Position numbers and translations under genes: made by a program | Notes under the pieces: generated by a model | Database searches by the model: none | Told to the model about the DNA's origin: nothing | What the model saw: only the letters and a program-made list of their open reading frames with translations | In this document: positions 1 to 64,000 of the stretch, piece by piece | Numbering within the stretch: position 1 is the stretch's first letter | Layout: the number at the start of each line of letters is the position of its first letter | From: Chryseobacterium turcicum | Lineage (GTDB): Bacteria > Bacteroidota > Bacteroidia > Flavobacteriales > Weeksellaceae | NCBI RefSeq assembly: GCF_021010565.1 | Contig: NZ_JAJNAY010000001.1 | Location: forward strand, 1,406,001 to 1,470,000 | Direction: 5' to 3' | DNA: 64,000 nucleotides

Positions 1-270
1 GATGATATTAATATACCTATAGAACATCAAGATATCAAAACAAAACCTGTCTTTATAGGTGACGATTGTAAAATTTATAATAATTCTGTTATATTACAAG
101 GGACAATTATTGGTAAACATTGTACGATAGGTGCAAACAGTGTAGTGTCTGGTCAGTTTGGAGATTATTGCGTTATCGCAGGAATACCAGCTAAGGTGCT
201 AAAACGATATTCATTTGAAACACAAGCTTGGTTAAAAACTGATGCTAAAGGGAATTTTTTAGAAATATGA
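1..270 (+). CDS. Hexapeptide-repeat acetyltransferase, C-terminal part (start outside window)
   Basis: Frame 1 is open from the first base to the TGA at 268-270, giving about 89 residues. Isoleucine- and glycine-spaced turns (FIGDDCKIYNNSVILQGTII, then GANSVVSG and the closing AGIPAKVLKRY) are those of a left-handed beta-helix acyltransferase of the WbbJ/maltose-O-acetyltransferase type. The AGIPAKV ending is typical of sugar O-acetyltransferases. The stop overlaps the next start in an ATGA, so it is translationally coupled to the epimerase. It probably O-acetylates a sugar of the surface polysaccharide; the substrate cannot be read from the sequence. Confidence 0.8.
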   Translation, partial: DDINIPIEHQDIKTKPVFIGDDCKIYNNSVILQGTIIGKHCTIGANSVVSGQFGDYCVIAGIPAKVLKRYSFETQAWLKTDAKGNFLEI

Positions 271-1403
271 AAAATATATTAATCACAGGCGGAGCTGGTT
301 TTATTGGTTCCAATATCGCTCTTAGTCTTATAAATAAAGGGTTTAATGTTACTGTTTTAGATAACTTATCACCTCAAATTCATGGAGATAATCCTGAGGT
401 AAGCTCTTCACTTTATAAAAATATTATTGGTAAAGTTACCTTTATAAAAGGTACAGTTACTTCAAAAGAAAATTGGGTTGAGGCTATTAAAAATCAAGAT
501 GCAATTATTCATTTGGCCGCGGAAACGGGTACCGGACAATCGATGTACGAAATTCAGAAATACATTGACGTTAATATTGGTGGTACAGGGTTGATGCTAG
601 ACATATTAGCAAATAATAATCATACCATAAAAAAGGTTATTGTGGCTTCTTCTCGTGCTATTTATGGTGAAGGTAAATATGAATGTAAAGAGCATGGAAT
701 TGTTTATCCTACCGAAAGACGTGAAGAAGAAATGTCAAAAGGTGATTTTTCATGCAAATGTCCTGTATGTAGCGAGACTGTTTCTATATTACCTACTACT
801 GAAGACAGTAAAATACATCCCACTTCAGTATATGGTATTACCAAACAAAATCAGGAGCAATTGGTTTTGACGGTTTGTAAGTCTTTAAATATTGGAGCGG
901 TCGCTTACAGGTATCAAAATGTTTACGGACCCGGACAGTCTTTACTAAATCCTTACACAGGAATACTATCTATTTTTTCTACAAGAATAAAGAATGGAAA
1001 TTCTATTAATATATTTGAAGACGGTAAAGAGACTCGTGATTTTGTCTATATAGATGATGTTGTAGAAGCAACTATCTTAGGATTAGAAAACGACAATGCC
1101 AATGGGCAGGTTTATAATGTGGGAACCGGTATAGCAACCGACGTTATTACTGTTGCTAATACTTTGGCTAAATATTACGAACGTAACATTCCTATACAAA
1201 TATCCGGGAACTATAGACTTGGAGACATACGACATAATTTTGCAGATATTACCAAAATAAAAGCAGAATTAGGTTTCGAATCTCAATGGTATTTTGAAAA
1301 AGGGATTAAAGCATTTACCAATTGGGTTAATGAGCAAGAAATTCCTGAAGATAAATACGAGCAGTCTATTGAAGAAATGAAAAATAAAGGCTTATACAAA
1401 TGA
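267..1403 (+). CDS. NAD-dependent sugar epimerase/dehydratase with cysteine-rich insert (dTDP-L-rhamnose 4-epimerase-like)
   Basis: This is a 378-residue extended short-chain dehydrogenase. The Rossmann motif TGGAGFIGS lies at residues 7-15 and the YxxxK catalytic pair at Y189 and K193, with serines at 128-129 completing the active site. Between them is an insert with four cysteines (C140, C163, C165, C168; the last three as CKCPVC), probably a structural metal site. Such an insert is found in a subgroup often annotated as dTDP-L-rhamnose 4-epimerase; that substrate is inferred. RfbC of the rhamnose pathway lies in the same cluster. ATGA overlaps on both sides mark it as part of an operon. 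Confidence 0.75.
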   Translation: MKNILITGGAGFIGSNIALSLINKGFNVTVLDNLSPQIHGDNPEVSSSLYKNIIGKVTFIKGTVTSKENWVEAIKNQDAIIHLAAETGTGQSMYEIQKYIDVNIGGTGLMLDILANNNHTIKKVIVASSRAIYGEGKYECKEHGIVYPTERREEEMSKGDFSCKCPVCSETVSILPTTEDSKIHPTSVYGITKQNQEQLVLTVCKSLNIGAVAYRYQNVYGPGQSLLNPYTGILSIFSTRIKNGNSINIFEDGKETRDFVYIDDVVEATILGLENDNANGQVYNVGTGIATDVITVANTLAKYYERNIPIQISGNYRLGDIRHNFADITKIKAELGFESQWYFEKGIKAFTNWVNEQEIPEDKYEQSIEEMKNKGLYK

Positions 1404-2299
1404 GCAGAAAAATAGGAATTGTTACTGTTTTATATAACAGTGAGTCTGTACTCGAAGAGTTTTTTGAAACCTTAAGTACACAGACCTATAATAACTTTAT
1501 ATTATATGTGGTTGATAATCTTTCGCCAGATGGTTCTTTAGCATTAAGTGAAAAACTAGCAAGCCACTATCAATTCGAAACTAGAATCATCAAAAATGAT
1601 ACTAATTACGGGGTTGCCAAAGGCAATAATATAGGGATTAGAAGAGCTTTAGCTGATGACTGTGATTTGGTACTTTTATCAAACAATGATATTGCTCTTG
1701 AAGATAATTCAATTGATAAACTGTTAGTTGGTTTAGATAAAAACAATGCAGATATGGCTGTACCCAAAATTTATTTGTATGGTACAAAACAGATTTGGGC
1801 TGCAGGAGGGGGATTTGTAAAAAGAAACGGATTAACAGCACAATACGGTCAAGAGCAAGAGGACGAAGGACAATTTAATTCTGACCAAAAAGTAGATTAT
1901 GCCCCCACTTGTTTCATGCTCATTAAAAAAGAAGTTTTTGATAGTGTAGGATTAATGGATGAAAACTATTTTGTTTATTATGACGATACTGATTTTGTAT
2001 ATCGAGCATTAAAATACAATGAAAAATCATTATGGTACATTGCAAATTCTGTAATACATCATAACGAATCTACTTCTACTGGGAAAATGAGTGATTTTTC
2101 AGTGCGATTTTTATGGAGAAATTTAGTTTATTTTGCATTAAAAAATTATAAGCCTTTTTACGCAGGATATGTGCTGATTTATAATTTTTTATATATTCTG
2201 ATCATATTATATTTTAGATATTCTCCCAAGCAATGGAAGATTGCATTAGGTGCTTATAGAGAAGGATTTGGCTTGTATATTAATAATAGACCAGTATAG
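1400..2299 (+). CDS. Family 2 glycosyltransferase (rhamnosyltransferase-like)
   Basis: A 299-residue GT-A enzyme. The N-terminal strand GIVTVLYNSE, the VVDNLSPDGS nucleotide-binding turn, NYGVAKGNNIGI and SNND at residues 94-97 (the DxD-like metal site) are hallmarks of GT2 enzymes of the WbbL/RfbN type, which commonly transfer rhamnose. The C-terminus has a hydrophobic stretch (YAGYVLIYNFLYILIILYF, about residues 251-269) that may anchor it to the membrane. The start overlaps the upstream stop by 4 bases. It should add one sugar of the lipid-linked repeat unit at the cytoplasmic membrane; donor and acceptor are unknown. Confidence 0.82.
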   Translation: MSRKIGIVTVLYNSESVLEEFFETLSTQTYNNFILYVVDNLSPDGSLALSEKLASHYQFETRIIKNDTNYGVAKGNNIGIRRALADDCDLVLLSNNDIALEDNSIDKLLVGLDKNNADMAVPKIYLYGTKQIWAAGGGFVKRNGLTAQYGQEQEDEGQFNSDQKVDYAPTCFMLIKKEVFDSVGLMDENYFVYYDDTDFVYRALKYNEKSLWYIANSVIHHNESTSTGKMSDFSVRFLWRNLVYFALKNYKPFYAGYVLIYNFLYILIILYFRYSPKQWKIALGAYREGFGLYINNRPV

Positions 2300-2375
2300 T
2301 AAAATTAGCACATTATCAATTTAGAAAAACTTAATGTTTTTAAAAATGAAAATCAATTAAAAAAATGAATAATTA

Positions 2376-3599
2376 ATGGAGCCTACATTTAGCTATAGTT
2401 ATTCAATGCCTTATGTTTTCCTTTTTTTTATATTTTTTTTACTTTTCTTATGGGAAAATAAAGTGAAAAAAAGTGAAGGAAGCATCACTATGATCAGATA
2501 CCTATGTATGCTGGTTTTCTTTGTTTTTTTTGGTTTTAGAGGGTATGTAGATACCGATTTTATGGTTTACTATCCGGTCTACGAAACTGCACCTACACTT
2601 TCAGATACAAAAGGTGTTTTGAATTTTTTTTCGGATATGAATGAGGATTTTCTTTTAAAAATAGAGCCTGGATTCAAATTATTAGTCATTCTAGTCAAAA
2701 GTATTTTCAACGATTTTTTTTCACTTCAAATTGTATCATGTTTAATTGATGTATTATTTCTCAATTATTTTTTCAAGAAATATTCTCCTCAATATGTATT
2801 GGGTTTTATAATGTTTCTAATATTTTCTGGACTTATTATTGAGATTAATCTTCTTAGAAACTCTAAAGCAATGTTTCTTTTTATTTATTCGTTACAATTT
2901 ATAAAAGATAGAAATCCTATTAAGTATTTCATATATAATGGAATAGGTCTTCTTTTTCATTCTTCAGCTATATTTTATTTTCCGCTATATTTTTTTCTAC
3001 ACAAGAAATTTTCACCACAATTAGTTTGGGGAGCATTCATCCTTGGAAATGTTCTATATTTGGGACAAGTAAAATTTATTACTCCAATGATTGTTGCCAT
3101 AGGCAGTTTTTTTGGCGGTGTATATTCATTAATGGCTGAAGGTTATTCTCAAAACAGTTTATACAGCACAGGATATGGTATAACAATGGGATATTTAGAA
3201 AAGTTTTTTACATTTATTCTTTTTTATTATTCTTATAATAAAATTGGTGAGCTGATAAAAGATGAAAAAATACTCAATATATTTTTTAATCTGTTTTTTA
3301 TTTTTACAGTTACCTATTTGTTTTTATCAGAATATTCTATATTAATAGATAGAATGACTACGCTTTTTGTAATGTCTTATTGGATATTATATCCATATAT
3401 TTATGTAGTACTTGAAAGAGTTTTTAAATTGGTATTTACTTCTATCTTGTTTTTATTTGGTGTTTATAAAATGATTTATGCTAATAACATTATAATTAGA
3501 AAATACGAAAATATTTTGTGGAGTAAGCCTACTGTAACAAGAGCATATTACATCATAAATAAACATCTGGATAAAATACTATATCCTCAAAAAAAATAA
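2376..3599 (+). CDS. EpsG/Wzy-like polysaccharide polymerase (multi-pass membrane protein)
   Basis: A 407-residue protein almost entirely of hydrophobic segments, about ten or more, separated by short loops. The N-terminal block with FFGFRGYVDTDFMVYYPVYE after the second membrane segment matches the EpsG family, where an early Arg and Asp/Tyr-rich periplasmic loop are typical. In a Wzx/Wzy-type cluster this would polymerise repeat units on the periplasmic side. No Wzx flippase is visible here; it may lie upstream of the window. The gene is strongly AT-rich, as usual for polymerases. Assignment rests on topology and the N-terminal motif. Confidence 0.72.
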   Translation: MEPTFSYSYSMPYVFLFFIFFLLFLWENKVKKSEGSITMIRYLCMLVFFVFFGFRGYVDTDFMVYYPVYETAPTLSDTKGVLNFFSDMNEDFLLKIEPGFKLLVILVKSIFNDFFSLQIVSCLIDVLFLNYFFKKYSPQYVLGFIMFLIFSGLIIEINLLRNSKAMFLFIYSLQFIKDRNPIKYFIYNGIGLLFHSSAIFYFPLYFFLHKKFSPQLVWGAFILGNVLYLGQVKFITPMIVAIGSFFGGVYSLMAEGYSQNSLYSTGYGITMGYLEKFFTFILFYYSYNKIGELIKDEKILNIFFNLFFIFTVTYLFLSEYSILIDRMTTLFVMSYWILYPYIYVVLERVFKLVFTSILFLFGVYKMIYANNIIIRKYENILWSKPTVTRAYYIINKHLDKILYPQKK

Positions 3600-3614
3600 A
3601 TCTTTAAAAGTACA

Positions 3615-4763
3615 ATGAAAGTCGTTTTCTTATCTACCTTTGCTTTCGATGCAAATATTTCTCTTATCAATGCTCTGAAAAATAAATGTGATATCTATTT
3701 TTTTACAGAAGCATTATATGAAATAGATAACTATCTGGATAAAAATAAATTGTCTGAATTTTTATCGGTTGGAACTGATGTGCAAGAAATACAACGTTTT
3801 TCAGAACTTATACCATTAGATAAAACATTTGTCATCAAAGGGACAAGACAGATAAATGTTGTAAAAAAACTATATAATTCATATAGAATAGATAAAAAAA
3901 TTAGAGAAATAAATCCGGATCTTATTATTTTAGATAGTCACTTAATAACTTATTTTTTTACTGCATTTAGATACAGTAAAAAAAGTTTACTTATTGTACA
4001 TGATCCTTTTTTTCATAGTGGAGAAAATTTTAAAGCAGATATATTACTTAGAAAATTATATTTTTCTCTCGTAGAAAATAAAATTCTACTCAATAAGAAT
4101 CAGAAAAATGATTTTATTAATCATTATAAGCAAGATTCAAATAAGATTTTTACATCATTTCTTAGTGTCTATGAATATCTTACTTTTTACGGCGGTATAA
4201 ATGATAAAAAAAATACATCCTTTAATGTTCTTTTTTTTGGAAGAATTTCTCCATACAAAGGAGTGAAGTATTTTTTGGATGCATGTGTAGAGATAATAGA
4301 ATCAGGGCAATATCCAAACATAAGTTTTACTGTTGCTGGAAGCGGAGACTTTGATTTTGATATCACAAAATATTATAATTATTCTCAAATAAAAATAATA
4401 AACAAATTTATCCAGCCTGAAGAGCTGTCACAGTTTATAAAAAGCTCTTCTGTTGTGGTCTGTCCCTATGTGGATGCTACACAGAGTGGTGTGGTGATGT
4501 CATGTTTTGCTTTCAAAAAACCAGTTATTGCTACCAATGTAGGTGGGTTGCCAGAAATGGTTGAAGATGGAAAAACAGGTGTTATTATAGAGCCTAAAAG
4601 TACTGAGTCAATTAAGGAAGCCATATTTAAACTCTACGAAAATCCTCAGATATTAGAACAAATGTCTGAAAATATTGCTCAAGAATATTTGTACGGTGAA
4701 AAAAGCTGGTCGCAATCTGGTGAATATTTTATAGATGCGATTAATTCGATAATTAAAAAATAA
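3615..4763 (+). CDS. Family 4 (group 1) glycosyltransferase
   Basis: 382 residues with a GT-B layout. The C-terminal domain begins near residue 205 with FNVLFFGRISPYKGVKYFLD, the usual GRxxxxKG donor-site motif, followed by TVAGSGDF. The sugar-nucleotide motif (QSGVVMSCFAFKKPVIATNV, then GGLPEMV) is near residues 295-325; the usual first Glu of the E-x7-E pair is not obvious, the first position being in ATQSGVV. The N-terminal acceptor domain is divergent, as is normal. It sits 15 bases after the polymerase and 14 before the next glycosyltransferase, in the same operon. Confidence 0.8.
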   Translation: MKVVFLSTFAFDANISLINALKNKCDIYFFTEALYEIDNYLDKNKLSEFLSVGTDVQEIQRFSELIPLDKTFVIKGTRQINVVKKLYNSYRIDKKIREINPDLIILDSHLITYFFTAFRYSKKSLLIVHDPFFHSGENFKADILLRKLYFSLVENKILLNKNQKNDFINHYKQDSNKIFTSFLSVYEYLTFYGGINDKKNTSFNVLFFGRISPYKGVKYFLDACVEIIESGQYPNISFTVAGSGDFDFDITKYYNYSQIKIINKFIQPEELSQFIKSSSVVVCPYVDATQSGVVMSCFAFKKPVIATNVGGLPEMVEDGKTGVIIEPKSTESIKEAIFKLYENPQILEQMSENIAQEYLYGEKSWSQSGEYFIDAINSIIKK

Positions 4764-4777
4764 CTTAGATTAGATAC

Positions 4778-5509
4778 ATGAAGAGAGCACCTGTTTCTGT
4801 ATGTATGGCTTCATATAATGGCGCAAAATATATAGAAAAACAAATAGAATCAATACTTGATCAGCTAAGATTAGGAGATGAGTTAATCATTGTTGATGAT
4901 TGTTCCACAGACGATACCGTAAACATAATTAAAAAGTTTAATAGTGATTTTATTAAACTTTTTAAAAATGAAAAAAATATAGGTTACGTGAGAAATTTTG
5001 AGAAAGCCTTAGGCTTAGCAAAAAATCAATATATATGTTTAGCAGATCAGGATGATGTTTGGATTGATGGAAGATTACAAAAACTTGAAGAAAAAATAAA
5101 GAAAGAAAATGTATTCTTAGTTGCTTCAAACTTTGATCCAAGTTTTCAAGATTCTAAAAATGATAAAATATTTTTGAAGTTAAAGATTGAAAACTCTACA
5201 GAATACTTAGGGAATATTATAAGGATTTTTAAAGGAAAATCAGCTTATTATGGATGTACGATGATGATGAATAAAGAATTGTTGAAATTTATTTTACCCT
5301 TTCCAAAGTACATTGAGGCTCATGATTTATGGATTGCTATGAATGCCAATTTATTGAGATCAATACATCATCTATATGATGATACTTTGATTTATAATGT
5401 TCATCAAAATAACACCAGTCTTAAAAAAAGAAGTTTTCTTAAAAAAATAAAAGCCAGATATTATTTTTGTCAGGCATTAATAGACATATTAAAAAGAATA
5501 AATAAGTAA
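4778..5509 (+). CDS. Family 2 glycosyltransferase
   Basis: 243 residues comprising one GT-A domain. VSVCMASYNGAKYIEKQIES at the N-terminus, IIVDDCSTDDT, and the metal-binding DQDDVW at residues 90-95 are diagnostic. The DQDD variant and MASYNGxxYIExQIxSI start resemble the alpha-1,3-rhamnosyltransferase WapR group, so a rhamnose donor is possible; that is an inference. There is no membrane segment. It is followed after 35 bases by the epimerase start chosen here. Confidence 0.82.
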   Translation: MKRAPVSVCMASYNGAKYIEKQIESILDQLRLGDELIIVDDCSTDDTVNIIKKFNSDFIKLFKNEKNIGYVRNFEKALGLAKNQYICLADQDDVWIDGRLQKLEEKIKKENVFLVASNFDPSFQDSKNDKIFLKLKIENSTEYLGNIIRIFKGKSAYYGCTMMMNKELLKFILPFPKYIEAHDLWIAMNANLLRSIHHLYDDTLIYNVHQNNTSLKKRSFLKKIKARYYFCQALIDILKRINK

Positions 5510-5544
5510 ATTTGTCGAAAATTCTTTTTATTGAAACAAAAATT

Positions 5545-6576
5545 ATGAAAAAAAATATGAAAAAAATTGTAATATTAGGAGGAGGTGGATTTATCGGAGG
5601 CCACTTAGGAAAAAGATTAAAAAAAGAAGGATATCATGTGAGAATTTGTGATATTAAAAAACATGAATATTTTCAGCATTCAGAAATATGTGATGAATTT
5701 ATCGTTGGGGATCTTACAGATCCTTCAGTCGTAAAGCTTGTCATAGAAGATGGAGTAGATGAGGTTTATCAGCTTGCAGCAGACATGGGAGGTGCTTTAT
5801 ATATCTTTACCGGTCAGCATGATGCCGACGTAATGCACAATTCTGCAACGATCAACCTTAATGTTGCGAGAGAATGTGTTCTAAAAAAAGTGGGTAAGGT
5901 TTTTTACTCTTCTTCTGCATGTATGTATCCTGAACACAATCAATTAGATCCAGATAATCCCAATTGTGAAGAAAGTTCTGCATACCCAGCAAATCCTGAT
6001 TCTGAGTATGGTTGGGAGAAATTATTCTCTGAAAGACTTTTCCTTTCGTATAATAGAAATTATAACTTAGATGTAAGAATCGCTAGATTCCATAATATTT
6101 TCGGTCCTCAGGGAACTTGGGAAGGAGGAAAAGAAAAATCTCCGGCAGCGATGTGTAGAAAAGTAGCTGAAGAAAATAATAACGGAAACATTGAAGTTTG
6201 GGGTAATGGAAAGCAAACAAGATCTTTTTTGTATATCGATGAATGTATTGAAGCGGTTTTGCGTTTAATGGATTCAGATTTTAAATATCCAGTTAATATT
6301 GGAAGTGAAGAAATGGTATCAATAAATGAATTGGCTCAAATGGCAATAGACATATCGCAAAAAGAATTATCTATTATGAACTTGGAAGGTGAAGAATTCT
6401 ATGCGAAATATGGCTTTAAATGCCCTTTAGGTGTAAAAGGTAGAAATTCTCATAATAAATTATATAAAGAAAAAGTTGGGTGGGAAGTTTCACAACCCTT
6501 GATAATAGGAATGCAGAAAACATATCAATGGGTTTCTGAGCAGGTATTAAAAAGAAAAGAAGCTATTTCTATTTAA
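5545..6576 (+). CDS. NAD-dependent epimerase, GDP-mannose 3,5-epimerase-like
   Basis: 343 residues from the ATG at 5545; an upstream in-frame TTG at 5512 and a further ATG at 5557 are alternatives. The Rossmann motif ILGGGGFIGGHL follows the start. The stretches YQLAADMGG, YSSSACMYPE, SEYGWEK (catalytic Tyr and Lys) and ARFHNIFGPQGTWEGGKEKS closely follow the pattern of GDP-mannose 3,5-epimerases, including the long conserved strand around the active site. Bacterial homologues in polysaccharide loci supply GDP-sugars of the gulose/galactose type. Exact product is inferred. Internal gene of the operon, 17 bases before the next GT. Confidence 0.75.
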   Translation: MKKNMKKIVILGGGGFIGGHLGKRLKKEGYHVRICDIKKHEYFQHSEICDEFIVGDLTDPSVVKLVIEDGVDEVYQLAADMGGALYIFTGQHDADVMHNSATINLNVARECVLKKVGKVFYSSSACMYPEHNQLDPDNPNCEESSAYPANPDSEYGWEKLFSERLFLSYNRNYNLDVRIARFHNIFGPQGTWEGGKEKSPAAMCRKVAEENNNGNIEVWGNGKQTRSFLYIDECIEAVLRLMDSDFKYPVNIGSEEMVSINELAQMAIDISQKELSIMNLEGEEFYAKYGFKCPLGVKGRNSHNKLYKEKVGWEVSQPLIIGMQKTYQWVSEQVLKRKEAISI

Positions 6577-6593
6577 TAATTGTACGAAATTTT

Positions 6594-7346
6594 ATGAAAA
6601 TAAGTATTATTACAGTTTGCTGGAATAGTGAAAAATATCTTAAAACTGCCATTGAATCAATTTTAAATCAAACATACCAAGATATTGAATATATCATTAT
6701 TGATGGGGGGTCTACTGACGGAACTCTTGATATTATTAAACAATATGAACCATTGTTTAATACAAGAATGAAATGGATTAGTGAAAAAGATAATGGCATC
6801 TATGACGCAATGAATAAAGGTATCAACATGTCTTCTGGCGATGTTGTAGGACTATTAAATTCAGATGATTTTTATATGTCAAATACCTCTTTAGAAAAGA
6901 TTACCAATGCCTTTATTAAAGAAAATGTTGACTCTGTATATGCAGATCTTTATTATGTAAAAGAACTTGATATAGATAAGATTGTTAGAAGCTGGAAAAC
7001 TGGTAAAAAACGTCCATTTAGTAAAGGTTGGCATCCTGCACATCCTTCTTTTTTTGTGAAAAAAGAGGTTTATAATAAATTTGGTAGTTTTAACTTGAAT
7101 TTCAAAATCGCTGCAGATTTTGAAATAATGTTAAGATTTTTAGAAAAATATTCTATTAGCTCGTATTATATTGAAGAATATATAGTAAAAATGAGATTAG
7201 GTGGAGAGTCTAATAAAAATATTAAAAACATCAAAAAGGGAAAGAATGAAATTATAGATGCTTTTAAGCAAAATAATATACAAATTCCTTTCTATTACCC
7301 TTATAAACGTTGGACTTTAAAATTGATTCAATATATAAGGAAATAA
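6594..7346 (+). CDS. Family 2 glycosyltransferase (WcaE/TuaG-like)
   Basis: 250 residues. ISIITVCWNSEKYLKTAIES, the acceptor-side motif IIDGGSTDGT, SEKDNGIYDAMNKGI and NSDDFY (DxD equivalent at residues 89-92) place it in the GT2 group that includes the colanic-acid transferase WcaE. The SEKDxGIYDAMNKGI block is especially characteristic of this subgroup. It is the last glycosyltransferase before the initiating enzyme. Donor sugar unknown. Confidence 0.82.
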   Translation: MKISIITVCWNSEKYLKTAIESILNQTYQDIEYIIIDGGSTDGTLDIIKQYEPLFNTRMKWISEKDNGIYDAMNKGINMSSGDVVGLLNSDDFYMSNTSLEKITNAFIKENVDSVYADLYYVKELDIDKIVRSWKTGKKRPFSKGWHPAHPSFFVKKEVYNKFGSFNLNFKIAADFEIMLRFLEKYSISSYYIEEYIVKMRLGGESNKNIKNIKKGKNEIIDAFKQNNIQIPFYYPYKRWTLKLIQYIRK

Positions 7347-7368
7347 TAATGTTTTCTAATAAATTAAT

Positions 7369-7376
7369 TATATTTG
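7369..7376 (+). promoter_or_regulatory. Candidate -7 promoter element TATATTTG inside the polysaccharide cluster
   Basis: TATATTTG matches the Bacteroidota -7 consensus TAnnTTTG and lies 17 bases before the ATG at 7393, in the only clear gap (46 bases) between the glycosyltransferase genes and the phosphoglycosyl transferase. No good -33 TTG was found upstream. It would give the last two genes their own transcript. Confidence 0.45.
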
Positions 7377-7392
7377 CAAGTATTCTGCACAA

Positions 7393-8355
7393 ATGATGAT
7401 TGTAAGCATGAAAAACTATTTAAATCTTTCTCGGATTTCTGAAAGATACCTATTTGTAAACATAAGTAACATCTCAGAGAAAATTTTTACTGAGGCTAAT
7501 TTTAGTAAGTCCTATAAATGTGTTTTTTTTAATTCCCAAACGGATAAAAAAAATATTTCAGAGTATATCTCTAAGCTAAATGTTAAAACTATTGTTATTG
7601 AAACTTCAGATTTAAATTATCTGCCGAAGAAAGTAACAGATGATATTATAGAAGCTAAACTTAAAGGAATTAAAGTTTTTGAAGTACATGAATTCTATGA
7701 AAAAATTAATGGTAGAATTCCTTTAGTGAAACTTAATGCATTTCAGTACTTAGCTGATGACGTTTTTTCAATAGGTTTAGACCAATTTGATTTTGCTTTT
7801 AAAAGAATTATTGATATTTTTGTTTGTATTCTTATTTTACCATTTGCTTTAATTATTATTTTATTAGGCTGTATCGGTGTTTTTCTTAGCTCTCCCGGAA
7901 ATGTTTTCTTTACTCAAGAAAGAGTGGGAAAGAATTCTAAAACATTTAAAATCTATAAACTCCGTACAATGACCAAAAAGCATAATGGAGATTTTACAAA
8001 AGAGAAAGATGACAGAATATTTCCTGTAGGAAAGTTTCTTAGAAAAACTAAAATTGATGAATTACCTCAGATATTTAATGTCATGAATGGTAACATGAGT
8101 GTTATTGGTCCTCGTCCCGAGAGACCTAAATATGTAAAAGAGTCTGTAGATGAAAACTCTTTTTTTGATTTAAGACATTTAGTAAAACCAGGTATTACAG
8201 GATGGGCTCAGGTCAACCTCCCTAAAGCAACGCCAAAAGACAATCTTAAAAAACTAGAGTATGACTTGTATTACATTAAAAGCTATACTCCTCTCTTAGA
8301 TTTTAAAATTTTACTAAAAACAATTAAAGTATTATTTACTTTTAATAGTAATTAA
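7393..8355 (+). CDS. Initiating sugar-1-phosphate transferase (WcaJ/PglC-type catalytic domain) with atypical N-terminus
   Basis: 320 residues from the first of three close ATG codons (7393, 7396, 7408). Residues 1-130 are a soluble region; CoA-binding/UDPG-like folds occur here in WcaJ homologues, but this one is short and lacks the usual four N-terminal membrane helices. From residue about 136 the PglC/WbaP core follows: the re-entrant helix FKRIIDIFVCILILPFALII, then SSPGNVFFTQERVGKNSKTF, KIYKLRTM, KTKIDELPQIFNVMNGNMSV, IGPRPERP and PGITGWAQVN. The family transfers a sugar phosphate to undecaprenyl phosphate to begin each repeat unit. Confidence 0.85.
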   Translation: MMIVSMKNYLNLSRISERYLFVNISNISEKIFTEANFSKSYKCVFFNSQTDKKNISEYISKLNVKTIVIETSDLNYLPKKVTDDIIEAKLKGIKVFEVHEFYEKINGRIPLVKLNAFQYLADDVFSIGLDQFDFAFKRIIDIFVCILILPFALIIILLGCIGVFLSSPGNVFFTQERVGKNSKTFKIYKLRTMTKKHNGDFTKEKDDRIFPVGKFLRKTKIDELPQIFNVMNGNMSVIGPRPERPKYVKESVDENSFFDLRHLVKPGITGWAQVNLPKATPKDNLKKLEYDLYYIKSYTPLLDFKILLKTIKVLFTFNSN

Positions 8356-8393
8356 TCTCTCAAAATGCTAAAAAGCATATTATTTAATTATAT

Positions 8394-8939
8394 ATGAAAA
8401 TAAAACAAACTCCCTTAAAAGACTGCTATATCATAGAACCTACAATTTTTGAAGATGATAGAGGTTATTTCTTTGAAAAATTTAATGAGAAAAAATTTGA
8501 AGAATTGACTGGGATGAATGGGCATTTCGTACAAGATAACATTTCAAAATCATCGTATGGTGTTTTGAGAGGTCTTCATTTACAAAAAGGAGAACATGCT
8601 CAGGCGAAACTCGTATCTTGCCTCGAAGGAAAAGTTTGGGATGTGGCGGTAGACCTTAGAGAAGACTCTTCCACTTTCGGAAAATGGTTTGGGGTAGAGC
8701 TTACACCAGAAAATAAACTTCAACTTTATGTGCCAAGAGGCTTTGGACACGGCTTTTCAGTAATTAGCGAAACTGCTGTGTTTGCCTATAAATGTGATAA
8801 TTTTTATAATAAAGAGTCTGAAGGTAGTGTAAAGTACAATGATAAAGATTTACAAATAGACTGGAAATTAGAGGAGAAAGATATGATTCTTTCTGAGAAA
8901 GATGAAAATGCTCCCTCTTTTGCCGATAAAAACTTTTAA
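8394..8939 (+). CDS. rfbC: dTDP-4-dehydrorhamnose 3,5-epimerase
   Basis: 181 residues, the normal length for RmlC/RfbC. The cupin core is visible: DDRGYFFEKF near the start, VLRGLHLQ with the catalytic His at residue 62, AKLVSCLEGKVWDVAVDLRE, VPRGFGHGF, and Tyr132 in FAYKCDNFY as the probable acid. It converts dTDP-4-keto-6-deoxyglucose to dTDP-4-keto-rhamnose in dTDP-L-rhamnose synthesis. RfbA, RfbB and RfbD are not in the window. It is the last gene of the cluster and is followed by a strong terminator. Confidence 0.93.
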   Translation: MKIKQTPLKDCYIIEPTIFEDDRGYFFEKFNEKKFEELTGMNGHFVQDNISKSSYGVLRGLHLQKGEHAQAKLVSCLEGKVWDVAVDLREDSSTFGKWFGVELTPENKLQLYVPRGFGHGFSVISETAVFAYKCDNFYNKESEGSVKYNDKDLQIDWKLEEKDMILSEKDENAPSFADKNF

Positions 8940-8963
8940 TTGTTTATAATCAATATAAATAGA

Positions 8964-8989
8964 GAACCGAATCATCGGTTCTTTTTTTT
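8964..8989 (+). terminator. Rho-independent terminator of the polysaccharide cluster
   Basis: A perfect 7-base stem, GAACCGA / TCGGTTC, with loop ATCA, is followed by eight T residues. It lies 24 bases after the rfbC stop. Confidence 0.85.
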
Positions 8990-9049
8990 ATTCTTAAATT
9001 TGCACCCACAAAAATTACTGATTACTAATTACTTATTATTCAATATAAA

Positions 9050-10351
9050 ATGCGCACAAAATCTGTAGGTAAGAAAAAGATAAATATCGTCACGTTGGGA
9101 TGCTCCAAAAACGTGTACGATTCTGAAGTGTTGATGAGCCAGCTGAAAGCCAACGGAAAAGAGGTTGTGCACGAAGAGAAAGGAGATATCGTAGTGATTA
9201 ATACCTGCGGTTTTATCGATAATGCAAAAGAAGAATCTATTAATACAATTCTTGATTTTGTGGAGGCTAAAAATAGAGGCGAGGTTGAGAAAGTTTTCGT
9301 TACAGGATGTCTTTCAGAAAGATACAAACCAGATTTGATAAAAGAAATTCCGGATGTTGACCAATATTTTGGGACAAGAGATTTGCCTATCTTATTGAAA
9401 CATTTGGGGGCAGACTATAAACACGAATTGGTAGGTGAAAGATTAATCACGACCCCAAAACATTATGCTTACCTTAAAATCTCTGAAGGCTGCGACAGAC
9501 CTTGTTCGTTCTGTGCAATTCCTTTAATGAGAGGAGGCCACGTTTCTACGCCAATTGAGAAATTGGTGAAAGAAGCTCAGAAGTTAGCGAAAGTCGGAGT
9601 AAAAGAATTGATTTTAATTGCTCAGGATTTGACGTATTACGGTTTAGATATTTACAAAAAGAGAGCTTTAGGCGAATTATTAAAAGAATTGGTAAAAGTA
9701 GAAGGTATCGAGTGGATTCGTCTACATTATGCTTTCCCAAGTGGTTTTCCGGAAGATGTTTTAGATATCATCCGTGAAGAGCCGAAAGTTTGTAATTATA
9801 TCGATATCCCGCTTCAGCATATCAATTCAGATTTGTTGAAATCGATGAAACGTGGGACGACTCACGAAAAAACGAATGCTTTATTAGATAAGTTCAGAGA
9901 GAAAGTGCCAGATATGGCCATCAGAACTACTTTAATTGTTGGTTATCCTGGCGAAACGGAAGAAAGATTCCAAGAGCTGAAAGAATGGGTAAGAGAGCAG
10001 AAATTCGATAGATTGGGGTGTTTTACGTATTCTCACGAAGAAAATACCGGAGCTTATGTTTTAGAAGATGATATTCCACAAGAAGTAAAAGAGGCTAGAG
10101 TAGAAGAGATTATGGAATTGCAGTCGCAGATTTCTTGGGATAAAAATCAAAAGAGAATCGGGGAAGTTTATAAATGTGTTTTCGACAGGAAAGAAGGAAA
10201 CTATTTCGTAGGTCGTACAGAATACGATTCTCCGGATGTAGACAATACCGTTTTGGTGTCTGCAGAAAATACTTACATTTCAATTGGAGATTTTGCCAAT
10301 GTAAAAATTACTTCCGCAGAAGAATTTGATTTATACGGAGAGCTTGTTTAA
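9050..10351 (+). CDS. rimO: Ribosomal protein S12 methylthiotransferase
   Basis: 433 residues with the three-domain layout of methylthiotransferases. The N-terminal domain has three cluster-binding cysteines (C18 in TLGCSKN, C53 in NTCGF, C87 in TGCLS). The radical SAM motif CDRPCSFC has C148, C152 and C155, and a TRAM domain closes the protein. CAIPLMRGGHVS and the LGCSKN start are RimO-type, not MiaB-type. It methylthiolates an aspartate of ribosomal protein S12 using SAM and iron-sulfur clusters. Its own -7 element, TAAATTTG at 8995-9002, overlaps the edge of the preceding terminator. Confidence 0.95.
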   Translation: MRTKSVGKKKINIVTLGCSKNVYDSEVLMSQLKANGKEVVHEEKGDIVVINTCGFIDNAKEESINTILDFVEAKNRGEVEKVFVTGCLSERYKPDLIKEIPDVDQYFGTRDLPILLKHLGADYKHELVGERLITTPKHYAYLKISEGCDRPCSFCAIPLMRGGHVSTPIEKLVKEAQKLAKVGVKELILIAQDLTYYGLDIYKKRALGELLKELVKVEGIEWIRLHYAFPSGFPEDVLDIIREEPKVCNYIDIPLQHINSDLLKSMKRGTTHEKTNALLDKFREKVPDMAIRTTLIVGYPGETEERFQELKEWVREQKFDRLGCFTYSHEENTGAYVLEDDIPQEVKEARVEEIMELQSQISWDKNQKRIGEVYKCVFDRKEGNYFVGRTEYDSPDVDNTVLVSAENTYISIGDFANVKITSAEEFDLYGELV

Positions 10352-10370
10352 GCTTACATATAAAAGTAAA

Positions 10371-10397
10371 AACCAATGATTAGTCATTGGTTTTTTT
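10371..10397 (+). terminator. Rho-independent terminator after rimO
   Basis: A 9-base perfect stem AACCAATGA / TCATTGGTT with a TTAG loop is followed by a T run. It also lies near the 3' end of the small minus-strand ORF. Confidence 0.85.
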
Positions 10398-10424
10398 ATT
10401 TTAGTTAAAATATCAATTTACTTT

Positions 10425-10541
10425 TTAGTTAAATCTTTGATATAAATAGTGCCCAAATTCTTTTCCTGCTGAAAATATTCCGATTAAAATCACCGCCAAA
10501 ACGAGAATAAGCAGTATTTTGTTGTTTTTTAGCTTTTCCAT
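10425..10541 (-). CDS. Predicted 38-residue membrane peptide
   Basis: Reading the minus strand from ATG at 10541 to TAA at 10425 gives 38 residues: a basic start (MEKLKNNK), one hydrophobic helix (ILLILVLAVILIGIFSAG) and a short tail with Lys, Glu, His and Arg. Such single-span peptides of 35-60 residues are common in flavobacteria but rarely studied. No homologue is recognised. It lies alone between rimO and the first RlpA-like gene. The rest of 10398-10867 is AT-rich regulatory DNA. The composition argues for a real gene, but codon evidence is thin. Confidence 0.45.
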   Translation of the reverse strand: MEKLKNNKILLILVLAVILIGIFSAGKEFGHYLYQRFN

Positions 10542-10738
10542 AATATTTTATGATTTACTAATAAGTATTGTGTTTATTTAATTAGTTACAGCGATTTTCA
10601 GAAATTTTTTATTTTATTTAATTTATTGATTTTCAATTGTTTGTTGTTTTCTTGAATCATGAACTATGCACTGTTTAGTTAATTACGTTAACATTTTACC
10701 TGTTTTTTTAACACTTTTTAACACGGTCTTTTAAAACC

Positions 10739-10841
10739 CCTATTAATAGGCACTTACAGGTTTTATTAAGATTTAATTAAGATTTAATTAACGTTTGTTA
10801 ACTTTTAGAATAGGCAGGTAATAAGTTTAAGTATAGTTTTG
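10739..10841 (+). promoter_or_regulatory. Promoter region of RlpA-like copy 1: palindrome, shared motif and -7 element
   Basis: The 12-base palindrome CCTATTAATAGG is at 10739-10750, the motif TTAGAATAGGCAG at 10805-10817 and a -7 element TAGTTTTG at 10834-10841. The start codon follows at 10868. The same order is kept upstream of copy 2, with identical 29-base phasing from the TTAGAA motif to the -7 element, whereas much of the DNA between has diverged. That conservation suggests functional sites. Which protein binds is unknown. Confidence 0.5.
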
Positions 10842-10867
10842 CCTCGTCAAACAAGTAAAAGTTCAAC

Positions 10868-11239
10868 ATGATGAAAAGATTCATTCTCGTAATCATAATG
10901 ATGATTTCAACACTAGGTATTTATTCATTTACGAATAATGCTGTAGATGCGAAGAAAACAAGTTATGCATCGTACTACCACGATAAATTTAACGGTAGAA
11001 AAACTGCTAGCGGAGCAATTTTTGATAATTCAAAACTTACCGCAGCGCACAGAACGCTTCCTTTTGGAACCGAAATTAGGGTTACCAATCTGAACAATGG
11101 CAAAGAAGTAATCGTATCGATTAATGATAGAGGACCTTTCCATTCGTCAAGAGCATTAGATATGTCTAAAGCCGCGTTCGATGAAATCGGAAATACCGAC
11201 CACGGTACCATTCCGGTAGAATATGAAATTGTCGATTAA
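10868..11239 (+). CDS. Secreted RlpA-like double-psi beta-barrel protein, copy 1
   Basis: 123 residues. The signal peptide is about residues 1-28 (KRFILVIIMMISTLGIYSF then NNAVDAKK). The remainder is a single RlpA-like barrel: YASYYHDKFNGRKTASG, LTAAHRTLPFGTEIRVTNL, the acidic NDRGPFH loop and LDMSKAAFDEIG. RlpA proteins bind or cleave denuded peptidoglycan glycan strands; this one has the barrel only and no SPOR domain. A near-identical paralogue lies 785 bases downstream, with matching promoter and terminator. Role in the envelope is inferred. Confidence 0.85.
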   Translation: MMKRFILVIIMMISTLGIYSFTNNAVDAKKTSYASYYHDKFNGRKTASGAIFDNSKLTAAHRTLPFGTEIRVTNLNNGKEVIVSINDRGPFHSSRALDMSKAAFDEIGNTDHGTIPVEYEIVD

Positions 11240-11259
11240 TTTATGATTTAAATTACAAA

Positions 11260-11284
11260 GCCAGCTAAATTTTAGCTGGCTTTT
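11260..11284 (+). terminator. Terminator after RlpA-like copy 1
   Basis: GCCAGCTAAA / TTTAGCTGGC (10-base inverted repeat, 11260-11269 and 11271-11280) is followed by four T residues. The identical hairpin follows copy 2. Confidence 0.75.
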
Positions 11285-11507
11285 ATGTTTTCATACCCTT
11301 GTTCATTAATATCATTTCGCTCAGAATTTTATTTTATTAAACAGCTTAATAGGGTAAATATTGATATCTGTAATTTGCACTCCAGATGAGTTCAATTTTT
11401 TAGAAAATTCAAAACAAGTTCTTTTTTATCTTAAAGCCTATATTTTTCTCTTTTTTATTTGAGAATATCCGCCTTTAAGCATAACGCTAATATCAGCAGT
11501 CGTTTTG

Positions 11508-11594
11508 TCATTTCGGAGGAATCTCAATACACTGAAAATAAATTAGTTTAGATTGACTTCGTCGAACCACTACGTTAGGTTTCCTGCGGAATGA
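11508..11594. repeat. Intergenic element with imperfect inverted ends (TCATTyCGsAGGAA)
   Basis: TCATTTCGGAGGAA at 11508-11521 is repeated inverted as TTCCTGCGGAATGA at 11581-11594, 12 of 14 positions matching. The 59 bases between carry no ORF. It lies in the 785-base spacer 11240-12023 between the RlpA-like copies, which otherwise shows only the terminator, AT-rich sequence and the copy 2 promoter. Palindromic elements with TCATTCCGnnGGAAT ends are common between flavobacterial genes. Here it may mark a seam of the duplication. Confidence 0.5.
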
Positions 11595-11895
11595 TAAACA
11601 AACTGTCAAAAATTAAGTTGTTATTAATTACGGACATTCATATTTTTATTTGATGTTTGTCCTAGCTCAATTGATAGAATTTCAATTAGTATTGCAAGCA
11701 AATTAAAGAATAGAATTTAGGTAATTCATAAAATATTCATCAATTAAGTGATTTTTAAAACTGATATATTTATTTAAGATACTGTTTATTAATTAGTTGT
11801 GTTTATTTGAAAATTGATATTATGTAATGATTAGTTAATTAAATTATTATTTCTCTATTTTTTTTAACATTATTTAACGCCATGCTTCAATTCCT

Positions 11896-11997
11896 CTATT
11901 AATAGGAGGTCACAACCTTTTTTAAGTTTTAATTAAGCTTTGTTTAATACTTATTAACCATTAGAATAGGCAGTTATGATGTTTAGCTATAGTTTTG
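11896..11997 (+). promoter_or_regulatory. Promoter region of RlpA-like copy 2
   Basis: Palindrome core CTATTAATAG at 11896-11905, motif TTAGAATAGGCAG at 11961-11973 and -7 element TAGTTTTG at 11990-11997 repeat the arrangement upstream of copy 1. The ATG is at 12024. Confidence 0.5.
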
Positions 11998-12023
11998 CCC
12001 CGTCAAACAAATAAAAGTTCAAC

Positions 12024-12395
12024 ATGATGAAAAGATTCATTCTCGTAATCATAATGATGATTTCAACACTAGGTATTTATTCATTTACGAATAATGCTGT
12101 TAATGCGAAGAAAACAAGTTATGCATCGTTTTACCACGATAAATTTAATGGTAGAAAAACCGCAAGCGGAGCAATTTTTGATAATTCAAAACTTACCGCA
12201 GCGCACAGAACGCTTCCTTTTGGTACCGTAGTTAGGGTTACCAATTTGAACAATGGTAAAGAAGTAATTGTATCGATAAATGATAGAGGTCCTTTCCATT
12301 CAGCTAGAGCATTAGATATGTCTAGAGCTGCGTTCGATGAAATCGGAAATACCGATCATGGTGTTATTCCGGTGCAATATGAAATTGTCGATTAA
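12024..12395 (+). CDS. Secreted RlpA-like double-psi beta-barrel protein, copy 2
   Basis: 123 residues, differing from copy 1 at only about ten positions. Examples are Asn for Asp just before the mature start, Phe for Tyr in ASFYHDKF, VVRV for EIRV, SAR for SSR, SR for SK, and VIPVQYE for TIPVEYE. All barrel residues, including NDRGPFH, are kept, and several codons differ silently. Selection has therefore kept both copies intact since duplication. Signal peptide and likely peptidoglycan-related role are as for copy 1. Confidence 0.85.
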   Translation: MMKRFILVIIMMISTLGIYSFTNNAVNAKKTSYASFYHDKFNGRKTASGAIFDNSKLTAAHRTLPFGTVVRVTNLNNGKEVIVSINDRGPFHSARALDMSRAAFDEIGNTDHGVIPVQYEIVD

Positions 12396-12415
12396 TTTAT
12401 GATTTAAATTAAAAA

Positions 12416-12440
12416 GCCAGCTAAATTTTAGCTGGCTTTT
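12416..12440 (+). terminator. Terminator after RlpA-like copy 2
   Basis: The same GCCAGCTAAA / TTTAGCTGGC hairpin as after copy 1, followed by four T residues. It ends 7 bases before the convergent xth stop at 12447. Confidence 0.75.
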
Positions 12441-12446
12441 ATGTTT

Positions 12447-13211
12447 TTAGAGGTTAAACTCTATCAATGCAGGACAATGGTCAGAATGAACGGCTTCTTT
12501 TAAAATAACAGCTCTGCTGAGTTTGTCTTTTAAAGAATAAGAAGCAAAGTTATAATCTAATCTCCAGCCTTTGTTATTGGCTCTTGCGTTTTGTCGGTAG
12601 CTCCACCAAGTGTAATTGTCTGGTTCATTATTAAATAACCTAAAAGTGTCTATCAACTCACATTCTTCGATGAAGTTGGTCATCCATTCTCTTTCCATAG
12701 GTAAAAAGCCTGAAGTGTTTTTTAAACCTACAGGATTGTGGATATCAATCGCCTGATGACAGATATTAAAATCTCCGGAAATAATCAAATTCGGAATTTC
12801 TTTCTTTAAATTTTTTATATATTCTAAAAAATCATGGCAAAACTGCATTTTAAATTCCAGTCTTTCAATATTAGAAGCTGAAGGAACATAGACTGAAATT
12901 ACTGAAAAGCCGTCAAAATCTGCACGTATAATTCTTCCCTCATTATCATAGCTTTCAATTCCGCAACCATATTCTACATAATTGGGTTTTATTTTAGATG
13001 CAATTCCTACGCCGCTGTAGCCTTTTTTTACTGCAGAATGCCAATAACTGTGATATCCAGCTTTTTCAAGACTTTCAATATCAATCTGGTCGTTTCCGGC
13101 TTTACTTTCCTGAATGCAGATAATATCCGGATCTGCGGTTTTAAGCCATCCTAAAAAATCTTTGGTGAAAGCAGCCCTGATTCCGTTGACGTTGTATGTA
13201 ATTAATTTCAT
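12447..13211 (-). CDS. xth: Exodeoxyribonuclease III / AP endonuclease
   Basis: 254 residues, the full length of the ExoA/Xth family. The start KLITYNVNGIRAA, the metal-binding Glu in IICIQESKAG, the SGDFNICHQAID loop with Asp and Asn, the WWSYR segment, and the terminal SDHCP with the catalytic Asp-His pair are all present. It incises DNA at abasic sites in base excision repair. A -7 element (TAACTTTG on the minus strand, 13228-13235) lies 17 bases before the ATG. Confidence 0.95.
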   Translation of the reverse strand: MKLITYNVNGIRAAFTKDFLGWLKTADPDIICIQESKAGNDQIDIESLEKAGYHSYWHSAVKKGYSGVGIASKIKPNYVEYGCGIESYDNEGRIIRADFDGFSVISVYVPSASNIERLEFKMQFCHDFLEYIKNLKKEIPNLIISGDFNICHQAIDIHNPVGLKNTSGFLPMEREWMTNFIEECELIDTFRLFNNEPDNYTWWSYRQNARANNKGWRLDYNFASYSLKDKLSRAVILKEAVHSDHCPALIEFNL

Positions 13212-13245
13212 AAAATAAATATACAGGCAAAGTTATAAAAACAAA

Positions 13246-13265
13246 TGCCGGTTTTGGTACCGGCA
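13246..13265 (-). terminator. Terminator of the MliC-like lipoprotein gene
   Basis: TGCCGGT / ACCGGCA, a 7-base GC-rich stem with a 6-base loop, is followed on the minus strand by a T-rich run. It lies between the lipoprotein stop and the xth promoter. Confidence 0.65.
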
Positions 13266-13278
13266 ATGATAAGTTATT

Positions 13279-13689
13279 TTATTTTTCACTTTTAAAAATG
13301 AGCTTTCCATCCTTGTGAAGCTCGTTTTCGTTTCCTTTTCCTCGCAGTTCGTAATGGTCATTTTTATACCAAATTCCAGATGCCGCTTTTTGACCTTCAA
13401 GTTCTATCGTTTCACCGTTCAATACTAAACTAACCGTGTTTTTTGTATTATCAAATGTCATGTCAAGCTTTTTTCCATCTTTATCGGAAATCGTTGTTTT
13501 GATAATTTCCGGAGCAGAATCTGTTTGATTGGTTGCCAATGAATCACTGATAGAGTGATGGGTAGAATCTTTCGGAGAACTCATGATAGAATCTGTACCT
13601 AGAGAAGATCCTGATGCTGGATTTTCTTTTTTACAAGCTGCTAAAGTTAATACAGCAACAAACGATGCTGCCAAAATGTTTTTATTCAT
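13279..13689 (-). CDS. Lipoprotein with MliC-like domain (possible lysozyme inhibitor)
   Basis: 136 residues. The N-terminus MNKNILAASFVAVLTLAAC is a lipoprotein signal peptide with the lipobox ending at Cys19, followed by KKE and a Ser/Thr/Asp-rich linker to about residue 60. The last 75 residues form small beta strands ending ASGIWYKNDHYELRGKGNEN plus ELHKDG. That block resembles the ASGxxYxxxxxxLxxKGxxxxL signature of MliC/PliC C-type lysozyme inhibitors. A role as a periplasmic or surface lysozyme inhibitor is a reasonable guess from this pattern. Confidence 0.65.
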   Translation of the reverse strand: MNKNILAASFVAVLTLAACKKENPASGSSLGTDSIMSSPKDSTHHSISDSLATNQTDSAPEIIKTTISDKDGKKLDMTFDNTKNTVSLVLNGETIELEGQKAASGIWYKNDHYELRGKGNENELHKDGKLIFKSEK

Positions 13690-13847
13690 AATTATTATAT
13701 TAAAGGTGAAATTTTACTTCAAATTGAATACCAAAACTCAAGGGATAAAAGCATTGATTAGCAAATGTTAATTAATGTTTGAGTTATTTTGTGGAAAAAT
13801 TATTTTTTTAATAAGTATATTGCGAATTTAAATGATGAATTGGTCGT

Positions 13848-16800
13848 ATGTTTAAACTTAATTTTTTTATATTATTTTTTCTTTTTAGTTTACAAGTTTT
13901 TCCCTCTCAAAATATCAGACACTTATCTGTAGATGACGGCCTTCCGCAATCTTTTGTTTCGGCACTGGAGCAGGATGATGAAGGTTTTGTTTGGATAGGA
14001 ACCCGAAACGGACTTTCTCGATACGACGGGCAAAACTTTAAAACATATCAACATCATTTCAATACCCAAAATTCTTTAGCTTCAAATACAATCGATTATT
14101 TAAGAAAAGGTAAAAGAAATAGTCTCTGGATAAAATATGAAACGGCAGGGATTGATTATTTTGATATTAACTCAGGGAAAATTAATCACATCATTGATGC
14201 TGAATTTTTAGATAAAAATAAACTTTCGATTCACCGGAAATCTTGGTTGGTAGCGCACGATGGTTTTTTATGGTTTAAAACTTTAAAAAATGAACTCTTT
14301 AGTTTTAATCTTCAAAGTAAAAAGTTGAGCCACAGAAATCTAAATTTCGATAAAGACGAGATTATTTATAATATTCTAGAGGATAAAAACAAAAATATTT
14401 GGGTCTTAACACAGAAAAATCTGAAGATTTTTGATGAAAAAAACAACAGCTTTACAAGCATTTCTATTCCTTATCATATGTTTGCAGATAAGCTGTATCA
14501 AAACAATAGTGAAGCCGCGCTGTTTCGTCAAAGAAAAAATGGAGAATTGATGTGGGCAGATAAAGAATATTTTTATTTTTTTAATCCTATCAAAAAAACG
14601 TTCAGAAGTGAAAAACTCCCGTTTTCTACTTTGTATCATATTAAGTTGTTGAGTACAGATGTTCAAGGCAAAGAATATTTTGTTGCAGACAATATTATTT
14701 ATAGCTATACGAATGCTTTAGGTTTTAGAAAAATAACGGCGATTAATTTAGAAAATGATAGACCACCACAAGCTTTTCTTGTTGATAATTCTGGGTTAAT
14801 GTGGATTGGTGGAGATGCAGAAGGAATTTATACAGTAGATCCCAAACTTAATTTTCAGTCTTTTCATTTTGAAAAAGATTTTGCTGCAGATTTGTTGAAG
14901 AATTATTATGGTATCTCGCTTTACGATTTTTTTAATTGGAAAAAACAAAATGGTATTCTGCCGGCTTCCTATTTTCTTAGATCTGTGACCACTCAAAATA
15001 AAAACTGGATAGCGCTCAATCGCACTGTTTCGTATTATGATAAACAGCAGAAAAAAATATTCCGTTTACCAGAATTACCAAAAGTAAAAAACGTGGGTTT
15101 CGCTCCGATAAAAGGAATCAGCCTTTATGATGAATCGCCAATTGTGATGGATGAGCTGAATAATATTTATCTGTTTAAAAATGCTAAATGGGAGCTTTTG
15201 TTTTCATTACATAATTTTAATGCTGATATAAAGCCCACCAATATTTATTTTGATGGCAAAACCAAAATACTTTGGGTGACCACAGAATCTCACGGTATTG
15301 TTAAGGCAAATTTGAAGACAAGAAAAATAGATAATATTAAAAATAATACCAAAGATTTCCCTGTTAATCATTTAATATCCCTCGCTGCAGATCCAAAGAA
15401 TGATGATATTTTATGGATGGGAAGCAATGATGGATTAATTCAATACCATAAAAAGAATAATAAAGTTAAAATATTTTCCGGAAAAGAAGGGCTTCCCGAT
15501 AATGTAATCTATTCTATCCTTCCTGATCAATCGGGAAATCTTTGGATGGGAACCAATAAAGGACTTTTTAAATTTGATACCCAAACTCACAAAGTAAGAG
15601 TTTTTACTCGTTCACACGGTTTAGAAAATATTGAATTCAACAGATTTCATCAATTGATGCTTCCCAACGGAAAAATGGCATTTGGTGGTGCAAAAAGTGG
15701 AGTGGTTTTTAGCCCGGAAGATATTAAAAATGATAATTTCTCACCGCCCACTGCAATTACACGCATTGCTCTCAATAATGAAAATATTAATCTTACTGAA
15801 AGAAATCTGAAGCCTGTCAATCAAATTAAAGAACTTTCTATAGATTATTTTGAAAATACAGTTTCCATAGGTTTTGCTGCTCTTCAGTATAATCAACCGC
15901 AACAAATTCAATATCGCTACCGTTTAAAAGGATATCAGGATGAATGGATTTCAGCAGGGAATAGTACAGAAGCCGTTTTTACAAAACTTCCGCCCGGAAA
16001 TTATATTTTTGAAGTAAATGCTACAAATACCACAGGGAATTGGAGTACACTCATTAAATCTTTAAAAATAGAAGTAACGCCACCTTGGTGGAAAACATGG
16101 TGGGCAATACTGTTGTATTTAATGATATTAATTGGAGGTGTTTTTTGGTTGATTAGATTCAAAATTAATCAGGAAATCATTAAAAAAACAATAACGCTAA
16201 AGCAAAAGGAAGCTCGCGAATTACGCAGATTAGATAAAATAAAAACAAAATTTTTCGCCAATATTGCCCATGAATTCCGTACTCCATTATCTCTTATTAT
16301 AGGACCTGCGGAACAGTTGAAATCTGTAGAATCTCAGGATGAAAAAGAGATGCTATTTGGTATGATTAAGAAAAATACCAACAGTCTTATTCAGCTTACT
16401 GATCAGCTGATTGATGTGGCAAAACTTGAAGCCGGAGTTTTAAAGCCTCATTTTATGTGGGGAGATGTAGTTCCTGTGATTTCAAATATTATAAATGCCT
16501 TTTTGGAAACCACTTCCGAAAAAGGGATCAAACTCAGTTTAGAAGCTCCGGAAAAAGCCGAATTTTTATTTTCAATCAATACTTTAGACCGTATTTTGTA
16601 CAATTTGATTTCAAATTCCATTAAATTTTGTAAAAATGGCGATACGATTACAGTTAAAATAGATACCGAAACCGACGGTTTGTTAATTCAGGTTGTTGAT
16701 TCAGGAGCTGGAATTCCAGAAGATGAGCAAGCTGAGATTTTTGAGAGGTATTTTAAAGGTTCTAATCAGGATCAGCTTCAGGGAAATGGTTTGGGACTTT

Positions 16801-17690
16801 CATTGGTTAAAGAACTGGTCGATCTGCACCATGGAACTATTGATGTGAAAAGTTCTACCCAAAATCCTTCCGGAACTACATTTTTGGTATGGCTTCCTTT
16901 TGAGTCTCAAAATAATAAGTTGCCTCAAAATACCGAGCATCAACAGAATTCAGAAGAAAAAGCTACGATACTTATTGTGGAAGATCACAAAGAGTTGGCG
17001 CAGTTTATTGCCGGAAATTTAGCAGATTTATATCATGTTCTAACCGCAGAAAACGGAAAGCAGGCATTAGAAATGACTTTAGAGAAAATGCCAAATCTTA
17101 TTCTAAGTGATGTTGCGATGAGTGAAATGGATGGTTTTGAATTTTGTAAAACGTTAAAAACAAATGTAGAGATTAATCACATTCCTATTATTATGCTCAC
17201 AGCAAAAGCTGATACAGAAAGTAAACTTGAAGGCCTTTCTCATGGAGCCAACGATTACATTGTAAAACCTTTCAGTATAAAAGAGCTTAAATTGAGAATA
17301 GAAAATCTACTGAATTTGCAAAATCAGCAATATAAATATTTTCAAAAACAACTTTTGCAACCCGATTCAACAGAGAATCTTCATCAGGAATTTCTTAATA
17401 GAATTTATGAAATCATAGAAAAAAATCTAGATGATAATAATTTCAGCGTAGACGAGCTGGCTTCTGCTTTATCAATGAGCAGAACGAGTCTTCATCGTAA
17501 AGTAAAAATGATGTTTAATATTCCTACAGGAGAAATTATTAAAATTTACAGGCTAAAGAAAGCCGCAGAATTATTAAAGCAAAATTTTAGTATTTCTGAA
17601 GTCGCTTATATGACAGGATTTAATACACCGTCTTATTTTACCAAATGTTTTAAAGAATATTTTGGTAAAACACCCAATAAATACCACTGA
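13848..17690 (+). CDS. Hybrid two-component system protein: periplasmic propeller sensor, histidine kinase, receiver and AraC output
   Basis: 1280 residues in the one-protein two-component layout typical of Bacteroidota. A signal peptide (about 1-20) is followed by two-component propeller repeats (GFVWIGTRNGLSRYDG near 50, GLMWIGGDAEGIY near 320, GNLWMGTNKGLFKFD near 570). A Y_Y_Y domain (YRLKGYQDEW) is near 685-750 and one membrane helix near 757-778. Then come HisKA with NIAHEFRTPLS near 805, HATPase with GNGLGLSLVKELV, a receiver with the phospho-acceptor Asp in LILSDVAMSEMDG near 1087, and an AraC helix-turn-helix over the last 100 residues. It senses a periplasmic ligand, often a glycan, and activates nearby genes. 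The LamG/T9SS gene 97 bases downstream is the likely target. Confidence 0.92.
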   Translation: MFKLNFFILFFLFSLQVFPSQNIRHLSVDDGLPQSFVSALEQDDEGFVWIGTRNGLSRYDGQNFKTYQHHFNTQNSLASNTIDYLRKGKRNSLWIKYETAGIDYFDINSGKINHIIDAEFLDKNKLSIHRKSWLVAHDGFLWFKTLKNELFSFNLQSKKLSHRNLNFDKDEIIYNILEDKNKNIWVLTQKNLKIFDEKNNSFTSISIPYHMFADKLYQNNSEAALFRQRKNGELMWADKEYFYFFNPIKKTFRSEKLPFSTLYHIKLLSTDVQGKEYFVADNIIYSYTNALGFRKITAINLENDRPPQAFLVDNSGLMWIGGDAEGIYTVDPKLNFQSFHFEKDFAADLLKNYYGISLYDFFNWKKQNGILPASYFLRSVTTQNKNWIALNRTVSYYDKQQKKIFRLPELPKVKNVGFAPIKGISLYDESPIVMDELNNIYLFKNAKWELLFSLHNFNADIKPTNIYFDGKTKILWVTTESHGIVKANLKTRKIDNIKNNTKDFPVNHLISLAADPKNDDILWMGSNDGLIQYHKKNNKVKIFSGKEGLPDNVIYSILPDQSGNLWMGTNKGLFKFDTQTHKVRVFTRSHGLENIEFNRFHQLMLPNGKMAFGGAKSGVVFSPEDIKNDNFSPPTAITRIALNNENINLTERNLKPVNQIKELSIDYFENTVSIGFAALQYNQPQQIQYRYRLKGYQDEWISAGNSTEAVFTKLPPGNYIFEVNATNTTGNWSTLIKSLKIEVTPPWWKTWWAILLYLMILIGGVFWLIRFKINQEIIKKTITLKQKEARELRRLDKIKTKFFANIAHEFRTPLSLIIGPAEQLKSVESQDEKEMLFGMIKKNTNSLIQLTDQLIDVAKLEAGVLKPHFMWGDVVPVISNIINAFLETTSEKGIKLSLEAPEKAEFLFSINTLDRILYNLISNSIKFCKNGDTITVKIDTETDGLLIQVVDSGAGIPEDEQAEIFERYFKGSNQDQLQGNGLGLSLVKELVDLHHGTIDVKSSTQNPSGTTFLVWLPFESQNNKLPQNTEHQQNSEEKATILIVEDHKELAQFIAGNLADLYHVLTAENGKQALEMTLEKMPNLILSDVAMSEMDGFEFCKTLKTNVEINHIPIIMLTAKADTESKLEGLSHGANDYIVKPFSIKELKLRIENLLNLQNQQYKYFQKQLLQPDSTENLHQEFLNRIYEIIEKNLDDNNFSVDELASALSMSRTSLHRKVKMMFNIPTGEIIKIYRLKKAAELLKQNFSISEVAYMTGFNTPSYFTKCFKEYFGKTPNKYH

Positions 17691-17787
17691 TATAGGTCGT
17701 TGCAACGAAATTGATAGTTTTTGCAACGAGATTGCTTTTCTGTTTTGGGCTTGAAATGTAATTTGGCCGAAACAAAATTATTTCAGT

Positions 17788-19035
17788 ATGTATAAAAATC
17801 TACTTAAGAACAAATTAAAATTTGCAACATTATTTACGGTTTTTCTAGGGTCGGCTTCGGGATTAAATGCTCAGCAAAATGCGCTTAATTTTGACGGAAC
17901 AAATGATTATATTCAAACCACTTATCCCGGAATTTTAGGAAACGCACCACGTACTGTAGAAGCCTGGATTAAATTACCAACAACTACTTCTGGGGAAAAT
18001 CTCGTGACAACTTGGGGTTCTGATAATGTAAACGGAGGAAGGTTTACTGTAAGGATAAACAATGTAAGCGGACTGTATAAACTAAGAATTGAAAATAAAG
18101 GGGGTGGAGTAAACGGAAACATTACCCTAAGTGACGGAAACTGGCATCATATTGCAGTAACGTATGATAACAGTTTGTCGACCAATAAGTATAAATTATA
18201 TGTAGACGGTAATTTAGATGTACAAGGTGATATCAGTACGGCTACCAATACGGTGGCGCTTACCAATATGATTATCGGAAGAAGAATTAATTCTAGTTTT
18301 GGAGGATTTTTTAATGGAAGTATAGATGAGGTTCGTGTTTGGGATAAAGCGCTTACACTGGCAGAAATTCAGGCAAATAAAAATTATGAATTTTGTACCC
18401 CGCCTACAAATTTGAAAGCTTATTTTAAATTGAATGAAGGAACGGTAAATTCTAATAATAGCACCGTAACTTCCATTACGAGCGCCGTAGGTTCTTATTC
18501 TGGTACACTAAATAGTTTCGCTTTAAATGGAACTGCTTCAAACTTTATTACAGGAGCTTCATCACTAGGAGGGGCAAATATCAACACTGCAGTTACCGTT
18601 TCTGGTTCTACACTCACTGCTACACAAGCCGGCGCTACTTACCAATGGGTAAATTGCAATAATGGGAATGCTCCGGTTGGCGTAACGACGCAGTCTTACA
18701 CCCCAACGGTTGCAGGAAATTATGCAGTTATTGTTACGCTTGCAGGATGTACACAGACATCATCTTGCCAATCGGTAACTTTAGGAGTGAATGATTTTGA
18801 TGCCATTCCTGAGTTGACTTTATCACCAAATCCTACCAACGGAATTCTTAAAATTAAAGCTAAAAATGCAATTGAAAAAGTAGAAATTACCAACTTTTCA
18901 GGGCAGAGATTAATGAGTTTCCAGCCAAATTCTGTAGATACAGAGCTTAATATCTCTCAATTGAAAGCCGGAGTTTATTTGGTAAAGGTAAGTTCAAAAC
19001 AACAAACCCAAGTTTATAAAATAATTAAAAGATAG
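17788..19035 (+). CDS. Secreted LamG-domain protein with type IX secretion sorting domain
   Basis: 415 residues. The signal peptide ends near residue 29 (SASGLNAQQ). Residues about 30-200 form a concanavalin/LamG-type domain: LNFDGTNDYIQTTYPG, RTVEAWIKLP, WHHIAVTYDNS, YKLYVDG, and FNGSIDEVRVWDKALTLAEI. A linker follows with a probable Ig-like segment (AGATYQWVNC...GNYAVIVTLAGC). The last 75 residues are a type A T9SS signal: LSPNPTNGILKIKA, then LKAGVYLVKV and a basic end. It should be exported by the type IX system and attached to the surface or released. The upstream hybrid regulator may control it. Confidence 0.88.
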   Translation: MYKNLLKNKLKFATLFTVFLGSASGLNAQQNALNFDGTNDYIQTTYPGILGNAPRTVEAWIKLPTTTSGENLVTTWGSDNVNGGRFTVRINNVSGLYKLRIENKGGGVNGNITLSDGNWHHIAVTYDNSLSTNKYKLYVDGNLDVQGDISTATNTVALTNMIIGRRINSSFGGFFNGSIDEVRVWDKALTLAEIQANKNYEFCTPPTNLKAYFKLNEGTVNSNNSTVTSITSAVGSYSGTLNSFALNGTASNFITGASSLGGANINTAVTVSGSTLTATQAGATYQWVNCNNGNAPVGVTTQSYTPTVAGNYAVIVTLAGCTQTSSCQSVTLGVNDFDAIPELTLSPNPTNGILKIKAKNAIEKVEITNFSGQRLMSFQPNSVDTELNISQLKAGVYLVKVSSKQQTQVYKIIKR

Positions 19036-19078
19036 TTTTTTTCATAAATCATTATTACTAATCCATATTAATGATTAA

Positions 19079-19105
19079 GCCTCTTCAGATTTTGAAGAGG
19101 CTTTT
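19079..19105. terminator. Terminator after the LamG gene
   Basis: GCCTCTTCA / TGAAGAGGC, a 9-base stem, is followed by CTTTTG and T-rich sequence. It sits between two convergent genes and could serve both strands. Confidence 0.75.
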
Positions 19106-19125
19106 GTATTTTTAAACTTAAAAAA

Positions 19126-20670
19126 CTATTTCGGTTCTAGAACGCTTATAGGAATGATACATTCTTCCAAAGAAATTCCACCGTGTTGATACGTTTCTTT
19201 ATAATAATTTACAAAGTGATTGTAGTTTTTAGGATAGGCTAAAAATATATTGTTTTTGGCAAAAATATATTTTGAACTCAGATTTCCTTTAGGTAAAAAA
19301 AGCTTTTCAGGATTGCTCACTGCCCAAACATCTTTATCGTCATAGGTTAAGCTTTTCCCTGTTTTATAACGGATGTTGGTTGAGGTTTCTCTGTCACCCA
19401 CAACGCGACTAGGTTTTTTAACGTAAACGGTTCCGTGGTCTGTTGTAATCACTAATTTGAATCCGTTTTCTGCGGCAAGTTTAATAATCTTAATTAATGA
19501 AGAGTTTTCAAACCAATTTGATGTTAACGATCTGAAAGTTTTATCATCTCTGATTAATTGGTCAACAATATGATTGTCTGTTTTTGCGTGCGAAAGAATA
19601 TCGATAAAGTTATAAACAATCACTAAAAGATCATTGTTTTTGTGCTGATTAAAGTCATCATAGATTTTTTTCTCAAAATCAGCATTCAAAACTTTAAGGT
19701 ATTTCATTGATTTTGAACTTAGACCCACTCTTTTCATTTGGTCTTCTAAGAAATCACGCTCAAATTCATTCTTATTTCCTTCTTCATTATCGTTAAACCA
19801 CTTATCCGGGAAGCGCTTTTCAATTTCTGAAGGTAAAAGTCCTGCAAAAAAAGCATTTCTTGCATATTGTGTAGCAGTAGGAAGAATACTGTAATAATAA
19901 TCTTCAGAAACTTTATTGTAATATTTCGTGAAAAGTGGTTCTATCACTTTCCATTGGTCATATCTTAGATTATCGACCATCAAAAGAAGTACTTTGTCTT
20001 TTTCAACGACAGATTTTATTTTATCTTTAAATAAAGTATGGCTCATCATTGGTTTTTCAGAACCATTCAACCAATCTTCGTAATTGTTTTCGATAAATTT
20101 AGCAAACTGAATATTGGCTTCCTCTTTTTGAGATTGAAGAAGGTCTGCAAACTCATTATCGGTTACTTTATCAAATTTTAGTTCCCAATTGACGATTTTT
20201 TTATAATATTCTGCCCATTCTTGATACGTTCTAAGGTAAGAAAGTTCCATAGAAAGGCTTCTGAATTCCTGCTGATATTGCAAAATTGTTTTCTGCTCTA
20301 CCAAGTTATCTTCCTGGAGATTTTTTTTCAGCGAAAGTAAAATCTGGTTTGGGTTAACAGGTTTTAAAATGTAATCTGCGATTTGAGAACCAATGGCTTC
20401 TTCCATAATGTGCTCTTCTTCGCTTTTGGTTACCATTACAATTTTCAAAGAATTGTCTTTTTCTTTAATCATTGGGATGGCTTCCAATCCGGAAATTCCC
20501 GGCATATTTTCGTCGATTAACGTTAAATCAAATTTCTCAGAATCTATAAGTTCTAAAGCTTCATTCACATTGTTTACTGGGGTTACAACGTAGCCTTTCT
20601 TTTCCAGAAAAACGATATGAGGTTTTAGTAAATCTATTTCATCATCAATCCATAATATTTTGTTTGACAT
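19126..20670 (-). CDS. porX: PorX-type response regulator with PglZ/alkaline-phosphatase-fold effector domain
   Basis: 514 residues. An N-terminal receiver (ILWIDDEIDLLKPHIVFLEK, phospho-acceptor Asp in LTLIDENMPGISG near 54, Lys in YILKPVNP) is followed by a helical linker. From about residue 225 comes a PglZ domain with LLMVDNLRYDQW, the metal site around ITTDHGT and the C-terminal QHGGISLEECIIP. This is the PorX architecture, the regulator that with the kinase PorY controls type IX secretion genes; PorX is also reported to be a zinc-dependent phosphodiesterase. The LamG cargo gene is its convergent neighbour. No PorY is in the window. Confidence 0.9.
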   Translation of the reverse strand: MSNKILWIDDEIDLLKPHIVFLEKKGYVVTPVNNVNEALELIDSEKFDLTLIDENMPGISGLEAIPMIKEKDNSLKIVMVTKSEEEHIMEEAIGSQIADYILKPVNPNQILLSLKKNLQEDNLVEQKTILQYQQEFRSLSMELSYLRTYQEWAEYYKKIVNWELKFDKVTDNEFADLLQSQKEEANIQFAKFIENNYEDWLNGSEKPMMSHTLFKDKIKSVVEKDKVLLLMVDNLRYDQWKVIEPLFTKYYNKVSEDYYYSILPTATQYARNAFFAGLLPSEIEKRFPDKWFNDNEEGNKNEFERDFLEDQMKRVGLSSKSMKYLKVLNADFEKKIYDDFNQHKNNDLLVIVYNFIDILSHAKTDNHIVDQLIRDDKTFRSLTSNWFENSSLIKIIKLAAENGFKLVITTDHGTVYVKKPSRVVGDRETSTNIRYKTGKSLTYDDKDVWAVSNPEKLFLPKGNLSSKYIFAKNNIFLAYPKNYNHFVNYYKETYQHGGISLEECIIPISVLEPK

Positions 20671-20867
20671 ACAAGTTTATTTTTTATGCGGAATATAGTA
20701 TCAAAACTTCGACCAAAACTTTATAAAACTTCATAAAATAAGTGGTCTGAAAGTTAAATCTTAGTTAACGGTTTTTATCTCAAATTATTGCATGAAGATA
20801 AGATAAATACTGCGATTTGTAAACAAACTTTAATCTTTATATTCTTAAATAATAATCTGGCATTTTC

Positions 20868-20896
20868 TTTGAATTGACTTTAATAACCTAATTTTG
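20868..20896 (+). promoter_or_regulatory. Promoter of the HD-domain gene
   Basis: TTTG at 20868-20871 (-33 type) and TAATTTTG at 20889-20896 (-7 type) are separated by 17 bases. The ATG at 20919 follows 22 bases later. Confidence 0.6.
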
Positions 20897-20918
20897 CAAT
20901 ACTCTCAGAATATCTCTA

Positions 20919-22124
20919 ATGCAGAACAAGCTTAAAATCATCAACGATCCGGTACACGGTTTCATAAAAATACCTCACGAAATCTTATTTGATGTTATCG
21001 AACATCCTTATTTTCAGAGATTAAGAAGGATTTCGCAGACCGGACTTTTAAATTTAATTTTTCCTGGAGCAACACACACCAGATTTCATCATGCTATTGG
21101 TGCAATGCATTTGATGTTTATGGCTTTAGAAACTTTAAAGCAAAAAGGAGTTTCTATTTCTGTGGAAGAAGAAAAAGGGGCTATGTTGGCGATTTTAATG
21201 CACGATATTGGGCACGGCCCGTTTTCTCATGCTCTCGAAAGTATGTTGATGGATGATTGGCATCACGAAAATCTTTCATTATTATTAATGAACCGAATAA
21301 ATGATGAGTTTGACGGCCAGTTGTCAATAGCGATAGAAATGTTTCAGGGAAAATACCACCGAAAATTTTTCAATCAACTGATCAGTTCGCAATTAGATGT
21401 TGATCGTTTAGATTATTTAAACAGAGATAGTTTTTTTACAGGAGTTTCAGAAGGGAATATCAATACCCAAAGGATAATCTCAATGATGAATGTTTGTGAA
21501 GAAGAATTGGTTATTGATGCAAAAGGAGTGTATTCTATTGAAAACTTTTTGACAGCTAGAATGTTTATGTATTGGCAGGTTTATTACCACAAAACTTCAG
21601 CTTTGGCAGAATTTATTTTGGTGAAAATTCTTGAAAGAGCAAAATATTTAGTTTCTGAAGGAGTAGATTTACCGGCAACTGAAAATTTAAAATATTTTTT
21701 AAACAGAGGTAAAAGTGCCGCAACTGATGAAGATGTGGAGCGTTTTACACAATTGGACGATAATGATATTATTCATGCGATGAAAATTTGGCAGAAGTCA
21801 GATGATTTTGTACTTGCTTACTGGTGCAAATGTGTTATTCAGCGTAGTTTTCCTAAAACAATTATTTCTTCGCAACCTTTTGACCCAGAATTTATTAAGG
21901 AAAAAATAAAAAACACCAACGATTTTTTTGGAATTGACAACGGTGACGAACTAGTACACGAGATTACCAGAAGTTTACTTCCGTATAATACAGAAAAACA
22001 GCCTATTTACCTTCTTCAAAAAAATGGAAAGGTCTTAAAATTGGATGAATCGGAAGATCAGCTTTTATCGGGGCTTATCGTACATAAAACGAAAAGATAT
22101 ATTCTGGCATTTCCAAGAGTATAA
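20919..22124 (+). CDS. HD-domain phosphohydrolase (dGTPase/YwfO-like)
   Basis: 401 residues. The conserved N-terminal block IINDPVHGFIKIPHEI, RLRRISQTGLLNLIFPGATH, TRFHHAIGAMHLM and the metal-binding HD pair in MHDIGHGPFSHALES define the HD family of deoxynucleoside triphosphohydrolases and their relatives. SSQLDVDRLDYLNRDSFFTG and the YYHKTS segment are also typical. Substrate is unproven; it could hydrolyse dNTPs or another phosphoester. It lies directly upstream of the lipid A operon on the same strand but has its own promoter. Confidence 0.85.
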   Translation: MQNKLKIINDPVHGFIKIPHEILFDVIEHPYFQRLRRISQTGLLNLIFPGATHTRFHHAIGAMHLMFMALETLKQKGVSISVEEEKGAMLAILMHDIGHGPFSHALESMLMDDWHHENLSLLLMNRINDEFDGQLSIAIEMFQGKYHRKFFNQLISSQLDVDRLDYLNRDSFFTGVSEGNINTQRIISMMNVCEEELVIDAKGVYSIENFLTARMFMYWQVYYHKTSALAEFILVKILERAKYLVSEGVDLPATENLKYFLNRGKSAATDEDVERFTQLDDNDIIHAMKIWQKSDDFVLAYWCKCVIQRSFPKTIISSQPFDPEFIKEKIKNTNDFFGIDNGDELVHEITRSLLPYNTEKQPIYLLQKNGKVLKLDESEDQLLSGLIVHKTKRYILAFPRV

Positions 22125-22177
22125 CCTTTATTTTTCATAAATATTATTAAAATCGACATTCCATAAACTAAAAAATG

Positions 22178-22206
22178 TTTGCGAATAAGAGAATTTCTTA
22201 TCTTTG
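22178..22206 (+). promoter_or_regulatory. Promoter of the lpx operon, with very short leader
   Basis: TTTG at 22178-22181 and TATCTTTG at 22199-22206, spaced 17 bases, fit the -33/-7 consensus. Only 6 bases separate the -7 element from the ATG at 22213, so transcription would begin almost at the start codon. The location also argues against the upstream TTG at 22204, which falls inside the -7 element, as the start. Confidence 0.65.
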
Positions 22207-22212
22207 CAGAAT

Positions 22213-23244
22213 ATGGAATTTACAGCTTCGCAAATTGCAAGTTTTATCGACGGAAAAATTATAGGTGACGAAAACGCACTTATTACTGGCGTTTCACCGA
22301 TTGAAAGCGGAGAAGCCGGTCATCTTTCTTTTGTTGCACAAGATCGTTTTGCACATCATCTAGATACTTCAAAATGCTCGGTACTTATTGTTACCGAGAC
22401 ACTTATTGATAAAGATCAATACGATCCTACAATTATAGCGGTAAAAGATGCTTACCTTTCTTTTCAGATTTTAATGAATCTATATCAGGAAATGCAGGGC
22501 AGAAAAGAAGGTGTGGAAGATGGTTCTTCTATTCACGATACTGCTGTGCTAGGAGATAAAGTTTATATCGGCGCATTTACTTATGTTTCAGAAAAGGCTA
22601 AAATTGGTGAAGGCTCACAGATTTTTCCTCAAGTATACATCGGTAAAGGAGTAAAGATCGGTAAAAACTGTAAGATTGATAGTGGTGCAAGAATTTATGA
22701 TTACTGTATTATTGGTGACAATTGCGTGATACATTCTAATACCGTTATCGGTGGCGACGGATTTGGTTTTCAGCCTACTCCGGAAGGTTTTCAAAAAATT
22801 CCTCAGCTAGGAAACGTTATTATTGAAGATAATGTAGAAATCGGGTCAAACTGTAGCATCGACAGAGCAACAATAGGTTCTACAGTTATTGGTAAAGGAA
22901 CTAAAATCGATAATCTGATTCAGATTGCACACAATGTAAAAATTGGTGCCAACAATGTAATCGCAGCTCAGGCTGGAATTGCTGGCTCTACAACCATCGG
23001 TGACTGGAACCAAATTGGAGGTCAGGTGGGAATCGTCGGTCATATAAAAATAGGAAATCAGGTGAAAATTCAGGCGCAAAGTGGAGTGAACTCCAGCGTT
23101 AATGATAAAGAAACCATTTACGGTTCTCCTGCGATAAGCTATAACGACTACCTTAGAAGTTATGTACACTTCAGGAATCTTCCTGAATTGGCAAAAAGAA
23201 TAAATAATCTTGAGAATAACTCAAAAGATCATACTAATGAGTGA
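22213..23244 (+). CDS. lpxD: UDP-3-O-(3-hydroxyacyl)glucosamine N-acyltransferase
   Basis: 343 residues from the ATG at 22213. An N-terminal uridine-binding domain ([28 protein letters not shown]) precedes many left-handed beta-helix hexads. The active-site set is present: [38 protein letters not shown] with the catalytic His, and [10 protein letters not shown]. It adds the second hydroxyacyl chain in lipid A synthesis. It is the first gene of lpxD-lpxC/fabZ-lpxA and its end overlaps the next gene by 8 bases. Confidence 0.95.
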
Positions 23245-24634
23245 TATGCAAAAAACCCTTCAGCAAGAGGTTACTCTTTCTGGAATCGGTCTTCATACTG
23301 GTAAAGAAGTAAAACTAACCATTAAACCTGCAAAAGAAAATACAGGTTTTGTGTTCGTAAGAACAGATCTTGAAGGGCAACCTCATGTAGAAGCAGACGT
23401 AAATTACGTTGTGGCTACAGAAAGAGGAACTACTTTGGAGAAGTTGGGTGTTAAAATCAATACGTGTGAGCATGTTTTAGCTGCATTGGTTGGTTGCGAT
23501 ATCGACAATGCTATTTTAGAGATGGATGCTTCTGAGCCTCCTATTTTAGATGGTTCTTCAAAATTCTTTGTAGAAGCTATCGAAAGTGTAGGCGTGGTAG
23601 AACAAAGTATTGCAAGAGAATATTTTGTGGTAAAAGAAGTATTAAGCTACAGCGATCCGGTTACAGGTTCAGAAATCACAATTATCCCTTCAGATCATTA
23701 CGAAGTGACAACGATGGTAGATTTTGGAACTAAAGTTTTAGGAACTCAAAATGCTACCCTTAAAAATATTTCAGAATTTAAAGAAGAAATTTCTTCTGCA
23801 AGAACATTCAGCTTTTTGCACGAATTGGAAATGCTTCTTGATCACGGTTTAATCAAAGGAGGAGATATCTCTAACGCTATTGTTTACGTTGATAAAGATT
23901 TAACTACTGAAACAACCGAAAAACTGAAAAAAGCTTTCGGAAAAGACCATGTTTCTATAAGACCCAACGGAATTTTAGATAATTTAACTTTAAACTATCC
24001 AAACGAAGCCGCAAGACACAAATTATTAGATGTAATTGGTGATTTAGCTTTAACAGGAGTGAAAATTAAAGGAAAAGTTATTGCCAATAAACCAGGTCAT
24101 TTTGTAAATACCCAATTTGCAAAAAAACTAAACCGTCAGTGGAAACTACAGAAAAAGAAAAATGTTCCTGAGTTTGATTTAACTAAAGAACCCGTTTTTG
24201 ACATCAATGGAATTATGAAGCTAATGCCTCACAGACCTCCGTTTTTGTTAATCGATAAAATTCTTGAGCTTTCAGACTCTCACGTTGTAGGTTTGAAGAA
24301 TGTGACGATGAACGAACCATTCTTTGTGGGTCATTTCCCTAAAGAACCGGTTATGCCAGGAGTTTTACAGGTAGAAGCTTTAGCACAGACAGGAGGAATC
24401 TTGGTTTTGGCAAGCGTTCCGGATCCTGAAAATTATTCAACTTATTTTATTAAAATAGATAAGGTGAAATTCAAGAGAAAAGTTGTTCCTGGTGATACAA
24501 TGATTTTCAAAATTGAATTGATAGAGCCAATCAGAAGAGGTATTGTTCATATGCAAGGGTATGGTTATGTTGGCGATACTGTTGCTGTAGAAGCAGAACT
24601 AATGGCTCAAGTTGCAAAAAATAAAATTGATTAA
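23237..24634 (+). CDS. lpxC/fabZ: Bifunctional LpxC deacetylase / FabZ dehydratase
   Basis: 465 residues from the ATG at 23237, which overlaps the end of lpxD; an ATG at 23246 is the alternative. The first 310 residues are Lpx[17 protein letters not shown], the zinc-ligand region [28 protein letters not shown], and [15 protein letters not shown]. The last 145 are Fab[16 protein letters not shown] and [20 protein letters not shown], with the catalytic His and Glu. LpxC removes acetate at the committed step of lipid A synthesis; FabZ dehydrates hydroxyacyl-ACP. The fusion is characteristic of Bacteroidota and joins the two enzymes that compete for hydroxyacyl-ACP flux. Confidence 0.96.
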
Positions 24635-25423
24635 ATGATTCATCAATTAGCAGCCGTTGATAAGCGTGCAAAAATCAGCAAAAACGTTGTAGTAGAGCCA
24701 TTCACTACCATTGCAGGAGATGTAGAAATAGGAGAGGGATCTTGGATTGGTTCAAATGTAACCATTATGGATGGCGCAAGAATCGGTAAAAACTGTAGAA
24801 TTTTTCCCGGAACTGTAATTTCTGCAATTCCTCAGGATTTAAAATTCGATGGTGAAGACACACAAACGATTATCGGTGACGATACTACAATCAGAGAATG
24901 TGTAACGGTAAATAGAGGGACCAAAGCTTTAGGTTATACAAAAATCGGAGCAAATTGTTTGATTATGGCAACAACGCATATTGCACACGACTGTGTAATC
25001 GGTGATCATGTTATCATTGTAAACGGTTGCGGTATTGCAGGTCACGTAGAAATTGGTGACTATACAGTAATGGGAGGTTTATCAGCGGTACATCAGTTTG
25101 GTAAAATCGGAAAACATGTAATGATTTCTGGGGGTACTTTGGTGAGAAAAGATATTCCGCCTTACGTAAAAGTGGCTAGAGAACCGATGGCTTATGCAGG
25201 AATAAATTCTGTAGGTTTAAGAAGAAGAGGTTTTACCAATGAGAAAATCTTTGAAATTCAGAAAATTTACAGAGCTATTTTTCAAATGAAAATGAATGTT
25301 TCTCAAGCAGTGACGCATATCGAAAAAGAAATGCTTCCTACTGCAGAAAGAGATGAAATTCTTCAGTTTATTCAAAACTCACCAAGAGGTATCGTAAAAG
25401 GATACGGAACAGGAAAAGAATAA
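24635..25423 (+). CDS. lpxA: UDP-N-acetylglucosamine acyltransferase
   Basis: 262 residues, the normal length. Beta-helix hexads fill the first 190 residues, with SAIPQDLKFDGE, IRECVTVNRGT, the catalytic His in TTHIAHDCVIGDHV, and GLSAVHQFGKIGKH. The C-terminal helical part has NSVGLRRRGFTNEKI. It performs the first acylation of lipid A synthesis. The start lies one base after the LpxC/FabZ stop. Confidence 0.96.
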   Translation: MIHQLAAVDKRAKISKNVVVEPFTTIAGDVEIGEGSWIGSNVTIMDGARIGKNCRIFPGTVISAIPQDLKFDGEDTQTIIGDDTTIRECVTVNRGTKALGYTKIGANCLIMATTHIAHDCVIGDHVIIVNGCGIAGHVEIGDYTVMGGLSAVHQFGKIGKHVMISGGTLVRKDIPPYVKVAREPMAYAGINSVGLRRRGFTNEKIFEIQKIYRAIFQMKMNVSQAVTHIEKEMLPTAERDEILQFIQNSPRGIVKGYGTGKE

Positions 25424-25435
25424 TTTAAATTGAAA

Positions 25436-25786
25436 ATGATGAAAATTTTAGTATTGATTCTTACCGTTTTATCTTCCTCTTTTTTTGCACAGCAGAAAAG
25501 AAATTTGTCTTTAGATATTAAAGATTCTCTGGCAGTTAAAAATGTAAATTCAATCCTAGATTATTCTAAAAAATCTTTTTCAAACCTAAATTCAGACTTA
25601 AAGAGTTCTTCACAGGTGAATAAAAATCTAGACCAGCTTTTAATCAATACAATCAACTTTAATACAGTAATTAATAATCGCGCGGTAACTCTTGTAGATG
25701 CAGGGTCATTTAGCAAACCGAGAATTGATGCAGTAGATATGCTTGGTAGAAAATTGTTGAGCGTTCAGGTTTATAAATCAAAATAA
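25436..25786 (+). CDS. Small secreted protein of unknown function
   Basis: 116 residues from the ATG at 25436 (a TTG at 25430 and an ATG at 25439 are also in frame). MMKILVLILTVLSSSFFAQQ is a clear signal peptide. The mature part has no cysteine and no recognised domain. DSLAVKNVNSILDYSKKSF is probably helical, and the end (NRAVTLVDAGSFSKPRIDAV then LGRKLLSVQVYK) is strand-forming. Its position between lpxA and efp, with 12- and 18-base gaps, suggests co-transcription. I do not recognise the family. Confidence 0.7.
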   Translation: MMKILVLILTVLSSSFFAQQKRNLSLDIKDSLAVKNVNSILDYSKKSFSNLNSDLKSSSQVNKNLDQLLINTINFNTVINNRAVTLVDAGSFSKPRIDAVDMLGRKLLSVQVYKSK

Positions 25787-25804
25787 AAAAACATACTATA
25801 CATA

Positions 25805-26371
25805 ATGGCAACAAGTAACGATATAAAAAAAGGTCTTTGCATCGAATTTAGCAATGATATCTTTAAGGTAATCGAATTTATGCACGTAAAACCAGGTAAA
25901 GGACCTGCTTTCGTAAGAACAAAAATGAAATCTGTAACCAACGGAAAAGTTTTAGACAATACTTTCTCTGCAGGTCACAAAATTGATGAGGTGAAAGTAA
26001 TTACCAGAAAATTCCAGTATCTTTATGATGATGAGAATGGTTTCCACTTCATGAATAACGAAGACTTCTCTCAATTATATTTAAACAAAGAAATGATTGA
26101 AAACTCAAACCTAATGAAAGCAGGTGAAGAAGTAACAATCATTTTGAAAGAAGCAGACGAAACGCCGCTTTCTGCAGAACTTCCTCAGTCGGTTTACCTA
26201 GAAGTTATCGAAGCTGATCCAGGTGTGAAAGGAAATACAGCTACCAACGCCCTGAAAAACGCAATCGTTGAAACAGGAGCAAGAGTAATGGTTCCTTTGT
26301 TCATCGAGGCAGGCGACAAAATAAAAGTGAGCACAGAAGACGGTTCTTACTTAGAGAGAGTAAAAGAGTAA
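25805..26371 (+). CDS. efp: Translation elongation factor P
   Basis: 188 residues with three beta-barrel domains. The N-terminal KOW-like domain carries the tip loop VKPGKGPAFVRTKMKSV, with Lys32 at the position modified in many bacteria. The end has the family signature GVKGNTATNALKNAIVETGA and a final GSYLERVKE. It relieves ribosome stalling at polyproline stretches. The modification enzymes (EpmA/EpmB) are not in the window. A terminator follows 18 bases after the stop. Confidence 0.96.
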   Translation: MATSNDIKKGLCIEFSNDIFKVIEFMHVKPGKGPAFVRTKMKSVTNGKVLDNTFSAGHKIDEVKVITRKFQYLYDDENGFHFMNNEDFSQLYLNKEMIENSNLMKAGEEVTIILKEADETPLSAELPQSVYLEVIEADPGVKGNTATNALKNAIVETGARVMVPLFIEAGDKIKVSTEDGSYLERVKE

Positions 26372-26389
26372 TCTTAGATAATATTAGAG

Positions 26390-26424
26390 AGCTGAAAGCA
26401 TTACAACTTTCAGCTTTCGTTTTT
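26390..26424 (+). terminator. Terminator after efp
   Basis: AGCTGAAAG / CTTTCAGCT, a perfect 9-base stem with an 8-base loop, is followed by TTCG and a run of T residues. Confidence 0.8.
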
Positions 26425-26428
26425 TTAT

Positions 26429-26507
26429 GGCAGCAATTCCCGCCTTCCACTCCCGCTTTTTTGCTACACTTCGTTTCGCAAAAAGAGCTCCGTTCAAGTC
26501 GGGCTGC
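26429..26507. repeat. REP-like dispersed palindromic element
   Basis: About 79 bases begin GGCAGCAATTCCCG and end CGGGCTGC, giving complementary outer ends. The inner arms GCTTTTTTGC (26455-26464) and GCAAAAAGAGC (26478-26488) also pair with one mismatch around a 13-base loop. It is more GC-rich than its surroundings and lies between the efp terminator and the second lpxD-like gene. From memory, elements of this wording occur many times in flavobacterial genomes. Confidence 0.55.
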
Positions 26508-26565
26508 AATGTAAACAGAAAAACAAATTTTGTCAGAATTTCAGATTTTGGCAACAATCATTACA

Positions 26566-26598
26566 AACCTTGTCAAGGTTCAAAACCTTGACAAGGTT
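26566..26598. repeat. Paired AACCTTGnCAAGGTT palindromes, copy A
   Basis: AACCTTGTCAAGGTT (26566-26580) and AACCTTGACAAGGTT (26584-26598) are separated by 3 bases. Each is a perfect odd palindrome and the two are reverse complements of each other. The same pair recurs at 43649-43696 with an 18-base spacer. Confidence 0.75.
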
Positions 26599-26626
26599 GA
26601 TAAAACAACACATTATTTAAAAAAAT

Positions 26627-27526
26627 ATGACGTTTCATCAGCCACAAAAACTTAAAACAATTGCAGATTTAATCGGAGCAAAATTTATAGGTTCTGAAGA
26701 TTTTGAAGTAGTGGGAACCAACGAAATTCACAGAGTAAAATCTGGAGAAATTGTTTTCGTAAACCATCCCAAATATTACGATAAAGCGTTAAACTCAGCA
26801 GCTACCATTATCTTAATAGATAAAGAAGTAGAATGCCCAGAAGGTAAGGCGCTTTTGATTTCCGACGATCCTTTCAGAGATTTCAATAAAATAAACACGC
26901 ACTTCACTAGAATTTATAATTTCGCAGAGACCCTTCATGATGTTGAGATTGGTGAAGGCACAAAAATTCACCCTTCAGCAGTTTTAGGAAACAATATTAC
27001 CATCGGTAAAAACACCATTATCTTTCCAAATGTGGTGATAGGTGACCGCACAGTTATTGGTGACAATGTCGTTATCCAGTCTAACACGGTTTTGGGTGGC
27101 GACGCATTTTATTACAGAAAACTCAATGGAAATTTTGACCGTTTAATCTCTGTAGGAAATGTAATTATCGAAAATAACGTAGAAATCGGAAACGGATGTA
27201 CCATCGATAGAGGTGTTACAGATTCTACCATTATTGGGGAAGGTTCTGTTTTAGATAACCAAATCCAAATCGGTCACGATACCGTAATCGGTAAAAAATG
27301 CTTGATTGCTTCTCAGGTGGGTATTGCAGGATGCTGCATTATCGGTGATGAAGTAACGTTATGGGGACAAGTGGGTATCGCTTCTGGGAATACGATTGAA
27401 AGCGGTTCCGTGCTTTTAGGTAAAACAGGAGTCAACAGAGACCTCAAAAAAGGAACCTACATCGGAATGTTTGCAGAAGATTACAAAACCTACCTCAAAA
27501 AAGAGGTGAAATTGAGGCAGCTTTAA
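26627..27526 (+). CDS. LpxD-like acyltransferase paralogue
   Basis: 299 residues, about 44 shorter than LpxD. The N-terminal domain ([32 protein letters not shown]) and beta-helix correspond to LpxD, and the His in [10 protein letters not shown] aligns with LpxD's catalytic His. Several active-site blocks differ: [14 protein letters not shown] replaces [14 protein letters not shown], and [12 protein letters not shown] replaces [12 protein letters not shown], which removes the second conserved His. Bacteroidota often carry such a second LpxD-like gene. Whether it acylates lipid A or another amino sugar is unknown. It stands alone, between palindromic repeats and sucD. Confidence 0.8.
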
Positions 27527-27613
27527 TAAACAAATTGCTCTGTTTTATTCAAATTCAAAGAAAAATAAGTAAATTTGTGAGCATTAAAATAAATAAATTT
27601 AAAAAATAATAAA

Positions 27614-28486
27614 ATGTCAATTTTAGTAAACAAAGATTCTAAAGTAATTGTACAAGGATTTACTGGTAACGAAGGTACTTTCCACGCTGGTCAAATGATC
27701 GAATACGGAACAAACGTTGTAGGTGGTGTTACTCCAGGAAAAGGTGGTAGCGAGCACTTAGGAAAGCCGGTATTCAACACCGTGGCTGATGCTGTTTCAA
27801 AAGCTGAAGCAAACGTAAGTATTATTTTCGTACCTCCTGCATTTGCTGCAGATGCTATTATGGAAGCTGCAGAAGCAGGTATCAAAGTAATCGTTTGTAT
27901 TACAGAAGGTATTCCTGTTGCTGATATGGTAAAAGTAAAAGCTTATATCGCAGACAAGGAGACTAGATTAATCGGGCCAAACTGTCCAGGAATTATCACT
28001 TCTGATGAAGCTAAAATTGGTATTATGCCAGGTTTCGTTTTCAAAAAAGGAAAAGTAGGTATTGTTTCAAAATCAGGAACTCTTACGTATGAAGCTGCTG
28101 ACCAAGTAGTAAGAGCAGGTTACGGTATCTCTACTGCAATCGGAATTGGTGGTGACCCAATTATCGGAACTACAACTAAAGAAGCGTTAGAATTATTCAT
28201 CAACGATCCAGAAACTGAAGCGGTTGTAATGATCGGAGAAATCGGTGGTGGTCTTGAGGCTGAAGCTGCAAGATGGTACAAAGCGAGTGGTTCTACAAAA
28301 CCAGTAGTAGGTTTCATCGCAGGACAAACTGCTCCTAAAGGAAGAACAATGGGGCACGCTGGTGCAATCGTTGGTGGTGATGAAGATACAGCTCAGGCAA
28401 AAATGGAAATCATGAGAGAAAACGGAATCAACGTTGTAGATTCTCCTGCTGATATTGGTGCTACTGTAGCAAAAATCTTAGGATAA
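27614..28486 (+). CDS. sucD: Succinyl-CoA synthetase, alpha subunit
   Basis: 290 residues, full length. The CoA-binding Rossmann domain has [23 protein letters not shown] and [11 protein letters not shown]. The ligase domain has [18 protein letters not shown] and the active-site His248 in [10 protein letters not shown], which is phosphorylated during catalysis. It joins succinate and CoA in the TCA cycle with SucC, which is not in this window. A -7 element TAAATTTG at 27570-27577 precedes it. Confidence 0.96.
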
Positions 28487-28503
28487 GCAAAAACAAATAT
28501 GAT

Positions 28504-29181
28504 ATGAAAAAAATTTTATTAACATCTGCATTGGCCTTTTCTTTTTTATCGTTCGCACAAATCGATTTAAGAAGTACAAGATTCGGTCTTACTGCAGGTG
28601 CAAACTATTCCAGAATTAAAAACGCTCACAATCCTTCGGGAGCAAAATTTGCTTTTCAGGGTGGCGTTTTAGCATTAATTCCAATGGGGGGAGCAAATCA
28701 GTTTTATTTGCAACCCGAGGTGACGTATTACGGAGCCGGAGAGTCAGGGAAAGATAAAAATGCGAAAGGAGCTGATGGTTATAACGCAGTATATGCCAAT
28801 AATTATTTAAGTGTTCCTATCTATTTTAAAGGGTATTTTTCTGAAGCAGAATCAGAATTTTTTGGACTCATTGGTCCTAGATTTAATTTCTTGCTTAGTC
28901 AGAATGTAAAAAATGTTCCTCTTGGAAGACCTTATTATGATCCTGATGTAACCGTTCCTAACTATCCTCAGATTAGCGGTAAAGCAAATAGCTTTAATTT
29001 TGCCATTGGGGCAGGAATAGGATATAGCTACAAAAGACAGTTAGAATTAACTTTAAAATATGATTTAGGGATTTCTAATACATATCCCAAACTTGTTGAG
29101 GATTTTACCAAAGATCCCAATACTGTAAAGAAGAAATCTGAGCAGGTTTTAAGCTTAAGTCTTAGTTATATTTTCGAATAG
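28504..29181 (+). CDS. Outer-membrane beta-barrel protein (PorT family)
   Basis: 225 residues. The signal peptide is about 1-19 (ILLTSALAFSFLSFAQ). The rest is alternating beta strands with GLTAGANYSRI, FQGGVLALIPMG, FYLQPEVTYYG, FGLIGPRFNFLLS, FNFAIGAGIGYSYKRQLEL and a C-terminal SLSLSYIFE ending in an aromatic-containing strand. This is the outer_membrane_beta-barrel/PorT-like pattern. A structural or transport role in the outer membrane is all that can be said. It follows sucD by 17 bases. Confidence 0.8.
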   Translation: MKKILLTSALAFSFLSFAQIDLRSTRFGLTAGANYSRIKNAHNPSGAKFAFQGGVLALIPMGGANQFYLQPEVTYYGAGESGKDKNAKGADGYNAVYANNYLSVPIYFKGYFSEAESEFFGLIGPRFNFLLSQNVKNVPLGRPYYDPDVTVPNYPQISGKANSFNFAIGAGIGYSYKRQLELTLKYDLGISNTYPKLVEDFTKDPNTVKKKSEQVLSLSLSYIFE

Positions 29182-29204
29182 AATTTTTTCATTCAACACA
29201 TAAA

Positions 29205-29236
29205 AAATCCCGAAACCATTTAGTTTCGGGATTTTT
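29205..29236. terminator. Bidirectional terminator between the barrel gene and the ABC genes
   Basis: A perfect 12-base stem, AAATCCCGAAAC / GTTTCGGGATTT, with loop CATTTA. A-rich and T-rich flanks on either side suit both convergent transcripts. Confidence 0.85.
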
Positions 29237-29254
29237 GTTTATTTATAGAAGCTT

Positions 29255-30565
29255 TTACCCTCTAATCCACTTCCAAAGCTCTTTCAAAGTCGCCTTATTT
29301 CCATACATCAAAATCCCAACTCGGTAAATTTTTCCGGCTAAGAAAATCATGAAAATTGTTGTTCCTAAAAGCAAAGCCATAGATAAAGCAATCTGCCATG
29401 CCGGAACTCCAAACGGAATTCTTGCCACCATCGCAACAGGCGAAGTAAACGGAATCATCGACATCCAGAATCCTACCGGTCCGTCAGGATTATTAATGAC
29501 AGAAATACTTCCATACATCCCTAAAGTAAGCGGAAGAATAGCAAATAAAGTAAATTGCTGGGTTTCAGTTTCGTTATCAACTGCAGAACCAATTGCAGCA
29601 TAAACAGAGCTGTAAAACATATAACCCAAAAGGAAAAACACAATGAATACAAAGATTATTAATGGGAAATTCATTTCCAATAAGCTGTGAGAAACCTGTG
29701 TCGCCATTTGCCCGATATCTAGCTTGCTCATCAACTCTTCATTTCCACCAGGAATATTTTTCTGAATAGACGAAAAACCAGTGTTTAAAATCAAAGCTCC
29801 AGCTATAGACATGGTAATCCATACAATAAACTGAGTAAGAGCAACCATGGTAACGCCTAGAATTTTTCCCATCATCAATTCAAAAGGCTTTACAGAAGAG
29901 ATGATGATTTCTACAACACGATTGTTTTTTTCTTCTAAAACGCTTCGCATAACACGAACACCGTAAATAAGAATAAACATAAACGTAACGTACATTAAAA
30001 TCATGCTCAAAGCACTTTTAATCCCAAATGCCAAATCAGAATCTTCTTTGTTATCTTCCGAAACATTAATGGTTTTTAGCGTAAAGCTCTTATCTAAATT
30101 TTTAAGTTGTGCTTCCTGAATTCCCAGCTGCTTTATTTTTTCTTTTTTGATGACATTGGTAATGTCTGAAATAATCTGTTGCTTCGTATCAAAACCAATT
30201 TTCGAGTTGATAACTAATCGAGTGTTTTTCTCTATATCATCAAGATTATTACCCGATATAGCAGGAAGAATTAAAATTCCGTCTAAACTTTCGTTGCCTT
30301 TAAGATTTTTAATTTTAGCATTCTCTTCAGCAGTAGGAATAAAAACATAGTTGATTTTTTCGTCAGATTTGAGCTGTCCTTTAAATAATCCGCTGTTGTC
30401 TACAACCTCTATCACATTATGAGATTGGTTGGCTTTAAACATAAATCCGATTACTGCACCAAAAGCAACAATCATCAACGGAGCCAGTAAAGTCAGTATA
30501 ATGAAAGATTTTTTCTTAACCTGAGTAAGAAATTCCCTTTTTGTAATTAAAAAAATATTGTTCAT
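29255..30565 (-). CDS. ABC-2 type transporter permease (NatB-like)
   Basis: 436 residues. One membrane helix lies near residues 20-43, then a large extracytoplasmic domain to about residue 180. Five or six helices follow (for example SALSMILMYVTFMFILIYGV, FIVFFLLGYMFYSSVYAAIG). RVMRSVLEEKNNRVVEIIIS and KPFELMMGKILGVTMVAL form the conserved coupling region of this family. With the ATPase it forms an exporter of the Na+-efflux/NatAB class; the real substrate is unknown. It starts 4 bases after the ATPase stop, so the two are co-transcribed. Confidence 0.88.
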   Translation of the reverse strand: MNNIFLITKREFLTQVKKKSFIILTLLAPLMIVAFGAVIGFMFKANQSHNVIEVVDNSGLFKGQLKSDEKINYVFIPTAEENAKIKNLKGNESLDGILILPAISGNNLDDIEKNTRLVINSKIGFDTKQQIISDITNVIKKEKIKQLGIQEAQLKNLDKSFTLKTINVSEDNKEDSDLAFGIKSALSMILMYVTFMFILIYGVRVMRSVLEEKNNRVVEIIISSVKPFELMMGKILGVTMVALTQFIVWITMSIAGALILNTGFSSIQKNIPGGNEELMSKLDIGQMATQVSHSLLEMNFPLIIFVFIVFFLLGYMFYSSVYAAIGSAVDNETETQQFTLFAILPLTLGMYGSISVINNPDGPVGFWMSMIPFTSPVAMVARIPFGVPAWQIALSMALLLGTTIFMIFLAGKIYRVGILMYGNKATLKELWKWIRG

Positions 30566-30569
30566 AATA

Positions 30570-31481
30570 TTAAGAGTGATTGCTTACCGCATTGATAAAT
30601 ACTTCATTCATGCTCGGAATTCTTTCGTCAAAAGACCTTACTTTTCCTACATTAACCAAATCTAAAAGAATATTGTTTTGATTGGCTTCGTTTTTCAAAT
30701 CAAATGAAACCAAGTTGTTTTCATTGGTGATATTAAAAATTCCATATTTGTCTTTAAACTGGTCAAACTGATGGTCGTTGACTTCAGATAAAGTAATTCC
30801 AAAAATATTTTTCTTGAATTTTTCGCGTACATCAAAAACTTTTCCGTCAATAATTTTTTTAGAATTGTTAATTAAAGCTACATAATCACACATTTCTTCT
30901 ACACTTTCCATTCTGTGGGTAGAAAGGATAATGGTGGTTCCGTTGTTTTTAAGGTCAATAATTTGATCTTTAATTAAATTGGCATTCACAGGGTCAAAAC
31001 CTGAAAAAGGCTCATCCAAAATCAATAGATGTGGTCTGTGAAGAACAGTGACAACAAACTGTATTTTCTGAGCCATCCCTTTAGATAATTCAGAAAGTTT
31101 CTTCTTCCACCACTGGTCGATATTGAGTTTGTCAAACCATTTTTTTGCTTCATTCAGAGCATCGCTTTTTTTCATGCCTTTCAGTTCTCCAAAATAAAGA
31201 ATCTGATCACCAACACTCATATTTTTATAAAGACCACGTTCTTCCGGCATATAACCGATGTCTTTAATATGATTAGGGTTCAGTTTTTCTCCGTTAATGA
31301 AAACATTTCCAGAATCGGCTTGTGTAATCTGATTGATAATTCGGATGAATGATGTTTTTCCTGCTCCGTTTGGTCCTAGAAGACCGTAAATACTTCCTTT
31401 CGGAACGTCTATGCTAAAATCTTCTAATGCGGTTTTTTTTCCGGCATTGTAGGTTTTAGTAATTTGTTCAGCTTTTAGCAT
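30570..31481 (-). CDS. ABC transporter ATP-binding protein (NatA-like)
   Basis: 303 residues. Walker A is GPNGAGKTS near 36-44, the signature ELSKGMAQKIQ near 132-142, and Walker B LLILDEPFSGFDP near 152-164; the switch His is in STHRMESVEE. After the 210-residue ATPase domain comes a C-terminal domain of about 90 residues, common in ABC-2 drug/sodium exporters. It powers the permease encoded immediately downstream. Confidence 0.92.
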   Translation of the reverse strand: MLKAEQITKTYNAGKKTALEDFSIDVPKGSIYGLLGPNGAGKTSFIRIINQITQADSGNVFINGEKLNPNHIKDIGYMPEERGLYKNMSVGDQILYFGELKGMKKSDALNEAKKWFDKLNIDQWWKKKLSELSKGMAQKIQFVVTVLHRPHLLILDEPFSGFDPVNANLIKDQIIDLKNNGTTIILSTHRMESVEEMCDYVALINNSKKIIDGKVFDVREKFKKNIFGITLSEVNDHQFDQFKDKYGIFNITNENNLVSFDLKNEANQNNILLDLVNVGKVRSFDERIPSMNEVFINAVSNHS

Positions 31482-31557
31482 TAAAATTGTTTTTACAATT
31501 AGTTATGAAATATCCCGAAAGTTACGGAATAATTGAAAAAAAATATGCTAAAAGAAA

Positions 31558-31582
31558 AAATTCTGATGATTATCAGGATTTT
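31558..31582 (-). terminator. Terminator of the small T9SS-signal gene
   Basis: AAATTCTGAT / ATCAGGATTT pair with one mismatch around GATT. The minus-strand RNA would end in a U-rich run. Confidence 0.6.
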
Positions 31583-31587
31583 GAATA

Positions 31588-31941
31588 TTATTGCTTTACT
31601 ATTTGAGTAACTTTTTGTGTGTTGTCGCTTAGAATATATCTGATAAGATATTTTCCGGGTTTCAGTTTCTGAATATTAATCTCAGCATTATTGCTGTTAA
31701 TATTATAACTCGCTACTTGAGTTCCTAATATAGAATAAAAAGAAACATTTTTAATTTTCAATGAAGAATCTTTCGCTTTCACCATCAAAAAATCTTTCGC
31801 TGGGTTAGGATATGCAGTAAGCACACCGTCATCAGATTTTTGAGTAGTGGAAGTTGGCTCTTTTATTTGTGCTTTCAAATTATCAGAAAACCCAATAGTA
31901 GCGCCAATAAATATAAATAAAAGTAAAAGTTTTTTCATCAA
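31588..31941 (-). CDS. Minimal protein made of a signal peptide and a T9SS type A sorting domain
   Basis: 117 residues. The signal peptide is about 1-24 (KLLLLFIFIGATIGFSDNLKAQ), followed by a 17-residue Thr/Ser/Lys-rich linker. The remaining residues are a type A T9SS C-terminal domain: VLTAYPNPAKDFLMVKAKD, VSFYSILGTQVASYNI, IQKLKPGKYLIRYI and a basic end. There is no cargo domain. It could be a relic of a larger protein or a freestanding sorting domain. Its promoter has TTG (plus-strand CAA at 31996-31998) and TATTTTTG (31968-31975) with a 20-base spacer. Confidence 0.8.
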   Translation of the reverse strand: MMKKLLLLFIFIGATIGFSDNLKAQIKEPTSTTQKSDDGVLTAYPNPAKDFLMVKAKDSSLKIKNVSFYSILGTQVASYNINSNNAEINIQKLKPGKYLIRYILSDNTQKVTQIVKQ

Positions 31942-31967
31942 CGATATATTTGCTTAAATATTACTAA

Positions 31968-32028
31968 CAAAAATAATAAATTCTATAATTCTCTGCAATA
32001 GTTTTTTGGAGAACTTATATTAAATTTG
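31968..32028. promoter_or_regulatory. Divergent promoter region between the T9SS-signal gene and hemB
   Basis: On the minus strand, TTG at 31996-31998 and TATTTTTG at 31968-31975 are spaced 20 bases. On the plus strand TAAATTTG at 32021-32028 lies 29 bases before the hemB ATG; its -33 element is unclear. Confidence 0.55.
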
Positions 32029-32057
32029 CAATAAATTATTCAAAAAGTATTCCAAAG

Positions 32058-33047
32058 ATGATATATTCTAGAAACAGAAGACTAAGAGTGAATGAATCGA
32101 TGAGAGGATTGGTGAGAGAATGCAATCTTTCAGTCAACGATTTTGTAATGCCTATTTTCGTAATGGAAGGTGAAAATAAGGAAGAAGCAATCCCTTCAAT
32201 GCCCGGTATTTTCAGGCGTAGCATCGATCTTACGGTGAAAGAATGTAAAGAATTATTTTCTTTAGGAGTGAAGGCGGTTAATCTTTATATGAAAGTTTCC
32301 GACGATTTAAAAGATAACACCGGAAAAGAAGCTTGGAATAAAGATGGCTTAATGCAAAATACCATTAAAGCAATCAAAGATGCAGTACCTGAAATGGTGA
32401 TCATGCCTGATGTAGCCTTAGATCCGTACTCAATTTATGGTCACGACGGAATTATAGAAAACGGAAAAATCATCAATGACGCAACCAATGACGCTTTAGC
32501 GAGAATGGCAGTGTCACATGCCGAAGCTGGAGCTGACATTGTGGCGCCAAGTGACATGATGGATGGCAGAGTTTTGACAATTCGCGAAGCTTTAGAAGAA
32601 AGCGGCTTCCATGATGTAGGAATTTTAAGTTATGCGGCAAAATACGCAAGTTCTTTTTACGGACCTTTCAGAAGTGCTTTAGACAGCGCACCAAAAGACA
32701 ATATGGAAATTCCAAAAGATAAAAAAACCTATCAGATGGATTTTCACAATTCTCGTGAAGCATTAAACGAAGTTTTCAAAGATGTGGAAGAAGGTGCTGA
32801 CATTATTATGATTAAACCGGGTCTTCCGTATTTGGATATTGTGGCTAAAGTGCGTGAAGCTATTGATTTGCCAATCGCAGTTTACAACGTAAGCGGAGAA
32901 TACGCAATGTTAAAAGCGGCTGCACAAAATGGCTGGTTAGATAATGATAAAGCAATTATTGAAAGCTTAACGTGCTTCAAAAGAGCAGGAGCAGATATGA
33001 TTTTCACGTATGCGGCAAAAGAAGCAGCGATGATTTTAAATAAATAA
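32058..33047 (+). CDS. hemB: Delta-aminolevulinic acid dehydratase (porphobilinogen synthase)
   Basis: 329 residues, full length. RLRVNESMRGLVRECNLSVN is the usual start. VNLYMKVSDD, the MPDVALDPYSIYGHDG metal/lid region, YQMDFHNSREAL, and IIMIKPGLPYLDI with the Schiff-base Lys near 253 are all conserved. It condenses two 5-aminolevulinate molecules to porphobilinogen in heme synthesis. It ends 4 bases before a large palindromic element. Confidence 0.96.
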   Translation: MIYSRNRRLRVNESMRGLVRECNLSVNDFVMPIFVMEGENKEEAIPSMPGIFRRSIDLTVKECKELFSLGVKAVNLYMKVSDDLKDNTGKEAWNKDGLMQNTIKAIKDAVPEMVIMPDVALDPYSIYGHDGIIENGKIINDATNDALARMAVSHAEAGADIVAPSDMMDGRVLTIREALEESGFHDVGILSYAAKYASSFYGPFRSALDSAPKDNMEIPKDKKTYQMDFHNSREALNEVFKDVEEGADIIMIKPGLPYLDIVAKVREAIDLPIAVYNVSGEYAMLKAAAQNGWLDNDKAIIESLTCFKRAGADMIFTYAAKEAAMILNK

Positions 33048-33050
33048 TTT

Positions 33051-33188
33051 TTTACCACAAAAGGCACAAAAGTTTTTTCAGAGTTTAAAATGATATGGAA
33101 AAAGTTCACATAAGCCATTGTTTGGGAAATTATGTGAACTTTTTTAGGTCTAAATTAGCTCTTTTCTTTTGTGCCTTTTGTGGTTAAA
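33051..33188. repeat. Nested long hairpin element, about 138 bp
   Basis: The outer arms, left at 33051-33072 and right at 33166-33188, pair over 22 bases with a single inserted base (core CCACAAAAGGCACAAAAG). A second pair, AAAAAGTTCACATAA (33099-33113) and TTATGTGAACTTTTT (33130-33144), is perfect over 15 bases around a 16-base loop. There is no ORF. The element fills the whole space between the stops of hemB and the convergent gene, so it may terminate both transcripts. Confidence 0.75.
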
Positions 33189-33917
33189 TTAATCTACATC
33201 AAAGTTTTTTCCTTTTACAAACTTTGCCGCAAAAGGAGCTTGGTTTCCGGAATATTTTAAGACAAAATGTTTTTTGGTATCGGTATCTACTTTTGCTTCT
33301 ACATCCACATTGGTTGTTTGAAAACTGACATCCAAGCCTACACCAGATTCTTTTTCAAGAAAAATTTCTACACTTTCAGCATAAAATAAAGAGATACTCA
33401 GGTAATTGAATTTAATATTCTTGCGATATGTTTTAGATTTTGACTGTGTGAATTCCGAGAAACTTTTTAATATTTCAATTCCCGGCGAATCGATATTGGT
33501 GATTCTAGATTTTGTAACTCCATTTACTCGGATTGAGAAATTTTTTGCACTGTTGATATTTCCGTTAATTCCAATATTAAATAAAGACGGTAGAGATAAA
33601 CCGTATTCAATCATACTGTCTTTGGTGAATTCAAAATCAGGGATTAATGCAGTATGTTTTGGTGTATTTAATAATTGATTTTTTACGGTATTCAATTGTT
33701 CACCCGAAAACAAATAACCGATGAGGTTGTTATTGGTTGTGCGCCAGTTTCTGCCGTTCCACTCGTAGATTTCACAAAGTAAAGTATCAGTTGATGAATG
33801 GGGAAGAAGCTCGATATCCTGCCATTTAAAAACTTCTTTTGCGTAAGGTCTTCTGTTGATAAGGTTGATTCCCAAATCGAGAGCCATCAAATCGCTTAAT
33901 TGTTGGTTGGTTTGCAT
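33189..33917 (-). CDS. Unrecognised 242-residue protein
   Basis: No signal peptide, no clear membrane helix and one cysteine (in DTLLCEIYEW). The protein is rich in alternating hydrophobic residues. Central SLPSLFNIGINGNINSAKNF and the C-terminal half (FNYLSISLFYAESVEIFLEK, DVSFQTTNVDVEAKVD, HFVLKYSGNQAPFAAKFVKG) look like long amphipathic beta strands. The order of elements is loosely like the pore-forming half of bacterial gasdermins, but there is no protease neighbour and the autoinhibitory tail would be only about six residues. Function is unknown. Monocistronic, converging on hemB. Confidence 0.7.
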   Translation of the reverse strand: MQTNQQLSDLMALDLGINLINRRPYAKEVFKWQDIELLPHSSTDTLLCEIYEWNGRNWRTTNNNLIGYLFSGEQLNTVKNQLLNTPKHTALIPDFEFTKDSMIEYGLSLPSLFNIGINGNINSAKNFSIRVNGVTKSRITNIDSPGIEILKSFSEFTQSKSKTYRKNIKFNYLSISLFYAESVEIFLEKESGVGLDVSFQTTNVDVEAKVDTDTKKHFVLKYSGNQAPFAAKFVKGKNFDVD

Positions 33918-34159
33918 AATTATTGTGTGTAATTGGTGATTTAAAATTAAATAAAAATACCGAAATCAATCTTATTTTATCAACAGAATTTAAAAGGATT
34001 TATAAAATTTAATAATTGCTTCAGCTTAATGAAAATTTTCGGTTGGTTTTGTTGATTTAAACTTTACCAAACATTTGTCAGCATAGTTTTAAAAAAGTAA
34101 TTTAGTCTTTTCAAATCACCGTGATTACGCAGGGTGTCTAAGAACAATGAAATATAATT

Positions 34160-34729
34160 ATGAAAATATATACTAAAACTGGGGATAAAGGGCAGACTGC
34201 TTTATATGGCGGTACAAGAGTTTCAAAAGCGAGCGCAAGAGTAGACAGCTACGGAAATATTGACGAGCTGAATTCTTTTATTGGAATTTCAAAAAGCCAT
34301 ATCACTGATGAGGAAGTTTTAAAACAGCTGAAAAAAATCCAGTTTGATTTGTTTACGGTAGGTTCTGAAGCGGCAACTCCGGTTGATAAACTGATGTTGG
34401 CCAACGGAAAATCTCGTCTTCCTTTAATTATTTCTGATACGGAAATTGAAGAACTCGAAAATTGGATGGATGCTTATGAAGATAAATTAGAGCCTTTACA
34501 ATATTTTATTCTTCCAGGAGGAGGCAAATCGGCAACTTTTTTACATGCTGCCCGTACCATTTGCCGTAGAGCAGAGCGTTCTTTGGTTTTTTTGAACGAA
34601 TCTGAGGAAGTGCGTCCTGAATTAATCAAATATCTTAACAGACTTTCAGATTATCTTTTTGTTTTGGCAAGATATATCTCAAAAATCAATAATGAACCGG
34701 AAGAATACTGGAATCCGAATGAAAGATAA
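34160..34729 (+). CDS. Cob(I)alamin adenosyltransferase, PduO type
   Basis: 189 residues, the single-domain PduO length. The N-terminal ATP motif KIYTKTGDKGQTALYGGTRV, the helix SARVDSYGNIDELNSFIG, YFILPGGG and HAARTICRRAERS with its conserved arginines are diagnostic. It transfers adenosine from ATP to cob(I)alamin to make coenzyme B12. No other cobalamin gene is nearby, so it may serve salvage. Its end overlaps the next gene by 11 bases. Confidence 0.94.
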   Translation: MKIYTKTGDKGQTALYGGTRVSKASARVDSYGNIDELNSFIGISKSHITDEEVLKQLKKIQFDLFTVGSEAATPVDKLMLANGKSRLPLIISDTEIEELENWMDAYEDKLEPLQYFILPGGGKSATFLHAARTICRRAERSLVFLNESEEVRPELIKYLNRLSDYLFVLARYISKINNEPEEYWNPNER

Positions 34730-35354
34730 AGTATTACTTTTTATCAACGGTGACGCTCCGAAATCTTTCCCTGATTTAGAAAATTACGATTTAATTGCCT
34801 GTACAGACGGTGCTTTTCATTATTTGAAAGAGCTCGGTTTTCCGTTAGATAAACTAGATTTTATTTCCGGAGATTTTGATTCGCATATTGGCTCAGACGA
34901 AAATGTTTATCAAGATAAATTTATTCATACTCCTGATCAGGAACGTACCGATTTTTACAAAGCTTTAGAAATAATTTTAGAAAAAGGTTATAAAAACGTT
35001 GATGTTTTTGGCGGAAGTGGAGGCGAGCAGGATCATTTTTTAGGAAATCTCACGGTTGCTTTCGGCTTTAAAAATCAAATGAAGATTCAATTTTTTGATG
35101 AATTTTCTGAATATTATTTTATTCCGGAAAGTTTTATAATGAATGGAGTGAAAGATAAAATGATATCGCTTTATCCATTTCCATCGGTAGAAAATATTAC
35201 GACAAAAGGTTTGAAATGGGAGTTGAATAATATCAATGCTAATATGACAACCGATATGCTCACCAGAAATTTAGCAATAGAAGATGAGCTTTCAATTGAA
35301 TATAAAAAAGGTGATTTACTACTTTTTATTGGAAATAAGAAGCGTAATATTTAA
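34719..35354 (+). CDS. thiN: Thiamine diphosphokinase
   Basis: 211 residues from the ATG at 34719, inside the end of the adenosyltransferase gene; the open frame continues upstream from a TTG at 34659, but MKDKVLLFINGDAP is the natural start. IACTDGAFHYLKELGFPLDK, DFISGDFDSH, HTPDQERTDFYKALE and VFGGSGGEQDHFLGNL are the conserved TPK/ThiN motifs. It pyrophosphorylates thiamine to TPP. Overlap implies translational coupling. Confidence 0.92.
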   Translation: MKDKVLLFINGDAPKSFPDLENYDLIACTDGAFHYLKELGFPLDKLDFISGDFDSHIGSDENVYQDKFIHTPDQERTDFYKALEIILEKGYKNVDVFGGSGGEQDHFLGNLTVAFGFKNQMKIQFFDEFSEYYFIPESFIMNGVKDKMISLYPFPSVENITTKGLKWELNNINANMTTDMLTRNLAIEDELSIEYKKGDLLLFIGNKKRNI

Positions 35355-35419
35355 TTGGAAGTCAATAAAAATAAGATGTGACAAACTGTGTAAATAAGAG
35401 TAATCTGTAGGAATAAAGA

Positions 35420-36295
35420 ATGAAAAATCAAATTAAAATAATAAGCCTGTTCATTTTATTACTCTGCATCTCCTCTTGTAAGACTCAAAGTTTTTCCATT
35501 CCCGAATACGGAATTATAACAACTGAAAATAAAGTTTTAATCAAAAAAGCAACCAATTTCAGAACCGTTGGGAATATCAAAAATAGTGATGGCAGAATTT
35601 TAAAAGAGGGGAAATTTTACAGAAGCGCACATTTGCATAAGCTGAAGAAAAAATCATTTGAAGCTTTTGAAAATTTAGGAATTAAAGAAATTATTGAGCT
35701 TAGAAATTCTAAAGAGATTTCTCAAAAACCAGATGTCATTCCTCAAAATGTAGATTATAAAAATTATTCTGCTTTTGAAGATGAAGGAGATCAATTGAAT
35801 CATGCGAAAAAGCTTGTTTTAAAAGGAAAAGTAAAAGGTTCAGATGCAGATCAAAGGATGCTGGATTTTTATAAAACCTATGCAACAGAAAATCCGGAAA
35901 TTATTAAAAAGATTATTCATCAGATTTTAGATGCAGAAAATCCTGTTTTATATCATTGTACAGCAGGGAAAGATCGTACAGGGATTATAACGGCATTAAT
36001 TTTAACTATTTTAAAATTTGACAAAGCCACAATTGAGAATGATTATCTTCTTTCTAACAATTATCGTGAAAAATTAGTTCAAAAAAGACTTCATCTCGCT
36101 CATAATCTACATTTTATATATCCAAAAATGGATTTAAATGTTATTGAAAAATTAAGCTGGGTAGAAAAGAATTATTTAGATGCTGCTTTTTTAGAAATTA
36201 ATAAAAAATATGGCTCAATGGATGTATATATTCATGAAAAATTGGAAATCTCTGAAAATAAAAGGAACGAATACATTCTTAAGTTCACGTATTGA
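35420..36295 (+). CDS. Tyrosine/phosphoinositide-type protein phosphatase, lipoprotein
   Basis: 291 residues. IKIISLFILLLCISSC is a lipoprotein signal ending at Cys20. The Y_phosphatase3 family is shown by NFRTVGNIKNSDGRILKEGK, FYRSAHLHKL, IIELRNSKEI and the catalytic P-loop YHCTAGKDRTG (Cys and Arg of CX5R), followed by a helical C-terminus. Location is periplasmic or on the inner face of the outer membrane. Possible substrates are phosphotyrosine proteins, phosphoinositides or phospho-sugars; relatives include secreted virulence phosphatases. Confidence 0.85.
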   Translation: MKNQIKIISLFILLLCISSCKTQSFSIPEYGIITTENKVLIKKATNFRTVGNIKNSDGRILKEGKFYRSAHLHKLKKKSFEAFENLGIKEIIELRNSKEISQKPDVIPQNVDYKNYSAFEDEGDQLNHAKKLVLKGKVKGSDADQRMLDFYKTYATENPEIIKKIIHQILDAENPVLYHCTAGKDRTGIITALILTILKFDKATIENDYLLSNNYREKLVQKRLHLAHNLHFIYPKMDLNVIEKLSWVEKNYLDAAFLEINKKYGSMDVYIHEKLEISENKRNEYILKFTY

Positions 36296-36321
36296 TTTTA
36301 GACTAAGTTTTTAGTCTAAAA
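36296..36321. terminator. Hairpin after the phosphatase gene
   Basis: TTTTAGACTAA / TTAGTCTAAAA, a perfect 11-base stem with loop GTTT, starts immediately after the stop. The T-tract is weak, so termination is probable but not certain. Confidence 0.5.
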
Positions 36322-36403
36322 ACTGCTTAAATTTATAATAAATTTAACGTTAAAAAATCAAACTTTTTTAGCAATTTTGCATTCTTAATTCACTTGTCAA
36401 AAA

Positions 36404-37798
36404 ATGAAAATAAAATACTCGGAACTTATTGATCAGACATTGTATTTTCCTACGGAAGAATTCAATGTTTCTGAGAACAATTTGTCTTTTCACGATATTC
36501 CTTTGATGGAAGTTGTTGAGAAGTTTGGAACGCCTCTTAAGGTAAGTTACCTCCCGAAGATTTCTCAAAATATTCAAAAAGCAAAAGGCTGGTTTAAGGA
36601 AGCTTTTGAGAAAATCGATTACAAAAAGAACTACAGATATTGTTACTGTACAAAATCCAGCCATTTCAAATTTGTCATTGAAGAAGCTTTGAAGAATGAT
36701 ATTTCTATCGAAACATCTTCAGCGTACGATATGGATATTGTGAAATCGCTTTATACAGAAGGTAAAGTTGATAAAAACATCGAAGTAATCTGCAACGGTT
36801 TCAAAACGGATGATTATCTGGCGAAAATTTCAGATATGATTAACAGTGGTTTTGAAAATATCACTCCGATTCTGGATAATTACCGTGAGCTAGATAAGCT
36901 TACAGAAAGCATTGATACAACGTTCGACATCGGAATCAGAATTGCTTCTGAGGAAGAACCTAAGTTCGAATTTTATACCTCAAGATTAGGAATCGGATAT
37001 AAAGATATCATTCCTTATTATAGTCAGAAAATTGCAGAACATCCGAATGCAAGGCTGAAAATGCTTCACTTTTTCATTAATACCGGAATCAAAGACACGG
37101 CTTATTATTGGAATGAATTATACAAATGCCTTCGTGTTTATGCACGTTTGAAGAAAATTGCTCCGGAAGTAAATTCACTGAATATCGGTGGTGGTTTCCC
37201 AATTAAAACTTCATTAAATTTTGATTACGATTACCAATATATGGTGGAAGAAATCGTTTCTCAAATTAAAAAATTCTGTGAAGAAGAAGGTGTAGAAGAA
37301 CCAAATATTTATACTGAATTCGGAAGCTTTACAGTAGGAGAAAGTGGTGCGAATTTGTATAAAATTATTTCTCAGAAACGTCAGAATGACAGAGAAAAAT
37401 GGAACATGATTGATTCGTCTTTCATGACCACACTTCCTGATACTTGGGCGATTTCCAGACATTTCATCATGCTTCCGTTAAACCGTTGGGAAGATTCTTA
37501 CGAAAGAGTTTTCTTGGGTGGATTAACGTGTGATTCTGATGATTATTACAATTCTGAACAACATACCAACGCCATTTATCTGCCAGTTTTCAGTGATACA
37601 AAACCTTTATACATCGGTTTCTTCCACACGGGAGCATATCAGGAAACAATTGGTGGTTACGGTGGAGTTCATCACTGTTTGATGCCTCAACCAAGACATA
37701 TTTTGATTCAGAAAGATGAAAATGGAGAATTCCAATATGAAATCTTTAGAGAAAGACAAGAGCCAGAAGATATTTTGAAATTATTAGGTTATCAATAA
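36404..37798 (+). CDS. speA: Arginine decarboxylase (fold type III PLP enzyme)
   Basis: 464 residues. The PLP lysine is in RYCYCTKSSHFKFVIEEAL (Lys84). The barrel continues with DISIETSSAYDMDIV, a HFFINTGIKD segment and the phosphate loop LNIGGGFPIKTS. The C-terminal domain has ALGGLTCDSDD-like FLGGLTCDSDDYY and FFHTGAYQETIGGYGG. This is the short speA-like type of Bacteroidota, not the 630-residue enterobacterial form. It makes agmatine from arginine. An agmatinase gene lies 1 kb downstream, completing the route to putrescine. Confidence 0.85.
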   Translation: MKIKYSELIDQTLYFPTEEFNVSENNLSFHDIPLMEVVEKFGTPLKVSYLPKISQNIQKAKGWFKEAFEKIDYKKNYRYCYCTKSSHFKFVIEEALKNDISIETSSAYDMDIVKSLYTEGKVDKNIEVICNGFKTDDYLAKISDMINSGFENITPILDNYRELDKLTESIDTTFDIGIRIASEEEPKFEFYTSRLGIGYKDIIPYYSQKIAEHPNARLKMLHFFINTGIKDTAYYWNELYKCLRVYARLKKIAPEVNSLNIGGGFPIKTSLNFDYDYQYMVEEIVSQIKKFCEEEGVEEPNIYTEFGSFTVGESGANLYKIISQKRQNDREKWNMIDSSFMTTLPDTWAISRHFIMLPLNRWEDSYERVFLGGLTCDSDDYYNSEQHTNAIYLPVFSDTKPLYIGFFHTGAYQETIGGYGGVHHCLMPQPRHILIQKDENGEFQYEIFRERQEPEDILKLLGYQ

Positions 37799-37814
37799 TC
37801 ATATCTTTCAATAT

Positions 37815-37834
37815 AAACGTGCTTTAGCTCGTTT
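37815..37834. repeat. Degenerate GGGCTTTAGCCC-type hairpin
   Basis: AAACGTGCTTTAGCTCGTTT is an 8-base stem with one mismatch and a TTTA loop. The perfect form, AAACGGGCTTTAGCCCGTTT, is at 40807-40826. Confidence 0.5.
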
Positions 37835-37850
37835 GACATAAAAAAACAAA

Positions 37851-37873
37851 GCTCTCCGATTTGGAGAGCTTTT
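37851..37873. terminator. Terminator between speA and the HAD gene
   Basis: GCTCTCC / GGAGAGC with a 5-base loop, preceded by an A-run and followed by TTTT. Convergent genes on both sides. Confidence 0.75.
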
Positions 37874-37878
37874 ATATT

Positions 37879-38538
37879 TTAGAAATGTTGAGAAATTTTA
37901 TCAATTTCGATTTCTGAATAATCTGAAACGACAATATTAGCTAAACTATAATCCTGATTGTGAGAATTGAAGCTTTTATAAGCTGCGCAAAAAATATTGG
38001 CTCTGTGTGCTGCTAAAATTCCGTTGGTAGAATCTTCAATCACCATGCAGTTTTCAATCGGCTCATTTGCTAATTTGGCAGCAAGTTGGAAAATTTCAGG
38101 ATGAGGTTTTGATTCTTTCAAATCGGCACCACTTATTTTTCCGCTAAAATATTTTTCTAAGCCAAATTTCTCGAAAACCATATTAATGGTCGTCATACTT
38201 GCAGAAGAAGCAACAATTAATTTTACATTGTTTTCGTAGTAATGCTCAATCAGTTTTCTCACTCCGGGAATTAAATCAAAGTCGGCATCATTATAGAAAT
38301 AATCTTTGAAATGAGTTCTTTTGAGTTGCGTGATGTTCTCGTGGGTATGATTGAGATTAAATTCAGCAATTAAAGTTTCGCAGACTCTTTTTGTAGAAGC
38401 ACCAGTAAAAGAGGTGTATAATTCTTCAGAAACTTCAATTTCCAGCTGATTGAAGGTTTTAAAATAAGCTTTTCTGTGCAGAGGTTCTGTATCAACAATT
38501 ACCCCGTCCATATCGAAAAGCACAGCTTGTAAGGACAT
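37879..38538 (-). CDS. HAD-superfamily phosphatase (beta-phosphoglucomutase-like)
   Basis: 219 residues. Motif I LFDMDGVIVDTEP has the nucleophile and acid Asp9 and Asp11. A cap domain follows. Motif II is IVASSASM, with Lys in KISGADLKESKPHPEIF (motif III) and CMVIEDSTNGILAA (motif IV). This is subfamily IA, phosphoglycolate phosphatase/beta-PGM-like; it probably dephosphorylates a sugar phosphate. A -7 element (TACCTTTG on the minus strand, 38555-38562) lies 16 bases before the start. Confidence 0.85.
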   Translation of the reverse strand: MSLQAVLFDMDGVIVDTEPLHRKAYFKTFNQLEIEVSEELYTSFTGASTKRVCETLIAEFNLNHTHENITQLKRTHFKDYFYNDADFDLIPGVRKLIEHYYENNVKLIVASSASMTTINMVFEKFGLEKYFSGKISGADLKESKPHPEIFQLAAKLANEPIENCMVIEDSTNGILAAHRANIFCAAYKSFNSHNQDYSLANIVVSDYSEIEIDKISQHF

Positions 38539-38761
38539 ATTTTTGAATTTCTTGCAAAGGTAAGGAATTTGATGGAAGCTTTTAATACTAATGATTTAGA
38601 GAATGGCTATATAATCTGCTTAATCTAACAAATCTGCGAGCGTTTAAGTTTAATATAATCTAAATCAATTACTATTTTCACGCATAAAAACTTCCAACTT
38701 CCATCATCTATCTTCCATCTTTCATTATCTTTGCTGCAATCATTTAATTCTAAAATAAAAC

Positions 38762-39613
38762 ATGAAAACATACGCAGGAATTCCTGAAGAAAATGCTTCA
38801 TTAGAAAATTCAAAAGTAGTTTTGGTAACAGTTCCTTATGATGGAACTTCAACTTGGGGAAAAGGAGCTGACAAAGGCCCAGAATTGTTTTTGGATGCTT
38901 CCGAAAATATGGAGTTGTACGACATTGAAACAGGAACAGAGCCTTATCTTGAAGGAGTTTATTTAGCGGGAGAAATTTCTGAAAACTCTACTCCGGAAGC
39001 GATGACAGAAGCGGTTTATCAGAAAACAAAAGAGCTTTTGGCAACAGATAAATTGTTTACCCTTTTTGGTGGCGAACATTCGGTTTCTATCGGTTCGATT
39101 CGTGCAGTGGGTGAAAAATTTGAAAATCTTACCGTTTTACAGTTAGATGCTCACACAGATTTACGTCCTGAATTCCATGGTTCTACTTCTAATCACGCTT
39201 GTGCAGTTTTTGAAGCAAATCAAAAGCATAATTTGGTGCAGGTGGGAATCCGTTCTATGGATGCTGAAGAAGTTGAATATTTACCGGAAGGAAGAGTGTT
39301 TTTTGCACACGAAATTGCCAATAACGAAAACTGGGTGAATGATGTTTTAGAAAAAGTTTCAGGAAACGTGTATATCACCATCGATTTGGATGCTTTTGAC
39401 CCTTCAATTGCTCCATCTACAGGAACTCCCGAACCAGGTGGTTTACAGTGGTATCCAACATTGGAATTGTTAAAAAAGGTTTTTGAAAAATGTAATGTTG
39501 TTGCTTTTGATATTGTTGAATTAATGGATTCTGCATATTCAAAACCAAGTGCATTCTTGGCTGCTAAATTATATTACAAAATGTTGGCATATTATCACAT
39601 CAACAAAGATTAA
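38762..39613 (+). CDS. speB: Agmatinase (ureohydrolase family)
   Basis: 283 residues. Manganese-binding motifs are FGGEHSVSIG, LQLDAHTDLRPE and ITIDLDAFDP, with the substrate loop GSTSNHACAVFE and VQVGIRSMDAEEVE. The arrangement fits agmatinase better than arginase or formiminoglutamase. It hydrolyses agmatine to putrescine and urea, following the arginine decarboxylase encoded upstream. A -7 element TATCTTTG at 38726-38733 precedes it. Confidence 0.88.
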   Translation: MKTYAGIPEENASLENSKVVLVTVPYDGTSTWGKGADKGPELFLDASENMELYDIETGTEPYLEGVYLAGEISENSTPEAMTEAVYQKTKELLATDKLFTLFGGEHSVSIGSIRAVGEKFENLTVLQLDAHTDLRPEFHGSTSNHACAVFEANQKHNLVQVGIRSMDAEEVEYLPEGRVFFAHEIANNENWVNDVLEKVSGNVYITIDLDAFDPSIAPSTGTPEPGGLQWYPTLELLKKVFEKCNVVAFDIVELMDSAYSKPSAFLAAKLYYKMLAYYHINKD

Positions 39614-39654
39614 TATTCATTTTGAGTTAATATTAATCGTAAAAAATTCAAACC

Positions 39655-39783
39655 CATAAGTCACATTAGTTTTTAGATTAAAACTTGAAAATATTTAGAA
39701 CACATTAGTTTTGAAAATCTTTGATTTTCTCTTATGTGTTCTAAAATATACATATCAAAAATAAGGCTCTAATGTGACTCATG
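39655..39783. repeat. Three-tier nested hairpin element, about 130 bp
   Basis: The outer arms CATAAGTCACATTAG (39655-39669) and CTAATGTGACTCATG (39769-39783) pair 14 of 15. The middle arms AGAACACATTAG (39697-39708) and CTTATGTGTTCT (39731-39742) pair 11 of 12. The inner hairpin GAAAATC / GATTTTC is at 39713-39729. The element is noncoding, occupies most of the gap before the Ada-like gene, and has the same nested design as 33051-33188 with a different sequence. Confidence 0.7.
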
Positions 39784-39875
39784 TGTTAAAATTGAAAGAG
39801 CTTTTAAAATTCCGCAGGAAACGGATTTTTTCTTTCAGATTTTCTTTGGAAATTTGTGATACAAAACAAAACGAA

Positions 39876-40730
39876 ATGTTCACACAAGACGAAATAGATT
39901 ATCAGAGAATTGCCAAAGCGATAGAATATATTCAGGGCAATTTTAAGCTTCAGCCCAATTTGGATGAGGTTGCTGAAAAGGTAAATTTGAGTCCGGCACA
40001 TTTTCAGAGAATATTTACAGATTGGGCAGGAACAAGCCCGAAGAAATTTTTGCAGTTCATCAGTCTTGAACACGCAAAAAGTCTATTAAAAGAAGAAAAA
40101 GCAACCTTATTTGATGCTGCATTAGAAACCGGACTTTCAAGTACCAGCAGATTACACGATTTGTTTGTGAAAATTGAAGGAATGTCGCCTGCAGAATATA
40201 AAAACGGCGGAAAAAACTTACATATTAATTATAGTTTTTCTGAAAGCCCGTTTGGAAAAATTATCACAGCTTCTACCGAAAAAGGAATCTGTTACATGGC
40301 TTTTGAAGAAAATAAAGAAAATGCATTGAGAGATTTACAAAGTAGATTTCCCAATGCATCTTTTTTTGAAAAACAGGATGATTTCCAACAAAATGCTTTG
40401 TCTATTTTTACCAAAGACTGGTCAAAACTTAATACCATCAAACTTCATTTAAAAGGAACCGATTTTCAGCTGAAAGTCTGGGAAAGTCTACTCACAATTC
40501 CATTAGGAAAACTTTCAACGTATGGAAATTTAGCCGATAAAATTGGAAATCCAAAAGCTTCAAGAGCAGTGGGAACCGCAATTGGAAGTAATCCTGTAGC
40601 ATTTTTAATTCCTTGTCATCGGGTGATACAATCTTCGGGAAAAATTGGAGGTTATATGTGGGGAAGTAATAGAAAACAGCTGATTATTGGTTGGGAAAGT
40701 GCAAAAATTTATTCTGATGATTTGTTTTAA
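39876..40730 (+). CDS. AraC-type regulator fused to O6-methylguanine-DNA methyltransferase (Ada-like)
   Basis: 284 residues from MFTQDEIDYQRIAK at 39876; an open frame extends back to 39774 through repeat DNA but is not likely coding. Residues 1-110 are an AraC helix-turn-helix domain (LDEVAEKVNLSPAHFQRIFTDWAGTSPKKFLQF). The C-terminal domain is the MGMT fold with the alkyl-acceptor Cys247 in IPCHRVIQSSGKIGGY. The N-terminal Ada zinc domain that senses methylphosphotriesters is missing. It repairs O6-alkylguanine and probably activates an alkylation response. alkB lies 228 bases downstream. Confidence 0.88.
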   Translation: MFTQDEIDYQRIAKAIEYIQGNFKLQPNLDEVAEKVNLSPAHFQRIFTDWAGTSPKKFLQFISLEHAKSLLKEEKATLFDAALETGLSSTSRLHDLFVKIEGMSPAEYKNGGKNLHINYSFSESPFGKIITASTEKGICYMAFEENKENALRDLQSRFPNASFFEKQDDFQQNALSIFTKDWSKLNTIKLHLKGTDFQLKVWESLLTIPLGKLSTYGNLADKIGNPKASRAVGTAIGSNPVAFLIPCHRVIQSSGKIGGYMWGSNRKQLIIGWESAKIYSDDLF

Positions 40731-40806
40731 ATGCAATGAACACAAATATTTTCATAAATAATCACAATGATTTTATTTATTATAAATTATTGTTTTTTTT
40801 CAATAG

Positions 40807-40859
40807 AAACGGGCTTTAGCCCGTTTAAAATATAGAATAATCGAATTGGCTTTAGCCAA
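40807..40859. repeat. Two adjacent TTTA-loop hairpins
   Basis: AAACGGGCTTTAGCCCGTTT (40807-40826) is a perfect 8-base stem. TTGGCTTTAGCCAA (40846-40859) is a 5-base stem with the same TTTA loop. They lie in the 228-base gap between the Ada-like gene and alkB and could act as terminator or as a processed spacer. Confidence 0.65.
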
Positions 40860-40958
40860 AATCTATTTTCAATAATAAAATTTACTTCAATATTGTCATC
40901 CCGATTTCTATGACAAACTGAGTGGGCTGAATTTGTTCAATTTAATTTTAATGTAATC

Positions 40959-41570
40959 ATGAATAATTTGTTCGACGAAATCCAAGATTTCCCCATCAAC
41001 ATTCTTCCCAAAGACGGCGTCGCAGAATATTACGGAAAGATTTTTTCTGCTGAAGAATGCGAAGAATATTATCACTATTTATTCAACCAGATTCCGTGGG
41101 AAAATGATGAAGCAATTATTTTCGGAAAATTGATTTTAACCAAAAGGAAAGTAGCCTGGTTTGGAGAAAAAGCATTTGAATACACTTATTCAAACCGAAC
41201 AAAATATGCAAAACTTTGGACTCCGGAACTATTAGCTTTAAAGCAAAAATGTGAAGAAATAACAGGAGAAACATACAATTCTTGCTTACTGAATTTATAT
41301 CATAATGGAGGCGAAGGAATGGCCTATCACAGTGACGGTGAAAAAGATTTGAAAAAACATGGAGCCATTGCATCTCTCACTTTTGGAGCAGAAAGAAAGT
41401 TTGCATTCAAACATAAAATTTCTAAAGAAAGAATTGATATTCAGCTTGAAAATGGAAGTTTATTAGTGATGAAAGGAACGACTCAGGAAAACTGGCTTCA
41501 CAGGCTTCCACCTACTACAAAAGTAAAAACTCCAAGAGTAAATCTTACTTTCAGAACGATTGAAGAATAA
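40959..41570 (+). CDS. alkB: Alpha-ketoglutarate-dependent DNA dealkylase AlkB
   Basis: 203 residues, similar in length to AlkB/ALKBH2. The Fe(II) facial triad is YHSDGEKDL (His, Asp) and WLHRLPPT (His); the 2-oxoglutarate arginines are in TPRVNLTFR. LFNQIPWENDE at the front and SLLNLYHNGGEGMAYHSD are typical. It oxidatively removes methyl groups from N1-methyladenine and N3-methylcytosine. It adjoins the Ada-like regulator on the same strand, forming an alkylation-repair unit. Confidence 0.92.
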   Translation: MNNLFDEIQDFPINILPKDGVAEYYGKIFSAEECEEYYHYLFNQIPWENDEAIIFGKLILTKRKVAWFGEKAFEYTYSNRTKYAKLWTPELLALKQKCEEITGETYNSCLLNLYHNGGEGMAYHSDGEKDLKKHGAIASLTFGAERKFAFKHKISKERIDIQLENGSLLVMKGTTQENWLHRLPPTTKVKTPRVNLTFRTIEE

Positions 41571-41617
41571 AAAATAGCGACAGTAAAAATGCCGCTATTC
41601 TAATTATTGTAATTTTG

Positions 41618-41673
41618 TTCTAACTTCTAACTTCTAACTTCTAACTTCTAACTTCTAACTTCTAACTTCTAAC
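41618..41673. repeat. Tandem array of eight perfect TTCTAAC heptamers
   Basis: The unit TTCTAAC is repeated eight times without error over 56 bases (GTTAGAA on the minus strand). The array ends at 41673 and the stop codon of the minus-strand hydrolase occupies 41674-41676, so it forms the first bases of that gene's 3' untranslated region. Copy number is likely to vary between strains. Confidence 0.95.
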
Positions 41674-43530
41674 TTATTTCAAAACCTCAACCTCAATCGC
41701 CGAGTCTTCAAAAACCTTAATAAACGCTTTTGTATAATCCTCTTTTGTTGCAAAATTAGGATTGTCTAAAAACTTCTGTGGATTAATCGCAAACAACGGA
41801 AACCAAGTTGAAGAAATCTGAATCTGAATTTTATGCCCTTTTTTAAACGTATGAACAACATCCTGCAGTCTGAAATTAACGGCAGTTTTCTGATTGGCAA
41901 CCAAAGCTTCACTTTTTTCTCTTGAATTTCTGAATCTTGCGGGCATAATTTCGCTTCTTACCATTTGATGATAATTTCCATAAATGACACCTTCTTTTTT
42001 TTCAGTAGGCTTAAAGTCTTCAGGATAAACATCGATTAATTTCACTGCAAAATCGGCATCGGTGGAAGTTGAAGCAATATTTAATTTAGCCATGATTTCT
42101 CCTGCGAAAGTCATATCTTCTGTTAAAACATCGGTAGTGAAAGTCAAAACATCGGGTCTTCCCACTGCAAATCTTTGGTCTTCCGACATATAATTTCTTG
42201 GCGTAAATCCGTTAAAATCTTTCAGATTATCCGAACTTAAAACCGGATTATTTGGGTCACTGTAATATTCTGAAGAGCCTTGTCCTGCTGAATTTTTCAA
42301 AGTTTCGTTTGCTAAATAAAAGTTTACTTTCTTTGCTTCTTTTGGTGGATATGTTGCAAATTCTCGCCATTGCTTTACTCCGGTGTCATACATTAAAGCT
42401 TCGGGTAAACCGGCATCCTGTTTTGTATTTCCTTTTAAATAATGATTGAAAAATTTCGTTTCAACATTTTTCTGATAATACGTTGCAATACTGTCTCCGA
42501 AATAGATTTGATTGTGAAAATGTTTTCCTTCTTCACGTCCCCATCCGCCGTGAGAAAAAGGTCCCATTACGATGGTATTTTTAGCTTTTGGGCTTGTTTT
42601 TTCAATCGTTTTGTAAATATTTAAAGGCCCTGAAAGGTCTTCTGCATCAAACCAACCTCCAACAGTCATTACCGCATGATTAATGTTTTTCAGATGTGGT
42701 AAAAGATTTCTTTTCTGCCAGAACTCATCAAAATTGGGATGGTTCATTATTTCGGTCATAAAGAAATTGTTTTTATAATATTTCTCGTAGCCATCTTTCA
42801 AGGTTCCCAGGTCTCTGTAAAATTTCAAACCGTCTTCGGAAGTCGATTTAATCATAGAATCAGAATACCAAGCCTTATTTTCTGCTTTTGTTTTCTGAAC
42901 TCCGAAAACAGGAAACGTTTTAAAATAACCTAACATAAATCTTCCATTGTGCATAAAATCGTCATTCCAGAAATCGGAAATCGGAGCTTGTGGAGAAGAA
43001 GCTACCAAAGCCGGATGTTGCGCTAAAGTTCCTACAGCTGTGTAAAATCCAGGGTACGAAGTTCCAAACTGGCCGACTTTTCCGTTGTTGTTTTTAATGT
43101 TTTTTACCAAATATTCTACCGTGTCGTAGGTATCTGTACTTTCGTCAACATCTTTTTTGGTTTTTCTTTCAACCTGTGGTGTCATATTCGTAAAAACTCC
43201 TTCACTCATATATCTCCCACGAACGTCCTGATACACAAAAATATATTTGTCGTTCATCAGATATTTATTGGGACCAAGACTTCTGCGGTATTCATTTTCT
43301 CCGTATGGAGCGATGCTATAGCAGGTTCTCTGCATCAGAAAAGGATATTTGTTTTTATTAGAAATATCTTTCGGTGTATAAACCGCTGTAAACAGTTTTG
43401 TCCCGTCACGCATCGGGATATAGAATTCCTGTTTGGTGAAATTGTCTTTTACATACGTGTCCTGCGGCTGAGTCTGAGCATTTCCAAAGATGATAAGCAA
43501 CAGCAGTAAAAATGAATATCGGATGTTCAT
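41674..43530 (-). CDS. Exported CocE/NonD (S15-type) alpha/beta hydrolase
   Basis: 618 residues. The signal peptide is about 1-18 (FLLLLLIIFGNAQ). The alpha/beta-hydrolase has the nucleophile Ser in GQFGTSYPGFYT, FVYQDVRGRYMSEG, an acid in GGWFDAEDLSGPL and the His in GPFSHGGWGRE. A C-terminal jelly-roll domain of the X-Pro dipeptidyl-peptidase type (LTFTTDVLTEDMTFAGEIMA, GHKIQIQISSTWFP) completes it. Relatives hydrolyse acyl-proline peptides, glutaryl-7-ACA or cocaine esters. The natural substrate is unknown; a periplasmic or surface peptidase is likely. Confidence 0.88.
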   Translation of the reverse strand: MNIRYSFLLLLLIIFGNAQTQPQDTYVKDNFTKQEFYIPMRDGTKLFTAVYTPKDISNKNKYPFLMQRTCYSIAPYGENEYRRSLGPNKYLMNDKYIFVYQDVRGRYMSEGVFTNMTPQVERKTKKDVDESTDTYDTVEYLVKNIKNNNGKVGQFGTSYPGFYTAVGTLAQHPALVASSPQAPISDFWNDDFMHNGRFMLGYFKTFPVFGVQKTKAENKAWYSDSMIKSTSEDGLKFYRDLGTLKDGYEKYYKNNFFMTEIMNHPNFDEFWQKRNLLPHLKNINHAVMTVGGWFDAEDLSGPLNIYKTIEKTSPKAKNTIVMGPFSHGGWGREEGKHFHNQIYFGDSIATYYQKNVETKFFNHYLKGNTKQDAGLPEALMYDTGVKQWREFATYPPKEAKKVNFYLANETLKNSAGQGSSEYYSDPNNPVLSSDNLKDFNGFTPRNYMSEDQRFAVGRPDVLTFTTDVLTEDMTFAGEIMAKLNIASTSTDADFAVKLIDVYPEDFKPTEKKEGVIYGNYHQMVRSEIMPARFRNSREKSEALVANQKTAVNFRLQDVVHTFKKGHKIQIQISSTWFPLFAINPQKFLDNPNFATKEDYTKAFIKVFEDSAIEVEVLK

Positions 43531-43607
43531 AGTTGAAATTTGTCGCTAATTTAATGATTAATTAGTTTTGAATATAATCCTTTTAAAAATGAAGTTTTTG
43601 GTAATGA

Positions 43608-43635
43608 AAAAGACCAGAATTTCTTCTGGTCTTTT
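43608..43635 (-). terminator. Strong hairpin upstream of the hydrolase gene
   Basis: AAAAGACCAGAA / TTCTGGTCTTTT, a perfect 12-base stem with loop TTTC and A/T-rich sides, suitable for terminating minus-strand transcription coming from the IS-remnant side. Confidence 0.6.
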
Positions 43636-43648
43636 GTTGTGTATGATA

Positions 43649-43696
43649 AACCTTGTCAAGGTTATTTTTACTCTGAATATTAACCTTGACAAGGTT
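43649..43696. repeat. Paired AACCTTGnCAAGGTT palindromes, copy B
   Basis: AACCTTGTCAAGGTT (43649-43663) and AACCTTGACAAGGTT (43682-43696), the same two 15-mers in the same order as at 26566-26598, here separated by 18 bases. Confidence 0.75.
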
Positions 43697-43730
43697 TCGC
43701 TTTTAGTACTTTGCTATAAACACTGCCTTT

Positions 43731-43985
43731 TTACAAGTCGCTCTGCTGGGGCAACCAATGGGCTAACTTTAACATAGCCACTGATTTTTGAATGTTCTGA
43801 TTATAAATTTTCCTGAGTCCGTTTGATAATTCATAGGCTTTTTTAAGGTCATGATACACCTCAAATAAGATTTTTACTCTTTGTTTTTGTGATAAAGCCC
43901 ACTTTTCTCTGGTTTTATAAAGCAGGTATTTGCTTCTTGCCAAAAGTTATTTGCGGGTGTCACCGTTTTGAAAAACTTCAATTAC
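43731..43985 (-). pseudogene. ISAon1-like transposase remnant
   Basis: The minus strand reads VIEVFQNGDTRK, an in-frame TAA, then LLARSKYLLYKTREKWALSQ and about 50 further residues (LKKAYELSNGLRKIYNQNI, LKLAHWLPQQ) before a second stop. NGDTRKxLLARSRYLL and LARWY-type wording belong to the central part of ISAon1-family transposases of Bacteroidota. The internal TAA most simply derives from CAA (Gln). Both ends of the transposase and any terminal repeats are missing, so this is a dead fragment. Together with the duplications to its right it marks a plastic region. Confidence 0.7.
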
Positions 43986-44010
43986 TCATTATTTAGTTTA
44001 AATAGAAAAA

Positions 44011-44036
44011 CCCTCAACACTTAGAAGTATTGAGGG
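44011..44036 (-). terminator. Terminator of secreted paralogue A
   Basis: CCCTCAACACT / AGTATTGAGGG pair with one mismatch; on the minus strand the stem is followed by five T residues. Near-identical hairpins follow paralogue B and the third remnant. Confidence 0.75.
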
Positions 44037-44064
44037 CTTATCATATAAATTATTGCTCGTCTTA

Positions 44065-44610
44065 TTATAAAGCCGTTGCAGTATAAGTTACTGTTTGTGT
44101 ATAAGTTCCGGCTGGTTTACCTAAAATATCAGAAGATGATGATTTCGCTGCAGGAATTGTGTAATCCAAATTCAGCGTTAATGCGCTTCCAAGTGGAGCA
44201 TTTGCCACTAAAGTTTGATCAGTTGCAGATAAAACAACCGCGCTTTTTGTTCCGCCCATTGTTCCGGCAGCTGTAGCCGCTTTGATCGTCAAAACATTTA
44301 CAGGGATTAAGTTAACTCCATTCATGAAATTGGCACCTCCTGCTTTTACTTTCACATTAAAGTTTTTCGTAGAAGTAACTTTTAAAGAGTTGGCTTTATT
44401 GATTGTTTGATCTGAGTTATAGTCTGCAGCTGTAACATAGTTAAAGTCAACGGTATTACCAATTGCAGTACTTCCTGCGTCGATTGAAATTACATCATTC
44501 AGAGTAATGTTTACTGTTGTAGTAGCGGTTGTATTTTGAGCTTTAGCATTGTTAGTTCCTAATACGATTGCTCCGATAGTTAATGCTGCGATTGCGAATT
44601 GTTTTGTCAT
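44065..44610 (-). CDS. Secreted beta-rich protein, tandem paralogue A
   Basis: 181 residues. The signal peptide is about 1-24 (KQFAIAALTIGAIVLGTNNA then KAQ). The mature part is Thr/Ala/Ser/Asn-rich with no Cys, and alternates polar and hydrophobic residues (TTTVNITLNDVISIDAG, LKVTSTKNFNVKVKAGG, LTLNLDYTIPA, GTYTQTVTYTATAL). The closing GTYTQTVTYTxT strand resembles the end of WxL/DUF4402-like or spore-coat-U-like beta-sandwich proteins. No enzyme motif is visible. An extracellular structural or adhesive role is a guess. Nearly identical to its neighbour. Confidence 0.8.
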   Translation of the reverse strand: MTKQFAIAALTIGAIVLGTNNAKAQNTTATTTVNITLNDVISIDAGSTAIGNTVDFNYVTAADYNSDQTINKANSLKVTSTKNFNVKVKAGGANFMNGVNLIPVNVLTIKAATAAGTMGGTKSAVVLSATDQTLVANAPLGSALTLNLDYTIPAAKSSSSDILGKPAGTYTQTVTYTATAL

Positions 44611-44664
44611 GGTATTAATTATTTAATTTTTTATTCTTGTTTAATTGTTCTCTTTTGAACACTA

Positions 44665-44733
44665 CAAATTTACGGTGGCAATAAAAGTTTGTTCGTAGTT
44701 GAAAATGGAAGTTCATGTAGTAAAATAACTACA
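44665..44733 (-). promoter_or_regulatory. Promoter and conserved operator of paralogue A
   Basis: On the minus strand a -7 element TAAATTTG (44665-44672) lies 54 bases before the ATG. Upstream of it is the inverted repeat TGTAGT-AAAATA-ACTACA (44716-44733). Both are conserved at the same distance before paralogue B. Confidence 0.55.
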
Positions 44734-44760
44734 CGCTTTATTCATTTGCTTAAGTAAAAA

Positions 44761-44790
44761 AGCCCTCAACACTTAGAAGTGTTAAGGGCT
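44761..44790 (-). terminator. Terminator of secreted paralogue B
   Basis: AGCCCTCAACACT / AGTGTTAAGGGCT pair with one mismatch around a short loop; on the minus strand a T-run follows. Confidence 0.75.
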
Positions 44791-44816
44791 TATTATATAA
44801 ATTGTTGCTCGTCTTA

Positions 44817-45362
44817 TTATAAAGCTGTCGCAGTATAAGTTACTGTTTGCGTATAAGTTCCGGCTGGTTTACCTAAAATATCAGAAGAAGATGATTTCGC
44901 CGCAGGAATGGTGTAGTCCAAATTCAGAGTTAATGCACTTCCAAGTGGAGCATTTGCCACTAAATTTTGATCAGTTGCAGATAAAACAACCGCGCTTTTT
45001 GTTCCACCCATTGTTCCGGCAGCTGTAGCCGCTTTGATTGTCAAAACATTTACTGGGATTAAGTTGGTTCCATTCATGAAATTAGCACCCCCTGCTTTCA
45101 CTTTCACATTAAAGTTTTTCGTAGAAGTAACCTTCAAAGAGTTTGCTTTAGTAATGGTTTGATCAGAGTTGTAGTCTGCTGCAGTAGCATAGTTAAAGTC
45201 AACATTATTACCAATTGCAGTACTTCCTGCGTCGATGGAGATTACATCATTAAGGGTGATGTTTACTGTTGTAGTAGCGGTTGTATTTTGAGCTTTAGCA
45301 TTGTTAGTTCCTAATACGATTGCTCCGATAGTTAATGCTGCGATTGCGAATTGTTTTGTCAT
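44817..45362 (-). CDS. Secreted beta-rich protein, tandem paralogue B
   Basis: 181 residues, differing from paralogue A at about six positions: N for T in IGNNVDF, A for V in YATAAD, T for N in TITKAN, T for V in MNGTNLI, N for T in TDQNLV. The signal peptide and all strands are unchanged. It has its own promoter, operator and terminator, each matching those of paralogue A. It is therefore a whole-unit duplication and not an operon pair. Confidence 0.8.
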   Translation of the reverse strand: MTKQFAIAALTIGAIVLGTNNAKAQNTTATTTVNITLNDVISIDAGSTAIGNNVDFNYATAADYNSDQTITKANSLKVTSTKNFNVKVKAGGANFMNGTNLIPVNVLTIKAATAAGTMGGTKSAVVLSATDQNLVANAPLGSALTLNLDYTIPAAKSSSSDILGKPAGTYTQTVTYTATAL

Positions 45363-45416
45363 GGTAGTAATATTTTAAATTTTTATTCTTGTTTAATTGT
45401 TCTCTTTTGAACACTA

Positions 45417-45485
45417 CAAATTTATGGTGGCAATAAAAGTTTCTTTGTAGTTGAAAATGGAAGCTCATGTAGTAAAATAACTACA
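45417..45485 (-). promoter_or_regulatory. Promoter and conserved operator of paralogue B
   Basis: A -7 element TAAATTTG-type (TAAATTTG on the minus strand, 45417-45424) and the inverted repeat TGTAGT-AAAATA-ACTACA (45468-45485) repeat the layout of paralogue A. Confidence 0.55.
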
Positions 45486-45514
45486 CGGTTTATTCATTTG
45501 GATTCAAATAGAAA

Positions 45515-45617
45515 AGCCCTCAACACTTAGAAGCGTTGAGGGCTTATTATAAAGATTTTTGCTCTTCTTATTATAAAGCAGTGGCAGTATAAGTTTACTT
45601 TTTGTATGTAAGTTCCC
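45515..45617 (-). pseudogene. Stub of a third secreted paralogue: 3' end and terminator only
   Basis: The terminator AGCCCTCAACACTT / AAGCGTTGAGGGCT (45515-45544) is followed by sequence matching the last dozen codons of paralogues A and B (TATTATAAAGCAGTGGCAGT, then TAAGTTTACT). Matching stops near 45617, where unrelated DNA begins. The rest of the gene is gone. From here to 45798 I see no gene. Confidence 0.7.
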
Positions 45618-45798
45618 AGCGGAGCAAAAGGGCCGTGGATGCTTTTTCTCCCCAAATAGTGCTGTCAACAACTATCTTAAATTGGCTCTATTATTTTATA
45701 ATCTTGCCAATTTATTGTAATGATTATTAACTAATTTATGTTTTGTTTATCATGGATTTCTGTCTTAAAGATTAGATGATTAACTTTAAAACTACTTT

Positions 45799-46145
45799 TT
45801 ATAATATATGTCCTATAAAAGCGGCTGCAGCTGTCCAATCCGGATTACGATCCTGAATTACGTTGCTTCCGACAATTTCAAGAGCAATACATCCATTAAT
45901 TGCATTTGCTGTAATTATTTTTTTAATTCATCTGAAGAAAGATTAGCTATATAATCATCTGGAATTACAGTTAACTTTTCTGAATTTGTAGGATTATCAT
46001 TCAATTCAATACTTAAAATTTCCTGAAAATAATGGGCAATTAATTTAGATCCCTGAAATTCCAATTCTCTTTTTAAGTCTATTATTTCACCAGCAGTTAC
46101 CAAATTAGTAATCGCATTAAGATTTATATCATGAACAGAATACAA
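45799..46145 (-). pseudogene. Frameshifted ORF of unknown family
   Basis: The minus strand from a TTG at 46145 encodes 76 residues (YSVHDINLNAITNLVTAGEI, then LKRELEFQGSKLIAHYFQEI, ending NLSSDELKK) and stops at 45915. Adding one A to the run of seven A residues (45918-45924) continues the frame as IITANAINGCIALEIVGSNV and IQDRNPDWTAAAAFIGHIL to a TAA at 45799. An upstream extension without ATG (KCILKIDITITTSNTGEA) is also open. The simplest reading is a real protein broken by a one-base loss, or a sequencing error in the homopolymer. No family is recognised. Confidence 0.5.
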
Positions 46146-46464
46146 AGCTTCTCCCGTATTAGAAGTTGTAATGGTTATATCAATTTTAAGAATGCATTTA
46201 GATTTTTCAAGATTTACTGTTAGAAGTCTTTTAAGGGAAAGAATTGAATTTTAGAAAATAAAGAAACTTTCATTTGAATGAAGATAATTTTTTAACCATT
46301 AGATAGAGGAGTTTTTTTATTATTGAGAAATCATTTTTGATGATCTTCTTTGATCTATTTAAGAACTTGGGCTTATAATTTTAAAAATCAGCTATATTTG
46401 CCAACAATTGTTAAATTCGAAAGAATTCTTCTTACTTTAGTTAACAGTCTATAATGATTCACGC
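46146..46464. other. Intergenic region upstream of hybrid kinase 1
   Basis: 319 bases. The first 100 or so hold the start-less upstream extension of the frameshifted ORF. A promoter with TTG at 46367-46369 and TATATTTG at 46393-46400 (23-base spacer) lies 64 bases before the kinase ATG. Nothing else was seen. Confidence 0.5.
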
Positions 46465-49400
46465 ATGCCTACAAAAATTATTAGAAATCTTCAAATCGGA
46501 ATAGTACTTTCACTGGTGCTGCTTATCACAAGTTCCATAGCATCTTATATCAGCATTCAGAAACAGATGAAAAACCGGGAGAGCTTTATAAGAAGCAAAG
46601 AATCCATCATTTTTGTAAAAGATATCTTAAATTCTCTTCTGGATGCGGAGACTGGTAACCGAGGGTATCAGCTTACTCATCAGGAAAGTTTTCTCGAACC
46701 TTTTAATACAAGTAAACTTAAATATCAGTCGCTGGTTTCTAAAGCCGGCAAACTTAATATTACAGAAAAAAAACAGACGGATATATTTCAAAATTTATTG
46801 CGTACATCACAAGCGATGATGGAAGAAGGTGTTTTGCTCATAGAGAAACATAGGAAAGGAAATTTAATTACCGCACAAGAACTTTTACAGAATAGGACAG
46901 GGATGGATGCCTGTCGCAGGTTGGTTCAGGAGTTTGTTAAGCATGAGGAAGCTCAGCTAGCCATCACAAATAGAGATTTGAACAGGTCTTCTATATGGAC
47001 AGTATTATTTATTGTTTTTTCCGGTGCAGCAGCCGTCAGCGTGACTGTTTTTATTTACGTACAATTGAAATCTGATATTAAACGCCGAGACAGGTTGGAA
47101 AAGGATCTGTCTTATGCGAAGGAGTTGCTGGAGGAAACAAGTGAGGTCGCACAGGTAGGCGGATGGGAAGTCAATATGAAATCGGGTGAGCTGTTTTGGT
47201 CTCAGAGCACAAGAAAAATTCACAAAGTGAATAGCAATTTTCGACCAAATTTTGAAAATTTCCTCGGATTCTTCGAAGGGAAAAATGAGGAGAGAGTAAG
47301 ATATCTCTTCGATAAGGCTGCAAATGAAGGATTGGCTTTCGATGAGGAGCTTCAGCTTTTACGCAGTGACGGTATTACGGTATGGGTAAGATTGAAAGGG
47401 ATTCCCGAATTGGAAGGAAAGGTCTGCCAGAGAATTTTTGGAACCATCCAGGATATCGATTCTTACAAAAAGATGTTGCTGGAAATTACAAAGAAGGAAG
47501 CGATGATGCAGTCGTTTGTCAAAGATGTTCCTGTTCCTTTGGCGATGTTTGATAAAGATCTTAATTACATTGCTGTAAGCAGCAGATGGAAGGAGGAATT
47601 CGGAATAAACCGTAGAGAATTTATCGGGCACACTCTTTTTTCTAGTACGTTTCCTATGATTGAAGAAAACGGAATGGATATTTATCAGAATGCATTATCA
47701 GGAATTACTTATGTGAATAAAGATTTTACGCTGGAAGTGAAAGGCAGGAAAGATATTCAACATTATGACCTCAAAGTTGGACCATGGTATCTTGATAAAG
47801 ATCAGGTAGGAGGGATCATTATTTCTATACAAAATATCACCGATGAGGTTAGGATAAATGAAGAGCTTAAAAATGCGAAAGAGACTGCTGATATGGCCAG
47901 CAGAGCAAAATCTGAATTTCTCGCTAATATGAGCCATGAAATCAGGACGCCATTGAATGGAGTCATCGGATTCTCAGACCTTCTTTTGGAAACCCCTCTC
48001 AATGAAACACAGACACAATACCTGAAATACATCAATGATTCGGGAGAAAATTTACTTCATATCATCAGTGATATTCTAGATTTTTCGAAAATTGAATCAG
48101 GAAAAATGGAACTCTTGATTGAAGAAAGCAACCTGAATGAGATGTTGGATCAGGTTATTAATGTTATTCTTTATCAGTCTCAAAAGAAAAATATTGAGCT
48201 TCTTCTCAACGTAGAGCAGGGTCTTCCAACGATGCTTCTTATTGATGAAGCACGTTTAAAGCAGATTTTAATCAATCTGCTGGGGAATGCGGTGAAATTT
48301 ACAGCAAAAGGAGAAATAGAGCTGAAAGTTGAGAAATTGCAGATGGATGAGAAAAATATCGTTTTACGATTCTCCGTAAGAGATACAGGAATAGGAATTC
48401 CTGAGGATAAACAAAAATACATTTTCAATGCATTTACTCAGGAAAACAGTTCTATTAGCAAACGATATGGGGGTACCGGTCTGGGGCTTACGATATCGAA
48501 CAATATTCTGGGATATATGGGAACGCATCTCTTATTGATTAGTGAACCGGAAAAAGGGTCTACTTTTTTCTTCGATATCGAAATTCCTTATCTGATGACT
48601 GAGCCAGACGATGAGATGGAAGTTGCGATTGAGAGCGCACTGGTTGTGGATGATAATGAAACGAACAGGATTATTCTTGAGCATATGCTTGCTCACAAAA
48701 ATATAAGATCTACACTCGCTACCAATGGAATGGAAGCATTGGAAATCCTGATGAAAGGCGAACGATTTGATGTCATCTTGATGGATTACCACATGCCCCT
48801 GATGTCTGGTGTAGAAACAATTGAAAAAATAAGAGTACTCTTCAATGAGCGGAAAGAAGTAACTCCATTTATTATACTCTCTTCTTCTTCGGAAGAGAAA
48901 GAGATTAGTAACACCATTCGCGATAAAGACAATTCATATCTGCTTTTAAAACCGGTAAAATCAAATGATTTATTTAAAACTTTACGTAAAGCAGTCCACC
49001 GCAGCGTAGTTGATTTAACGCCGATTCAGTCTGAAATGAATTCGTATTCGTTCTCTCAGGACCTTGAAATTCTGCTGGTCGACGATAATCCCATCAACAT
49101 GATACTTAATAAAAGAATGATGGAATCGCTTGCTCCAGATGCAGTTTTAACGGAAGCAGTCAATGGAATGCAGGCATTAGAAGCATGCCAGAAAAGACAT
49201 TTTTCTATTATACTGATGGATGTGCAGATGCCAGTAATGAATGGTATCGAAGCAACAGAACAGATTCGGATGCTTCCTGGCTATGATAAAATTCCAATCA
49301 TTGGTGTGACAGCAGGTAATATAGCAGGTGAAAGAGAAAAATGTCTAGGATCAGGCATGGCAGATTTCCTTCCAAAACCTTTCAAGAAATCTGATCTTCA

Positions 49401-49824
49401 GGAAATATTACAAAAATATATCGGTGCTGATAGCAATACTAAAAATATAAATCAGGTTGTTAATGAGACGGTACCCTTATCAGAAATAGATATGAAACTG
49501 TATATCAACATCGATATGCTGAACGAACAGACAGGGGATAATTCTGATTTCAGGAAAATCTTTCTTGGGCTTCTGATTCAGGAGCTTGTTAGCGCAGAAA
49601 AAAACGTAAAAAAAGCAGCAGCAGAACAAGATATTGCAGAAATAAGGTTAATTCTTCATAAACTTAAGGGTACTGCCGGGAGTGCCGGATTTTTTAAATT
49701 GTCGGAATGTGTCCTGAAATGGGAAATGGTAAGTGATAATGAAATAGATTTATTTGTCTTGCAGAGTGATATACAACATGAAATAAAAATGGGATTAGAA
49801 ATTGCAAAGGATTTGATAAAGTAA
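46465..49824 (+). CDS. Hybrid sensor histidine kinase 1 (CHASE3-PAS-PAS-HisKA-HATPase-REC-REC-HPt)
   Basis: 1119 residues. Two membrane helices (about 9-30 and 174-197) bracket a CHASE3 sensor (LNSLLDAETGNRGYQLTHQE). Two PAS domains cover about 215-465. HisKA has His491 in NMSHEIRTPLNG; HATPase has RDTGIGIP and GGTGLGLTISNN. Two receivers have Asp774 (VILMDYHMP) and Asp919 (IILMDVQMP). The C-terminal HPt has His1065 in LHKLKGTAG. The phosphorelay must pass to a separate regulator, which is not visible here. From residue about 215 on it is paralogous to the kinase at 60049-63957. Confidence 0.93.
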   Translation: MPTKIIRNLQIGIVLSLVLLITSSIASYISIQKQMKNRESFIRSKESIIFVKDILNSLLDAETGNRGYQLTHQESFLEPFNTSKLKYQSLVSKAGKLNITEKKQTDIFQNLLRTSQAMMEEGVLLIEKHRKGNLITAQELLQNRTGMDACRRLVQEFVKHEEAQLAITNRDLNRSSIWTVLFIVFSGAAAVSVTVFIYVQLKSDIKRRDRLEKDLSYAKELLEETSEVAQVGGWEVNMKSGELFWSQSTRKIHKVNSNFRPNFENFLGFFEGKNEERVRYLFDKAANEGLAFDEELQLLRSDGITVWVRLKGIPELEGKVCQRIFGTIQDIDSYKKMLLEITKKEAMMQSFVKDVPVPLAMFDKDLNYIAVSSRWKEEFGINRREFIGHTLFSSTFPMIEENGMDIYQNALSGITYVNKDFTLEVKGRKDIQHYDLKVGPWYLDKDQVGGIIISIQNITDEVRINEELKNAKETADMASRAKSEFLANMSHEIRTPLNGVIGFSDLLLETPLNETQTQYLKYINDSGENLLHIISDILDFSKIESGKMELLIEESNLNEMLDQVINVILYQSQKKNIELLLNVEQGLPTMLLIDEARLKQILINLLGNAVKFTAKGEIELKVEKLQMDEKNIVLRFSVRDTGIGIPEDKQKYIFNAFTQENSSISKRYGGTGLGLTISNNILGYMGTHLLLISEPEKGSTFFFDIEIPYLMTEPDDEMEVAIESALVVDDNETNRIILEHMLAHKNIRSTLATNGMEALEILMKGERFDVILMDYHMPLMSGVETIEKIRVLFNERKEVTPFIILSSSSEEKEISNTIRDKDNSYLLLKPVKSNDLFKTLRKAVHRSVVDLTPIQSEMNSYSFSQDLEILLVDDNPINMILNKRMMESLAPDAVLTEAVNGMQALEACQKRHFSIILMDVQMPVMNGIEATEQIRMLPGYDKIPIIGVTAGNIAGEREKCLGSGMADFLPKPFKKSDLQEILQKYIGADSNTKNINQVVNETVPLSEIDMKLYINIDMLNEQTGDNSDFRKIFLGLLIQELVSAEKNVKKAAAEQDIAEIRLILHKLKGTAGSAGFFKLSECVLKWEMVSDNEIDLFVLQSDIQHEIKMGLEIAKDLIK

Positions 49825-50197
49825 TTTTCGTCATTACACCTAATTCTGCAGAAAAAGGTACCATGAGAATGGATAGAAGGAAGTATAATCAAGATCAAAA
49901 AGTTTACGCAGACCTTTGCGAAAGTCATGACGTTTTGAGATGGATGGTTACAACTGTACAATTAGCAGCACGACATCAGTTTCATCAAAAATTAGTCTTT
50001 ATTTAATTTTATAACAGGCTATAAGTTAAAGCTGAAAATTTTTTCAAAATTATCCGCAACTGCTTTTCATATTGTTTTTTTTCTTTAATTTAGACAATCT
50101 GAAAAAGCATTTGCTTCGCTTCAGTCTGAATTGAACTTTTGGTTAAATCCAGACTGCACTTTGTAAAGCTTTTTCGGTAGCATAAATTTTAAAAAAA
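49825..50197. other. Intergenic region with inverted-repeat element
   Basis: 373 bases. At 50101-50175 there is a palindromic element: outer arms GAAAAAGC / GCTTTTTC, inner arms AGTCTGAATT (50123-50132) and AATCCAGACT (50146-50155), pairing 9 of 10. It ends 22 bases before the next start. The rest shows no gene. Confidence 0.5.
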
Positions 50198-50965
50198 ATG
50201 ATATTTAAAGGACATTTAGATTTACTATTACCGCCCCTACATTTTAATAAATTAACAATATCTTTAGAAAATGAAGATAAAAAACAAATTAAAAAAGAAT
50301 ATTTTTATAAAGAAAATAGAGTTGTTAAAATTATAGATTATTTTAACAATATATATTCAGAATATGAATATTTAAGCAATGCTAATTATTCTGTAAAATT
50401 TCATCTATTTGAAGAGTCAGTAAATGATAAAAAAATTGATTCCATTAAAAAATTCACACTCAATGAAAACAAAATAATAAGAGAAGATCTTATTACTATT
50501 GAAAATAATAAAGAAGTTAATATTTATAAAGGTGAATTTAATTATTCTGGAGATTATTTATCATTTGAAAGATTTAGTTATGAAGATGGGGAAGTTTATA
50601 GGATAGAACATAAGTGGAATGAAAAAAGGACAATTAATAAAATTGAACATTTAGACGAGCCTACCAAAGTTGAATATACTTTTGACGATAATAGATTTCT
50701 AATTGAATGCTTACAATTTAAATATAAAGGAAGTGTTAAGAAAACACTTTATGAATACAAAAACGATAAACTTTTTAAGTTAATTGAATTTCCTGATCTC
50801 GAATACAAAAAAAACATTTTTGGAAAAATTAAAATTATTGAAGAGGCACAATTTATGAATGAAACTGAATATTGTTACTATGAAAATGGATTGGTTCAAA
50901 AAGAAATAATTAGAGATTATGAGACAAAAGAAATTGTTGACGTAATTCATTATGATTATGAATAA
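50198..50965 (+). CDS. Very AT-rich 255-residue protein with YD/MORN-like strand repeats
   Basis: No signal peptide or membrane helix. The protein is made of short beta-hairpin units with a Lys/Glu/Tyr/Asn-rich pattern (EYFYKENRVVKIIDY, YEYKNDKLFKLIEFPDLEYK, YCYYENGLVQKEIIRDYETK). They resemble RHS/YD-repeat-like or MORN-like proteins, which in Bacteroidota are often small cargo or immunity proteins. I cannot assign a function. Base composition is clearly lower in GC than the kinases beside it, which suggests separate acquisition. It is flanked by a palindrome upstream and by GGCTAACACGGCTAACCG downstream. Confidence 0.7.
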   Translation: MIFKGHLDLLLPPLHFNKLTISLENEDKKQIKKEYFYKENRVVKIIDYFNNIYSEYEYLSNANYSVKFHLFEESVNDKKIDSIKKFTLNENKIIREDLITIENNKEVNIYKGEFNYSGDYLSFERFSYEDGEVYRIEHKWNEKRTINKIEHLDEPTKVEYTFDDNRFLIECLQFKYKGSVKKTLYEYKNDKLFKLIEFPDLEYKKNIFGKIKIIEEAQFMNETEYCYYENGLVQKEIIRDYETKEIVDVIHYDYE

Positions 50966-51472
50966 AAATTTCGGCTAACACGGCTAACCGTCGCATAAGC
51001 CTAAATTTTTGAATTATTCTAATATATCCAATCAAAAAACAACCTCTTTTAAAGCGATTTAAGAGAGGTTTGGTTTTTAATGAAGAAAATATTTTTGCTT
51101 TTTAGGATGCGTATTTTTGAAGAAAGGCTCAGATTATAATACACTCATCAGGTTTCTGGACTTTTAAACTAAGAGCCTGTGATAAGTTTTATTAATTTAA
51201 TTCTGTATGATTGACTTTTGATTTATTTCAATCATTTTTTAATATAATGTCTTGGAATATAAAGATTTAGCAGCTTAAAAGGAGAGGTGTTGATCTGCTA
51301 AATCAGCAAAATCTGCGAGATAAATTATTTTCATTTAAATTTAAACATTCTCTAAAAAGATTTAAGGTTATGGTGTTTTTTTTTAGATACCTCAAAAGAT
51401 TACCTATAGTAAAAGTGAAGCCATTCTTAGAATGACTTCACTTACAATATTTCAAAATGTTTTTTTAACTGT
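50966..51472. other. Gene-free stretch between the AT-rich gene and the redox operon
   Basis: 507 bases. The left end carries GGCTAACACGGCTAACCG (50974-50991), with a directly repeated GGCTAAC. A terminator follows at 51041-51075. At 51293-51319 is a decayed AATCTGC-type repeat also seen at 38613-38640. No ORF or RNA gene was recognised. Confidence 0.5.
51041..51075 (+). terminator. Terminator after the AT-rich gene
   Basis: AACCTCTTTTAAA / TTTAAGAGAGGTT, 12 of 13 paired with loop GCGA, is followed by TGG and a T-run. Confidence 0.7.
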
Positions 51473-52933
51473 TTATTCAGCTTCTATCACTCCACCTCTT
51501 GTGATAATTGGGAGTTGATCTGTAGTCTCAGAAGCAGTTATAACATCATCAAATCGGACTTTATTATCCTCAATTTTTGAACTTGGAATTTGTTTTAAAA
51601 TTTTCAAGTGATTTTGATAGTTCCTAATACCAATTGAAATTTGGAATGAAAAATCAGATGTTTTATAAGCTTTACCTTTGTAATTGATGGTCTGTACACC
51701 GCCTTTCACTTTTTGGAAAAACTCTTTAAACATTTCAATACTATAAGGGTTATTAGAAAAATCTGCAATATCCAAAGCATCATAATCAGCACTTAATGCT
51801 GCATGGCTGTGACAGGATATACACGATGCTCTTTGATTGTCAACAGGGCCATTCATTCTACCTCCGATTCCTAAATGGGTAACGTATGCTTGATCTAGAT
51901 TGTTTATGGATTTGTCATTTCTTATCAGTGAAGCATTAATGATATTTTCTGTGAGTTTTTCATTTATAAAATCATTTGGGAATCTATTGATATCATTCAG
52001 TTCATCAACATCATTATCCCAGCCTATTCCCACCGGTTCAAGTTTTTCATACCATTTTTCTCCTTTCTTGGCGTTATTATAGATAAATGTTCCAAATGCC
52101 CATTGTGTGTGTTTGGCTCTGGAATCTTTTACAGCAATATCCAGTTGAATCAATCTTACCTTTTTTACTAACTTACCGTTGATATTTTTCTTTACTGTAT
52201 TATCATAGATGTGAGCATCCCATTCCAAACTTCCTTTCAGGAAAGGCACTTCTTCAACAGGTGCATCAGTGAAAATCAGTTTAAAACATACTGTTCCTTC
52301 CGGAAAATCAGATTCGTCAATATTTGGAGCTTTCTCTTTCCATACTTTTCCAAAGGTATATCCTCCGGGCTCATTGTAAAAAGAAACTGCCCAAGTCTGT
52401 GAAGGATTTGTTTGCAAACTATGCAACTGACCTGGTCTGGAAGTAATTTCCTGAGTAAGTCCTCTCAATGCCTCTCTTCCTGCACCAACGTAGAGCGAAT
52501 CTTTGTTTGCATTGATAATGTATTGATCATCATTATGCATCCAGGGTGCATGATACCATTTTCTTTGTGTGTTTTTTTGCACTCTAAAATCATTTTCTAC
52601 ATTCCCTTCAAGACAATATTTTAAAACGGTATTCATGTAATCCTCATACTTATTCTTGTCTGTAAAATCGATGTCCTGCCATGGATATTTAAGGTTAGAG
52701 CCATCGTAACTCTGCGGATAATCTTGGCTGAGTTCGAAAGTTTTTCCTGAATATCCATCTGGTACTTTATAAAAAGTATTGTAATCCGGAAAACGGTCTT
52801 TATCGTTCGAAAAAAGCTTTTGAGTAGCAAAGAGTAATTCATTGTCAGATAATTTTTTGTTCTCTTTACAACCTATTGCTATAAGCATAAGCAGCATAGA
52901 GCAAAAGATTGCTCTTGTTTTTGTAGTTTTCAT
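51473..52933 (-). CDS. Lipoprotein with single c-type heme motif (cytochrome c family), redox operon gene 6
   Basis: 486 residues. The lipobox ends at Cys22 in LMLIAIGC. The body has family blocks I associate with uncharacterised bacterial cytochrome c family proteins: WYHAPWMH, GREALRGLTQE, WAVSFYNEPGGYTFGKVWKE, FPEGTVCFKLIFTDAP, LIQLDIAVKDSRA, TQWAFGTFIYN, LEPVGIGWDND and GRMNGPVDN. The heme site CISCHSHA is near residue 371. It is probably membrane-anchored in the periplasm, where it could take electrons from the dehydrogenase encoded upstream. It is the last gene of the six-gene minus-strand operon. Confidence 0.8.
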   Translation of the reverse strand: MKTTKTRAIFCSMLLMLIAIGCKENKKLSDNELLFATQKLFSNDKDRFPDYNTFYKVPDGYSGKTFELSQDYPQSYDGSNLKYPWQDIDFTDKNKYEDYMNTVLKYCLEGNVENDFRVQKNTQRKWYHAPWMHNDDQYIINANKDSLYVGAGREALRGLTQEITSRPGQLHSLQTNPSQTWAVSFYNEPGGYTFGKVWKEKAPNIDESDFPEGTVCFKLIFTDAPVEEVPFLKGSLEWDAHIYDNTVKKNINGKLVKKVRLIQLDIAVKDSRAKHTQWAFGTFIYNNAKKGEKWYEKLEPVGIGWDNDVDELNDINRFPNDFINEKLTENIINASLIRNDKSINNLDQAYVTHLGIGGRMNGPVDNQRASCISCHSHAALSADYDALDIADFSNNPYSIEMFKEFFQKVKGGVQTINYKGKAYKTSDFSFQISIGIRNYQNHLKILKQIPSSKIEDNKVRFDDVITASETTDQLPIITRGGVIEAE

Positions 52934-52957
52934 AGGTACTCGTGATTTTTGGTTAAA

Positions 52958-53764
52958 TTAAATATAATAAGCTCGCGTCTGAATTGCCGCTGGAGCCGAC
53001 ATACTAGTACGAACCGCAAAAGCCGGACTGTTGCCAATGAGAAACTCCATATCGGTTTTCATGATGTGATCAGAATTTCCATAAGTCATTTTTACTCGTT
53101 TTTGGCTTTCTTCTTCCGTTAAAAAATGAAGTTTTGTAGGTTGTAAAATATTCCACCTGCAGCCGATTAATTTATCTTCAAATTTTCCATATTCTGTGAT
53201 AGGAGAGAACGCAGACATTTCAGGAATAAGATCTTCTACATTTGCAACACAGGTGAAAATTGATTCTTTGCTGTCTTTAGGGTCATTGCACGTAACTTCC
53301 CATGTATTTTGTCCGGGAACATTCAGAGAAGGGAGATTTGTGGTAAATGTTGTCTTAAATTTTGGTTCGCCAAATAATTCGATTCCAGCTTTTATTGCCA
53401 TATCTGCATCGCAAGGAACGTGAACTCTTTTATGTCCCATCAATTTGGTTTGCTCTTCGCCACGAAGGTATTCTTCTGCACTTACGAAAGCTACAGTATC
53501 TTTCTGAGATTCCGGATAGCAAACGATATTAAGTTCTATTTCCTGAGTTGTGCTTGAGCCGTTTGGAAATTGTCCTGTATAATTTTGAAAATTAAAGCTT
53601 ACGATTGCTTTTCCATTAAAATCAGAAGCAATAAGTCCTGTATTCTCGAGGTATTTTAAAACTTTTTTTCGGTCTACAAGAAAAGCGACTTCAATGTTAT
53701 ATAAGGTTGCGTAATAAAACGGTAATCCAAATCCTTCAGGAATTGGAGGGAGTTGATTATTCAT
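52958..53764 (-). CDS. Acetoacetate decarboxylase-fold protein, redox operon gene 5
   Basis: 268 residues. IPEGFGLPFYYATLYNIEVA at the front, the beta-cone strands IVSFNFQNYTGQF and ELNIVCYPES, and IELFGEPKFKTTF near 125-137, where acetoacetate decarboxylases carry their Schiff-base Lys, place it in the ADC superfamily. The residue pattern is divergent, so decarboxylation is not assured; relatives act as aldolase-dehydratases. No signal peptide. It lies 24 bases upstream of the cytochrome gene. Confidence 0.7.
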   Translation of the reverse strand: MNNQLPPIPEGFGLPFYYATLYNIEVAFLVDRKKVLKYLENTGLIASDFNGKAIVSFNFQNYTGQFPNGSSTTQEIELNIVCYPESQKDTVAFVSAEEYLRGEEQTKLMGHKRVHVPCDADMAIKAGIELFGEPKFKTTFTTNLPSLNVPGQNTWEVTCNDPKDSKESIFTCVANVEDLIPEMSAFSPITEYGKFEDKLIGCRWNILQPTKLHFLTEEESQKRVKMTYGNSDHIMKTDMEFLIGNSPAFAVRTSMSAPAAIQTRAYYI

Positions 53765-53840
53765 GGTAAATAGTTTTTAGTTTTAAAAATATAATTCTAC
53801 GGCATCAAAAGTTACCGTAGAATTTTTAATTATTCAAATT

Positions 53841-55388
53841 TTATCCTTTATGATAAGGGCATCCGGAAGGTGGAGTTACGCTTTCAATTGAAGCAGGTAT
53901 TGTCATGCTCATCCCTGAAGGCGCATTAAAAAACTGTTCTTCTATTATTTTTCTTTGATTTGCAGGAATATCTTCTATTTTACGAAGTGTATTCACCTGA
54001 ATGTGTGGCCAGCTTGTCGTACCTCCATCATTTCCAAAATCAAATTCGAAAAATATAATCTGCTCGTATTGCAACTGAAGGATTTCTTTCCCATCTTCAA
54101 TCACAGTTTCAATCCAAAGATTAAAATCTATTTCAACGGTAGGTACAAAACGATTAACAAAAGGAACATTTAGAATTCCACCTTGCGCTCCAGTTTTCAT
54201 TTTTGATGATAATTGAACAAGTACATAATCGGTAACATTTTGTTCGCTCAAAGTATCTCTTAATCGCATATCGGGTCTTACGCAATAAGGATATAGCTCA
54301 TTGGCCAATATTCTCTGCGTATAAATTTTGTTTGAACCAGGATCGTTTTCATCATTTAAAGTCTCATGAACCCATGCCGGAGCCGGTTCGTCGAGGTTTA
54401 TAGCACCTCCAGCACCTCCCATAGTTGGTGAGATAGCAAGATGAGGTGGGTCCCAAGTTGCAAGACCGGTAGGGAATTGGGGAGCGCCGTTTCTAAGGTA
54501 ATATACTTTATTATCTTTACTTTCAGGGGTAATATCTCCCAATACGGTAATGGTGCTTCCGTGAGGGATAACTCCACTTCTTGAGATAGAATAATCAGGA
54601 ATAAAATAAGGTCCTTTAATTCCATCCATTGGTTTTATTTCTTGTGCAGGAATGATCTCATAATATTGCTGTCCTTCTTTTAATTGGCTTAAAAGAATGT
54701 ATGAAGAATTACCGTTTTCGTCTTTTACTTCAACCAAAGGCTCATTTCTGTATTCTCCTTTATATCCGTATTTTTCAAAATCTTCATTAGAAAAGGCATG
54801 AATTCCACGGTCTCTTTTAATGGTTTCTTCAGTTGCAGCGTAATTGTAAACGTCGCTTAACCAAAGATACATTCCGTTTTCTTCGTGAATTCCGGCATAT
54901 TGTAAATCTGGATTTCCTTCTACTTTATTGACGCTTTTAATGGTTTGATCGTATTTTACAGCGCCACAAAATAATTCTGTTGCACCACCACGGTTACGAA
55001 CACCACCCGGAACGATTTCGAATGTTAATTTTTCAATATATTCTTCAGTATCAAAACTGAATTTCCCCGGAATTGTATTTTGATTAGTACCCGGAGAAGG
55101 CATAATCGTTGTATGAATTCCGCTTCCTAATGATGGTCTGTCAATATTTTTATTGTAATTGGCATTATAACTTACCCAAGTTCCATCCAGTGCTGCTAAA
55201 ACTCCATAATCAACATTATTTGCTATTTCATTTAGGTTTTCTTCTCTGAAAGGTCTTACAGGATCATCAATTAATAGCTTTGAGTAGCCATCCATTAATT
55301 GCTCTAAATAACCTTTTTGTTCTTCAGGTAAAGCTTTTAATAATCTCGCGTTAAGATCCTGAATAATCTCTTTTTTTCTTTTTAACAT
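53841..55388 (-). CDS. 515-residue protein with possible lipocalin/heme-binding-like barrel, redox operon gene 4
   Basis: A helical N-terminus (residues 1-50) precedes ALDGTWVSYNANYN, the kind of Gly-Thr-Trp start seen in lipocalin and nitrobindin barrels. Then come FDTEEYIEKLTFEIVPGGVR, NRGGATELFCGAVKYDQTIK and HEENGMYLWLSDVYNYA. The centre is rich in Gly and Pro. The C-terminus ends SGCPYHKG, a Cys-Pro-x-His tail that might bind metal or heme. No signal peptide. I do not firmly recognise the family; a ligand- or heme-binding role is inferred. Confidence 0.65.
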   Translation of the reverse strand: MLKRKKEIIQDLNARLLKALPEEQKGYLEQLMDGYSKLLIDDPVRPFREENLNEIANNVDYGVLAALDGTWVSYNANYNKNIDRPSLGSGIHTTIMPSPGTNQNTIPGKFSFDTEEYIEKLTFEIVPGGVRNRGGATELFCGAVKYDQTIKSVNKVEGNPDLQYAGIHEENGMYLWLSDVYNYAATEETIKRDRGIHAFSNEDFEKYGYKGEYRNEPLVEVKDENGNSSYILLSQLKEGQQYYEIIPAQEIKPMDGIKGPYFIPDYSISRSGVIPHGSTITVLGDITPESKDNKVYYLRNGAPQFPTGLATWDPPHLAISPTMGGAGGAINLDEPAPAWVHETLNDENDPGSNKIYTQRILANELYPYCVRPDMRLRDTLSEQNVTDYVLVQLSSKMKTGAQGGILNVPFVNRFVPTVEIDFNLWIETVIEDGKEILQLQYEQIIFFEFDFGNDGGTTSWPHIQVNTLRKIEDIPANQRKIIEEQFFNAPSGMSMTIPASIESVTPPSGCPYHKG

Positions 55389-55412
55389 GGTATATTAAGT
55401 TTATTGGTTGTA

Positions 55413-56903
55413 TTAATTTGTTGGATACTCAAAAGTTGGCCCTGCATTGTATTGAGAATCTAATGGTTGACTCATCAATCCGATTGCTTGTTCTTTTAAT
55501 GCATACATATACATTACTGATTTTGGCAATTCTTCAGCATTTCCTTCTACCGCAGCCTGAATTGCATCCAACAATTTTTTGTAAGTCATATTAAAAGCTT
55601 TTCCTTGCTCAAATAATGCTGGATTTGATTGATAATCTGCAATTTTAGGATTGGGTTTCATCGGGTAAGCGGCGCTCCAGTCAACAGGAAGAGGTTTTCC
55701 GACCGGTGGAGTAGTAACAGGCATCATTCCGTTTTCATCTGTAAAAGGACTGTAATCTCCGCCAACATAAAAATGCTCATGGAAAACCTCTTTAAATCTA
55801 AAATAATGCGCCAGTTCGGCACCTTCCTCAAACTGAGAAGAATCTACATCAAAAATAGAATCATCCGCACCTTCACCTTGACCTTTAATTTCCTGAAAGA
55901 CAAGAATTACACCTGCTAAAGCATCAACCGGATGCAGTTTTCCACCGCTTCCGTAATATTGTTCCGGACGGATTTGTTTTGCGGGATCTCCGGTGAAAAT
56001 TCCGCCTTTGTTTAATTCTTCAAAATTCTGTGGAAGTGTTCCGTGTTCTTTGTAATAAGCAATGATTTGGAAAACAACAATGTAAAAGAATAATACATCG
56101 TAATATTCACCAATTGTATGAACATTCTGCATCATAAAATCTTTCATGTTTTCCAGATTCCAGAAATTATTTTCCTGTACTGCACTTCTTGAAAGTAAAT
56201 TAGAAGTTTCAATTTCAGGAGTATATTTCGGAGCCTTTACCAAAGGATTGCTCGGGCTTTCAATAGCGATAAAAGTCGCAATACTGTTTGATGAAAATGT
56301 TTCTAAACCAACGTAGAAATCAACATTCATAGGCAATTTCATTGGATAGCTTGGATAATTTTGTGGTCTGTTTACCGATGGCTGAATACTTACTGCATTC
56401 ATTACATTACAAACCATGATCATGTGAAGCATTTCTTCTACAGCGACACTTCTGATGATTTGTGAAGCTAAAACATTGGTTCCGTCTTTAATGGAATATA
56501 AAGCTGTAAGATATGGGGGAATTGTAGAATGCTCAATCAGAATTGCAGTCTGTAAAAGATCCTGTAAAATAGGACGGTAATCTAATTCTATTAATCCTTT
56601 TTTAAATTCAGAAAGTTGTCCTTTTGAAAGTTCCGCAGAAGGTTTTAAGTTTGAAATTTTACCAGAAAATTGTGAACTTAAATATGCATTAAATTCTTTA
56701 ATCTGATTATTTAATAACAGGTTTGTGAGTGTTTTGCTGTGGTATTTTAATCCTTCAATCCAGTCTTGTTTATTTATAGTTGAATCAAATAATAATGACT
56801 GGAGTGAAATAGCTTCTGCTTCGATTGTATTTTGCGCTAAAGAACTTCTTGAAGAAATATTAGTTTCCTGAGGTTCTGTTTTATTGATAAGTCTTTGTCT
56901 CAT
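55413..56903 (-). CDS. Ferritin-like diiron protein (VioB/RebD N-terminal type), redox operon gene 3
   Basis: 496 residues from the ATG at 56903 (MRQRLINKTEPQ); the frame extends upstream into the GMC gene but that part is not natural. Residues about 155-215 carry the ferritin-like signature LLQTAILIEHSTIPPYLTAL, YSIKDG, SVAVEEMLHMIMVCNVMNAV. The Glu-His and Glu-x-x-His residues could bind a diiron centre. Further ligands may be in AHYFRFKEVFHEHF. This domain occurs at the N-terminus of VioB and RebD, which dimerise imine forms of amino acids in violacein and rebeccamycin synthesis. It starts 5 bases after the GMC stop. Confidence 0.78.
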   Translation of the reverse strand: MRQRLINKTEPQETNISSRSSLAQNTIEAEAISLQSLLFDSTINKQDWIEGLKYHSKTLTNLLLNNQIKEFNAYLSSQFSGKISNLKPSAELSKGQLSEFKKGLIELDYRPILQDLLQTAILIEHSTIPPYLTALYSIKDGTNVLASQIIRSVAVEEMLHMIMVCNVMNAVSIQPSVNRPQNYPSYPMKLPMNVDFYVGLETFSSNSIATFIAIESPSNPLVKAPKYTPEIETSNLLSRSAVQENNFWNLENMKDFMMQNVHTIGEYYDVLFFYIVVFQIIAYYKEHGTLPQNFEELNKGGIFTGDPAKQIRPEQYYGSGGKLHPVDALAGVILVFQEIKGQGEGADDSIFDVDSSQFEEGAELAHYFRFKEVFHEHFYVGGDYSPFTDENGMMPVTTPPVGKPLPVDWSAAYPMKPNPKIADYQSNPALFEQGKAFNMTYKKLLDAIQAAVEGNAEELPKSVMYMYALKEQAIGLMSQPLDSQYNAGPTFEYPTN

Positions 56904-56908
56904 GGTTT

Positions 56909-58972
56909 TTATTTTAAAATGTTTTCCAGATCTTTCAAAATGGATTCTACTGAACGAATGGTAAATGCTGATAAGGTTAAAGTAGGATTTGAAGTTCCCA
57001 AAGTGGTCATGTTTCCTGCACCAACGATATATAAATTCGGGTGATCCCAAGCTTTACAATAACTGTTGGTTACAGAGTCTGATGCGTCGTGACCCATTCT
57101 GTGAGTTCCCACGATATGACCAGCTCCGTTGTAAGAGTATCTTACATTATTGTAAATGAAAGTGTTGTTATCTGTAGCGTTGTACTTTGTAAAATCATCA
57201 ATTCCTAATCTTTTAAACATTTGGTCAGAAGCGAGTTTTGCCTGTTCCATGGCTCTCATTTCATAATCCGTTAGTTCATAATTGATAACAGGACGCGGAA
57301 TTCCCAAAACATCCAAATATTGATCATTTATGGTGACTCTGTTGTTTGGATTGGGTAGCTGTTCAATTTCAAAATGGAATAAAACCTGTCTAGAAAGTCT
57401 GTAAGCCAAAGCTTCTTTTAATTTTTCACCGAAAAGACCTTGTCCCAAAAACTCTGAAAGATCAGATCCCGGCGAGAAAGTCGGCCAGCTCCATCCCCAA
57501 TTGTCAAGAGGAGAGATCCAAGCAGAAAAATCGCTTCTGAAATTTCCGTCACGGAAAGACGAAATATTGGTGGTAGAACCGGGTCCTCTGTAAGAATAAA
57601 CGGGATCTGGGAACAGTCCCCAAGTCAGCATTACCATGTGATCCATCAAATTTCTTCCGACTTGGTCGCTGTTGTTGGCGACAGTTTTTTCAACTTTTTG
57701 CCCGTCTTGAATAACGGTATATTTTGAATTTAAAAGAATTTTAGGATTTTCAAAAGCATTGGCTGCAAGGATTACAATTGAATCATTTGTATCTATTACT
57801 TCTTCAATAAAATCTGTTTTTTCCTTAGAAATATATCTTCTCAAATGAACTTTTGAGATTTTATCATGATCATGCTGATTGACACTTAATTTATAAACAA
57901 CACTCTGCGCTTGAACCTGAATGTGAGGATTTCTCTGTAGATTTTTGTTTTTATTGACTTTATATAAAGCTTTTTTCAAAGTCTTCAAAGCATTATATTT
58001 TGCCTGAACCGGGCAGATAGGAACACATGAAGCATTTCCTTCGCAACGTTCTCCCTGATAAGGATTCCATACTGCACCTAAAGCCTTATACTCTTCATTT
58101 TCAATATTGTTTAATGATAATTTATATCCCGATTCTGAAGAATTAGCTTTGATTAATTTTGCTTTTCCATAAGCAATATTTGGAGTAGAGTTTCTTCCCT
58201 GAGGCGAAGGAACCATCATCAACGGAATGTTCTCAAAGTTCAACTGAACTGAAGTTCCGGAAAGTCCTTTTATGATTTGGTTATCCATATAACTTTGCGG
58301 AATTTCATCCATAGGAAAAACATAGTCTTTACCATAATATTCTTCCATGCTTTCTTTAATAGGGTATTCCTGCGCTGCAACATTTCCTGAAACACCGATT
58401 TCAAATTCCGCCATTTCGTAATAAGGCTTCAAAATATCATAATCGATAGGCCAATCCATTCCTCTGCCGTATTTTTCTTTTAATCTAAAGTCATTGGGAA
58501 GCATTCTCGGTGTTGTTCCCAACCAGTGAAGGGTAGTTCCACCTCCAACACGGATAGCATCACTTGCAAAAGGCATGGGGCCCAACTGTACCAAATATCC
58601 TTTCTTATCTGGAAATGGTTGAACAATAGGCTGCATATCCAAAACATTAGGCGAAGGAGCCTGTTTCAAATCCGGGTATGGAGAATTCGGAACTTTTGCT
58701 TCTTCCATGTAAAATTTACGGATATAATCATTATAATTGACCATAGAAGAGGCGGAGTCTAGCTCCAGTCCGGCTTCTAATCCGGCTTCATACATTAGAA
58801 TTGATAATTCTTTATATGTTTTTGAATCGTTCATTTCTGAACGGTGAATCATTTTTTTTGTACCTGTATCAAAAACATGATCTGTTAAAAGCTTGGCAAT
58901 CAAAGATCCAGCAATTCCGGTTCCTACGATGATTACATCTTTTTTTGGCTGTATTTTTTCTGTCTGATTCAT
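56909..58972 (-). CDS. GMC-family FAD oxidoreductase (dehydrogenase large subunit), redox operon gene 2
   Basis: 687 residues. The FAD-binding start is DVIIVGTGIAGSLIAKLL. RVGGGTTLHWLGTTPRMLPN and the substrate-side CVPICPVQAKYN follow. The C-terminal GMC domain has GAGHIVGTHRMGHDASDSVT, with the conserved His, and LYIVGAGNMTTLGTSNPTLT. The pattern matches large subunits of membrane sugar/alcohol dehydrogenases (fructose, gluconate and sorbitol dehydrogenases). Its start overlaps the small-subunit stop by 4 bases. No Tat or Sec signal is visible. Substrate unknown. Confidence 0.9.
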   Translation of the reverse strand: MNQTEKIQPKKDVIIVGTGIAGSLIAKLLTDHVFDTGTKKMIHRSEMNDSKTYKELSILMYEAGLEAGLELDSASSMVNYNDYIRKFYMEEAKVPNSPYPDLKQAPSPNVLDMQPIVQPFPDKKGYLVQLGPMPFASDAIRVGGGTTLHWLGTTPRMLPNDFRLKEKYGRGMDWPIDYDILKPYYEMAEFEIGVSGNVAAQEYPIKESMEEYYGKDYVFPMDEIPQSYMDNQIIKGLSGTSVQLNFENIPLMMVPSPQGRNSTPNIAYGKAKLIKANSSESGYKLSLNNIENEEYKALGAVWNPYQGERCEGNASCVPICPVQAKYNALKTLKKALYKVNKNKNLQRNPHIQVQAQSVVYKLSVNQHDHDKISKVHLRRYISKEKTDFIEEVIDTNDSIVILAANAFENPKILLNSKYTVIQDGQKVEKTVANNSDQVGRNLMDHMVMLTWGLFPDPVYSYRGPGSTTNISSFRDGNFRSDFSAWISPLDNWGWSWPTFSPGSDLSEFLGQGLFGEKLKEALAYRLSRQVLFHFEIEQLPNPNNRVTINDQYLDVLGIPRPVINYELTDYEMRAMEQAKLASDQMFKRLGIDDFTKYNATDNNTFIYNNVRYSYNGAGHIVGTHRMGHDASDSVTNSYCKAWDHPNLYIVGAGNMTTLGTSNPTLTLSAFTIRSVESILKDLENILK

Positions 58973-59415
58973 GAATTACTGTTTACAGGTTTAAGATTCC
59001 AAGATTTAAAGCCGGGCTGTTTTGCTCCTGGTGGATGAGCGTGCATGACGTTCCAAACCAATCCTTCTTTGTAAGATAAATCGTTGACGTAAACACCTTC
59101 CCAAGTTCCCAAATACCAAAGAGTGATTACACTTTGAGCGATTCCTTGAGTTGAAGGTGCAGATAAAATTTTAGCAGAAATTACATGAGTCAGTTCTTCT
59201 TGAGTTTGAGAATTTTCAATACTATTTTTAGAAATATTCAAGAATTCTATGAATGTTGCCAATTCGATATGATTGAGAATATAGCTGTAGTAAATTTCTG
59301 CTAAACCAGTAGATTGAAGTTCATTAAGGGTAAATCCTGTGAGAGATTCTGAAATTGTCATGAACACACCGTAGTAGTAATCATCGACGTTGAGGATTTT
59401 GTTATTGATAATCAT
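58969..59415 (-). CDS. Small subunit of a sugar/alcohol dehydrogenase (sorbitol/fructose dehydrogenase type), redox operon gene 1
   Basis: 148 residues. FMTISESLTGFTLNELQSTG near the front and the C-terminal QSVITLWYLGTWEG, YKEGLVWNVMHAHPPG and GFKSWNLKPV match the small subunits that accompany GMC dehydrogenases. In those systems the subunit carries a Tat signal and escorts the flavoprotein to the periplasm; here the N-terminus is short and has no twin arginine. A candidate -7 element (TATTTTTG on the minus strand, 59568-59575) gives a leader of about 150 bases. First gene of the operon. Confidence 0.75.
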   Translation of the reverse strand: MIINNKILNVDDYYYGVFMTISESLTGFTLNELQSTGLAEIYYSYILNHIELATFIEFLNISKNSIENSQTQEELTHVISAKILSAPSTQGIAQSVITLWYLGTWEGVYVNDLSYKEGLVWNVMHAHPPGAKQPGFKSWNLKPVNSNS

Positions 59416-60048
59416 TTTGTAAAATTTGGTGTTAAAAAGCCATCCTTATAAATCATTATGAAGGCTTTAATACAATTGGAATAATAAAATAAAGAATGCC
59501 AAGTCGTTACTTAGCTAAAAAAGTTATAATTTCTTTTTGTATACATAGTTGTTAGTTTTTATTAATTCAAAAATATAGAATCAGTACTGCAACTACTTCC
59601 GTATTTATACGTAAAATACGAGTTGTCAGATATTTGTAATTGTTATAAATAAAAATTACTTCGGTCGGAAATAGAAAAGTGCTAAAGCCTCCATTTCACG
59701 CAATGATTTCTACCAAATTTCAGGAACATTTTAAAGAAGAACTCATAAAGATTTTGACAGTAGGATTTAAGGCGGAGCTTTACTGTTTTTTGACATAAAT
59801 TTTTGCTTGAAATCTTATCGTTTTTTTTCGTTGAATAGGTAAAATGAGTCGATGAAAGCAGATGTTATTTTATAATCTGTAAACTTCAGAGCAAGATTTT
59901 TATCATTTTATTAATCCTTTTTTGAATAAGTAGGAGTTATTGTGTTTACAAGCCTGTAATTGTGTTTATAAATAAAAATTTTATAAAAACTTATTTGTAT
60001 AAATACTATAATGATATTTATTTATTTTTAAATAATTTAGCGGCTAGT
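59416..60048. promoter_or_regulatory. Divergent control region between the redox operon and hybrid kinase 2
   Basis: 633 bases without a gene. For the operon, TATTTTTG on the minus strand (59568-59575) is the best -7 element; a TTG lies 14 bases further upstream, closer than usual. No convincing promoter was found for the kinase. The region is very AT-rich; no clear terminator or operator palindrome was seen. The frame of the kinase is open back to a GTG at 59962, but the added residues do not look like part of the protein. Confidence 0.4.
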
Positions 60049-63000
60049 ATGATGAAGTATATTACTCCTGATAATGAGATGGGAAGATTGAAAAAATTAG
60101 AATTTTTTCATCTCCTGAACTTAGGTAAAGACCCCCAATTTGATGTTTTTGCAGAGACTGCATGTTTGATTGCCGATTGTCCAGCTTCTTTAATTGCGAT
60201 TATGGAAAGTGAAACGCAGACCATCCAAAGCTGTATAGGTCTTGAAATTGATTCTGTAGAGCGCAAGAATACGGTTTGCCAGTATTCGATAGCAAGCGGA
60301 GAAGTGGTGATTATTAATGATACGCTTTTGGATGAGAGATCTAATAGCAACCCATTAATCTTGCAAGGAGGGATACGATTTTATGTAGGAATACCTTTTA
60401 TTGACGAAGAAGGCTTTGCATTAGGAACACTTTGCGTGATCGACTATAAGCCTAGAACAATAACAGAGAGTCAGATTACAGCACTCAAAAAGCTTTCAGA
60501 TGTTATTTTGAATCTTTTAAAGGTAAAGAGAAAGACAATTTATGCAGAGTATTTTCAGCAGCTCTTCAATATATCCAATAATCTGATTTGTGTTTTAAAT
60601 GACGAATTGAAGCTTAAAGATTTCAATCCTGTAGTAGAAAAAATATTTTCTTTAAAGAAAAAAGAAGCGATTGGGTTTGGTTTCGACCAGGTTTTTGGTG
60701 AAGATAATGAAGAGCTTTCAAAGCTTAAAAACTTTCCAGAGAATGGTCAGGAAGTATCTTTTACTACTTCTACACTCATTGAAGACGGTAGTTCTGTGAC
60801 GATAGAATGGTTATTGAAGCCAAATCAGGAAATTTCTGAAGTTTTCTGTTTCGGAATCAACATTACCGAACAAATAGAGGAAAAACGCCAGTTGGAAAGC
60901 TCGGAGAGACGCTTCAGAAGCTTCTTTGAAAACGCTATCGGTTTGATGAGTATGCATGATATGGAAGGCAATATTCTCGCTGTTAATGAAAAAGGGAGAG
61001 AAACATTACAATATTCTATAGATGAAGTAAAAGATTTAAACCTTAGAGATCTTGTTCCTGAGCATAGGTGGCCTTTTTTAAACCAATATCTTGATCGGAT
61101 TAATAAAAATAAGGAGGATTTCGGAACCATGATTCTGAAGGCAAAGAATGGGGTAGAGCACATCTGGATGTACCACAATCTTGTTGAGATAGATGAGGAA
61201 GGAAAGCCTTACATAGTGAGCACTGCATTGAACGTCACCGAAAGAATGACCTTAGAGAAAGATTTGATTCACACAAAAAAAATGCTGGAGCAGACAAGTT
61301 CTGTAGCTCAAGTAGGAGGCTGGGAAGTAAATTTAAAAAAAGACACTGTATTCTGGTCTCAAAGTACCAAAGAAATTCATAAGATAAGTAACGATTTTCA
61401 GCCTAACTTAGAAAATGCTATTGGTTTTTATAAAGAAGATAGCAGAGAAAGAGTTAAATTTTTATTCAACAGAGCGGTAACAGAAGGAATTCCGTATGAT
61501 GATGAATTTCAGCTGGTGCGTAATGATGGTGTTACAATCTGGGTTAGGGTAAAAGGAATTCCGGAATTTGAAAATGGTGTTTGCATCAGGGTTTTCGGGA
61601 TAATTCAGGATATTGATGTTTTCAAAAATATGTTTCTGGATATTGCTAAAAAAGAAGCAATGATGCAGTCGTTTGTAACGTATGTTCCCGTTGCAGTGGC
61701 AATGTTTGATAAAGACCTTAATTATATTTCAGTAAGCAGCAGATGGAAAGATGAATTCGAAATGAATGAGGCTGACATTATAGGAAAGAATATTTTTGTT
61801 GTATCACCAGACATTCCTGAAGAACGAAAGGAAATTTATCGTGATGCTTTGCAAGGTAAAACTTATATCAATGAAGATCTTGCAATCAGTATTGAAGGCA
61901 AAGAAGAAATTCAGCATTTCGACTTTAAGGTGGGGCCATGGTATCTTTCAGATAACGAAATCGGAGGGGTGATTGTGTCTGTACAAAATAGTACCAATTC
62001 TGTACACACCAACGAAGAGCTTAAAAATGCAAAAAAAATGGCTGATATTGCAAGTAAAGCAAAATCAGAGTTCCTTGCGAATATGAGTCATGAGATACGC
62101 ACACCTCTCAATGGAGTGATTGGCTTCTCAGATCTTCTTTTGAGAACTCCTCTTAACGATATTCAGACCCAGTATCTTAATTATATTAATGAATCGGGGG
62201 AAAACCTCTTGAGCATTATTAATGATATTCTTGATTTTTCTAAAATAGAATCCGGTAAAATGGATCTTCTGATCGAGAAAAGTGACGTTTATGACATCGT
62301 AAGTCAGGTTATTAATGTGATTCTGTATCAGTCTCAGAAAAAAAATATAGAACTCCTTCTTAATATAGAGCAAGGGCTTCCAAAAACTCTGTTACTTGAT
62401 GAATCGAGATTAAAGCAAATTCTTATCAACCTTCTGGGGAATGCCGTAAAGTTCACGGAACAAGGCGAGATTGAGCTTAAAGTAGAAAAACTCAGCATGG
62501 ATGATAGCAATATCGTTTTGCGATTTTCTGTAAGAGATACAGGAATTGGTATTCCCATCGAAAAGCAAAAACATATTTTTGATGCTTTCACTCAGGAAAA
62601 CAGCTCTATCAGCAAGCGTTACGGAGGAACCGGTCTCGGTCTTACCATCTCAAACAATATTCTTGGTTATATGGGAAGTCATTTGTCATTGATCAGCACC
62701 CCTGAGAAAGGTTCGGTATTTTTCTTCGACATTGAAATTCCTTATGAAATATCAGAATTGAAAGAAGAAGACGAACTTACTATAGAAAAAGTGCTTGTAG
62801 TAGATGATAATGAAGCCAACAGAATCATCCTTCAACATATGCTTAGCTATAAAAATATAGAAGCTACACTGGCTGCCAACGGAATGGAAGCTTTACAGAT
62901 ACTGCTGAAAGGTGAACATTTTGATGTGATATTGATGGATTATCATATGCCGGTAATTTCCGGATTAGAAACCATTGACAAGATCAAAGAGCTATTTAAT

Positions 63001-63957
63001 GAGCGAAATGAGACTTCACCATTGGTCATTCTTCATACTTCTTCAGAGGAGCACGATGTCATTAATTCTTTCCGGAAGGAAGATAATTCTTATTTCCTTT
63101 TAAAGCCTATTAAATCTGATGATCTTTATAAAACACTCAGACGTGTGGCACAAAATAATGTGACAGAAGTTGTGGCTCTGGAGCATTCTGAAGAAGATGA
63201 GTTTTCTTTTATGAAAGAGCTTGAAGTACTCTTAGTAGACGATAACCAGGTAAATATGGTGTTGAATAATAAAATGATGAGATCGCTTACACCTGATGCT
63301 AACCTTACAGAGGCGGTAAACGGCCTTGAAGCTTTGGAAAAATGTAAGAAAAAAGTTTTTTCTATTATTCTGATGGATGTACAGATGCCGATGATGAATG
63401 GTATTGAAGCTACACAGCAAATCCGTCTCTTACCCGAATATAAAAACGTACCCATCATTGGGGTTACAGCAGGAAATGTCTTGGGCGAAAAAGAAAAATG
63501 TCTGGAATCGGGAATGAACGATTTTCTACCAAAACCTTTGCGACAGACAGATCTTTCAGAAATGCTCAAAAAATATATTGCCATTAAAGAAGATAAAAGT
63601 GTTGAAGCAGAAACTGAAATATTAACTGGGAAATACATCAATATGAATATGCTGAATGAGCAGATTGGTGATGATGACGATTTCAAAAAAATATTTTTAA
63701 ACCTTGTCATTAACGAGCTTGTCCAGACAGAGAGTAATATTGCAACCACAGCAGCAGAAAAAAATGGGAACGATACCAAAATGATTCTTCATAAGCTTAA
63801 AGGCACTGCCGGAACTGCTGGCCTTTTCAGGCTTTCAGAATGTGCATTAAGATGGGAAAAAATAGCAGATGAAAATATAGATTTTTCAGCTATGGAGAAA
63901 GAAATAAAAGAAGAACTAACAATAGGATTAAATATTATAAAAAGTTTAGTAAAATAA
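60049..63957 (+). CDS. Hybrid sensor histidine kinase 2 (GAF-PAS repeats-HisKA-HATPase-REC-REC-HPt)
   Basis: 1302 residues from the ATG at 60049 (MMKYITPDNEMGRLKKLEFF). No membrane helix is visible, so it is probably cytosolic. A GAF domain covers about 15-165 (FAETACLIADCPASLIAIME, IPFIDEEGFALGTLCVID). Four PAS-like domains follow to about residue 650. HisKA has His681 in NMSHEIRTPLNG; HATPase, receivers with Asp964 and Asp1110, and HPt His1248 in LHKLKGTAG complete it. Its last 870 residues parallel hybrid kinase 1. It is divergent from the redox operon and may control it through an unlinked regulator. Confidence 0.92.
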   Translation: MMKYITPDNEMGRLKKLEFFHLLNLGKDPQFDVFAETACLIADCPASLIAIMESETQTIQSCIGLEIDSVERKNTVCQYSIASGEVVIINDTLLDERSNSNPLILQGGIRFYVGIPFIDEEGFALGTLCVIDYKPRTITESQITALKKLSDVILNLLKVKRKTIYAEYFQQLFNISNNLICVLNDELKLKDFNPVVEKIFSLKKKEAIGFGFDQVFGEDNEELSKLKNFPENGQEVSFTTSTLIEDGSSVTIEWLLKPNQEISEVFCFGINITEQIEEKRQLESSERRFRSFFENAIGLMSMHDMEGNILAVNEKGRETLQYSIDEVKDLNLRDLVPEHRWPFLNQYLDRINKNKEDFGTMILKAKNGVEHIWMYHNLVEIDEEGKPYIVSTALNVTERMTLEKDLIHTKKMLEQTSSVAQVGGWEVNLKKDTVFWSQSTKEIHKISNDFQPNLENAIGFYKEDSRERVKFLFNRAVTEGIPYDDEFQLVRNDGVTIWVRVKGIPEFENGVCIRVFGIIQDIDVFKNMFLDIAKKEAMMQSFVTYVPVAVAMFDKDLNYISVSSRWKDEFEMNEADIIGKNIFVVSPDIPEERKEIYRDALQGKTYINEDLAISIEGKEEIQHFDFKVGPWYLSDNEIGGVIVSVQNSTNSVHTNEELKNAKKMADIASKAKSEFLANMSHEIRTPLNGVIGFSDLLLRTPLNDIQTQYLNYINESGENLLSIINDILDFSKIESGKMDLLIEKSDVYDIVSQVINVILYQSQKKNIELLLNIEQGLPKTLLLDESRLKQILINLLGNAVKFTEQGEIELKVEKLSMDDSNIVLRFSVRDTGIGIPIEKQKHIFDAFTQENSSISKRYGGTGLGLTISNNILGYMGSHLSLISTPEKGSVFFFDIEIPYEISELKEEDELTIEKVLVVDDNEANRIILQHMLSYKNIEATLAANGMEALQILLKGEHFDVILMDYHMPVISGLETIDKIKELFNERNETSPLVILHTSSEEHDVINSFRKEDNSYFLLKPIKSDDLYKTLRRVAQNNVTEVVALEHSEEDEFSFMKELEVLLVDDNQVNMVLNNKMMRSLTPDANLTEAVNGLEALEKCKKKVFSIILMDVQMPMMNGIEATQQIRLLPEYKNVPIIGVTAGNVLGEKEKCLESGMNDFLPKPLRQTDLSEMLKKYIAIKEDKSVEAETEILTGKYINMNMLNEQIGDDDDFKKIFLNLVINELVQTESNIATTAAEKNGNDTKMILHKLKGTAGTAGLFRLSECALRWEKIADENIDFSAMEKEIKEELTIGLNIIKSLVK

Positions 63958-64000
63958 AATCAAAAGCTATATTCATTTTAATTGCTGCTAAAAGATTTTT

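Follow-up and report, generated by a model that had tools for sequence, protein, structure and literature searches.

A four-gene core in Chryseobacterium turcicum joins a sugar-dehydrogenase-type flavoenzyme pair to a ferritin-like protein and a putative nitrobindin-type heme barrel: a possible cytoplasmic oxidase module

The gene cluster of Chryseobacterium turcicum described here consists of a four-gene core, A-B-C-D, and two variable add-on genes, E and F, and is not a six-gene unit. The core encodes a dehydrogenase small subunit (A), a GMC flavoprotein (B), a ferritin-like protein with an expected diiron site (C), and a member of the FMP-type peroxidase family with a predicted nitrobindin-type heme barrel (D). 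We favor, at somewhat short of an even chance, a reading of the core as a self-contained oxidase module of the cytoplasm, where the role of C and D would be to remove or exploit an oxygen-derived oxidant.

The window, meaning the whole stretch of 64,000 nucleotides that was analyzed, carries six minus-strand ORFs between positions 51473 and 59415, placed and spaced as an earlier note on this DNA had stated: A (58969..59415, 148 residues), B (56909..58972, 687), C (55413..56903, 496), D (53841..55388, 515), E (52958..53764, 268), and F (51473..52933, 486). A and B overlap by four bases, and the following gaps measure 5 (B/C), 24 (C/D), 76 (D/E), and 24 bases (E/F). The D/E gap contains a terminator-like hairpin on the minus strand (53793..53824) with 12 pairs and a T-rich tail. 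Such hairpin-plus-tail sites number 15 in the stretch compared with 5.5 in shuffled sequence. They lie 3' of D in 15 of 39 relatives and 3' of C in one of 39, the latter being a weak control since the DNA there is mostly coding. Taken together with the genome comparison, the hairpin places the end of the core after D and makes E and F lineage additions. A promoter scan of the stretch returned 29 sites versus 33 in shuffles, and PADLOC gave no defence-family match for the six proteins at E ≤ 0.01.

Among 148 genomes of the genus, full-length C is present in 53, all of which also contain D; the two genes are adjacent in 49 and apart in four. Full-length C without D does not occur in this set, and D without full-length C occurs in 11 genomes, one of which (G261) retains a 36-residue remnant of C (Fisher 1.3e-29, uncorrected for phylogeny). 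In a wider set of 395 genomes from the phylum, NF040572 exceeds its cut-off in 10, PF12902 in 13, and both in nine (Fisher 1.2e-14, likewise uncorrected for phylogeny). Given the C/D counts, the six-gene set is not a chance neighborhood. All six genes stand together in three of the 148 genomes and hence in two besides this one, so that the refuting case named in the earlier note, a lack of co-occurrence elsewhere, did not arise. The six-gene operon of the earlier note survives as a set of real, linked genes, with a narrower extent than had been proposed.

A and B belong to the small-subunit and GMC families of FAD-dependent sugar dehydrogenases, as had been suggested. Gene A matches PF12318 (FAD-SLDH) weakly, with 20.3 bits under a cut-off of 24.2. 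A profile of 41 A sequences matches small hypothetical genes next to GMC or ferritin-like genes in Agrobacterium (two), Pseudoalteromonas, and Gloeothece (E-values between 2.5e-15 and 4.6e-23, 20 proteins searched). Gene B shows a GMC_oxred_C match of 79 bits and homology to the FAD glucose dehydrogenase 6a2u (E 5.9e-59). Its Cys triad C310-X5-C316-X3-C320-P (58013..58045, minus strand) aligns with the Cys-rich region that holds the 3Fe-4S cluster in that enzyme, and the motif is kept in 39 of 39 B relatives as well as in all four proteobacterial and cyanobacterial relatives compared. The start of A contains no twin Arg and thus no Tat signal; RR appears within the first 45 residues in one of 40 A relatives, probably through the choice of an upstream start. 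Because of the missing Tat signal, A-B is expected to be cytoplasmic.

The third gene encodes a ferritin-like protein, as previously noted, with a PF12902 match of 180 bits; the motif EEMLH is present in 40 of 40 members of the C cluster (39 Chryseobacterium-type loci and L057). The VioB-type assignment does not hold, since the VioB model TIGR04492 gives no match to C at E ≤ 1, and C is thereby ruled out as a VioB.

Gene D matches NF040571 (peroxidase, FMP-type) with 600.2 bits against a cut-off of 300, over profile positions 1–360 of 360. On this basis, D is assigned to that NCBIfam family, with a putative peroxidase activity; a published description of the family was not found in literature searches. 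Catalase, DyP, and plant-type peroxidases were ruled out as identities of D, as matches to such families are absent. The AlphaFold2 model used (133 sequences, pLDDT 88; an earlier one from 23 sequences reached 58) predicts an antiparallel β-barrel with the nitrobindin fold by VIA-align match, in agreement with the earlier suggestion of a barrel. The fold and profile comparisons together indicate that D is a nitrobindin relative. This assignment rests on VIA-align and profiles rather than on Foldseek, which ranked haemophore and pore or porin proteins at the top with E above 0.001. In profile–profile comparison, A5 matches A4 with a probability of 97.8 and E 1e-12 over 186 columns, and profile A3, composed of 132 long forms and one short form, matches A4 at E 5.8e-7 over 110 N-terminal columns; the control comparison of A5 with A6 gave E 0.49. 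The relative L125 passes PF08768 and also matches NF040572 at 5e-12 with 46 bits, under the cut-off of 150, and its match to A3 when taken alone is weak (E 0.14). D has no Pfam match at E ≤ 1 and thus does not reach the PF08768 cut-off. Sequence searches of the PDB gave chance matches or none for D and zero matches for L125 and L126, and relatives of D are absent from the viral contigs searched.

The candidate proximal heme ligand of D is H462 (codon at 54003..54005, minus strand), proposed from conservation and profile alignment. It is His in 133 of 133 sequences of A3 and in 12 of 13 of A5, the remaining one having a gap, and by profile, it aligns with the invariant His of PF08768-type barrels. 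Read ungapped from its end points, however, the structural match would place residue 463 at the known His. D further carries the CPxH tail noticed earlier, in the form GCPYHKG (CPYH at 53850..53861, minus strand). A motif search found the CP tail in 70 of 80 D relatives, and the distant relative L142 carries CPYH close to its N terminus.

The two add-on genes are rarer and more divergent. E, a distant member of the acetoacetate-decarboxylase family, matches PF06314 (ADC) with 16.8 bits and does not reach the cut-off of 29.8; against the PDB, it finds nothing better than chance-level metallo-β-lactamase matches. Its GEPKFK region, the putative site of the catalytic Schiff-base Lys, is kept in the 10 E sequences compared (some sharing one genome), and FGEPKF occurs in E relatives of Cupriavidus and Ruegeria. 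E is present in 10 of the 148 genus genomes, every time next to C or D. Downstream of E, sometimes with one gene between, lies a second FMP-like barrel in seven of these 10 and F in three. E-like genes also adjoin small-subunit–GMC–ferritin-like genes in Ruegeria and a GMC gene in Streptomyces. F resembles cytochrome P460, with 19.7 bits to PF16694 under a cut-off of 27; four of six F family members match PF16694 at E ≤ 0.01, the best at 4.7e-5. F has a lipobox, identified by eye, and one heme-c motif, CISCH, which is also found in the four homologues compared. Close homologues of F, the rarest add-on, occur in three of 148 genomes.

The surroundings of D were surveyed in 80 loci, with partner families named from one representative each. 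Small-subunit–GMC–C partners are found at 39 loci, a DAO and/or VioA-like flavin oxidase at eight, a ferritin-like protein with weakly LodA-like, radical SAM, and QhpG-like proteins at five, and a ferritin-like protein with or without LodA/LodB at three. The remaining 25 have no such partner; among them are L012, where small subunit and GMC stand without an open C, and L017, which has a piece of A. Five of 12 plasmid records encoding FMP-like heme proteins were examined, and in three of these no adjoining oxidase is annotated. Sets of small subunit, GMC, and ferritin-like protein recur in Alphaproteobacteria, Gammaproteobacteria, and Cyanobacteria. In Agrobacterium and Pseudoalteromonas, the neighborhood of these sets includes iolE, a sugar isomerase/epimerase TIM barrel, and GH15; a 3-keto-sugar pathway is not claimed for the rhizobial cluster. 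The annotation of Gloeothece lists a Dyp-type peroxidase gene just upstream of the GMC–ferritin-like–small-subunit set. The earlier view of an operon without described counterpart is thus too strong for its parts, given these recurring sets and the E-like neighbors; a characterized pathway with the same gene set was not found in the literature on FMP peroxidases, LodA/ferritin-like clusters, and GMC/ferritin-like clusters.

In the proposed oxidase module, A and B would form a GMC flavoenzyme that oxidizes a hydroxyl on a small substrate. Sugars, cyclitols, and hydroxy acids are the likeliest candidates, and the relatives hint at the first two. Electrons would pass from FAD to a surface iron–sulfur cluster. 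The diiron protein C and the heme barrel D would act at the oxygen end by reducing O2 or H2O2 or by spending H2O2 once formed. Among the relatives, the oxidase half appears exchangeable (GMC with small subunit, amine oxidases, LodA-type quinoproteins), and the half that handles oxygen, made up of D alone or of D and C, appears to be retained. E, where present, could act on the oxidized product by decarboxylation or a related Schiff-base reaction, and F would be an optional periplasmic heme lipoprotein. Gene order, linkage, family membership, the predicted fold, and the conserved residues are observed here, from which the cofactors, complex formation, electron path, use of peroxide, substrate class, and part played by E are inferred. 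The C/D linkage, the varied oxidase partners of D, the Cys triad of B, and the heme-barrel kinship of D count in favor, as do the Dyp-type peroxidase gene in Gloeothece and the catalase-fold fusions of LodA-like proteins mentioned below. The family assignments support the earlier idea that flavin, heme, and expected diiron centers serve together to oxidize a small molecule. Fe–S GMC enzymes are known as dehydrogenases that react poorly with O2, which counts against peroxide production by B. The four genomes with C and D apart and the three plasmid records without an adjoining oxidase also count against the module. The 25 partnerless loci and the 11 genomes with D and no full-length C indicate that D can work outside such a module.

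Other readings must be weighed against this one. In VioA/VioB, the intermediate of a flavin oxidase, an amino-acid imine, undergoes oxidative coupling; similarly, C and D could use H2O2 to couple or further oxidize an intermediate of the flavoenzyme toward a small secondary metabolite. Some D relatives adjoin VioA-like amine oxidases, the ferritin-like relative at L060 aligns with a portion of the VioB model, and at L057 (Flavobacterium salmonis), D adjoins a ferritin-like pair of 650 and 352 residues whose Azospirillum homologue pair matches VioB weakly. However, an amine oxidase is absent from the Chryseobacterium core, C lacks the TIGR04492 match, and no biosynthetic partner was recognized 3' of the core in 39 loci. 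The variety of oxidases moreover favors a shared by-product over one product, so that coupling is considered unlikely. Smaller still is the likelihood that D with F, or with the second FMP-like barrel that takes the place of F, detoxifies NO or peroxynitrite using electrons of the flavoprotein. Nitrobindins are described as trapping NO and isomerizing peroxynitrite (PMC6275384, PMC7915275), which speaks for nitrosative defence and against a peroxidase module; the P460-like character of F and the genomes with a second barrel or F behind E point in the same direction. Yet the recognized partners of D are oxidases (55 of 80 loci), and nitrosative defence leaves the sugar-type GMC and ADC-like enzymes unexplained.

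C and D might instead serve in maturation: rather than acting on a metabolite, they would introduce a protein-derived cofactor or peptide modification, or protect one. This would fit the relatives next to LodA-like proteins accompanied by LodB, QhpG-like, and radical SAM maturases, as well as the C-type protein that adjoins an MbnB-type RiPP enzyme at L142. The core of the window, however, has no recognized quinoprotein or precursor peptide, and GMC enzymes work without any such cofactor, which renders maturation improbable. Least probable is a respiratory sugar or alcohol dehydrogenase in which A-B passes electrons through a heme-c protein such as F to the respiratory chain. A and B are relatives of FAD glucose and fructose dehydrogenases with a multiheme c subunit (PMC6719666), and F carries its heme-c motif, hence the analogy to cytochrome-c-coupled dehydrogenases drawn before. 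The analogy fits poorly, as the lipoprotein F would lie in another compartment than the expectedly cytoplasmic A-B and has close homologues in three genomes as opposed to 53 with full-length C; a respiratory A-B-F complex was therefore set aside as the main reading.

The oxidase module shares features with several known systems. The Burkholderia GDH and Gluconobacter FDH likewise contain a GMC subunit with CX5CX3CP and an adjoining small-subunit gene, but the core lacks their Tat signal and multiheme c subunit, the single CxxCH of F being the only one in the operon, and carries a ferritin-like protein and a heme-barrel protein in their place. VioA/VioB (violacein) and RebO/RebD pair a flavin oxidase with a PF12902-type ferritin-like protein, as here, but B is a GMC enzyme and not an amine oxidase. 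With the quinoprotein amino acid oxidases LodA/LodB and GoxA/GoxB, the likeness lies in the ferritin-like and FMP proteins within the LodA/LodB cluster of two Oceanospirillales loci (L085, L088), whereas the operon of the window has no LodA-type protein. According to PMC4417212, some LodA-like proteins carry a fused catalase-fold domain, not necessarily a catalase, and PF12902 genes adjoin lodA/lodB in fungi. Within the NF040571/NF040572 (heme_bind_FMP) family, D exceeds the Oceanospirillales members in length by about 150 residues. The nitrobindins Rv2717c, AT1G79260, and the C-terminal domain of THAP4 comprise about 160 residues as opposed to the 515 of D, which has large insertions and 19% identity.

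More broadly, and doubtfully, FMP-type peroxidases may be nitrobindin-barrel heme peroxidases that, with PF12902 diiron proteins, form an exchangeable O2/peroxide half for unrelated cytoplasmic oxidases (GMC/3Fe-4S, LodA-type quinoprotein, VioA-like flavin). In Chryseobacterium, a dehydrogenase usually coupled to a membrane cytochrome would have become soluble, with the diiron and heme pair as its electron sink. If true, both a fold and a heme-ligand candidate could be assigned to a family otherwise found by name only, and nitrobindins, the function of which is termed obscure in PMC9599043, would be extended to peroxide chemistry. It would also provide a testable rule for PF12902 ferritin-like proteins that recur next to unrelated oxidases, and a soluble Fe–S GMC enzyme without a membrane cytochrome would be of interest to builders of biosensors and biocatalysts.

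The six genes under study (A to F) lie on the minus strand of a 4.48-Mb genome, and the earlier note's account of their reading frames and intergene spacing is confirmed by the ORF map; its interpretation is supported in part only. Gene families were named with Pfam and NCBIfam profiles. Herein, B is a GMC oxidoreductase, C a PF12902 ferritin-like protein, and D a peroxidase of the FMP type, whereas A (FAD-SLDH small subunit, SU), E (acetoacetate decarboxylase family), and F (cytochrome P460) are weak matches. F has a lipobox-like N terminus, as judged by eye, and a single CISCH motif. The relationship of E and F to these families is distant. D is assigned to the FMP-type peroxidases by score, and by its predicted fold and profile it is a relative of nitrobindin; D falls outside the Pfam nitrobindin family itself. 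The region is flanked on the plus strand by two long proteins, one per side (46465–49824 and 59962–63957), which by eye are hybrid-sensor-kinase-like and have similar C-terminal halves.

Scanning of contigs with an alignment of D relatives gave 127 matching stretches; 108 of them held up on confirmation, and the analysis continued with the best 80. SU–GMC–C–D forms a single block in 39 of these best 80 loci; at locus L012, SU and GMC are present and C is not called as an ORF, and at L017 a fragment of A adjoins D. Within the genus (148 genomes), D scores above the cut-off in 64 genomes, and full-length C occurs in 53, with a 36-residue remnant of C in one further genome. All 53 genomes with full-length C also contain D, adjacent to it in 49 and separated from it in G220, G222, G274, and G332. 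The best-scoring named matches to D are from Chryseobacterium, and beyond the genus D is rare, the window's own genome being the only one of 198 genomes of the class above the cut-off. A D gene 73% identical to that of the window occurs in a record titled Glaciecola amylolytica THG-3.7 (L031); the Chryseobacterium loci span this level of identity, and the record may carry a wrong organism name.

Ten of the 148 genomes have E, which adjoins D or C in each. A second FMP-like barrel of ~345 aa lies 3′ of E in seven of these ten, sometimes with one gene between, and F is present in three. F has homologues in 12 of the 148 genomes (three close, four at 46–48%, five weaker); genes A to E were not found beside F at L134 and L135, two of the four at 46–48%, nor were core genes found alongside two plasmid relatives of F. 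The full six-gene set is confined to G000 (the window's genome), G248, and G253 among the 148. D and E are separated in the window by a hairpin with a T-rich tail. Among 39 relatives, a stricter script, which disallows G–T pairs and does not flag the window's own hairpin, found such a structure 3′ of D in 15 and 3′ of C in one, C being a weak control since the sequence 3′ of it is mostly coding. Because of the genome comparison and the D/E hairpin, the core is taken to be A to D, with E, F, and the second barrel as add-ons. The gene set and spacing of the six-gene operon proposed earlier stand, but the unit is the four-gene core.

B aligns to the FAD glucose dehydrogenase of Burkholderia, including the CX5CX3CP motif, which is present in 39 of 39 relatives of B. 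In this enzyme, electrons pass from FAD through a 3Fe-4S cluster to a multiheme c subunit, with the small subunit acting as a Tat hitchhiker (PMC6719666). A is similar to such small subunits but lacks a Tat signal, and the window's locus encodes no multiheme c subunit. A–B is related to the FAD dehydrogenase complexes, yet lacks two of their defining features. Elsewhere in the window's genome, two short stretches lie close together between two genes (L090 8355–8594; G000:C1:1662354–1662593), one matching the beginning of A at 77% identity and the other an internal piece of B at 76%; they are apparently remains of a second SU–GMC pair.

For C, described earlier as a ferritin-like protein of the VioB/RebD type, the ferritin-like assignment holds (PF12902) and the identity with VioB does not; EEMLH is present in 40 of 40 members of its cluster. 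At L057 (12097–15121) and L124 (5035–8149), a protein of 650–669 aa adjoins a ferritin-like protein. The one from Azospirillum matches VioB weakly, which suggests a VioB-like enzyme split over two genes.

The partners of D vary. Neighbors were counted as same-strand runs with gaps <450 bases, and families were taken from one representative each. Among the best 80 of the 108 confirmed loci, the partners are SU–GMC–C in 39, a DAO-type and/or VioA-like flavin oxidase in 8, a ferritin-like protein with weakly LodA-like, radical SAM, and QhpG-like proteins in 5, and a ferritin-like protein with LodA/LodB in 3 (at L086, the ferritin-like gene alone was recognized). None of these partners stands beside D in the remaining 25, which count against a strict partner rule. 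There are published parallels: some LodA-like proteins are fused to catalase-fold domains, which according to the authors are not necessarily catalases, and PF12902 genes adjoin fungal lodA/lodB (PMC4417212).

By family scan, the Flavobacterium cluster L060 (11661–18356) encodes an FMP protein, a ferritin-like protein, a highly divergent LodA-like protein, a QhpD-like radical SAM enzyme, and a QhpG-like flavoprotein. A quinoprotein may be matured here by both routes; L061, L062, L067, and L071 hold similar Flavobacterium clusters. The family scan of L142 (2991–12092), which L143 resembles, shows a single run of an FMP-like barrel with CPYH close to the N terminus instead of the C terminus, a TPP-dependent enzyme, a VioA-like oxidase, a ferritin-like protein, a small Cys-bearing protein, an MbnB-type RiPP enzyme, and a DUF2063 protein.

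Related sets occur in other bacteria. iolE and a sugar isomerase/epimerase gene adjoin SU–GMC–ferritin-like genes in Agrobacterium, where GH15 and an FMP-like heme protein are also present, and in Pseudoalteromonas (GH15 nearby on the opposite strand), and likewise a set of this type with a putative SU in Pararhizobium (with an FMP-like protein). In Gloeothece, the SU–GMC–ferritin-like genes have a Dyp-type peroxidase gene on one side and a glucan glucosidase gene on the other. Small hypothetical genes, where checked by profile, are homologues of A in Agrobacterium (two), Pseudoalteromonas (one), and Gloeothece (one). Six of 165 plasmid records with relatives of C were examined: near the C relative, none of these genes is annotated on the Rhizobium CC283b plasmid and no GMC on the Sinorhizobium meliloti ml56 plasmid, and the Azospirillum plasmid has a VioB-like pair. 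Among 12 plasmid records that carry FMP-like heme proteins, five were examined; two are the Agrobacterium and Pararhizobium clusters, and in three no oxidase is annotated adjoining the FMP-like gene. Homologues of E adjoin SU–GMC–ferritin-like genes in Ruegeria, GMC and a small gene that may be A-like in Streptomyces, and GMC-type genes in Cupriavidus, one of which is 38% identical to the GMC2 gene 3′ of E in L082. In Bacteroidota at large, G633 and G702 hold SU–GMC–ferritin-like. Across 395 surveyed genomes, PF12902 scores above the cut-off in nine of the ten with NF040572, the heme-binding domain of the FMP type, above it; the two genes are ≤10 kb apart in five of the nine (G000, G199, G493, G521, and G633, on opposite strands in the last).

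The unit is best read, at slightly less than even chances, as a soluble oxidase of the flavin/Fe-S kind, partnered by diiron and heme-barrel proteins. Mainly because the partners vary, D is read not as the enzyme of a single pathway; together with C, it would form an oxygen-handling half serving diverse oxidases.
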